Both the position numbers and the translations under genes were made by a program. This document shows positions 1-32,273 of a stretch of 32,273 nucleotides of DNA, piece by piece. Within the stretch, counting starts at the first letter, position 1. Each line of letters begins with the position of its first letter. Below the pieces are notes generated by a model that was not told where the DNA came from, made no database searches, and worked only from the letters and a program-made list of their open reading frames with translations. This DNA comes from Opitutus sp. (GTDB taxonomy: Bacteria; Verrucomicrobiota; Verrucomicrobiia; Opitutales; Opitutaceae), in NCBI GenBank assembly GCA_025361365.1, contig JANYAM010000163.1:1-32273 (forward strand). The letters run 5' to 3'.

Positions 1-247
1 TGCCGGCGGGGACGGGACCCGGGAGGGAAAAGCCGTCGAGCGAGAGGCCGGCGAGCGTGGCGAACCGCCAGGACTCGTCGGTGCGCTTCGGCAGGGGCAG
101 CGCCTGGAAGCGGTCCCAGGCCTCGCGCTTGCGGTCGAGCCACCACGCCGGGAGATGGGCGACGGAGGCCAGATGCGCGGCGAACAGCTCGGGCGTGAAG
201 CTCCCGTTAACGGTGGCAGGTTGAACTTCGGTGGCGGTGGAACTCAC
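1..247 (-). CDS. sufD: SufD, Fe-S cluster assembly scaffold subunit (N-terminal part; runs off the window)
   Basis: Only the first 82 codons are inside the window; the gene continues past base 1. The translated start contains PAWWLDRKREAWDRF and LPKRTDESWRF, the pattern found at the N-terminus of SufD proteins, where the segment precedes the beta-helix core. SufD pairs with SufB in the SufBC2D complex, which assembles Fe-S clusters in the cytoplasm. The start is a GTG at 247; no in-frame ATG lies upstream and the Shine-Dalgarno match is poor. The 75-base gap to sufB holds a small hairpin (273-290) and an AT-rich stretch. Position as third suf gene after sufC and sufB supports the call strongly. 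Confidence 0.85.
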   Translation of the reverse strand, partial: MSSTATEVQPATVNGSFTPELFAAHLASVAHLPAWWLDRKREAWDRFQALPLPKRTDESWRFATLAGLSLDGFSLPGPVPAG

Positions 248-322
248 GGAGAAATTTATTTTAAGGGGGAGGCCGGGAATCGGTTTCCGGGTTTCCTGGC
301 TTCCGGCTATAATAATTCACGT

Positions 323-1765
323 TCAGCCGACGGACCCCTCCATCTCGAGGTCGATGAGGCGCTTCAGCTCGACGGAGTATTCCATCGGGAACTGGCGCGC
401 GAGGTCGTTGATGAAGCCGTTCACGGAGAGGCTCATGGCCTGGCCCTCGGTGAGGCCGCGCTGCTGCATGTAGAAAATCTGCTCCTCGCTGACCTTGGAG
501 ACGCTGGCCTCGTGCTGGACGGAGTTGCGGTCGCCGCGGACGGTGATGGCCGGGTAGGTGTCGGTGCGGCTGTTCGTGTTGATGAGCAGCGCATCGCACT
601 CGGTGTTGTTCTTGCAGCCCTTGAGGTGCTTCGGGATGTGGACAACGCCGCGGTAGGTGCTGCGGCCCTGGCCGACGGAGATGGACTTCGCGACGATGTT
701 GGAAGTCGTCTCATCGGCGGCGTGGATCATCTTGGCGCCGGTGTCCTGGTGCTGGCCGTCGTTGGCGAGGGCGATGGAGATGACCTCGCCGCGGGCCTTG
801 CGGCCCTTCAGGACGACGCCGGGATACTTCATGGTGAGGCGGCTGCCGATATTGCAGTCGATCCACTTGATCTCGGCCTCCTCGTGCGCGACGCCGCGCT
901 TGGTGACGAGGTTGAAGACGTTGTTGGCCCAGTTCTGGACGGTGATGTACTGGATCTTCGCGCCCTTGAGTGCGACGAGCTCGACGACGGCGCTGTGGAG
1001 GGTCGAGGTGCTGAACTTCGGGGCGGTGCAGCCCTCCATGTAGACGACCTCGGCGCCCTCGTCGGCGATGATGAGGGTGCGCTCAAACTGGCCGAAGTTC
1101 TCGGCGTTGATGCGGAAGTAGGCCTGGAGCGGCTGCGCGACCTTCACGCCCGGCGGCACGTAGATGAACGAGCCGCCAGAGAACACGGCGCTGTTGAGCG
1201 CGGAGAACTTGTTGTCGCCGGTCGGGATGACCTTGCCGAAGAACTTCCGGAAGATCTCCGGGTGCTCGCGCAGGCCCTCGGTGGAATTACAGAAGATGAC
1301 GCCCTGCTTCGCCACGATCTCCTTGATGTTGGAGTAGGCGGCCTCGGAGTCGAACTGGGCCTCGACGCCAGCGAGAAACTTGCGCTCCTGCTCGGGGATG
1401 CCGAGGCGCTCGAAGGTCTTCTTGATGTCGTCCGGCACTTCGTCCCACGTGCGCTTGGGTTTCTGGCCCTGCGAGAGGTAATAGCGGATCTTGTCGAAAT
1501 TAATGTTTTCAAGGTCTTTCGTCGCCCAGTGCGTCGGCATGGGTTTGTCGAGGAAAGTCTTCAACGCCTTGAGGCGGAAGTCGAGCAACCACGGCTCCTC
1601 CTTCTTCACGGTGCTGATGTAGCGGACGGTATCCTCGTTGAGGCCGGTGCCGGCGTCGAAGGCGTAGTCGACCTTGTATTGGAAGTCGCCCTTGGTCTGG
1701 TCGATGCCCGCGACGGGATTATTTTCCGCGGCGACGGCGGTCTCGATCTCGGTGGGAGGTTTCAT
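323..1765 (-). CDS. sufB: SufB, Fe-S cluster assembly scaffold
   Basis: 480 residues, the normal length for SufB. It builds nascent Fe-S clusters in the cytoplasm together with SufC and SufD, taking sulfur from a SufS-type desulfurase. Family hallmarks are visible: the N-terminal PTEIETAV segment, the YVPPGV motif, YMEGCTAP, the NWANNVFN and [10 protein letters not shown] blocks of the beta-helix, and the cysteine of NNTECDALL near the C-terminus that corresponds to the conserved cluster-assembly cysteine. Start ATG at 1765 lies 11 bases after the sufC stop, so the two are probably co-transcribed. A long open frame on the opposite strand here is an antisense shadow of this high-GC gene. Confidence 0.97.
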
Positions 1766-1776
1766 GGTGGCGGGGC

Positions 1777-2544
1777 TCAGGCGGTGGCGGCCGCAAATTC
1801 CTTCTTCACCCAGTCGTAGCCCTTGGCCTCAAGCTCGAGGGCGAGGCTCTTGTCGCCGCTCTTCACGATGCGGCCGGCATACATGACGTGGACGAAGTCC
1901 GGCACGATGTAATCGAGCAGGCGCTGGTAGTGGGTGATGAGGAGGATGCCGGGCGGATTGGCGGCGGCGCGGATGGAGTTGACGCCCTCGGCGACAATGC
2001 GGAGCGCGTCGATGTCCAGGCCGGAGTCGGTCTCGTCCATCAGGGCGATCTTCGGCTCCAGCATGGCCATCTGGAGGATCTCGCAGCGCTTCTTCTCGCC
2101 GCCGGAGAAACCATCGTTGACCGCGCGGGAGGTGAACTTCCGGTCGATCTTCAGGAGATCCATCTTGGCGTAGAGCCGCTTGTAGTAACCGGTGGCGTCG
2201 AGTTCCTCGCCCTCGGCCATGCGGGCCTGCACGGCGGCGCGGAGGAAGTTGGCGATGGAGACGCCGGGGATCTCGCTCGGATATTGGAAGGCGAGGAACA
2301 GGCCGGTGCGGGCGCGCTCATCGGGCTCCATGGCGAGGACGGACTTGCCGTCGAGCAGCACGTCGCCGCCGGTGATCGTGTAATCCGGGTGGCCGGCGAT
2401 GGCTTTGGCCAGCGTGCTCTTGCCGGTGCCGTTGGGCCCCATGACGGCGTGCACCTCGCCCGGCTTGATCGTCAGATTGAAACCCTTGACGATGGATTTC
2501 TCGCCGATGCTGATGTGCAGGTCTTTGATTACGAGTTGGCTCAT
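1777..2544 (-). CDS. sufC: SufC, Fe-S assembly ATPase (ABC type)
   Basis: 255 residues, the usual SufC length. It is the soluble ABC-type ATPase that drives SufBC2D. Visible motifs: Walker [10 protein letters not shown] at about 36-44, Q-loop FQYP near 86-89, signature FSGGEKKR at 146-153 (the SufC form of the ABC signature), Walker B IALMDE at 166-171, D-loop SGLD and the switch histidine in LLITHYQ at about 205. There is no membrane domain, as expected. It lies between the perR-like regulator (gap 44 bases) and sufB (gap 11 bases), giving the order perR-sufC-sufB-sufD. Confidence 0.97.
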
Positions 2545-2588
2545 TTGGAAAAGTGACGTGTGACGAGTGGCAAGTGATGAGAGGAGGA

Positions 2589-3014
2589 TCAGTTGGCGGC
2601 GGCCTTGCCGCGGAAATTCAGCTCGATGCTGCGGGCATCGAAACCGGCCGGCAGGATCTGCCGCAGGCGGGCGACGAAATCGGCGGGCAGGTCCACGTCG
2701 TGGATCTTGCCGGTCTTCTCGTCATGAAAATGCGCGTGCTCATGGAGATTCGGGCAGTAGCGGGTGGGGGCGCGCTCGAGGTTGACCTGGCGGACGAGGC
2801 CGCCCTGGACGAGGGCCTCGAGGCAGTTGTAGACGGTGGCGAGCGAGATGGTGGGCAGCGAGGCCTTCACGCGGGCGAAGATCTCGTCGGCGGTCGGGTG
2901 GTCGCGCTTTTCCAAGATGACCTTGAGCACGATCTCGCGTTGGGGCGTGGGGCGCACATCGCAGGCCTTGAGCTTCTCACAAAGCGCCGCGTGATTGTCA
3001 GTGGTGGTGGACAT
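2589..3014 (-). CDS. Fur/PerR-family metal-dependent repressor, first gene of the suf operon
   Basis: 141 residues from ATG 3014; an upstream in-frame TTG at 3062 would add 16 unlike-family residues and is not preferred. The N-terminal winged helix carries [12 protein letters not shown] and the recognition helix [14 protein letters not shown] (56-69). The metal-binding hinge is [18 protein letters not shown] (91-108), as in PerR/Fur. Compared with Bacillus PerR, His39, His93, His95 and Asp106 align with metal ligands, but the Asp85 position appears to be Cys87. Both CxxC pairs of the structural zinc site are absent. The palindrome at 3070-3084 is probably its own operator, making this an autoregulated, peroxide- or iron-sensing controller of suf. 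Which metal or signal it senses cannot be read from sequence. Confidence 0.9.
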
Positions 3015-3069
3015 GATGAGAGACGAGCCCACCAAATCAAAGCACCCGAGACCGGATTTCAAGTGAGAA

Positions 3070-3084
3070 TTAGAATAATTCTAA
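3070..3084. promoter_or_regulatory. Fur/PerR-box-like operator upstream of perR-suf
   Basis: TTAGAATAATTCTAA is a perfect 7-1-7 palindrome 55 bases upstream of the regulator's ATG. It matches the published PerR box (TTATAATNATTATAA) except for one symmetric change in each half. It lies in an AT-rich patch of otherwise GC-rich DNA. Function as the operator for the Fur-family gene directly downstream is inferred from the match and the position. Confidence 0.75.
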
Positions 3085-3131
3085 ATCGAAGCGCAGGTGC
3101 CTCCGGCCCTGCGGTTTAAGGCGTCATAAAA

Positions 3132-3650
3132 TCAGGCCCGCCAGCACCAGTGCCACGGCTCGTAACCGATGCGGTGCCGGTTCCGGCGCGGGTAGGACAA
3201 ATGAAATCCAAACCGGCCCGCGTGCCGCTGCAGCCAGCGGAATTCCGGAGTGCGGGCAAAATGTTCGTCGAGCTGTAGGTGCACCGGCGAGCCGACGTCG
3301 ATCGCGCGGCCGGTGTGGTGTTCGCTGCAACCCGGCGCCGCGACGAGCCGGAGGATGTCGCCGATCTTTTCGCCCGCGGCGAGTTTCCGGCGGATGATTC
3401 GCGTCTGGCGCGCGACGCTGCGGTAACCGGAGATCGGCAACAGTTTCACGCCGGCCGTGGCGGCGGCGGCGCGCATCCGGCGCCACGCGGCGGCGGCGCG
3501 CGGCGTCAGGCGCACGGCCTTGCCGTCATCCGCGGCCCGGCCGACCGACACCAGCGAGGCCGCCACCCGCTGCACCGGCATGTGCCGCGTCCGGGCATAA
3601 TCCGCCGGGATGCCGAGCGCGGCCCAGAGTTGGCGCAAGGTCGGCTTCAT
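3132..3650 (-). CDS. M15-family D-alanyl-D-alanine carboxypeptidase (VanY-like)
   Basis: 172 residues from ATG 3650. The M15 zinc-peptidase core is clear: SGYRSVARQ (74-82), the SxHxxGxAxD motif as SEHHTGRAID (109-118, ligands His111 and Asp118) and the ExWH motif as EPWHW (Glu164, His167). Such enzymes cleave the terminal D-Ala from peptidoglycan stem peptides. No signal peptide or membrane segment is visible at the chosen start, so export is unexplained. The longer open frame that begins inside trxB is not preferred. It starts 25 bases after the trxB stop on the same strand and is probably co-transcribed with it. Confidence 0.88.
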   Translation of the reverse strand: MKPTLRQLWAALGIPADYARTRHMPVQRVAASLVSVGRAADDGKAVRLTPRAAAAWRRMRAAAATAGVKLLPISGYRSVARQTRIIRRKLAAGEKIGDILRLVAAPGCSEHHTGRAIDVGSPVHLQLDEHFARTPEFRWLQRHAGRFGFHLSYPRRNRHRIGYEPWHWCWRA

Positions 3651-3675
3651 GACACGATAGCGCAACGCGTCCGTC

Positions 3676-4620
3676 TCAGGCTTCCTTGTCGGCCAGCCAG
3701 CGTTCGGCCTCGATGGCGGCCTGGCAACCCATGCCCGCGGCCGTGATGGCCTGGCGATAATGGTGGTCGGCGCAGTCCCCGGCGACATACAGGCCGGGCG
3801 TCTTTGTTTTCACCTGGCTGTGGCCGGTCGGAACAAAATAACCCTGGTCGTCCGTGTCCGCCGCGTGCCGGAAGGCCGCGGTGTTCGGCACGTGGCCGAT
3901 GGCGACGAAAATACCCTTCACCGGCAGCACGGTCTCGGCGCCGGTCTTGACGTGCTTCACCTTCAGGCCGCTGACGGCGCCCTCGGCGACGCCCTCGATC
4001 GCGACCGGCACGCTGTCCCACACCGGCTGGATCTTCGGGTGTGAGGTGGCGCGGTCCGCCATGATCTTCGAGGCGCGCAGCGAATCGCGGCGGTGGACGA
4101 GGTAAACCTTGCTCGCGAAGCGCGTGAGGAACAGCGCCTCCTCGGCCGCGCTGTCGCCGCCGCCGATGACGGCGACGTCCATTTTGCGGTAGAATGCGCC
4201 GTCGCAGGTCGCGCAGGTCGTCACGCCCTTGCCGCCGTAGAGTTCCTTCTCGCCGGGGATGCCGGTGAGGCGCGGTGAGGCCCCGGTGGCGACGATGACG
4301 GTCTTGGCCTTGATCTCGCGGTCGCTGAGCTTGAGCGTGTAGGGCCAGCTCGACGTATCGAGGCCGGTCACGGTGCCGCTCTCGTAGCGCGTGCCGAACT
4401 TCTCGGCCTGCTTGCGCAGGTTCTGCATCAGCTGGAAGCCGTCGACGCCATCGGGAAAGCCCGGGAAATTCTCCACCTCGGACGTCGTGGTCAGCTGGCC
4501 GCCCGGCAGCGTGCCCTCGAGCACGAGGGGCTGCAGGTTGGCGCGGCCGGTGTAGATGGCGGCGGTGAGACCGGCGCAGCCGGTGCCGACGATGACGACG
4601 TTTTCAACTTTGGCAGACAT
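3676..4620 (-). CDS. trxB: Thioredoxin-disulfide reductase
   Basis: 314 residues from ATG 4620, typical for low-molecular-weight thioredoxin reductase. The cytoplasmic flavoenzyme passes NADPH electrons to thioredoxin. Visible: FAD Rossmann motif GTGCAG (12-17), redox-active CATC at 136-139 followed by DG, NADPH motif [10 protein letters not shown] from 153, HRR at 176-178, and the C-terminal FAD motif GLYVAGDC. An upstream TTG at 4647 would add nine residues before the usual start and is rejected. Followed closely by the carboxypeptidase gene. Confidence 0.96.
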
Positions 4621-4745
4621 GGGAAGGAGAGTTCCAAAAAGAGCCAACCGGCGGCGGAGCGCAACTCCCGAGATGCTCGTAGGCAGAAAGGACCAAAAGA
4701 ACCGCGTTGCCCGCCGGGGCCGGCCGCGCCTGACTGGCGGACGCC

Positions 4746-5867
4746 ATGTCCCCGGATGCCGCCGCCCTGCACGAACGCCTGTTCACGATCGACACCCACA
4801 TCGACACGCCCACCGCGAGCCTGATGAAGGAGGGCTGGGACTTCGGTGCCCCGCACGATTTCGCCGCCGATGGTTCGCAGTGCGACCTGCCCCGGATGAA
4901 GGCGGGCGGCATCGACGCGCTGGTGTTCGCGGTCTACTCGGCCCAGGCGGCGCGGACGCCCGACGGCTTCGCCGCGGCGCACGACCGGGCCTTGCAGGTC
5001 TTTGCGCGCACCCACGAGGTCATCCGGCAGAACGCCGACGCGTGCGGCCTGGCCCTGACGGCGGTGGACGGCCTGCGCTTGAAGATAGAGGGCCGTCGGG
5101 CCGTCTATCTCAGCATCGAGAACAGCTACCCGCTCGGGCGCGACCTCGCGAACGTCGCGAAATTCCACCAGCTCGGCGTGCGGATGCTGGGGCTGACGCA
5201 CATGCTCAACAACGACGTCGCCGACTCGTCCACCGACCCGCGCGGCCCGGAGTGGGGCGGACTGAGCCCGTTCGGTCGCGCGCTCGTCGCCGAGAGCAAC
5301 CGGCTCCGCGTGGTGCTCGACGCCTCGCACGCCTCGGACGCCGCGCTGCGCGACCTGCTGGAAATTTCCAAGACCCCCGTGATCCTCTCGCACTCCGGCT
5401 GCCGCGCGGTGTGCGACCATCCCCGCAACATCGGCGACGACCTGCTCCGCGCCGTGGCGGCGAAAGGCGGCGTCATCCAGATCAATGCGCTGCCGGTCGC
5501 CGTCGTGGCGGTGTCGGAGGACGGTCGCACCGCCGCGACCGCCGCGCTGCAGCTGCAGCTTCAGGACAAGGTGCTCACGCCCGAGGTGCGCGCGTGGGCC
5601 AGCGGCGAGTGGGGCCGGATCGAGCAGGCCTACCCAAACCCGGTGGTGACGCTCGACGACTACGTCCGGCACATCGAGCACGCCGTGAAGGTGGCCGGCA
5701 TCGAGAGCGTCGGTATCGGCTGCGACTTCGACGGCGGCGGCGGATTCCCGGGGCTGGCCAGCGTGGCCGATTACCCGCAGCTCACCGCGGCGCTGCTCGC
5801 GCGCGGCTGGTCGGAAGCAGCATTGGCGAAACTGTGGGGCGGAAATACTTTCCGCCTGCTGAACTGA
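4746..5867 (+). CDS. M19-family (renal dipeptidase-like) zinc dipeptidase
   Basis: 373 residues, normal for the membrane dipeptidase/M19 family, which hydrolyses dipeptides including D-amino-acid forms. Metal ligands are all in place: HxD as His18/Asp20 in DTHIDTP, bridging Glu125 in SIENSYPL, His195 in DASHAS and His216 in LSHSGCR, with the later GIGCDFDG motif. No convincing signal peptide is present, so a cytoplasmic role is likely. It is divergent from trxB across a 125-base gap. ATG 4746 has only a weak GGCGGA-like ribosome site. Confidence 0.93.
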
Positions 5868-5995
5868 CCGCGCGGGGCCAACAAAGGGACGAAACGCGGG
5901 TTTACCGGGGTGCAGCCCGGGCCGGCCCCGACTTGCGGGTGGTGTTTGAAAGCGGCGAAGCAAAACTCCCGGGCGCAACCCACCCGCGCATCCGC

Positions 5996-6457
5996 ATGAG
6001 CATCCTGAAAATTATTGGCGCCGTCATCCTGGCCATCGTCGCCCTCACGCTCTTCGGCAAGATCCGCCAGAAGGTCGCGGCCGGCGCCCCGGCCCGGGAA
6101 ACGACGGCCGCGGCGACCGCCACCGCCGACAACAAGAACCCCGGCCTGAGCCCGGCGGGCTTTTTCCTCCTCAATCGCGCCGAAGCGACCAACTCGCGTG
6201 TGGTGATCATGTCGCCGCCCAATTGCCCGAGCTACGAGGCGCAGCTGGCGTCGGCGCTCGAAGCCTCGCTCGGCGCCGCCGGCGTCCCCACCGAAATGCG
6301 GCAGGAGATCGGCGGCACTATCACCAATCCGGACGACATGGCGCGCATTCAAAAATACATGACGAATGTCGCCAACCCGCTCGTGATTGTCCGCGGCTGG
6401 GCCAAGGGCAATCCCACGGCGCAGGACGTCATCGCCCGATACAATTCGGGAAAGTAA
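5996..6457 (+). CDS. Small membrane-anchored protein of unknown function
   Basis: 153 residues from ATG 5996. Residues 4-20 form one hydrophobic helix followed by basic residues, suggesting an N-terminal anchor with the rest outside or facing the periplasm. An Ala/Thr-rich linker (30-48) leads to a soluble domain. Its segment VVIMSPPNCPSY followed by a helix and GVPTEMR recalls the beta-alpha-beta start of glutaredoxin-like folds, but the second cysteine of a CxxC is missing (Cys-Pro-Ser-Tyr). That resemblance is weak and I do not assign a function. The open frame extends far upstream, overlapping the dipeptidase in another frame; that part is not coding. Confidence 0.7.
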   Translation: MSILKIIGAVILAIVALTLFGKIRQKVAAGAPARETTAAATATADNKNPGLSPAGFFLLNRAEATNSRVVIMSPPNCPSYEAQLASALEASLGAAGVPTEMRQEIGGTITNPDDMARIQKYMTNVANPLVIVRGWAKGNPTAQDVIARYNSGK

Positions 6458-6460
6458 GGG

Positions 6461-6513
6461 GTAGGGCGGTGACTCCGTTCACCGCCGCAGCGCGGACGGA
6501 GTCCGCGCCCTAC
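6461..6513. repeat. Double-hairpin intergenic repeat (REP/BIME-like), possible bidirectional terminator
   Basis: GTAGGGCG at 6461-6468 pairs with CGCCCTAC at 6506-6513. Inside are two further hairpins: GCGGTGA/TCACCGC (6466-6485) and CGCGGAC/GTCCGCG (6491-6507). GACTCCGT and ACGGAGTC in their loops and stems are also complementary. It fills the space between the convergent genes ending at 6457 and 6516. It shares the GTAGG start with the elements at 25067 and 32216. Confidence 0.7.
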
Positions 6514-6515
6514 CT

Positions 6516-6983
6516 TCAAATCCGCGGCTCGATCACGACCTCGCTGCGCACCGAGTTGGCGATGAAGCACTCCGCGTGCGACTCGTGGTGCAGCGCGTCG
6601 AGCGCGGCGCGGTCGGGGAGCTTGGCGCCGCTGAAGGTCACGCGCGGGCGCAGCGTGACGGACGTCATCGCCAGCTGCCCGGCGGCGTTCTTAGTCATGA
6701 CGCCAAGCGCGTCGTCGTCATAGGCGTCGACGGTGTGGCCGCGCTTCGCGGCGATCGAGAGAAACCAGAGCATGTGGCAGCTCGACAGGCTGGCGACGAA
6801 CGCCTCCTCCGGGTCGACGCCCTGCGGGTCGGACATCGGCAGCGGGACGACACTAGGCGAGGCGGACGCGGGCACCACGGCGCCGCCATCGAAGTGCCAC
6901 GCATGGGCGCGGCTGTAGCGGTTGTCGGTGAACTTTTCCGTGGCGCCTCGGCTCCAGCGGATCCCGGCGGTGTAGGTGGACAT
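6516..6983 (-). CDS. OsmC/Ohr-family peroxiredoxin-like protein
   Basis: 155 residues from ATG 6983. The OsmC fold is indicated by GVDPEEAFVASLSSCHMLWFL, which holds the first redox cysteine at the start of the central helix, and by the second cysteine in HHESHAECFIANSV near the C-terminus, followed by the final strand EVVIEPRI. OsmC-family proteins reduce organic hydroperoxides with this cysteine pair in the cytoplasm. The upstream extension of the frame is low-complexity Arg/Pro and not part of the gene. It converges with the small membrane-protein gene across the 6461-6513 hairpins. Confidence 0.9.
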   Translation of the reverse strand: MSTYTAGIRWSRGATEKFTDNRYSRAHAWHFDGGAVVPASASPSVVPLPMSDPQGVDPEEAFVASLSSCHMLWFLSIAAKRGHTVDAYDDDALGVMTKNAAGQLAMTSVTLRPRVTFSGAKLPDRAALDALHHESHAECFIANSVRSEVVIEPRI

Positions 6984-7056
6984 GACGTCATTCAGCCGCG
7001 CCGGCCGCCCCGGCGCAAGCCGCCGGCGCCGCCGGACCGGCACAGTGCCGCCGATA

Positions 7057-7484
7057 TCAGGCTTTTCCGCCGGCCTCGGTGATCTGCTGCGCCAGCCGCT
7101 CGCGCGCTTTCCCCGCGCATTCGGGACAGACACCGTGCGAGGTCTGCGTGTCGAAGTTCTTGCCGAAATACTGCTCCATCGTCAGCCACGCGCCGTCGTG
7201 GCCAACCTTCCGGCACCAGCTGCAGACCAGCTGCAGACCAGCATGAACTCCTCGAGGTGATGCAGGCGCCGGATCAGGCCCCGCGTCGTGAAATACACCC
7301 AGGCCCAGACACAGATGATCACGGCCGAGCGGAGCAGGACACGGAACCAGTTGAAGTCGGCGGGTTCGCCGTAAAGCAGGTGGGGCAGGCGGATGATCTC
7401 CGCCGTCCAGTTGATGAGCAGGATCAGCGCAAACCCGATGTTCTCCCGCCGGAGGATGCTCGCCCCACTGGTCTTCGCACTCAT
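7057..7484 (-). pseudogene. Two-helix membrane protein with CxxC/CPEC zinc-ribbon-like tail, frameshifted by an 11-bp duplication
   Basis: From ATG 7484 one frame encodes two hydrophobic helices (FALILLINWTAEIIRL and VIICVWAWVYFTT) and then HHLEEFMLVCSW. Another frame carries on with CRKVGHDGAWLTMEQYF and SHGVCPECAGKARERL to a stop at 7057. Joined, this gives CSWC...SHGVCPEC, the pattern (CAWCKK...W...SHGICPEC) seen in a small domain at the ends of some bacterial signalling proteins. The join falls in an 11-bp tandem duplication (7215-7242). Removing one unit gives exactly 139 codons. As it stands the reading frame stops at 7182 after 100 residues and loses the second Cys pair. It could be a true mutation, a phase-variable state or an assembly error. 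Confidence 0.8.
7215..7242. repeat. 11-bp tandem duplication (about 2.5 units)
   Basis: The unit CCAGCTGCAGA occurs at 7216-7226 and 7227-7237 and is followed by a partial third copy to 7242. Period 11 is not a multiple of three and shifts the frame of the overlapping minus-strand gene. Confidence 0.95.
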
Positions 7485-7603
7485 GGCCGGCCAGACTTGG
7501 CGGGCCGGGGGCCGGGAGCAAGCCGCCTTCTGGGCCGTCCGGCCACCGCCCGGCTGAACTTTATATTTGCACGGGGCCGCGAAGTTCCCCATCAATCCCG
7601 GCC

Positions 7604-7711
7604 GTGAACCTGTCCGCCGCCATCCGCCGTTCCGCCGCGACCATCAAAATGATGGCCGTCAAAAACGTTTGGCTCCCCTCGAGGGCTCGGCGAAGCATGG
7701 TGTCCGCGTAA
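7604..7711 (+). CDS. Possible 35-codon leader ORF upstream of a terminator
   Basis: An open frame from GTG 7604 to TAA 7711 encodes 35 residues (VNLSAAIRRSAATIKMMAV, then KNVWLPSRARRSMVSA), rich in Ala, Ser and Arg. An internal ATG-ATG at 7649 is an alternative start. I recognise no family. It lies inside the 303-base gap 7485-7787, before a strong plus-strand terminator, so a transcript probably crosses it. It may be a leader peptide, a small-protein gene or chance. No clear promoter was found: there is a TATATT at 7562-7567 but no matching -35. A small hairpin CCATCA/TGATGG overlaps the ATG-ATG. Confidence 0.3.
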   Translation: MNLSAAIRRSAATIKMMAVKNVWLPSRARRSMVSA

Positions 7712-7744
7712 TCCGCAAAACAAAAAGAACCACTTCCCCCCGAG

Positions 7745-7770
7745 CCCGACTCTTCCGAGTCGGGTTTTTT
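7745..7770 (+). terminator. Rho-independent terminator 17 bases before the methyltransferase start
   Basis: CCCGACTC (7745-7752), loop TTCC, GAGTCGGG (7757-7764), then TTTTTT. The U-tract is on the plus strand only. No plus-strand gene ends nearby: the last one stopped at 6457 and two minus-strand genes lie between. It therefore ends a transcript that starts in the 7485-7744 gap and acts either as the end of an sRNA or as an attenuator for the gene at 7788. Confidence 0.88.
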
Positions 7771-7787
7771 ATTTTCCCCTTCAGACC

Positions 7788-8543
7788 ATGCCCACGCTCC
7801 TCGCTCCGCTCCCGCCGCCCTCCGTCCCCCGGATGGAACTGCCGACCGTGTCGTTCTTCGGACGCACGTTCGAGGAATACACGCGCTTCTTCGCCCTCGA
7901 CCCGGCGGCCCTCCGCCGGCTCTCGGTGCTCGACGTCGCCGCCGGGCCGTCGTCCTTCACAGCCGAGGCCGGCCGCCACGGGATCGACGCCGTGGCGGTG
8001 GACCCGCTCTACGGGCACGGCCACGCGCCGCTGGCCGCGCGCGTGCGGGAGGATTACCGCCGGATGTTCGCGCAGATGCGCGCCAAGCGGCACCTCTTCC
8101 GGCTGAAGTCGTTCAAGTCCTTCGCCGCGGCCGAGGCCGACCGCCGGCTGGCCGCGACGCGCTTCCTCGCGGACTTCGACGGCAACGCGCGGCACGGGCG
8201 CTACGTGCGGGCGGAGCTGCCCGCGCTGCCGTTCCTCGACCAGAGCTTCTCGCTCGTGCTCTGCGCACACCTGCTCTTCACCTACGCCGACCGGTTCGAC
8301 TACGCCTGGCACCTCGCGGCCTGCCTCGAGCTGGTGCGGGTATCGGCGGGGGAGGTGCGGATTCACCCGGTGTGCAACGCCGCGGGCCGGACCTACGCCG
8401 AGTTGCCCCGCCTGCGCGCCGACCTCGCCGCGCAGGGCATCCGCAGCGACATCGTGCCGGTGGCCTACGAGTTCTTCGCTGGCGCCGACAGCATGCTGGT
8501 GCTGCGCCGCGACCGCGCGCTGCGCCGCGCGGCGGCGGCGTGA
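7788..8543 (+). CDS. Class I SAM-dependent methyltransferase-like protein
   Basis: 251 residues. The SAM-binding motif I is VLDVAAGPSS (47-56), followed by the acidic end of strand 2 in AVAVDPLYG (Asp72). Later, LPALPFLDQSFSLVLCAHLLFTY resembles motif IV and the following helix of the Rossmann-like fold. The substrate is unknown. No membrane segment is seen. The start ATG 7788 follows a terminator hairpin by 17 bases, so expression may be controlled by read-through. The next gene (DMT transporter) begins about 43 bases after its stop and may be co-transcribed. Confidence 0.8.
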   Translation: MPTLLAPLPPPSVPRMELPTVSFFGRTFEEYTRFFALDPAALRRLSVLDVAAGPSSFTAEAGRHGIDAVAVDPLYGHGHAPLAARVREDYRRMFAQMRAKRHLFRLKSFKSFAAAEADRRLAATRFLADFDGNARHGRYVRAELPALPFLDQSFSLVLCAHLLFTYADRFDYAWHLAACLELVRVSAGEVRIHPVCNAAGRTYAELPRLRADLAAQGIRSDIVPVAYEFFAGADSMLVLRRDRALRRAAAA

Positions 8544-8586
8544 TCGCCCTTGTCGTGCGACCGGTCCCTCGCACAATCGCCGCACC

Positions 8587-9426
8587 ATTTCCAAGTCACC
8601 GAGCTTTCCCCCGGGGGCGGCCGCCGCCCTGCTGGCCTTCGCGGCCAACTCCGTCTTCTGCCGGCTGGCGCTCGGGCGCGCGGAAATAGACGCGGCCAGC
8701 TTCGCGCTGCTGCGGCTGAGCGCGGGCGCCGTCACGCTGGCGCTGCTCTGCGCGGCGCAGGGCCGGCCCCCGTTTCGGCGCGATGTAGTTTCGGCCGGCG
8801 CGCTGTTCGCCTACGCGGCCGCGTTCTCGTTCGCCTATCGCGAGCTCACGGCGGGCACCGGCGCGCTGCTGCTGTTCGGCACCGTGCAAGTCACGATGAT
8901 CGGCGCCGGGCTCTTCCGCGGTGAGCGGCCGGGCGCGTGGGAATGGTCCGGCCTGCTCGGGGCGCTGGGCGGGCTCGGCTGGCTCGTGTCGCCAGGGCTC
9001 GCGGCCCCGCCGCCGCTCGGCGCGGGCCTGATGGCGCTGGCCGGGGTGGCGTGGGGCGTTTATTCGCTGCGCGGCCGCCAGCTCGGCGACCCGCTGGCGA
9101 CGACCGCGGGGAATTTTGTCTGGGCCACGCCGCTCGGGCTGCTGCTGTTCGCGGTGACGCCGGGACCCGCGCATGTTTCGACGCCCGGCGTGGCCTGGGC
9201 GGTGCTGTCCGGTGCGCTGGCGTCGGGCGGCGGCTATGCGGTGTGGTATGCGGCGCTGCCGCGGCTGACCGCCACGCGCGCCGCCACGCTGCAGCTCACG
9301 GTGCCGGTGCTGGCGGCGCTCGGCGGGGTGCTGTTCCTGGCGGAGACGCTGTCGTCCCGCCTGCTGCTGGCCGCGGTCCTCGTGCTCGGCGGCGTGGCGG
9401 TGGCGATCGCGGGCCACCGGCGCTAA
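8587..9426 (+). CDS. EamA/DMT-family transporter, unusual start codon
   Basis: About 279 residues with roughly ten hydrophobic segments and the two-repeat layout of drug/metabolite transporters; SFALLRLSAG in repeat one and LEWSG-like EWSGLLGALGGLGWLV before repeat two fit EamA domains. The first ATG/GTG in frame is GTG 8884, which would delete the first third. The coding frame is continuous further upstream (LAFAANSVFCRLALG), but it contains no ATG, GTG or TTG back to the previous gene. The most plausible start is ATT at 8587 (ISKSPSFPPG), or a CTG at 8629/8632. The substrate is unknown. Confidence 0.85.
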   Translation: MSKSPSFPPGAAAALLAFAANSVFCRLALGRAEIDAASFALLRLSAGAVTLALLCAAQGRPPFRRDVVSAGALFAYAAAFSFAYRELTAGTGALLLFGTVQVTMIGAGLFRGERPGAWEWSGLLGALGGLGWLVSPGLAAPPPLGAGLMALAGVAWGVYSLRGRQLGDPLATTAGNFVWATPLGLLLFAVTPGPAHVSTPGVAWAVLSGALASGGGYAVWYAALPRLTATRAATLQLTVPVLAALGGVLFLAETLSSRLLLAAVLVLGGVAVAIAGHRR

Positions 9427-9807
9427 AAAGCGCCGTTGCTGGCTTCCTGTTGCGGCCTGCTGGCCGCCCGGGATCAGTCCGCGCGACCTGCGTCGCGGCT
9501 GAGCTGCCAGCCCGGTGTTTGTCCCGGCCAGTCGCCGGGCAAATCCCGCGCGCGGGAAAATCGGGTTTCAGTTTCGCCTGACCCCAGGATGGGCCGATCG
9601 GCCACCTCCGGATTATTTTTCGGCGATTCTCCCTCTGGGCTGCAACTCCGCGCGGCCCTGCGGTGTTGGTTGGCATGGGCGCTGCAAAGAGCCCGCACAC
9701 CACACGCGCTGGCGATAGCACAGGAAGACAATCGCAACCGCCCCGGATCACCCGGGGCATCCCACAAAACCCCCGCAACTGCTCCGCTTACCCGGAGTCC
9801 TCTCAAA
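9427..9807. other. 381-base intergenic region with hairpins
   Basis: No gene is supported here; the open frame reaching into it from 9808 has no coding character. It holds an imperfect stem TTTGtCCCGGC/GCCGGGCAAA (around 9518-9543), the palindrome CCCGCGCGCGGG (9545-9556) and a GC hairpin GCCCCGG/CCGGGGC (9740-9758) in the probable leader of the gene at 9808. CTGGCTTCCTGTTGCGGC at 9439-9456 recurs at 21079-21096 with one mismatch. Confidence 0.5.
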
Positions 9808-10170
9808 ATGAAGATCAAGTCCCTTATCGCCACCGCCGCCCTCCTGGGCGTTATGTCCACGTCAGCGTTCGCCCTCACCACCGTCGCCACCCCCGGCAAG
9901 GCCGCCGCCTCGCTCGAGAAGCCGGCCCTGACCAAGGTCGTCAACCCGACCAAACTGCCGCGCAGCTTCATGGGCGAGACGGTCATGCTCAACTTCACCG
10001 TGGATGCGCAAGGCCGCGCCCACGACATCAACGTCATGTGGCAGTCCGATTCCGCGCTGCGCCGCAGCCTGATCGAGGCCGTGTCGCAGTGGGAGTTCAC
10101 GCCGGCCCGTAAGGACGGCCTGGCCGTGCCCACCCGCGTCTCGCTGCCGGTCGAGCTAAAGAGCGCCTGA
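9808..10170 (+). CDS. Secreted TonB C-terminal-domain protein, copy 1
   Basis: 120 residues. Residues 1-22 are a signal peptide (MKIKSLIATAALLGVMSTSAFA). The remainder is a TonB-C type beta-alpha-beta domain: LPRSFMGETVMLNFTVDAQG, a linker and then AVSQWEFTPARKDGLAV followed by RVSLPVEL. The xWxFxPAxxxG block is the hallmark of TonB/TolA C-terminal domains. Unlike true TonB there is no inner-membrane anchor or Pro-rich stalk, so it cannot itself transduce energy. A ribosome-site-like GGAG precedes the ATG. It is followed 26 bases later by a clear paralogue. Confidence 0.85.
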   Translation: MKIKSLIATAALLGVMSTSAFALTTVATPGKAAASLEKPALTKVVNPTKLPRSFMGETVMLNFTVDAQGRAHDINVMWQSDSALRRSLIEAVSQWEFTPARKDGLAVPTRVSLPVELKSA

Positions 10171-10196
10171 ACTACTACCCCCCAGGGAATCCTACC

Positions 10197-10547
10197 ATGA
10201 AATCCAAGACCATCCTCCTCACGGCCGCTCTGCTCGGCGGCCTTTTCACCGCCTCGGCCTATGCAGGCACCCGCCTCATGCCGGCCGACTTCTCCGCTCC
10301 CGCGGTGAAAAAAATCGTTGCGCCCACCGGCCTGCCCCGCAGCTACATCGGCGCAGTCGTCCGCCTGCAGTTCACCGTCGATGCCGCCGGTCAGCCGCGC
10401 GACATCCGCGTCGCGTCGAACAGCGATCAGGCGCTCACGCCACGCCTCGTGGCGGCGGTCTCGCAATGGCAGTTCACCCCGGCCCGCCAAAACGGTGTCG
10501 CGGTGAGCACCAGGGTCGAGATGCCGCTCGAGCTGCGGGAGGACTGA
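10197..10547 (+). CDS. Secreted TonB C-terminal-domain protein, copy 2
   Basis: 116 residues with a signal peptide (MKSKTILLTAALLGGLFTASAYA). The mature part repeats the domain of the preceding gene: LPRSYIGAVVRLQFTVDAAG and AVSQWQFTPARQNGVAVSTRV. The two are tandem paralogues and almost certainly one transcript, ended by the hairpin at 10567-10598. The function is unknown; a periplasmic, TonB-related binding module is the likely description. Confidence 0.85.
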   Translation: MKSKTILLTAALLGGLFTASAYAGTRLMPADFSAPAVKKIVAPTGLPRSYIGAVVRLQFTVDAAGQPRDIRVASNSDQALTPRLVAAVSQWQFTPARQNGVAVSTRVEMPLELRED

Positions 10548-10566
10548 TCGTCTCCGCTTGATCAAT

Positions 10567-10598
10567 GGTCGCCGGTCGCGGTAACGCGGTCGGCGACC
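10567..10598 (+). terminator. Hairpin after the TonB-C gene pair
   Basis: GGTCGCCG (10567-10574) and CGGCGACC (10591-10598) form the base of a stem extended inward by GTCGCG/CGCGGT with two G-U pairs and a GTAA tetraloop. It is followed by TTGTTG rather than a clean U-run. It lies between convergent genes (stops at 10547 and 10614) and may serve both. Confidence 0.6.
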
Positions 10599-10613
10599 TT
10601 GTTGCGTCCGGCC

Positions 10614-11504
10614 TCAGAGTAGCGCGGCGGCCGCGGCGTTGGCGCGGACTTGGGCGGCGTCCTTGCAGCCGGGGATGACGGCGGTTACGGCCGGGTTCTT
10701 CAACACCCAGGCGAGCGCCCACTGCGCCATCGGCACGCCGGCCGGCACCTCGGTGGCGGCGATCTGCTCGACCTGCCCGAGCATGCGTTCCTGCTTCGCC
10801 TTCATCCAGACGTCGCGCACGTCGTTGGCGGGAAACTTGTGGCCGGGCTTGTATTTGCCGGAGAGGAAGCCGCTGGCGAGCGGCACGCGGGCCAGCACCC
10901 CGAGGTTCTGCCGCGCGCACGAGGGGAACACGGCCGCCTCGGGTTCGCGCTCGAGGCGGTTGTAGATCAGCTGGATCACGTCCACGCCGACCTCCGTCGA
11001 GCGATCCACCTGCTTCGTATCGGCGGTGTTGCTGGAGATGGAATTGCCGAGGAAGCGCACCTTGCCCTGGCGCTTGGCCTCGTGCGCGGCCTCCCACATG
11101 CCCGGCGTGGCGAACTGCGCGTCGCTGCCTGAGTGAAACTGCAGCAGGTCCACGTAGTCGGTGCGCAGCGCCTGGAGCGAGGCATCGAGTTGCTCGAGCA
11201 AATCCGCGGGGCCGACGCGCTGGTCCCGTTTGAAGCACTCGTGAAACTGGTGGCCCCACTTGGTGGCGATGACCCAGTCGCTCCGTTTGCCGGGCAGGGT
11301 CTCGCCGATGAGTCGCTCGGAGAGGTGGTCGCCGTAGCACTCGGCGGTGTCGATGAGGTTGATGCCGCAATCCTGCGCGGCGGCGAGGACCTCGCGCGCC
11401 TCGGTCGCGGTATAGGTCCGGCCCCACTCGCCGCCGAACTGCCACGTGCCGACGCCGACGACCGAGACATTGATACCGGTGCGGCCGAGCGTGCGGGTTT
11501 GCAT
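10614..11504 (-). CDS. Aldo/keto reductase
   Basis: 296 residues from ATG 11504 (MQTRTLGRTG, the classic AKR opening); an ATG at 11516 would add four residues. It is a NAD(P)H-dependent TIM-barrel reductase. The catalytic tetrad is present: Asp52 and Tyr57 in DTAECYGDH, Lys82 in ATKWG and His124 in LLQFHSG. GNSISSN and the C-terminal VIPGCK-type segment fit cofactor binding. The substrate is unknown. It is divergent from the PilZ gene. Confidence 0.93.
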   Translation of the reverse strand: MQTRTLGRTGINVSVVGVGTWQFGGEWGRTYTATEAREVLAAAQDCGINLIDTAECYGDHLSERLIGETLPGKRSDWVIATKWGHQFHECFKRDQRVGPADLLEQLDASLQALRTDYVDLLQFHSGSDAQFATPGMWEAAHEAKRQGKVRFLGNSISSNTADTKQVDRSTEVGVDVIQLIYNRLEREPEAAVFPSCARQNLGVLARVPLASGFLSGKYKPGHKFPANDVRDVWMKAKQERMLGQVEQIAATEVPAGVPMAQWALAWVLKNPAVTAVIPGCKDAAQVRANAAAAALL

Positions 11505-11570
11505 GAGCGCGAACATGGCTGGCGTCCGCCGCTGCGCAAGTTCGCTCACCGGGCCGGTGGGGCGGATGGG

Positions 11571-11650
11571 CCTAGGGGATTTTTTACCTGCGATGCGCGG
11601 TCGGCGAGGTTGACGGTCTCCCAAGATTCGTGTGGGTTCATTCCCCTAGG
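11571..11650. promoter_or_regulatory. Divergent promoter region with a 9-bp inverted repeat
   Basis: CCTAGGGGA (11571-11579) is repeated inverted as TCCCCTAGG (11642-11650), just before the PilZ ATG at 11654. The arms are 62 bases apart, too far for a simple operator, but a looping site or two half-sites is possible. Confidence 0.35.
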
Positions 11651-11653
11651 CTG

Positions 11654-12430
11654 ATGACATTCTTTAAGCGCATCCTCAAGGAGCCCGAGCCCGAGCCCGT
11701 GGCGCCGTCGGCCCCGCGGATCGAGCGGCGCAGTGTTCAGCGTTTCGTCGTCAGCCCGCAGTTTCCGTTGAAGGCCGTGGTCAGCTTTGTCGGGCGCGAC
11801 GAGAGCGGCGCGCCGATGAGCAACACGCGGCACGGGTGGAACTGGAAGGGGCGCCTCATCGAATGTTCCGAGCTGGGCGCGCGCATGCAGCTGGGCCCGG
11901 GGATCCGCGCCGAGCCCGCGGAGAACTGCGATCTCAAGCTCAGCATCCAGACCCACGAGATCAACGTGCCGTGTCACATCGCCAACCTCAGCGAGACGCC
12001 CGAGGGTATGGTGCTGGGCTTGGTGCACGATTTGTCGGACGCGGCGATTCGCCGCGACTATCTCCAGTTGCTCGAGGTGGTGGCGCTCGGGTCCACGCTC
12101 ACGTTGCAGCCCAAGGCGGCGGCCCAGCCCGACGCCTCCGGCTACCTCGTGGAGATTTACGCCAGCACCCGCGCCTCGCACCTGACGGTCTGGCGGCATC
12201 CCGCCGACGGGTCGGTGGCGGCGTTCGAGTTCCGACTGCAGGATAGCCTGGTGCGCGCCGCGGCGGGTCACGGGGTGGAATTCCTCGCGGACATCGCTGG
12301 CACGGGCTCGCAGCCGGCTTCGAGCGACCAGTGCCTCGAGATCGGGCGGCTGTTCACGTGGGTCGTGCCCAACCTTGCGCCGGCCGTGCCGGACGATGTG
12401 CGGCAGTTCCTGCAGCACTATGCGACCTGA
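11654..12430 (+). CDS. PilZ-domain-like protein (possible c-di-GMP receptor)
   Basis: 258 residues from ATG 11654. The N-terminal half has a PilZ-like arrangement: the RxxxR motif in ERRSVQRF (Arg26-Arg30) on a flexible tail, then the (D/N)xSxxG equivalent ECSELGARMQL (70-80), with Glu in place of Asp/Asn at the first position. PilZ domains bind cyclic-di-GMP; the Glu substitution leaves binding uncertain. The C-terminal half (about 150-258) is not recognised. No membrane segments are seen, so it is probably cytoplasmic. The ORF could be extended to GTG 11630, but MTFFKRIL is the more natural start. Confidence 0.7.
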   Translation: MTFFKRILKEPEPEPVAPSAPRIERRSVQRFVVSPQFPLKAVVSFVGRDESGAPMSNTRHGWNWKGRLIECSELGARMQLGPGIRAEPAENCDLKLSIQTHEINVPCHIANLSETPEGMVLGLVHDLSDAAIRRDYLQLLEVVALGSTLTLQPKAAAQPDASGYLVEIYASTRASHLTVWRHPADGSVAAFEFRLQDSLVRAAAGHGVEFLADIAGTGSQPASSDQCLEIGRLFTWVVPNLAPAVPDDVRQFLQHYAT

Positions 12431-12448
12431 ACCGGATCGCCGGGCCGG

Positions 12449-12892
12449 TTACCGTTCAATCACCTGATCAGGCAGTTCGTTGGTGCCGCCGGGCTCCGGC
12501 GGGAAATGCTCCGCCAGCAGTGCGCCGGCGCGCTGGATGCCCTCGATGACCGCCCCGGTGTGGTTGCCGTCCCGAAAATCCTTCTGCATGGCGGCCGCCA
12601 CCTCCGACCAGAAGGCGTCGCCGCATTTCGCGTGCACGCCCTCGTCCCCGAGGAGGGCGAAGGACTGCGAGGCGGGCGCCACGAACAGCAGCACCGCGTT
12701 GCGGTGCCGGGTCTTGGTCATCCCCAGCCGCACGAATTCCGCCCGGGCGACCGCCACGGCGTCCGCCGCCGGCGAGCGATGGATGACGACGCGGATCTCG
12801 CCCGATGTCTGGTGCTCGGCTTTTTGGATGGCCGACTCGATGGCGGCACGGTCCAGCCGCGCCATGAAATGCTTGGGTTGCATGGCTACCAT
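12449..12892 (-). CDS. TPM-domain protein, soluble (second TPM gene of the lemA operon)
   Basis: 147 residues. The TPM fold is indicated by AIESAIQKAEHQTSGEIRVVIHRS, RHRNAVLLFVAPASQSFALLGDEGVHAKCG and the following helix FWSEVAAAMQKDF. No signal peptide or membrane segment is seen. Its ATG (12892) overlaps the end of the upstream TPM gene by 7 bases, suggesting translational coupling; ATG 12883 is an alternative. TPM proteins occur with LemA in many bacteria, with envelope-related but poorly defined roles. Confidence 0.82.
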   Translation of the reverse strand: MVAMQPKHFMARLDRAAIESAIQKAEHQTSGEIRVVIHRSPAADAVAVARAEFVRLGMTKTRHRNAVLLFVAPASQSFALLGDEGVHAKCGDAFWSEVAAAMQKDFRDGNHTGAVIEGIQRAGALLAEHFPPEPGGTNELPDQVIER

Positions 12893-13653
12893 TTTCCTCC
12901 CGCGCCGCCGCCCCCGAAGCTGCCCCCGCCGCCGGAGAAGCCACCCCCGCCGTCACTCCCGCCGGACCAGCCGCCGCCCGAACCACCGCCCCAGTTGATC
13001 CAAGTGGAGGTGCGCCGTCCGGGATTGAGGAAGATGGCTGCGGGATTGCGCCGCCATTGAAACCACTTGAACCCCATGAAGACGAAAAACAAGATCACGA
13101 GCGGCCAGTTGACGTAAAAGTTCTGCGATGAAGCATGCGCCTGGGTCCGCCCGGTGCCGCGATATTCGCCCTTGGTGGCGGCGATCAACGCCTCCACCGC
13201 GGCGCTCATGCCGCCGTCAATGTCACCGGTGCGGAACCGGGGCACGATTTCCTGTTCGATGATGCGCTTGGCGGTGGCATCGGGCAACACGCCCTCGAGA
13301 CCGTAACCCACCTGCAGGTAGAGCTGGTGCTCCTGCATGAACGAAAAGAGCACGGCGCCGTTGTTCTTCCCCGCCTGGCCGGCGCGCCACGCCTGCGCCA
13401 CGCGCACCGTGTAGTCTTCGACCGAGGAGGCCGACTCCATTCGCGGGTAGATGGCGACGAGCAACTGGCTGGAGCTGTCGCGCTCGAATTGCTCCAGCCG
13501 CGCGTTCAGGCGGTCGGCCACGGGCCGCGACACCACGCCGGCATAGTCGTTGAAATACCGCGGGGGCGCCGGGGGGATGCGCTCGGCGGCGGGCAGCGCG
13601 CCGGCCAGCAGCAGCAGCGCACTGAACGCCAGGGAGCGGCAGCAAAGCTTCAC
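12886..13653 (-). CDS. TPM-domain membrane protein with Gly-rich C-terminus (YgcG-like)
   Basis: 255 residues from GTG 13653. Domains in order: signal peptide 1-22 (LAFSALLLLAGALPAAE); TPM domain about 30-155 with YFNDYAGVVSR and GKNNGAVLFSF; one transmembrane helix WPLVILFFVFMGFKWF (about 184-199); then a Gly/Ser-rich tail ending GGGSFGGGGAGGKW. This layout, extracytoplasmic TPM plus Gly-rich tail, is usual for the family encoded next to lemA. It starts 8 bases after the lemA stop. Confidence 0.9.
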   Translation of the reverse strand: MKLCCRSLAFSALLLLAGALPAAERIPPAPPRYFNDYAGVVSRPVADRLNARLEQFERDSSSQLLVAIYPRMESASSVEDYTVRVAQAWRAGQAGKNNGAVLFSFMQEHQLYLQVGYGLEGVLPDATAKRIIEQEIVPRFRTGDIDGGMSAAVEALIAATKGEYRGTGRTQAHASSQNFYVNWPLVILFFVFMGFKWFQWRRNPAAIFLNPGRRTSTWINWGGGSGGGWSGGSDGGGGFSGGGGSFGGGGAGGKW

Positions 13654-13661
13654 GGGCGGAT

Positions 13662-14273
13662 TCAGGGCTTCTTGTTGAAGTCGAACTGCACGGCCGGTGG
13701 CGTGTCCGCACCGGGCTTGGCCGCGAAATAGGGCTTCTCGGCGAAGCCGAAGAGGCCGGCGAAGAAGACGGCGGGCACGCGCTTGATGGCGGAATTGTAG
13801 TCGCGGGCGAGATCGTTGAAACGGCCGCGCTCGACGCTGATCCGATTCTCGGTGCCCTCGAGCTGCGCCTGCAGTTCCTGGAAGTTGGCCGTGGCCTTCA
13901 GGGTCGGGTAGTTTTCCGCGACCACGAGCAGGCGGGACAGCGCCGAGGACAGGGCGCCCTGCGCCTGCTCAAACTGGGTGAGCTGGGCGGCGCTCGGCGT
14001 GCCGCCGGCGTTGATCTGCACCTTGCCCACGGAGGCGCGGGCGTTCGTGATCTCGGTCAGGGTGGATTTCTCGAAGGTGGCGGCGCCCGACACCGTGGCG
14101 ACCAGGTTGGGAATGAGGTCGGCGCGGCGCTGATAAACATTCTGCACCTGCGCCCACTGGGCATCGACGGCTTGGGCGCGATTGACCAGGCCGTTATATT
14201 GGCCGGTGAGCAAAAGGGCGGCGAGCCCGATGAGGGCCGCAAGGACCCCAAGGACGATGAGGACGGTTTTCAT
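13662..14273 (-). CDS. lemA: LemA family protein
   Basis: 203 residues from ATG 14273; ATG 14285 would add four residues. An N-terminal transmembrane helix (VLIVLGVLAALIGLAALLL) is followed by the LemA helical bundle: YNGLVNRAQAVDAQWAQVQNVYQRRADLIPNLV, the family signature region, then NFQELQAQLEGTENRISVERGRFNDLARDYN. The topology is a short N-terminus outside and helices in the cytoplasm, as proposed for LemA. It is the first gene of lemA-TPM-TPM. The biochemical role is unknown. Confidence 0.95.
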   Translation of the reverse strand: MKTVLIVLGVLAALIGLAALLLTGQYNGLVNRAQAVDAQWAQVQNVYQRRADLIPNLVATVSGAATFEKSTLTEITNARASVGKVQINAGGTPSAAQLTQFEQAQGALSSALSRLLVVAENYPTLKATANFQELQAQLEGTENRISVERGRFNDLARDYNSAIKRVPAVFFAGLFGFAEKPYFAAKPGADTPPAVQFDFNKKP

Positions 14274-14324
14274 GGGACGCTGCATTGATGGGGCGATTCG
14301 TCCCCCGACGCAAGCTGCCGGCCG

Positions 14325-14453
14325 TTACATCGCGCGGGTGATTTTCAAGCACGCGACCCAGGGCTGGTCGGCGGCGACGAGGGCCGGTGGGGCGGAGAGC
14401 CGGTGGTGCAGCTTGATCACGCTCGCCCGGTCCAGCGCGATGAGCGCGCGGAT
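14325..14453 (-). pseudogene. Coding-looking fragment or small gene without a usual start
   Basis: Read on the minus strand, 14453 to the TAA at 14325 gives IRALIALDRASVIKLHHRL, then SAPPALVAADQPWVACLKITRAM. This has high-GC third positions and a protein-like composition. The frame is open back to 14519 but has no ATG or TTG; the only GTG (14420) would give 31 residues. It lies just upstream of lemA in a 381-base gap. It may be the remnant of a gene whose 5' part is lost or frameshifted, or a small gene with an unusual start. I do not recognise the family. Confidence 0.35.
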
Positions 14454-14598
14454 GGCTGCGCCTGCCGGACAAGGAGCAGAACATGGCGGAGGGAAGGAGA
14501 AGACAGCATGGGGACCAGTCTAGGGCAACCGGCGGTCTCCCGCCATCGGGGGCCTTCCTGATTCGCCATGGTGTAATGACTGCTCCCCGCCGGCGACA

Positions 14599-14645
14599 GG
14601 TAGGGCAAGGCCTTATATCTCCCGCGACCCCGGTAGCCTATCGTT
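14599..14645 (+). promoter_or_regulatory. Shared upstream element, copy A (before the YihY gene)
   Basis: A 27-base core at 14599-14625 matches the core at 22636-22662 in 23 positions: GGTAGGkCAAGkCC followed by kTATATCyCCCGC. Both are followed after 5-6 bases by GGTwGCC(G)TATsGT, and both end 10-15 bases before the start codon of a membrane-protein gene. It may be a promoter for an alternative sigma factor or a 5'-UTR element. A weaker resemblance to the GTAGG repeat family (32216) means a decayed repeat is also possible. Confidence 0.5.
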
Positions 14646-14654
14646 ATCCGCGCC

Positions 14655-15623
14655 ATGGCCAAACCCCCGGACCGACCTCACCACGCCCATCATCTGCCCA
14701 AGGGGAAGGAAGTGCTGGCTGCGGCGGTGGAGCAAGTCGGCATCTTCCATCGCTCGGGCCGGATTCTGGCGCGGACCATCCACGCATTCATCTCCGACAA
14801 TATCATGCGGCTCGGCGCGGCGCTGGCCTTCTACACCACCGTGGCGGTCGCACCCCTCCTGGTGCTGGCGATTGCGATGGCGGGGACCGTGTTCGGCAAA
14901 AGCGAGGCGCGCGAGCAGATCATCGGCGAGATTGAGCGGCTGGCGGGCTCGCAGGCCAGCGCCGCCTTCGCCGCCGTGAACAGCCCCGTGACCGCCACCT
15001 CTGGCGTGCTCGCCACCCTGTTTGGCGCGGGCACGATCATTTTCGGCACGCTCGGGGTTTTCAACCAGCTGCAGGATGCGCTCAACGCCATCTGGCGCGT
15101 GCCGCCGAAGCCCATGCTGGGTTGGTGGCATTTCCTGCAGGGCCGCCTGTTTTCCCTGGCCACCGTCATCGGCACGGGCTTCCTGCTGCTCGTGTCGCTC
15201 GTGGCCAGCGCGATGCTCAGCTGGGTGGGCGCGCAGACCGCGCACCACCTCGAGTTGCCGGTGTTCGGGCTCGAGCTCGTGAACAACACCATCTCGTTCG
15301 GCGTGGTGACGGTGCTGTTTGCCCTGGTCTTCCGGCTGCTCCCCGACACGCCGGTGCGGATGAAGCACGTCTGGATCGGCGCGGGCGTGACCGCGCTGCT
15401 GTTCACGCTGGGCAAGACCGGGCTGGGATATTACCTCGGGCGTGCGAGCCTCACCTCCGCCTACGGGGCGGCCGGTTCGCTGCTCGTGCTGCTGCTCTGG
15501 TGCTACTACGCGGCGCAGATCGTGTTTTTCGGGGCCGAGTTCACGCGCGTCACGGCGCTGAGCGACGGCGGGCGCGACTTCACGCCCTTCGCGCAACCGG
15601 CGGAGAAGGGCCGTCCACTATGA
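14655..15623 (+). CDS. YihY/BrkB-family inner membrane protein
   Basis: 322 residues with about six hydrophobic segments. Family features: NIMRLGAALAFYTTVAVAPLLVLAIA at the first helix, FGTLGVFNQLQDALNAIWRV, and the C-terminal LTSAYGAAGSLLVLLLWCYYAAQIVFFGAEFTRV, the most conserved YihY/BrkB block. Transport function is often assumed but not established. The stop overlaps the start of the next gene by four bases (ATGA), so they are coupled. A shared regulatory-looking element lies directly upstream. Confidence 0.93.
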   Translation: MAKPPDRPHHAHHLPKGKEVLAAAVEQVGIFHRSGRILARTIHAFISDNIMRLGAALAFYTTVAVAPLLVLAIAMAGTVFGKSEAREQIIGEIERLAGSQASAAFAAVNSPVTATSGVLATLFGAGTIIFGTLGVFNQLQDALNAIWRVPPKPMLGWWHFLQGRLFSLATVIGTGFLLLVSLVASAMLSWVGAQTAHHLELPVFGLELVNNTISFGVVTVLFALVFRLLPDTPVRMKHVWIGAGVTALLFTLGKTGLGYYLGRASLTSAYGAAGSLLVLLLWCYYAAQIVFFGAEFTRVTALSDGGRDFTPFAQPAEKGRPL

Positions 15624-16864
15624 GCGCGGCCACGCTGCCGGAGGGCCCGCCTGTCCGCGCGCCGCGCGTGGTGCGGTTTGAGCTGTCGCTGAAGTCGCTG
15701 TTCATCGTCATGAGCCTGCTCGCGGGCGTGTGGCTGCTCGTGCACGCGCTGCCGGTGCTGCTGGTGCTGGTAGCGGCGTTGATGTTGGTGGGCGCGCTCA
15801 ATCCCGTGGTGGCGGGGCTGGAGCGCCGGGGCGCTGGGCGGGGCTTTGCGGTGTTCCTGGTCTTTGCCGTCGGCACCGCCGTGGCGGCCACGCTGTTCAT
15901 CCTGACGGTGCCGACCGTGGTCCGCCAGGTGAGGTCGGTGGCGGAACATGAACCGGAAATCCGCGAGAAGATCGCGGGCTACCTCGAGAACTCGCGTCTC
16001 ACCGTGGGGCTGGCGAGCGACATTCGCGAGGCCCGTTATACGGAAATGCTTAAATCCTCCCGGCCGTTCTTGCTGTCGCTGGGTGCGCAGGCCTTCGAAC
16101 TCGCCGCCGGGATCGTGGCCTCCGTCTTTCTCGCGTTCTACGTGATGCTTGACCACGAACGCTTGCGCGGCGCGTTGTTCGCCGTCGTGCCCCGCTCGCA
16201 CCACATCCGGCTCGCGCGGATCCTGCTCAACCTTGGGACGATTGTGGGTGGTTACATCCGCGGGCAGTTGCTGACCTGCGCCCTCATGGGCGGGTTCATC
16301 CTCGTGCTGCTGCTCGCGTGCGGCGTGCCCAACGCGCTGGCGATCGCCGTATTTGGCGGCGTGATGGACCTGCTGCCTTACATCGGGATCTTTCTTACCA
16401 TGGGGCCGGCCGTGCTGGCGGCGGCGGAGCAGGGACCGGTTGTCGCGGGCACGGTCTTTGTGCTGATGCTGGCGTATGAGGAGCTCGAGAGCCGTGTGCT
16501 CGTGCCGCTGGTCTACGGGCGGGCGCTGCGGCTGCCGTCCTCGGTGGTGTTTTTCTCCCTGATCGCGGGCACGGCGATGGCCGGCCTCGTGGGCGCGCTG
16601 CTGGCGCTGCCCATGGCGGCCGCGATCCTGATGCTCATCGAGGAACTGCGCGTCGAGCTGCCGGGCGAGGCGGTCCTGGCCGAGGACGTGGCCCAGCAAC
16701 GGGCCGATGACCACGGCGAGCAGGAATACGAACGCCGCGCGGAGAACCTGCCGGCGGAGGCGGGCCGCGCCGGCCCTCGGGTCCGCCGGGGCCCTCGCGC
16801 CGGGCGAAGCTGGGGTCGGGCGCGCCGCGGTACGCGCGCGGCACGAAGGGGAAATCCTCCGTGA
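15620..16864 (+). CDS. AI-2E-family transporter-like membrane protein
   Basis: 414 residues from ATG 15620. The membrane topology fits the AI-2E/PerM family: two helices near the N-terminus, a cytoplasmic helical part (RQVRSVAEHEPEIREKIAGYL), then a conserved core with FLAFYVMLDHERLR, GTIVGGYIRGQLLTC, DLLPYIGIFLTMGPA and VLVPLVYGRALRLPSSVVFFSLIAG. Members export small molecules or ions; the substrate is unknown. The last 75 or so residues are Arg/Gly/Ala-rich and are encoded opposite the 3' end of the YHYH gene, so they may be a high-GC read-on rather than conserved protein. Confidence 0.92.
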   Translation: MSAATLPEGPPVRAPRVVRFELSLKSLFIVMSLLAGVWLLVHALPVLLVLVAALMLVGALNPVVAGLERRGAGRGFAVFLVFAVGTAVAATLFILTVPTVVRQVRSVAEHEPEIREKIAGYLENSRLTVGLASDIREARYTEMLKSSRPFLLSLGAQAFELAAGIVASVFLAFYVMLDHERLRGALFAVVPRSHHIRLARILLNLGTIVGGYIRGQLLTCALMGGFILVLLLACGVPNALAIAVFGGVMDLLPYIGIFLTMGPAVLAAAEQGPVVAGTVFVLMLAYEELESRVLVPLVYGRALRLPSSVVFFSLIAGTAMAGLVGALLALPMAAAILMLIEELRVELPGEAVLAEDVAQQRADDHGEQEYERRAENLPAEAGRAGPRVRRGPRAGRSWGRARRGTRAARRGNPP

Positions 16865-17675
16865 GCACGTAATGATACGTGCCGCCGGGAAACTCCGGCG
16901 TCACGCCGGTGCGTCCCCCGCACTCGTCCAGGTCGCCGCTGCCGGCGGCGTAGTCGAAATCCTCGACGAAGCTGCCGTCATAGAAACCCCCTGGCTGGTC
17001 GCCGGTCCCCGGCCGCCGGCCCTTTTTCAAGTGATAGCTGCTGCGGAGTTTCACGACGGGGCTGGCGGCGTGGGCCGCGTCGCGGTGGCCCCAGGCGGCG
17101 TAGATGGGGAAGCCGTCGGCAGCCCAGCCGACGAGCGTCATCTTCTCCTGGCCGCCGGAGAGCCGCTGCAGGAGCGCGACGGGAATGCCGTGGTAATGGT
17201 AGGCGCCGTTGGGCTGCACGTGGGCGTTGTTGGAATCGAGGCCGAGCGAGAACGCGCCGCCGAGGGCGTCGTAGTGCCAGCCGGAGTCGCGGTCGTTGTG
17301 CCACATCTCGGCGGTGCCGGGATCGAACAGCACGCCATTGATCGCGATGCCGAAGGGCTGGCGGCCCAGCGGCACCGGCCGGGCGGCGGCCACGGGCTGC
17401 GCCGGCATCGTGAAGCGGTAGCGCTGCGCGCTGACGCGGTTCGGGTTATCCGCGTTGGGGAAGCGGCCAGTGGCGTGATCGGGCAGGCCATTCGAGGTGA
17501 CGATGCGCTGGTCGCCCGCGATGGTGATCGTCACCTCGTTGCCACCAGGCGGCGGCTCGGTGGCGGGCACCCCGGCGATGTCCATCTTTTGGGTCGCGTT
17601 GTGGTTCGGGTGCGCGGCGAGCGCGCCGGCGACGGCGAGGACCAGGGGCAGGACGACCAGAGGGGGGCGGCGCAT
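16635..17675 (-). CDS. Secreted YHYH-domain protein
   Basis: 346 residues from ATG 17675 with a signal peptide (MRRPPLVVLPLVLAVAGALAAH). The namesake motif is in GAYHYHGIPVALL, with AINGVLFDPGTAEMW upstream, GWAADGFPIYAAWG, DECGGRTGVTPEFPGGTYHYVLTEDFPFVPR and FRGxPDPSF-type YRGAPDPSF downstream, all typical of this exported family of unknown function. His-rich motifs suggest metal binding (inference). The last ~80 residues are Pro/Arg/Gly-rich and lie antisense to the end of the AI-2E gene. An upstream TTG (17693) is not needed. Confidence 0.88.
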   Translation of the reverse strand: MRRPPLVVLPLVLAVAGALAAHPNHNATQKMDIAGVPATEPPPGGNEVTITIAGDQRIVTSNGLPDHATGRFPNADNPNRVSAQRYRFTMPAQPVAAARPVPLGRQPFGIAINGVLFDPGTAEMWHNDRDSGWHYDALGGAFSLGLDSNNAHVQPNGAYHYHGIPVALLQRLSGGQEKMTLVGWAADGFPIYAAWGHRDAAHAASPVVKLRSSYHLKKGRRPGTGDQPGGFYDGSFVEDFDYAAGSGDLDECGGRTGVTPEFPGGTYHYVLTEDFPFVPRAYRGAPDPSFARREGPGGPEGRRGPPPPAGSPRGVRIPARRGHRPVAGPRPRPGPPRPAARRAVPR

Positions 17676-17776
17676 GATGCCCTCAGCTTGCAAATCCGCC
17701 GCGCAGTGACAACCATGGGATTAAGCCGTGGTTTGGCGGGATGGAACCGGTGGAGACTCTGTGTTGCCGCCACGGG

Positions 17777-17803
17777 TTCTGGTAACGCAATACGTTACCA
17801 GAA
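17777..17803. promoter_or_regulatory. Perfect 11-bp inverted repeat between two minus-strand genes
   Basis: TTCTGGTAACG (17777-17787), loop CAATA, CGTTACCAGAA (17793-17803). It lies 8 bases after the SGNH gene stop and about 100 bases before the YHYH start. No U-run follows on the minus strand, so it is either a non-canonical terminator or an operator for the YHYH gene. Confidence 0.6.
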
Positions 17804-17811
17804 ATCGGCGC

Positions 17812-18882
17812 TCACCGCGCCAGCGCGGCTTTCAGATAGAGCACGAGGCGCTTGCTGAACTCCACCGAGTCCGGGCCCGACAGGTGCGACCACTCCGGGC
17901 ACTCGAAGACCAGGTCGGGATGATCCGAGTAGTAGAGGTTCGGCGCCTTGGTCTCGTTCATCAGGCGGGTCCAGGCGGCGGAGCGCGGCGTGCCGGCGTC
18001 CTCCAATTTCTTCAGGTCGCCGCTGTGCGGGAAACGGACGAAGACAATCTTGCCGCCGCGGGCCTGCAGTTTCTTCACCAGTGCGGCCGTCTTGCCGAAG
18101 CGTTCCTCCACGGTCTGCGCCAGGCCGGCGAGCACCTCCTTGGGTGTGTAGTCGGGGAAGGGCGGCGGGGTGAACAGCGGGATCCAGCCGTGCTTGATGC
18201 GGTCCTGCAGCGGGCCCGGCTGGGCGCAGGCCTCGGTCATGCGGGCCCGGCGCTCGCGGTCCATGGTGGAAAAATACGGCGGCAGGAGCGGCGGCAGGTA
18301 GGAGTTGGCGCGGCTGGGCACCGGCACCTGCGCGATCAGCTGACTGAGCACGAGGTCGTCCTGCTTCATGAACGCGATGCGCTCCTCGAGGAACATGCCG
18401 AGATGGTGGCCGGCGCGCTGCGCCACCGTGCGGGTGTGGTAACGATGGAGCGCGTCCTCGGCGTTTTTCAGCAGCGGGCCGCCGGGGGCGAAAAACATGC
18501 CGGGCACGACGCTGCAGATCACGGTGCCGTGGAAACGCTCGTCATTCAGCAGGTCCTCCAGGATCGGGTAGACGCAGGTGCCGGCCAGCGCGAGTTGCAC
18601 GGGCCGCCGGCCGAGGCCCTGCTCGAGCGCGTCGAGGTCGAGGTCGAACAGCGGCCGGGAGTCGCCGAGGATGACCACCGAGTCCGGCTGCACGGCCTCG
18701 CGGCGGTCGGCCCAGAGGTCGGTCGTGTCGTTGAGCGTCGGCGCGTAGCCGCGGGCGCGGGCCGAGATTTCCCAGGCCACGGTGCCGGCCGCGGTCAGCA
18801 GCAGCGCGGTGAGCAGCAGGGTCCGCCAGGGCTGGGCCGGGATCGGCCGCTGGAAATCAAAACTGGAAGTAGATGAATGCAT
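17812..18882 (-). CDS. SGNH-hydrolase-like membrane-anchored partner of the MBOAT protein
   Basis: 356 residues from ATG 18882. One transmembrane helix (LLLTALLLTAAGTVAWEI, about 22-39) places the rest outside the cytoplasm. VVILGDSRPLFDLDLDALE (GDS at 73-75, Ser75 the likely nucleophile) is block I of SGNH/GDSL hydrolases. FVRFPHSGD and ECPEWSHLSGPDSVEFSKRL resemble the later blocks, with His in EWSHLS as candidate catalytic base. Such proteins accompany MBOAT acyltransferases (as AlgX/AlgJ with AlgI) to acetylate or otherwise modify polysaccharides. It overlaps the MBOAT gene by 26 bases. Confidence 0.75.
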   Translation of the reverse strand: MHSSTSSFDFQRPIPAQPWRTLLLTALLLTAAGTVAWEISARARGYAPTLNDTTDLWADRREAVQPDSVVILGDSRPLFDLDLDALEQGLGRRPVQLALAGTCVYPILEDLLNDERFHGTVICSVVPGMFFAPGGPLLKNAEDALHRYHTRTVAQRAGHHLGMFLEERIAFMKQDDLVLSQLIAQVPVPSRANSYLPPLLPPYFSTMDRERRARMTEACAQPGPLQDRIKHGWIPLFTPPPFPDYTPKEVLAGLAQTVEERFGKTAALVKKLQARGGKIVFVRFPHSGDLKKLEDAGTPRSAAWTRLMNETKAPNLYYSDHPDLVFECPEWSHLSGPDSVEFSKRLVLYLKAALAR

Positions 18883-20275
18883 TGCCGCTGCCTTGGGTGA
18901 GGATGATGGCGCCGAGCATCAGGGTCCACGCGCCGCCGATGAGCCAGGCGGGCTGCCGGTCGATGGCCGTCTCCAGCGCGGTGTCGCGCAGCCGCCAGTG
19001 CACCAGCCACAGGCCGAAGATCACGAGCGCGACCTGGAGGATCTCGCGGCCGGACAGGATCGCCTGGCCGACGGGGATCTTGCCGGCCATGGCGCCGAGG
19101 ATGAGCGCGGCGCCATGGAAGTTCGCGGCGCGGAAGAAGACCCACGCGATGCACACGAAGAAGTAGGTCACGAGGCAGAGGGCCAGCTGCACCGGTAGCG
19201 TTTCCTTCCAGGCCGCGTCCTTGGTGGCCGTGCGGAAGAAGTGCTCGACCACGAGGCACAGGCCGTGGATCAGGCCCCACACGACGAAGGTCCAGGCCGC
19301 ACCGTGCCACAGGCCGCCGAGGAACATCACGATGATGAGGTTGAGCGCGGCGCGGGCGGCGCCGGCGCGGCTGCCGCCCAGCGGGAAGTAGAGGTAGTCG
19401 CGCAGGAAGGTGGACAGGGAGATGTGCCAGCGCCGCCAGAAATCCGAGAAGCCCACCGAGGCGAAGGGAAACAGGAAATTATCCTTCAGGTGGAAGCCGA
19501 GGCAGAGCGCCGCGCCGATGGCGCAGGTGGAATAGCCGGAGAAATCGAAGAAGATCTGGCCGGAGAAGGCGATCACGCCGGTCCAGGCGTCGAGCGTGAG
19601 CACCGGGCCGGGGTTGCCAAAGACACTGTCCGCCACCGGGGCGAGCAGGGTGTCGGCCAGCACGATTTTCTGAAACATGCCGAGCGACATCAGGAACAGG
19701 CCCCACTGCAGTCGGTTTTTCAGCGGGGTGGGCGGAGTCGCGCACTGCGGCAGGAAGTCGGCGGCGCGCACGATCGGGCCGGCGACCAGCTGGGGAAAGA
19801 ACGACACGGCGAGCAGGAAGTCGCGCAGGGACCGGGTCGGCGTCGTCGCGCCGCGGTAGACGTCGAGCGTGTAGGACAGCGAGTGGAAGGTGTAGAACGA
19901 GATGCCGATCGGCAGGAACAGGTCGAGGTGCGGCGGCGCGTAGGTGACGCCAACGCGGGCCAGCAGCCACTGGGTGTTCTCGAGCAGGAAATTCCCGTAT
20001 TTGAAAAATCCCAGCATGCTGAGGTTGGCCGTGATGCTGCTCACCAGCCAGATCTTCTTGGAACCCGCGGGCGCCGTGGCGATGCGCGCGCCGAGCCAGT
20101 AGTCGAGGGTGGTGGTGGCGAAGAGCAGGAGCGCGAACGGCGGATTCCACGCGCCGTAGAAAATGTAGCTCGCCACGAGCAGCAGGTTCTTGCGCGCGTC
20201 CCACGAGCGGAGGGACCAGTAGCCGCCCATCACGAGGGCGAAGAAAACGACGAAAGTGAGCGAGTTGAACAGCAC
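18857..20275 (-). CDS. MBOAT-family O-acyltransferase (AlgI/DltB-like)
   Basis: 472 residues from GTG 20275 (VLFNSLTFVVFFALV, the standard AlgI-type N-terminus); a longer frame from GTG 20335 adds a non-family leader. About ten hydrophobic segments. Conserved MBOAT features: LPIGISFYTFHSLSYTLDVYRG, SFFPQLVAGPIVRAADFLPQ, FWRRWHISLSTFLRDYLYFPLGG and the catalytic His in GGLWHGAAWTFVVWG. It transfers acyl groups, usually acetyl, across the inner membrane onto an exported polymer; the polymer is not identifiable here because no glycan-synthesis genes adjoin. It pairs with the SGNH-like gene downstream. Confidence 0.93.
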   Translation of the reverse strand: MLFNSLTFVVFFALVMGGYWSLRSWDARKNLLLVASYIFYGAWNPPFALLLFATTTLDYWLGARIATAPAGSKKIWLVSSITANLSMLGFFKYGNFLLENTQWLLARVGVTYAPPHLDLFLPIGISFYTFHSLSYTLDVYRGATTPTRSLRDFLLAVSFFPQLVAGPIVRAADFLPQCATPPTPLKNRLQWGLFLMSLGMFQKIVLADTLLAPVADSVFGNPGPVLTLDAWTGVIAFSGQIFFDFSGYSTCAIGAALCLGFHLKDNFLFPFASVGFSDFWRRWHISLSTFLRDYLYFPLGGSRAGAARAALNLIIVMFLGGLWHGAAWTFVVWGLIHGLCLVVEHFFRTATKDAAWKETLPVQLALCLVTYFFVCIAWVFFRAANFHGAALILGAMAGKIPVGQAILSGREILQVALVIFGLWLVHWRLRDTALETAIDRQPAWLIGGAWTLMLGAIILTQGSGNAFIYFQF

Positions 20276-20426
20276 GGCGTGGAGACGAGCTCGCGCGAGG
20301 CAATCGCAACCTCGCGGGCGCGCAATCCAATTCACGCGGCGGAGCTTCTTCTTTCGGCCCGGGCCAAATGGCGGAGGATCCCGATCCGCTAGCGCCGAAG
20401 ATTTGCAGCACCGAGCGCGGCCGCGC

Positions 20427-20942
20427 CTACTTGACGGGCGCTTCCTTGACCAGGGTGAGGCCGTTCCGCACCCGGCGGGCGGCAGCCTCGGCGGCCGGCG
20501 TGACGCCGGGGATCATGATGAGCGAGGCGGAGGCCACGGTCTGGTCGTCGATCTTCACGATGGTCATTTCCAAGCTGAGGGTGAGGTTGTTGGGATTTTG
20601 CACGGTCGAATACCAGGTGAAGCCGGCGCAGCCGGAGATAGTGGTCGCCTCCTTGCGCGTGGGGGGCGAGGCCTTCGACACCTCGATCGCATCCTTCGCG
20701 ATCTTATCCAGCGAATCGGAGGACGGCACCACGAGAATCACCACGATGGTGGAGCGCGTGGGGTCCATGACGAGCAGGTTGCCCGACCCGCCGTCCTGCG
20801 TGGTCCAGTCATCCGGCACGGTGAAGGCATACGCCGGCGAGCCGGTCGCCGGATGGCGGACGTCCTTGGCAGAAAGCGGCGGCAGTAGCGCCAGCGCGAG
20901 AGTCAGCAGAAGCATCCCAGGGTGGCGCAGGAGGACTTTCAT
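20427..20942 (-). CDS. Secreted protein of unknown function (PsbP/DcrB-like)
   Basis: 171 residues from ATG 20942. Signal peptide about 1-25 (MLLLTLALALLPPLSA). The mature part begins AYAFTVPDDWTTQDGG and continues with strands such as TIVVILVVPSSDSLDK and a long helix near the C-terminus, reminiscent of the PsbP/DcrB fold, whose members start with a YTFTVPxxW-type strand. The resemblance is modest; no catalytic residues are evident. It is divergent from the PAP2 gene across an AT-rich gap with a palindrome. Confidence 0.75.
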   Translation of the reverse strand: MKVLLRHPGMLLLTLALALLPPLSAKDVRHPATGSPAYAFTVPDDWTTQDGGSGNLLVMDPTRSTIVVILVVPSSDSLDKIAKDAIEVSKASPPTRKEATTISGCAGFTWYSTVQNPNNLTLSLEMTIVKIDDQTVASASLIMIPGVTPAAEAAARRVRNGLTLVKEAPVK

Positions 20943-21016
20943 GCCTCCGGAGCTAGCGCGATGACCGCCCGATTGGCGAGATTTTATGCGGTGGCATCGG
21001 GGTGCAGGCCGGAAAC

Positions 21017-21037
21017 TTGTAATCCATTATATTACAA
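21017..21037. promoter_or_regulatory. Operator-like palindrome in the divergent gap
   Basis: TTGTAAT (21017-21023), seven bases, ATTACAA (21031-21037). It sits in an unusually AT-rich patch between genes running left (start 20942) and right (start 21047 or 21119). TATAAT on the minus strand (21026-21031) and TATATT on the plus strand (21028-21033) lie inside it, so it may be promoter and operator at once. No matching -35 was convincing. Confidence 0.5.
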
Positions 21038-21054
21038 ATTGTCGGGGTGGCGGT

Positions 21055-21117
21055 TGCCCGGCCGGGCCCGGCTTTTTTCTGGCTTCCGGTTGCGGCGGAG
21101 CGGAACTACGTTCCGCT
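21055..21117 (+). promoter_or_regulatory. Structured leader before the PAP2 gene
   Basis: Two overlapping palindromes, GCCCGGCCGGGC and GCCGGGCCCGGC, run into TTTTTT (21073-21078) and resemble a terminator. A second hairpin AGCGGAAC/GTTCCGCT (21099-21117) ends one base before a GTG. If translation starts at 21119 this is a leader that could attenuate; if it starts at 21047 it is coding. Confidence 0.35.
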
Positions 21118-21118
21118 G

Positions 21119-21892
21119 GTGGATGCTGATTTGAGAGCCTCTGATGCTGGCCGATCCGCCTGGCAGCTCGCCGGCGAACTGCTGACGCGACCCTATCCAC
21201 TGACCGCGCGATTGGTCGTGCCGGCGGTCATGCTCATGGTGCTGGTGCCGTGTTACCTCGTCATTCCCGCGCTGACCCGCGGGCGGCCGCTGCACCTGCC
21301 CGAAATGGCTTTGGATCGGCTCGTGCCGGTGCAGCCGGCCTGGGCGGTGATTTATTTGTCCTACTTCTGCTTTCCTTTCGTGGCCTTGCTGGTGGTCCGC
21401 CAGGAGGAGCTGCTCCGCCGGACTTTCCTGGCTTGGCTGATGGCGTGGATCACGGGGTATGTCTGCTTCCTGGTCTATCCCACGATCCTCCCGCGGCCGG
21501 CCGGAGAGCTGGGTCCGGGGTTTTTTGCGTGGTTCCTGCGGGGCGTCTGGGCCGCCGACGCGCCGCGCAACTGCCTGCCCTCCCTTCACGTCGCGAGCCC
21601 GTTCGTGGCGGCGATCACGATCTGGCGCGTGCATCGCGGCACGGGCCTCGCGGTCGGCGTCTGGGCTGCACTCATCGCGCTGTCGACGTTGTTCACCAAG
21701 CAACACTATGTCGCGGATGTCATCGGCGGGATGCTGCTGGCGGGCGTTGCGAGTGCCCTCTGCCTGCGCCATTGCCCGCGCGAACCGCTGCCCGAGAGCG
21801 ACCGCCACGCCATCCCGCTCCTCGTGCTGGGAGTCATCGGGGTTTACGCGTTCGTGGTCGCCGGCCTGTGGGTGGCCTACCGGATGGGGTGA
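21119..21892 (+). CDS. PAP2-family phosphatase (membrane)
   Basis: 257 residues from GTG 21119, or 281 from GTG 21047; the earlier part overlaps hairpins and a dispersed 18-base repeat, so the later start is chosen with low certainty. About six hydrophobic segments. PAP2 motifs 2 and 3 are visible as CLPSLHVASPFVAA (active-site His) and STLFTKQHYVADVIGG (nucleophile His in KQHY..D). Motif 1 is less clear. Family members dephosphorylate lipid phosphates such as undecaprenyl diphosphate or phosphatidic acid, or act in inositol-lipid synthesis; the substrate is not determined. Confidence 0.85.
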   Translation: MDADLRASDAGRSAWQLAGELLTRPYPLTARLVVPAVMLMVLVPCYLVIPALTRGRPLHLPEMALDRLVPVQPAWAVIYLSYFCFPFVALLVVRQEELLRRTFLAWLMAWITGYVCFLVYPTILPRPAGELGPGFFAWFLRGVWAADAPRNCLPSLHVASPFVAAITIWRVHRGTGLAVGVWAALIALSTLFTKQHYVADVIGGMLLAGVASALCLRHCPREPLPESDRHAIPLLVLGVIGVYAFVVAGLWVAYRMG

Positions 21893-21950
21893 GCGATCAA
21901 GATGGCCGGAAGCAATGGACGCCTTCGCTCTTCTGCCCGGGCTATCTCCT

Positions 21951-22490
21951 TCAGGATTGAGGTTGAGGCACGAGCGCCAGTGTGGCGGCGGCCAGGCCGC
22001 GGGCTTGCAGGCCGGCGAGGATCGCGGCGTAAGTGGCGGCGGGTAACTGGCGTTCCCGGCTCAGCACCCACAGCAGCCCGCCGTCGTTGGTCCCGACCAC
22101 CGCCCAGCGATAGTCGGCATCGAGGGCGAAAATCTTGCAGGTTACGGAGACCGGCCAGATGAAGCTGACCTTCCACACCGCATTGCTAACGGGATCAATG
22201 ACCCGCGCCGTGCCGGTCCAGGTCTTCTCCGGGCCGTCCACCGTCTTTTCGCGGAAAGTGAAATTGTTGGTCAGTTTGCCGTCGGGCCGCCGCGCGTAGG
22301 TGTCGTAGCTGGCGACCTTGCCCTTCTCCAAGAAGTAGGGGGTATGGCTGATGACATACCACCGGCCCATGTAGCGGTCGAGGTCCACCGCGGCGACCGG
22401 GGCGGGCAGGGATTGTTTGCCCGTGACGCAGCCGGCGAACAGCAGCACGGCCAGGGCCGAGGGAAGGAGAGGGGCGAAGCGGAAGAGCAT
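21951..22490 (-). CDS. Outer-membrane-type lipocalin lipoprotein (Blc-like)
   Basis: 179 residues from ATG 22490. The signal sequence ends in the lipobox LFAGC with Cys21. The lipocalin signature follows: LDRYMGRWYVISHTPYFLE (GxWY), then strands such as YDTYARRPDGKLTNNFTF, and RWAVVGTNDGGLLWVLSRERQLP, the conserved TDY.YA/LSR region. Bacterial lipocalins bind fatty acids or lysophospholipids and sit in the outer membrane. The frame upstream of 22490 is unlikely to be translated. Confidence 0.92.
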   Translation of the reverse strand: MLFRFAPLLPSALAVLLFAGCVTGKQSLPAPVAAVDLDRYMGRWYVISHTPYFLEKGKVASYDTYARRPDGKLTNNFTFREKTVDGPEKTWTGTARVIDPVSNAVWKVSFIWPVSVTCKIFALDADYRWAVVGTNDGGLLWVLSRERQLPAATYAAILAGLQARGLAAATLALVPQPQS

Positions 22491-22635
22491 GGGGCAAGGG
22501 ATGTCTCTTATTGCCAATAGCAACTCGTCCCGGGACCGGGTCCGCCGGCGCGATTCGCCGAAAGGCGCAAGGGAGAAATCTTGTCGGCGGCGCACGCGGG
22601 GTTTGGATCCGCGACCTGAACCTCCCCGAGGCGGA

Positions 22636-22681
22636 GGTAGGTCAAGTCCGTATATCCCCCGCCGCGGGGTTGCCGTATGGT
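22636..22681 (+). promoter_or_regulatory. Shared upstream element, copy B (before the DUF748-like gene)
   Basis: The core 22636-22662 matches copy A (14599-14625) in 23 of 27 bases, followed by GGTTGCCGTATGGT at 22668-22681. It ends just before the TTG proposed as start (22688), as copy A ends just before its ATG. CTCCCCG occurs about 14 bases before both cores. Confidence 0.5.
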
Positions 22682-22687
22682 CCGGTC

Positions 22688-23878
22688 TTGCGGGCTCCCA
22701 CCAATCACCTCGGGCGCCGCGTCCTCTCCTGGCCGCGGAAGGTTCTCATCACCCTCGCGGTGATCGCCACCGTCCTGTTGGTGGGGCGGATTGCCCTGCC
22801 GGTGGTCGTCCGGCGGGTGATCAACAGCCGCTTGGAGCGGATCCCTGGCTACACGGGGCACGTGGACGACGTTCGCATCCATCTCTGGCGCGGCGCCTAC
22901 ACCCTCCATGGGTTCGGCATCTACCGGCAAACCGGCCTGGTGCAGGAGCCCTTCTTTCTCGCGCGGGGCATCGACATCTCCCTCGCCTGGCGCGAAGTGG
23001 CGCGCGGCCGCTTCGTGAGCAACATCCAGGTCGACCAGGGTCAGTTGCATTTCGTGAAGGGCGCGAGCGACGAGGCGAGCCAGACGGACTTCGACCGGCG
23101 GTGGCAGGACGTGATCCAGGATGTTTTCCCCATCGACATCACGCACCTGGAAATCACCGACGGTCTCCTGCGCTACCTGGACCACACCAGCAAACCGGAA
23201 GTGGACCTGTTCGTCACGCATATGCGGGCCACCGCCACCGGGCTGCGCAACCGGCCGGAGGAGGCGGGCGCCGGGGAATTTCCGGCCCGGATCACCGTCA
23301 CGGGCGAGAGCCTCGGGGGCGGGACGGTGGAGCTGCTTCTCGTCGCGGAGCCGCTGGCGGAGCAGCCGCATTTCCACCTCAGCCTGAAGCTCGACAATGT
23401 GAACCTGCCGGCACTGAACGAGTCACTGCGCGCCTACGCCAACGTCGACGTGGGCCGGGGCACGTTTCGCCTGGTGGGCGAGATGGCGGGCCGCGACGGG
23501 GGATTCCAGGGTTACCTGAAGCCGTTTTTCGAGAACCTGGATTTCAAGAACATCGAGGACCGGCAAAAAGGCTTTGCCGCGCAGGTCTGGGAACGCCTGG
23601 TCGCCACCTTCGCGTGGGTGATGAAGGACAAATCCCGCGGCCAGCTGGCCACCCGCATTCCCTTTGAGGGGAAGTTCGGCGACGCGAAGATCGGGCTGCT
23701 CGCCACGATCGCCAATATCTTCCGCCACGGCTTTATCCACGCCTTCAATCCCACGCTCGATAACTCGGTGCACGCCGACCAGATCCTGCCCAGCGGAAAA
23801 AGCCAGGCCGGTGCCGCGGCGGCGCAGAGCCTTCCCGACGACGCCCCGGGGAAGACGGAGAAACCGGCCAAACCGTAA
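22688..23878 (+). CDS. DUF748/AsmA-like membrane-anchored protein
   Basis: 396 residues from TTG 22688; the frame is open from 22511 but the first 59 codons cross the shared upstream element and lack protein character. A single N-terminal helix (VLITLAVIATVLLVGRIALPVVV) is followed by GYTGHVDDVRIHLWRGAYTLHGFGIYRQTG, DISLAWREVARGRFVSNIQVDQGQLHFVKG and VFPIDITHLEITDGLLRYLD, the layout of DUF748 proteins related to AsmA, thought to span the envelope and act in lipid or outer-membrane processes. The C-terminal 30 residues are Ala/Pro/Lys-rich. The exact start is uncertain. Confidence 0.78.
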   Translation: MRAPTNHLGRRVLSWPRKVLITLAVIATVLLVGRIALPVVVRRVINSRLERIPGYTGHVDDVRIHLWRGAYTLHGFGIYRQTGLVQEPFFLARGIDISLAWREVARGRFVSNIQVDQGQLHFVKGASDEASQTDFDRRWQDVIQDVFPIDITHLEITDGLLRYLDHTSKPEVDLFVTHMRATATGLRNRPEEAGAGEFPARITVTGESLGGGTVELLLVAEPLAEQPHFHLSLKLDNVNLPALNESLRAYANVDVGRGTFRLVGEMAGRDGGFQGYLKPFFENLDFKNIEDRQKGFAAQVWERLVATFAWVMKDKSRGQLATRIPFEGKFGDAKIGLLATIANIFRHGFIHAFNPTLDNSVHADQILPSGKSQAGAAAAQSLPDDAPGKTEKPAKP

Positions 23879-23957
23879 GGCCGGGCGCGCGGATTGCGGC
23901 CTTGCGAGCCCGGCGGCTTCGGGCAACCTCCGGCTGAAGCGTCCGCGCTTTTTTCCC

Positions 23958-25013
23958 ATGGCTGACCCCGGCATCTACCTCGGCACCGACAGCGGTGCAA
24001 CCACCTCCAAGACCGGCGGCATCCGTGCCGACGGCTCCATCATTTCCCACCAGCTCCGGCAGAGCTCGACCAATTCCGCGGCCGGCCGCGCGGCGGTCAT
24101 CGCGGGCTGGGTTGAGGGCGCCAGCGGTTTTCTCGCCGAGAATAAATTCACATGGCGCGACGTGCGCGGGGTCGGCCTGGCGATTCCCGGGCCCTACGAG
24201 GGTTACGGCGTGCTCGGCCGCTCGGCGAACCTGCCCGCAGATTTTGCCGGCTGGGATTTCGCCGGCGATTACGCCCGGGCGATCGCCGCGGTTGCGGGCC
24301 GGGCGGTGCCGCTCATCGCCGGCAACGACGGCAACTACGGCGGGGTGGGCGAGGCGCACCGCGTGCGCGCGGGCCGCGCGGCCGGCGTGCTGATGTTCGC
24401 CCCCGGTTCCGGCCTGGGCTGCGCCTACGTTGACCCGCACGGCCTGCCGCTCGACGGCGACACGCTCTGCGGCATGGAGGCCGGCCACATGCCCGCGCCG
24501 CTCCACCTGCTCGGCGGCATCCGGCCGTTCACCTGCGGCTGCGGCCGCGACTGGGGCTGCATCGAGGCCTACACCACCATCTCCGGCCTGCCGCAACTCC
24601 TCGCGGAAATGTTGAAGAAACATCCCGGCCACCCGCTCGCGACCTCGCCGCTTGCGCCGAAGGAAAAGGCGCTGACGCTGCGCGGCCTGGCGCAAAAGGG
24701 CGACGCGCTCGCGCTCGACATCTTTGATTTCCAGGCGCGGGCGCTCGGCCTCCACCTGGCCAACCTCGCCATGGCGGTGGACGCCGAGTTTGTCGTGATC
24801 GGCGGCGGGTTGATCGATCCCGGTTCCACCACGCCCGAATTCCGCGCGCGCTACCTGGCGGGCATCCGCGCGGCGGCCGAACCCTACCTCTGGCCCGCGC
24901 AGCGGCAGAAAATCCAAGTCGTCCCCGCCACGCTCGGCGAACTTTCCCAGGCCATCGGCGCCGCGCTCGTGGCCCGGGCCAGCTTCGGCCCGAAGGCCCG
25001 CAGCCTGGCTTGA
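23958..25013 (+). CDS. ROK-family sugar kinase (glucokinase-like)
   Basis: 351 residues from ATG 23958. ATP-binding N-terminal motif YLGTDSGATTSKTGG (7-21), catalytic Asp124 in AGNDGNYGGVGE, phosphate loop PGSGLGCAYVD, and the ROK zinc site with His177 in EAGHMP plus CGCGRDWGCIE (Cys193, Cys195, Cys201). This combination marks a ROK kinase that phosphorylates glucose, fructose or an N-acetylated hexose; the substrate is not readable. There is no N-terminal helix-turn-helix, so it is an enzyme rather than a repressor. It lies 79 bases after the DUF748-like gene. Confidence 0.92.
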   Translation: MADPGIYLGTDSGATTSKTGGIRADGSIISHQLRQSSTNSAAGRAAVIAGWVEGASGFLAENKFTWRDVRGVGLAIPGPYEGYGVLGRSANLPADFAGWDFAGDYARAIAAVAGRAVPLIAGNDGNYGGVGEAHRVRAGRAAGVLMFAPGSGLGCAYVDPHGLPLDGDTLCGMEAGHMPAPLHLLGGIRPFTCGCGRDWGCIEAYTTISGLPQLLAEMLKKHPGHPLATSPLAPKEKALTLRGLAQKGDALALDIFDFQARALGLHLANLAMAVDAEFVVIGGGLIDPGSTTPEFRARYLAGIRAAAEPYLWPAQRQKIQVVPATLGELSQAIGAALVARASFGPKARSLA

Positions 25014-25066
25014 GCCTGAATCGGTTCGCACTTTAGCTCCGGACGGATTTTATGGGGATGCAGTAT

Positions 25067-25129
25067 TGTAGGTCGGGGTTTATCCTCGACGGGTCGCGGG
25101 AAAATATCGGGCATAAAGCCCGACCTACA
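25067..25129. repeat. Palindromic intergenic repeat (REP-like)
   Basis: TGTAGGTCGGG (25067-25077) and CCCGACCTACA (25119-25129) are perfect inverted arms; inner GTTTATCC and GGCATAAA extend the symmetry imperfectly. It lies between convergent genes ending at 25013 and 25177. It shares the GTAGG outer sequence with 6461 and 32216. Confidence 0.75.
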
Positions 25130-25176
25130 TCAAACTGATCCGCGGTCGGACCCGGGGGCAGCTCCGCGGCTGGCGG

Positions 25177-25587
25177 TTAGAAAAACCTGCGGAGGAACGC
25201 CGCGGCTTTTGGCGAGAGACCGATGATCTTGTTCGTGGCCTGGCGGTAGTATTTGAAATTCAGCTCGGTCTCGGGCCGGCCGTCGTTCCAGTTGGACCAC
25301 GGCTTGAGTTCACCCCGGCCCAGGCGCCGTTTCGCGAGCGCGGTGCGCTTGACCGTAATGCTCACGCGGGGCGTCTGTCGCTCGACGCCAGGTATCCGGG
25401 GAGTGGCGTGGGCCGAGGTGACGATGCCGCGGGCGATAAGGCCCGGCCCGCCCTCGTTTTCGCTCGCGAACAGGTAGATCGTGTCACCCTCGGCGATCTT
25501 CCGGCCGCCATACATGGTTTTCTGCCGGTCGAAGGTGAACGACTTCGCCCGCCGGTTTTTTATCTCCACCTTGATCGCGTAGGTCAT
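25177..25587 (-). CDS. Small protein of unknown function, possibly PUA/EVE-like
   Basis: 136 residues from ATG 25587. The N-terminal half has alternating strands (AIKVEIKNRRAKSFTF, DTIYLFASENEGGPGLIARGIVTSA), a pattern of a small beta-barrel in which a ligand-gating IYLFA...ARG segment recalls EVE or ASCH domains that bind modified nucleotides. This is a loose resemblance only. The C-terminus is basic and aromatic (ELNFKYYRQATNKIIGLSPKAAAFLRRFF). Its start lies 4 bases from the stop of the gene upstream, so the two form an operon. Confidence 0.6.
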   Translation of the reverse strand: MTYAIKVEIKNRRAKSFTFDRQKTMYGGRKIAEGDTIYLFASENEGGPGLIARGIVTSAHATPRIPGVERQTPRVSITVKRTALAKRRLGRGELKPWSNWNDGRPETELNFKYYRQATNKIIGLSPKAAAFLRRFF

Positions 25588-25591
25588 GGGT

Positions 25592-25951
25592 TTAGCGACG
25601 GATTTCGCGGATGATGTTAAGGCCCGTGCCGGCGCCCGAGGCCCACTGGAAATGTTCGATGATCTCGAGGAGGCCGTCCGCGGTGTGCTGCAATTCGCAG
25701 TTCGAGTGGCCGCTGTTCAAAGTGCCGCCCGTTTCCGACTGGCAATAGTGGAAGGTCAGCTTGGCGTCCTGGGCGACGCCGACCAGGAAGCCGCGCACGA
25801 TGCGCCCGCCGGCGTAACTGGCCCACACCGCGGAGTCCTCCTGCGTAAAGCGGAAGATCGTGTCGCGATTGATGACGCCATTGGCCGCCGTCTGCACGGC
25901 ATTCATCCGCCGGCCATCGAGGTTGAATCCAGGATCCACGGGCGGGACCAT
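25592..25951 (-). CDS. Small protein of the family often labelled n-acetylglutamate synthase
   Basis: 119 residues from ATG 25951; ATG 25906 or 25999 are alternatives, but NLDGRRMNAVQTAANG (about 10-25) belongs to the family core, so a start before it is needed. Family pattern: LDGRxF..V..TANG, TIFRFTQEDSAVWASYAGGRIVRGFLVG, FHYCQ....L.SGHSNCE and the C-terminal HFQWASGAGTGLNIIREI. These small beta-rich proteins are commonly annotated as n-acetylglutamate synthases without evidence; no acetyl-CoA motif is visible. Encoded directly before the gene at 25177. Confidence 0.7.
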   Translation of the reverse strand: MVPPVDPGFNLDGRRMNAVQTAANGVINRDTIFRFTQEDSAVWASYAGGRIVRGFLVGVAQDAKLTFHYCQSETGGTLNSGHSNCELQHTADGLLEIIEHFQWASGAGTGLNIIREIRR

Positions 25952-26036
25952 GCGCTGCCACCTTGGCACTGGCAACGCCGATGCCACTGTGCCGGTCAAG
26001 GAAGCGGGCGGGTATGCGGCTTAGAAAACGGAAGCG

Positions 26037-26050
26037 CCTGATTAATCAGG
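26037..26050. repeat. 14-bp perfect palindrome
   Basis: CCTGATTAATCAGG, directly before the first copy of the 28-bp direct repeat. It could be an operator or the edge of an inserted segment. The remaining sequence between 25952 and 26142 shows no gene. Confidence 0.5.
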
Positions 26051-26054
26051 AAAA

Positions 26055-26082
26055 GTAACGAGGAACAGCCTGACACCTTGCG
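26055..26082. repeat. 28-bp direct repeat, copy 1
   Basis: GTAACGAGGAACAGCCTGAC and the next eight bases recur at 27018-27045 with two mismatches. The copies are 963 bases apart and bracket the orphan small gene and the toxin-antitoxin pair. Confidence 0.9.
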
Positions 26083-26142
26083 ACTCCCAAAAACGGGAAA
26101 CAACGGGCTTGTTAAAGAGAGTGCGGGAGGTAGGTTGAGGCT

Positions 26143-26316
26143 GTGAAGAGCATGATTAAAATCGCTTCCACTCGCCGCAACGGGCACACGGGCCGTCCGG
26201 TGGCGAAGGGGGCGCGTGCCAACGGCACCAGCTTTGCCGCCGCTGCGGCGAAGTATCGGGGCATGTTGAAGGACGCGCCACCCGACCTCTCGACCCGTGA
26301 AGGCTTCGGACGCTAA
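26143..26316 (+). CDS. Orphan 57-residue basic protein (antitoxin-like ending)
   Basis: A GTG at 26143 has GGAGGT at a suitable distance; ATG 26152 in the same frame gives 54 residues. The protein is basic and Ala-rich, with YRGMLKDAPPDLSTREGFGR at its end. The PxDLSTREG tail recalls short antitoxin proteins, but I cannot name a family and no toxin gene follows on this strand. It converges with and overlaps the ParE-like toxin gene by four bases (26313-26316). Confidence 0.55.
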   Translation: MKSMIKIASTRRNGHTGRPVAKGARANGTSFAAAAAKYRGMLKDAPPDLSTREGFGR

Positions 26317-26609
26317 GTCACGCGATGCTGCCAGTAGCCGGGTTTCCGGCGGAGGTGCATGACGGCGAGGATCCAGGTGTCAGCGGGCCGCTCGACATAG
26401 ATGATGCCGTAGGGGAATTCACGGGAGAAGTGCCGTCGGGCCGGCCGGCGGATGAAGCGGAAGGTGCCGGGCGTGCGGCAGGCGTCGGCGATCAGGTGTT
26501 CAATCTCGTTGTAGAATCTGTTGCCCAACTCCGGCGTGATTGAAACGTAATGCCGGAGTGCTTCTTCATATTCTGCATCGGCCTCGGGGTGGAGGACGTG
26601 AGGCTTCAC
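26313..26609 (-). CDS. ParE/RelE-family toxin
   Basis: 98 residues. VLHPEADAEYEEALRHYVSITPELGNRFYNEIEHLI is the N-terminal helical hairpin of the RelE/ParE fold. RRHFSREFPYGIIYVERPADTWILAVMHLRRKPGYW is the C-terminal sheet, with the HxxRxPxYW-type ending of ParE-like toxins. Members inhibit gyrase (ParE) or cleave mRNA (RelE); the subtype is not certain, with ParE more likely. Its ATG overlaps the antitoxin stop by four bases (ATGA), antitoxin first, as in typical type II modules. Confidence 0.88.
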   Translation of the reverse strand: MKPHVLHPEADAEYEEALRHYVSITPELGNRFYNEIEHLIADACRTPGTFRFIRRPARRHFSREFPYGIIYVERPADTWILAVMHLRRKPGYWQHRVT

Positions 26610-26848
26610 TGACGTCCGAGGATCTTTCTCATTTTGGCGGCCACTATTTTCCCGGGGATCATCTGCACCTTGCCGTCCTCGATCTCCTTGAGGCGGCGGA
26701 GGGCCTCGTCGCCCCAGGCTTTTTGGATTTCGGGGTCGGGGTGCTTGGCGCTGTCGGCGATCAATTGTTCGATGAGCTCGGTCCGCTCGCCGTAGGGCAG
26801 CTGGCGGGCCTCTTCGACGATTTCACTGACCTTGCGCTTGCGCGGCAT
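26606..26848 (-). CDS. Antitoxin of the addiction-module-component type
   Basis: 80 residues from ATG 26848; the frame continues upstream to 26977 without family character. KVSEIVEEARQLPYGERTELIEQLIADS and DPEIQKAWGDEALRRLKEIEDGKVQMIPG match the family of putative addiction module components, in which a helical N-terminus is followed by a toxin-binding segment ending in D/E-G-x-V. It would neutralise the toxin encoded immediately after it and probably autoregulates. Confidence 0.85.
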   Translation of the reverse strand: MPRKRKVSEIVEEARQLPYGERTELIEQLIADSAKHPDPEIQKAWGDEALRRLKEIEDGKVQMIPGKIVAAKMRKILGRQ

Positions 26849-27149
26849 GGGAAAAATGAGGGGCGCAAAACCGGGCAAAGCAAGGGGATAGTTTAATGCG
26901 AAATGCAGGCAGGCTGACTCAAAGACCTCAATCTGGAGTTCCCCTGCTTTGACGGACGCGGGCGCCAGCGACCGCAAGATACTCGACCTGACCCTGTGGA
27001 TCGGCCCCCGTCAGAAGGTAACGAGGAACAGCCTGACCCCTTACGCGCCCGTGACCTTTTGCTTAGGTCTAGACGATTAGTTGACAGGGAGCCGACGGCT
27101 GTCGCGTTTAAGACCTGACCCGATTCGCTTTGGTTGATACACGGCTAGT
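26849..27149. other. 301-base gap with repeated CCTGACCC motifs
   Basis: No gene is supported. CCTGACCC occurs at 26987, 27032 and 27114 (a variant CCTGACAC at 26069), the middle one inside direct-repeat copy 2. TTGACA at 27081-27086 could be a -35 for the gene at 27150, but the -10 region is weak. Composition shifts from GC-rich to AT-rich across the gap. Confidence 0.5.
27018..27045. repeat. 28-bp direct repeat, copy 2
   Basis: Matches 26055-26082 in 26 of 28 bases in the same orientation. It lies 169 bases upstream of the antitoxin start and 105 bases before the AT-rich gene at 27150. Confidence 0.9.
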
Positions 27150-28157
27150 ATGAAGGAAACTCCGCATCCTCAGCTATTGCCACGAGAAGAAATGCAAAGG
27201 CAGATGCAGGAAGTTTTTCGCCCTCAACTCGAATTGCTAGAGGAGTTGGTGAACTACGGATCTAATCTGATTCCTAGGGCGTATTCAGACGCCAAAACTG
27301 ATACTGCCGATGTGGTTGTCATTCATAATTTCCTGAAGCAGGCGGTAGTTTTAATGGACGGAATTCATATAGCGGCAACGCAAGGCTCCGTAATAAACGG
27401 GCTAATCCTTCTAAGAAGCCTGTTCGAAATTAAGCTCTGTCTCGAGTGGATTCTAAAAAAAGACACAGCATACCGAGGCGAGCTCTTTTATGTATGGCAG
27501 ATTCGGCACAAGCGAAAGGCATGCTTAAGGCATATCCCTGGCACGCCAGAATATAGTAGGTTTCACGAAGCAGCAAAGGCTGAGCCTGCGCTTCAAGGTA
27601 TTAGTGATAGGCTTCCGTATTCGCTAGGTGAGCTCAAGGATCAGGTTCGGAAATATGACGAAGCATTGGCTTCAGAGAAGTGGAAGTCGATAAACGGGAA
27701 ATTCGAGAGTGCTGCTAATGGCAGGAGTAAACATGATTGGTATTCACCGGAAGTTGGCAATTTGCGTGAGATGTCCAAAGAGATTGGGAAGGAGGCTCAA
27801 TACGTGATTTTCTTTGCTCATTATTCTAATCTCACGCATGGGCTGGCACTCGAAAAAAATATATGGATCGGGAAGGAAGGAGCGCAGTCCACCTCGATCC
27901 GGACGATTGTAGGAGCCGACGAGCTGTTGATGAACACATTCAATTTTAGTCACGAGGTTTTCGAAAAAATCATTAGACACTATAGGCCAGGGGAGCTTGT
28001 GAATCTGCGAAGAAAATACTTTGAAGAGTGGCGTGAACGGAAACTGGGCACGCCAACCTTGAACACGGATGAAAACGGTATTGTGAAGATCACTACACCG
28101 AAGGTCCCCCCACTTCCACCCGAAGCGCTCGATACCGAACGCTATCTCTACATTTGA
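27150..28157 (+). CDS. AT-rich, probably acquired gene; DUF5677-like helical protein
   Basis: 335 residues, mostly helical and soluble. SVINGLILLRSLFEIKLCLEWILKK (about 80-104) resembles the LLRSLLE...W core helix of DUF5677-type proteins, and YVIFFAHYSNLTHGLALE carries the later YxxxSxxxH motif. No nuclease or helicase motif is evident. Codon use is unlike the neighbours: many AT-ending codons, and bases 27421-27480 contain 26 G+C of 60 against 43 of 60 at 29221-29280 in uvrD. It stands alone, 22 bases from the converging uvrD stop. Horizontal acquisition is likely; the role is unknown. Confidence 0.75.
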   Translation: MKETPHPQLLPREEMQRQMQEVFRPQLELLEELVNYGSNLIPRAYSDAKTDTADVVVIHNFLKQAVVLMDGIHIAATQGSVINGLILLRSLFEIKLCLEWILKKDTAYRGELFYVWQIRHKRKACLRHIPGTPEYSRFHEAAKAEPALQGISDRLPYSLGELKDQVRKYDEALASEKWKSINGKFESAANGRSKHDWYSPEVGNLREMSKEIGKEAQYVIFFAHYSNLTHGLALEKNIWIGKEGAQSTSIRTIVGADELLMNTFNFSHEVFEKIIRHYRPGELVNLRRKYFEEWRERKLGTPTLNTDENGIVKITTPKVPPLPPEALDTERYLYI

Positions 28158-28179
28158 TAGCACGTAAATATCTCACCTA

Positions 28180-30192
28180 TCACCATCCGTAACTGCGCTT
28201 GATCCGCAACTCGTCGTAGAGATCGTCAGGCAATTCTTGAAGGAAGCGTGACGGACTCAGCATCATCCCACCGGGGCCGGCGCGGGTGGCTACTTTGGGG
28301 TAGCAGATGTAGAGCTCGTTCTTGGCGCGGGTGACGGCGACGTAGAAGAGGCGGCGCTCTTCCTCGACGTCGCCGGCTTCGATCGAGCGGCGGGTGGGGA
28401 ACTGGCCGTCGGCGGCGCCGATCAGGAACACGGCGTCGTATTCGAGGCCCTTGGCTTGGTGCACCGTCGTCAGGCGCACGGCTTCCTCGTCGAGTTCGAC
28501 CTGCTTGTCGCTGGTCTCGCCGTTGAGCAGCGCGACCTGCGTCAGAAATTCCTGCATGCTCGGCGACTGCGCCGCGAAGCCGACGAGGCCCTTCAATTCC
28601 TCGAGGCGGTCCATGTAATCGGCGTAGGCGCCTTTCATGTAGTCGCCATACCAGCCGTCGATGGCGACCTGCACGGCGTCAGCGGGCGAGCCTTTGTCCA
28701 TCGCCTCGGCGACCTGCTTCAGGGATTCGCAGAAGTTGGCCCAGTCGTCCTTGGCGTCCTTCGGGACCTTGCTCTTTACGTCGTCGGTGTTGAGCACGTC
28801 GAGGAAGTTCTTCTGCATCAGCCGCGCGTGGTCGAGGGCGGCGGCGTAGATTTTCTGCGCGCCCTTCTCGCCGACCTTCGGGAGCAGGATGACGAAGCGC
28901 TGCCAGGCGAGGGTGTTGCTCGGGTTGTAGGTGAAGCTGACGAGGGCGATGAGGTCGCGCACGTGCTGGCGCTCGAAGAACTTCACGCCGCTGGTGATGT
29001 GGTAGGGCATGCCGTGGCGCGTGAGCGCGAGCTGCATCTCGAGGGCGAGGAAATGCGAGCGGTAGAGGATGGCGATCTCCTTGGGCGACACGCCCTCCTC
29101 GTTCACAATGGCGTGGATGCGCTTCACGATGAACTCGGCCTGCTCCTTGTCGTCCATGGCGGCGATGACGGCGGGCTTCTGGCCGTGCTTGCGGGCGGCG
29201 CGGAGTTCCTTGTCGAAATGGCGGCCGCGCGGCTGGGCGTTGAGCACGCCGTTGGCGAAGTTCAGGATCTCCGGCGTGGAGCGGTAGTTCGTCTCGATGC
29301 GGTGGATGACCGTGCCCTCGTGCCGGTCGGGGAACGACATGATGTTCTCGAAGTCCGCGCCGCGCCACGAGTAGATGCACTGGGCGTCGTCGCCGACCGC
29401 CATCACGCGGTGGTGCGGGGCGAGCCGGTCCACGATCTGCGCCTGGATGGTGTTGGTGTCCTGGTATTCGTCGACGAGGACGTGGCGAAAGCGCTGGCCG
29501 AAATACGCCGCGACCTCGGGCGCGTCAGTGAGGAGCTTGAGCCAGAGTTCGAGCAGGTCGTCGTAGTCCACGACGGACTGGTCGCGCTTGGCCTTTTCGT
29601 AAGCGGTGGCGAAGGCGGGGATGCGATCGGCAATATCGAGGTATTGCGGGAAGCTCTTCTCGATGGTCTCGCGCAGGGAGAGCTGGGTGTTGCGGGCGAG
29701 TGAGATGACGTTGAAGAGCGGGCCGGGGCGCGGGTTGACCTTGTCCTTGAAGAAGAGCTTGTCGGCGGCCTCGACGGTTTGCTTCAGGAGCGTCTCGGAC
29801 TCGTCGGCGTCGAGGATGGTGAAGTTCTTCGGGAGCTGGATGGCCTCGCCATACATGCGGAGGGCGCGGTTGCCGAGGGAGTGGAAGGTGCCGCCCCAGA
29901 AGCGCTGCGGCTCGATGCCGGTGAGTTCCTGGACGCGGTGGAGCATTTCCTTGGCGGCCTTGTTGGTGAAGGTAAGGAGGAGGATTTCGCCCGGGCGGAC
30001 GCCCTTCGAGAGGAGATAGGCCACGCGGTAGGTGAGGGTGCGCGTCTTGCCCGAGCCGGCGCCGGCGAGGACCAGCAGCGGGCCCGGCTCGGCCGTGACG
30101 GCGGCGAACTGCTCGTCGTTGAGCGCGGACTTGAAGTCGATCGCGGGGACTTGCGAGGGGCGCGGGCCGGAGCTGGGCAGTTCAAAATCCAT
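28180..30192 (-). CDS. UvrD/PcrA-type superfamily 1 DNA helicase
   Basis: 670 residues from ATG 30192; the frame extends to 30444 through repeat DNA and that part is not coding. A 3'-5' helicase for DNA repair. Motifs: Q-motif LNDEQFAAV, Walker A AGAGSGKT (43-50), Ia LTFTNKAAKEM, II VDEYQDTN (240-247), III GDDAQCIYSWRGAD (267-280), IV IETNYRSTPEI, V TTVHQAKGLEYDAVFL and VI VAVTRAKNELYICYP. It is somewhat shorter than PcrA/UvrD because the usual C-terminal tail beyond motif VI is brief, ending RIKRSYGW. Confidence 0.96.
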   Translation of the reverse strand: MDFELPSSGPRPSQVPAIDFKSALNDEQFAAVTAEPGPLLVLAGAGSGKTRTLTYRVAYLLSKGVRPGEILLLTFTNKAAKEMLHRVQELTGIEPQRFWGGTFHSLGNRALRMYGEAIQLPKNFTILDADESETLLKQTVEAADKLFFKDKVNPRPGPLFNVISLARNTQLSLRETIEKSFPQYLDIADRIPAFATAYEKAKRDQSVVDYDDLLELWLKLLTDAPEVAAYFGQRFRHVLVDEYQDTNTIQAQIVDRLAPHHRVMAVGDDAQCIYSWRGADFENIMSFPDRHEGTVIHRIETNYRSTPEILNFANGVLNAQPRGRHFDKELRAARKHGQKPAVIAAMDDKEQAEFIVKRIHAIVNEEGVSPKEIAILYRSHFLALEMQLALTRHGMPYHITSGVKFFERQHVRDLIALVSFTYNPSNTLAWQRFVILLPKVGEKGAQKIYAAALDHARLMQKNFLDVLNTDDVKSKVPKDAKDDWANFCESLKQVAEAMDKGSPADAVQVAIDGWYGDYMKGAYADYMDRLEELKGLVGFAAQSPSMQEFLTQVALLNGETSDKQVELDEEAVRLTTVHQAKGLEYDAVFLIGAADGQFPTRRSIEAGDVEEERRLFYVAVTRAKNELYICYPKVATRAGPGGMMLSPSRFLQELPDDLYDELRIKRSYGW

Positions 30193-30289
30193 GTGTTCGA
30201 AGGACAGAGAACGGGGGACGGAGGACAGATGGCAAAAGAAAAGACAGGTTTCACGCGAAGGCGCGAAGAACGCGAAGGGGAGGGTTCGG

Positions 30290-30470
30290 TTGGAGGGCCC
30301 GCGTCCTGGCGGGCCGGGTTTGCTGGGAGGGGCCGTTGCCCCCAAACGCCCTTGGGGAATGGGGCTTGAGGGCATCAGCCGTGGCCAAGCCCATGGCCGG
30401 CGTGAGCGCCCCCACCGGTGCCGGCGAAATGTTATCATGTTCACCGCCCAGCGGGAGCTGGGCCCTCCAA
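30290..30470. repeat. 181-bp segment bounded by an 11-bp inverted repeat
   Basis: TTGGAGGGCCC (30290-30300) and GGGCCCTCCAA (30460-30470) are perfect inverted arms around GC-rich DNA with further internal symmetry (GGGCCCGC/GCGGGCC near 30295-30315). It may be a non-coding mobile repeat of the MITE or BIME kind. No target duplication was evident. Confidence 0.5.
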
Positions 30471-30615
30471 AAGACGCAGCGCAAAGTCGGCGAAACCGGG
30501 TGTCACTCTAAAAGGCAGCGGATGAAAAAGGGTCAAGCGCCCGGCGGGTGGGTTTGGAGGGTGGTCGCCGATTTCCACATCAGCGACGGCGTCGGTATGG
30601 AAACCGACGCCCACC

Positions 30616-30647
30616 AAAAAAAAGAAGCGCGCTGGGGTCAGCGCGCT
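30616..30647 (-). terminator. Rho-independent terminator after frr
   Basis: On the minus strand AGCGCGCT, loop GACCCC, AGCGCGCT, then TC and an eight-base U-run (plus-strand A-run at 30616-30623). It begins 40 bases after the frr stop and closes the pyrH-frr transcript. Confidence 0.9.
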
Positions 30648-30686
30648 CCACCGGTCGGGGCCTAAAGCCCCTCCCACAAAACGCCC

Positions 30687-31232
30687 TTACTGCGTGGTGA
30701 GTTCCTTCTCCTTGTGGGCGAGGTGGGCCTCGATGTCCTTGATCGCCTTGTCGGTGGCGGACTGGATGTCCTTCTCGAGGCGCTTGTTCTCGTCCTCGGG
30801 GAGCTTGGCTTTTTTCAGCTGTTCGAACACGTCGCGGCGGACGTTGCGCACGTGGACGCGGCCCTCCTCGGCGAGGCGGTGCGCGGTCTTCACGAACTCG
30901 AGGCGGCGTTCCTTGGAGAGGTCGGGGAAGGGGAGACGGATGAGGGTGCCGTCGACCACCGGGTTGACGCCGATGTTGGCCTGCTGGAGCGCCTTCTCGA
31001 TGGCGCGGATGAGGCCCTTGTCCCACGGCTGCACCTGGATCATGCGCGGGTCGGGCGTCGTGATGGCGGCGCAGGCCTTGAGCTGCTGCGTGCCACCGTA
31101 GGCCTCGACCATGATGCCCTCGACCATGGCGGGCGAGGCCTTGCCGGTGTGGATGGTGGAGAACTCGTGGAGCGTGTGGTCCACGGACTTCTTCATGCGG
31201 GTCGTGGCGTCAGTCAGGATGGGATGGGACAT
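30687..31232 (-). CDS. frr: Ribosome recycling factor
   Basis: 181 residues from ATG 31232, close to the usual 185. Cytoplasmic factor that splits post-termination ribosomes with EF-G. The RRF pattern is clear: MKKSVDHTLHEFSTIHTGKASPAMVEGIMVEAYGG, ITTPDPRMIQVQPWDKGLIRAIEKALQQANIGVNP, DGTLIRLPFPDLSKERR and the C-terminal VRNVRRDVFEQLKKAK...SEDE-type LPEDENKRLEKDIQ. Preceded by pyrH, a common gene order. The upstream part of the frame covers intergenic repeat DNA. Confidence 0.97.
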   Translation of the reverse strand: MSHPILTDATTRMKKSVDHTLHEFSTIHTGKASPAMVEGIMVEAYGGTQQLKACAAITTPDPRMIQVQPWDKGLIRAIEKALQQANIGVNPVVDGTLIRLPFPDLSKERRLEFVKTAHRLAEEGRVHVRNVRRDVFEQLKKAKLPEDENKRLEKDIQSATDKAIKDIEAHLAHKEKELTTQ

Positions 31233-31252
31233 GGGGCAGGGGGCAGGGGAGA

Positions 31253-31356
31253 AGTTGAGAGTTGAGCGATGAGAGTTGAGAGCAAGAAGCGCGGAAAGGC
31301 GAGACCGGGAGTTCGAGGGATTGGATCTCTCAACCCTCAACTCTCATCTCTCAACT
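31253..31356. repeat. Imperfect 30-bp inverted repeat of TTGAGAG units between pyrH and frr
   Basis: Left arm 31253-31282 is built of GTTGAGAG/GATGAGAG units; right arm 31327-31356 is their inverted form (CTCTCAAC, CTCAACTCTCATCTC). It lies within the 135-base pyrH-frr gap. It can form a long hairpin that could affect frr expression. Confidence 0.7.
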
Positions 31357-31367
31357 GGTGCGCGACA

Positions 31368-32108
31368 TCAATTGTGCACCAGCGTGCCGATCTTGTCGCC
31401 CATGACGGCCTTCTTGATGGCGTGGGGGTCGTCGAGATTGAAGACGAGGATGGGGACGTTGTTGTCGAGGCAGAGCGAGAAGGCGGTCGAGTCCATGACG
31501 TTGAGCCGCTGGCGGAGCGCCTCGACGAAGGTGAGCTCCTCGTATTTGACCGCGTCGGGGAACTTCTTCGGGTCCTTGTCGTAGATGCCGTCCACCTTGG
31601 TCGCCTTCATGATGATGTCGGCGTGGAGCTCGGAGGCGCGGAGGGCGGCGGTGGTGTCGGTCGAGAAATACGGGTTGCCCGTGCCGGCGACGAAGATGAC
31701 GACGCGCTTTTTCTCCAGATGGCGCATGGCGCGGCGCATGATGAACGGTTCGGCGATCTGGTTCATCGGGATGGCGGACTGGACGCGGGTCTTCACGCCC
31801 ATCTTCTCGAGGCAGTCCATGATGGCCAGGCCGTTGATGACGGTGGCGAGCATGCCCATGTAGTCGCCGGTGGTGCGGTCGACGCCGCGCTTGGCGCCCT
31901 GCAGGCCGCGAAAGATGTTGCCGCCGCCGATGACGACGCAGACCTGCACGCCGAGGTCGTGGATTTCCTTCACCTGTTCGCACATCCGCTCGAGGGTGGC
32001 GGCATCGATCGGCTCGGTGCCCTTGGCGCCCCGCAACACCTCGCCGCTCAGCTTCAGGACGACGCGCTGGTATTTGACGGTGGGCGAGGCGGCGGATTTG
32101 GCGGGCAT
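31368..32108 (-). CDS. pyrH: UMP kinase
   Basis: 246 residues from ATG 32108. Phosphorylates UMP to UDP in pyrimidine nucleotide synthesis; hexameric amino-acid-kinase fold. Visible: [13 protein letters not shown] at the phosphate-binding N-terminus, [11 protein letters not shown] (glycine-rich loop), [19 protein letters not shown] (UMP binding), [38 protein letters not shown] and [20 protein letters not shown]. The product length is normal. It starts the pyrH-frr pair; no clear ribosome site. Confidence 0.97.
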
Positions 32109-32215
32109 CGGTGCCCATAGAACCCGGCGCCAAAAGCGGCGTCAATGGCGGAGATGACGGGGGAATTGCTGAGGTGAAACCCGGACGTCCGCCGCCGGGC
32201 TCCAATTTGAACTTG

Positions 32216-32240
32216 TAGGGCGGGATCACCGTATCCCGCC
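32216..32240. repeat. GTAGGG-type palindromic repeat at the right end
   Basis: GTAGG begins at 32216; GGCGGGAT (32219-32226) and ATCCCGCC (32233-32240) form an 8-bp stem. A further inverted pair, CCCGCCTT (32235-32242) and AAGGCGGG (32266-32273), reaches the window edge, so the element may continue outside. The interval 32109-32215 shows no gene. Confidence 0.65.
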
Positions 32241-32273
32241 TTCGTTCGAAAAGGATGTCACGTTCAAGGCGGG

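Follow-up and report, generated by a model that had tools for sequence, protein, structure and literature searches.

What do two short, closely matching sequences do in front of genes of unrelated families in an Opitutus genome? In the 32,273-nt stretch of DNA analysed here, which we call the window throughout, a preliminary description had noted two such elements of about 45 bp, each ending shortly before a start codon, and proposed that they mark a regulon. Read directly, positions 14599-14625 and 22636-22662 are indeed identical at 23 of 27 core bases, and the second conserved block of that description turns out to be a -10-like hexamer, TATCGT in copy 1 and TATGGT in copy 2, at equal distance from the upstream box. 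Both elements are copies of one conserved promoter in Opitutaceae, with the following parts.

14600..14616, + strand: upstream box of copy 1, GTAGGGCAAGGCCTTAT, at about -51 to -35, provided that the -10 is correctly placed; located by pattern and PWM
14639..14644, + strand: -10 hexamer of copy 1, TATCGT; placed by column reading, from fixed spacing and conservation
22637..22653, + strand: upstream box of copy 2, GTAGGTCAAGTCCGTAT; placed by pattern and PWM
22676..22681, + strand: -10 hexamer of copy 2, TATGGT; placed by column reading, from fixed spacing and conservation

The pattern GTAGGNCAAGNCCNNATATCNCCCGC, with up to 3 mismatches allowed, matched the window exactly twice and had no match in 100 shuffles. 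It also occurs exactly twice in the whole of G000, the bin to which the window belongs, where the reversed pattern has no match; a third, diverged site in this bin, on contig C17, was picked up by a looser model only. Scored with a PWM built from 31 other sites, both window copies being excluded, the two elements reached 31.0 and 28.7 bits and ranked first and second, more than 33 bits above the next place in the window (-4.6 bits), with 11.2 bits as the best of 30 Markov surrogates.

The genes behind the two copies, together with the neighbour of the first, are these.

14655..15623, + strand: YihY/BrkB-family inner-membrane protein gene behind copy 1 (PF03631, 9e-47), starting at ATG 14655
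15701..16864, + strand: AI-2E-family transporter gene (PF01594, 1.3e-46); the span given begins where the Pfam match begins and ends at the stop codon, the start codon not being fixed
22688..23878, + strand: DUF748 gene behind copy 2 (PF05359, 1.6e-22), with a TTG start at 22688; 'AsmA-like' is the label of the preliminary description

Judged from the position of its -10, the YihY mRNA would have a leader of a few nucleotides only, and the AI-2E transporter gene is probably in one operon with YihY. A gene of G011 that by likeness encodes an AI-2E transporter carries its own element. Of the 21 genomes of the genus, the window's bin included, 5 had a YihY match and 4 a DUF748 match. The YihY orthologue of G017 (82%) has its own element in the same place, as does the DUF748 orthologue of G010 (65% identical), which is followed by YihY. 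By eye, the ATG of this G010 gene aligns with TTG 22688. The preliminary description had used the element to settle the otherwise unclear TTG start of the second gene, and since the element-bearing G010 orthologue begins with ATG at that very position, TTG 22688 is likely the true start of the DUF748 gene.

Further sites were collected with a loose pattern, which gave 20 matches compared with 13 in the backward control (9 compared with 4 for another loose pattern); by eye, 12 of the 20 were retained and 8 discarded. Those retained precede BON, AI-2E-like, PRC-barrel-like, lipoprotein-like and ECF sigma genes as well as the window's two genes. Model R1, sequence-only and built from 11 of these 12, found more sites, and model R2 was made from 38 of 63 sites hand-picked for diversity; the window's two sites are in both models, and locus L013 was excluded from set A1. 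Sites were also scored around the gene for one ECF sigma factor, ECF-A, in the best 80 of 204 relatives in named genomes, which are mostly labelled Opitutaceae, Opitutae, Opitutia, Opitutus or Verrucomicrobia, with one Acidobacteria and one 'bacterium'. In these 80 loci the PWM found 64 sites above 14 bits, and none in reversed sequence. The ECF upstream regions read on the opposite strand, which were to serve as a control, scored above 12 bits in 9 of 80 cases, and several of the nine are sites before divergent BON genes.

Alignment of the sites gave a consensus of a 17-bp box, GTAGGnCAACRCCCCAT, followed by 22 bp and a sigma70-type -10 (TAnnnT). Of 66 box/-10 pairs, 63 share a single distance (59 of the 62 unique ones), and reversed sequence yielded no pairs. 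Selection by box columns 1-21 alone gave 153 unique sites in the 1.06 Mb of loci fetched (the reversed control, duplicates included, gave 11). In these sites T41 is present in 85% (C in 11%), A42 in 98% and T46 in 97%, with little else conserved in between. Because models that score the -10 had been used to fetch some of these loci, we repeated the count on 110 loci fetched by the ECF-A protein alone, with training sites removed. The 61 new boxes in this set (reversed control 9) have T41 in 50 cases, C41 in 6, A42 in 59, T46 in 59, and A42 together with T46 in 57. In a minority of sites the -10 begins with CA instead of TA, the last T being kept. Among -10 letters, sigma70 reads A-11 and T-7 most strictly. 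If T41 is taken as -12, the box spans about -51 to -35; the columns at the expected -35 position differ from TTGACA, and the block nearest to -35 is CCCCAT. The box holds a partial dyad, GGGY-N3-RCCC, in which columns 8 and 12 go together as T-A or C-G (odds ratio 3.8, p 0.003, for one column pair picked after inspection and with relatedness ignored).

How the sites lie relative to genes was assessed with gene calls made by our own GC3 rule. The first ATG of a predicted gene falls 0-20 nt past the -10 (T46) at 68 of 145 sites as against 105 of 7250 random places (1.4%), and within 0-120 nt at 93 sites as against 635 random places, 52 sites having no such ATG within 120 nt; these counts are not independent, as ECF-A or site matches decided which loci entered the set, and the downstream genes include many orthologues. 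Allowing any in-frame start codon weakened the contrast (107 of 145 sites vs 1027 of 2900 random places). The copies thus hug start codons, rather than being scattered at random or at gene 3′ ends as the preliminary description expected of a decayed repeat.

The 107 of the 145 sites that have a downstream start form set A4. Among 25 of 31 families listed, the 107 proteins behind these sites include 35 with sigma-70 region 2, 24 BON, 4 DUF748, 3 PRC, 2 BrkB, 2 HisKA_3 and 1 DUF892, in a sample that leans to ECF genes since many loci were fetched with them. Overall, the element precedes BON, PRC-barrel, DUF892, YihY, DUF748 and ECF sigma genes and, by likeness, Dps and DUF883 genes. We then surveyed 120 Opitutaceae genomes, each at least 80% complete, with R2 (E <= 0.05), and found matches in 52 of them and in 27 of 48 genera; strict filters and the scoring of 50 candidates per genome mean that weak sites may be missed, and individual sites were taken from among the matches listed. 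Throughout the family the same element thus stands in front of many envelope and stress genes, close to their start codons, which bears out the proposed regulon element. Judged from the genes that it precedes, it is probably a regulon promoter that would switch on envelope- and stress-protection genes together. Among the matches listed, we found no paper in the open-access literature on the element or on an Opitutaceae stress-regulon promoter. So sharp a motif offers a direct test of which genes Opitutaceae use against envelope and osmotic stress, and of their controller; for genes of unknown function, namely those of DUF748, DUF892, PRC-barrel and a small basic protein of 39 residues, it also hints at where they start and whether they belong to the regulon.

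This last protein appears as a very basic, conserved 39-residue open frame (approximately MAKKSRGGRMTAAKNRAAKSKGGKGPIKNRPAGRNIMKT) about 46-49 nt past the -10 in L132, L135, L144, L145 and L299, the last being the C17 site of G000. In the four of these loci seen as DNA (L132, L135, L145 and L299), the -10 before the frame has CA for TA. The frame is apparently a small protein of the same regulon that lies outside the gene calls.

Which factors would read this promoter? Box, fixed spacing, -10 letters, gene positions, conservation and regulon content are all properties of the sequences; the activator, its dimeric state, the use of sigma70, the start sites and stress induction belong to the model that we build on them. 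In this model, which we regard as somewhat more probable than not, each element on its own makes up a complete activator-dependent promoter that serves one stress regulon and is used by the main sigma factor. We favour an activator with the main sigma because of the position of the box, the rigid spacing, the -10 letters, the weak dyad and the presence of the element in genomes without ECF-A. A transcription activator, probably dimeric, would bind the 17-bp box just upstream of -35 (about -51 to -35) and hold RNA polymerase carrying a sigma70-type main sigma on TAnnnT exactly 22 bp downstream, the promoter having no -35 hexamer of its own. At about half of the sites transcription would begin a few bases ahead of the start codon, which would leave these mRNAs leaderless or with a very short leader. 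The regulon would comprise BON, PRC-barrel, DUF892, YihY and DUF748 genes and, by likeness, Dps, DUF883 and AI-2E genes, with the ECF sigma factor, often a member, as a putative second tier.

Promoters of this kind are known as class II activator-dependent sigma70 promoters, such as those of CRP, PhoB and NarL/FixJ-type regulators. The Opitutaceae element resembles them in that its box sits beside -35 at a fixed distance from the -10 and a -35 hexamer is absent, and its -10 is of sigma70 type by the counts at A42, T46 and T41 in both site sets given above (the 61 new boxes and the 153 sites). It differs in that its activator is postulated and that its box, GTAGGnCAACRCCCCAT, has not been matched, without a motif library, to a known regulator. 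Several observations count against an activator: the box is only partly symmetric, and the element tracks ECF-A to a degree and precedes the ECF-A gene, which would also fit autoregulation by a sigma factor. No activator gene was found. Neighbour clusters in the 80 ECF-A loci are BON (18 loci), histidine kinases (17), a NarL-type response regulator (12) and a cluster that we take to be Dps-like (10), of which the NarL-type regulator was the best candidate. At E <= 1e-45 it is absent from G008 and G010, both of which have sites, and from G006 and G000, being present in 7 of 21 genus genomes; we therefore set it aside as the activator and keep it as a lead.

The alternative that survives best, though we judge it unlikely, is that the element is a promoter read by ECF-A itself: with CCCCAT as an unusual -35 and a spacer that is long but fixed, it would put both the sigma gene and the stress regulon under ECF-A control. 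Within the genus, ECF-A orthologues (at least 61% over a 150-residue query) occur in 9 of 21 genomes, and by eye the element is recognisable directly before 8 of these 9 genes. Sites at E <= 0.01 were found in 8 of 9 genomes with ECF-A vs 2 of 12 without, a count in which most genomes had supplied training sites to R1 and a second ECF (54-55%) in G001, G008 and G015 was not taken as ECF-A. In the wider set, 33 of the 80 loci have the element before ECF-A itself, 5 of the 33 sites being identical to PWM training sites, and the BON genes found near ECF-A point the same way. The family survey again associated the two to a degree, with sites in 36 of 59 genomes having ECF-A vs 16 of 61 without (Fisher p 2e-4, relatedness ignored) and at least 5 sites in 18 of 59 vs 4 of 61. 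ECF-A was called there at a gap in profile scores (306 vs 289 bits) where we set the cut (E < 1e-90), and four genomes in which A2 had no match at E <= 1e-40 were entered as lacking ECF-A. The negative group is not clean, as G110, which belongs to it, has an ECF gene (288.6 bits) with a site directly upstream.

Against control by ECF-A, the same survey found 23 genomes with ECF-A and no site, under filters strict enough to miss weak sites, and many sites in genomes without ECF-A: 7 in G021, 9 in G089, 8 in G064 and 7 in G118; the genomes with many sites but no ECF-A include five of genus g2. Of the sites that we read, those of G021 and G089 precede BON genes, that of G118 a PRC-barrel-like gene and those of G064 lipoprotein-like genes. 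The bin G000 likewise has no ECF-A gene, yet carries the C17 site. Because so many sites occur in genomes without it, ECF-A is probably a target of the element and not its sole reader, a role that the genus data had favoured and the family survey weakened.

The letters argue in the same direction. According to excerpts of PMC8103513, a classical ECF promoter has AAC at -35 and CGT at -10, and excerpts of PMC3426412 give a spacer of 16+/-1 for ECF41. In the Opitutaceae element there is no AAC/CGT pair: CCCCAT is nearest to -35, and the -10, (T/C)AnnnT, retains A-11 and T-7. The distance is fixed at 22 bp from CCCCAT to TAnnnT, or 20 to a CGTA-like tetramer, the value for comparison being that of ECF41 only. 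Like the autoregulated ECF41 promoters in these excerpts (PMC3426412; PMC8103513), the element stands before a sigma gene and before other genes; unlike them, it has a sigma70-like -10 and neither the AAC/CGT pair nor the 16+/-1 spacer, and it is present where ECF-A is missing. GAAC in some BON promoters was tried as a canonical ECF -35 and rejected, its distance to the -10 being far too long.

Less probable still is direct recognition of the entire 46-bp element by another alternative sigma factor, from group 2/3 or a second ECF. The fixed geometry would fit, as would the abundance of sigma genes in a genome (G000 has 17 region-2 matches), but the -10 is of the ordinary type and conserved letters extend to about -51, farther than the -35 contact of a sigma factor usually reaches. 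The earlier proposal of an alternative-sigma promoter is thus possible but disfavoured, given the sigma70-like -10, the non-ECF spacing and the presence of the element in genomes without ECF-A. The other half of that proposal, a translation-control site or an RNA element in the 5′ leader, has in its favour the start codons close by; it found no support and seems very improbable, since the conserved parts end at the -10 hexamer, upstream of the presumed transcript start, most of the predicted leaders are too short to hold them, and Rfam gave no match in the window. A decayed, dispersed GTAGG repeat or chance, suggested by the left half GTAGG that had been taken for a repeat and by loose patterns that do match by chance, is scarcely credible given two copies of the strict pattern in G000, PWM matches that vanish in reversed sequence, the placement at starts and conservation before orthologues.

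A wider possibility, which we put forward tentatively and consider rather doubtful, is an undescribed general stress response of Opitutaceae, with an intact 46-bp module (box, fixed 22-bp gap and -10) before envelope-stress genes, read by a dedicated regulator or sigma factor with an unprecedented promoter geometry and giving leaderless stress mRNAs. As in the alphaproteobacterial EcfG general stress response in excerpts of PMC8103513, the stress regulon can include an ECF gene; the canonical EcfG promoters described there have AAC at -35 and CGTT at -10, both absent in the Opitutaceae element. A regulon defined by a new motif that is tied to an activator also recalls the TetR-activated promoter motif of acetogens (PMC6873888), in another organism and with another regulator, a likeness at the level of description.

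Two observations concern ECF-A loci. In L173, L179-L181, L183, L185 and L186 a variant stands before ECF-A, with GGTAGGTACAGACCCCGTATC in 6 of the 7 and CTA near the place of the -10; it is perhaps a diverged form of the element. Downstream of ECF-A in G009 (L118:2606-5587) lie a KaiC homologue and a KaiB-like gene whose match stays under the NCBIfam cut-off.

Finally, we considered the origin of the window. The bin G000 contains pyrH twice, at 31368-32108 of the window and at C100:77-814, with proteins 94% identical; the window's pyrH is 99% identical to the copy in G012, and other near-complete genomes of the genus hold one pyrH. Compared with two G012 stretches, most long blocks of the window are collinear at 84-91% DNA identity, with shorter pieces at 69-82%. 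Positions 14348-17095 and 17220-20264 have no counterpart in the compared G012 stretches, and 20945-23884, which includes DUF748, does not align to G012, though a stretch of similar length is present there; neither YihY nor DUF748 had a match in G012. The bin may hold two organisms, the window's contig coming from a relative of G012; base composition was uninformative on its origin. Such contamination would probably account only in part for the missing ECF-A in G000, as the C17 site is also in this bin. The blocks with YihY/AI-2E and MBOAT genes (14348-20264) are variable relative to G012, and each element lies near the edge of or inside a variable block. Simple AGTTGAGAG units form an inverted repeat at 31253-31356 of the window, its arms 44 nt apart.
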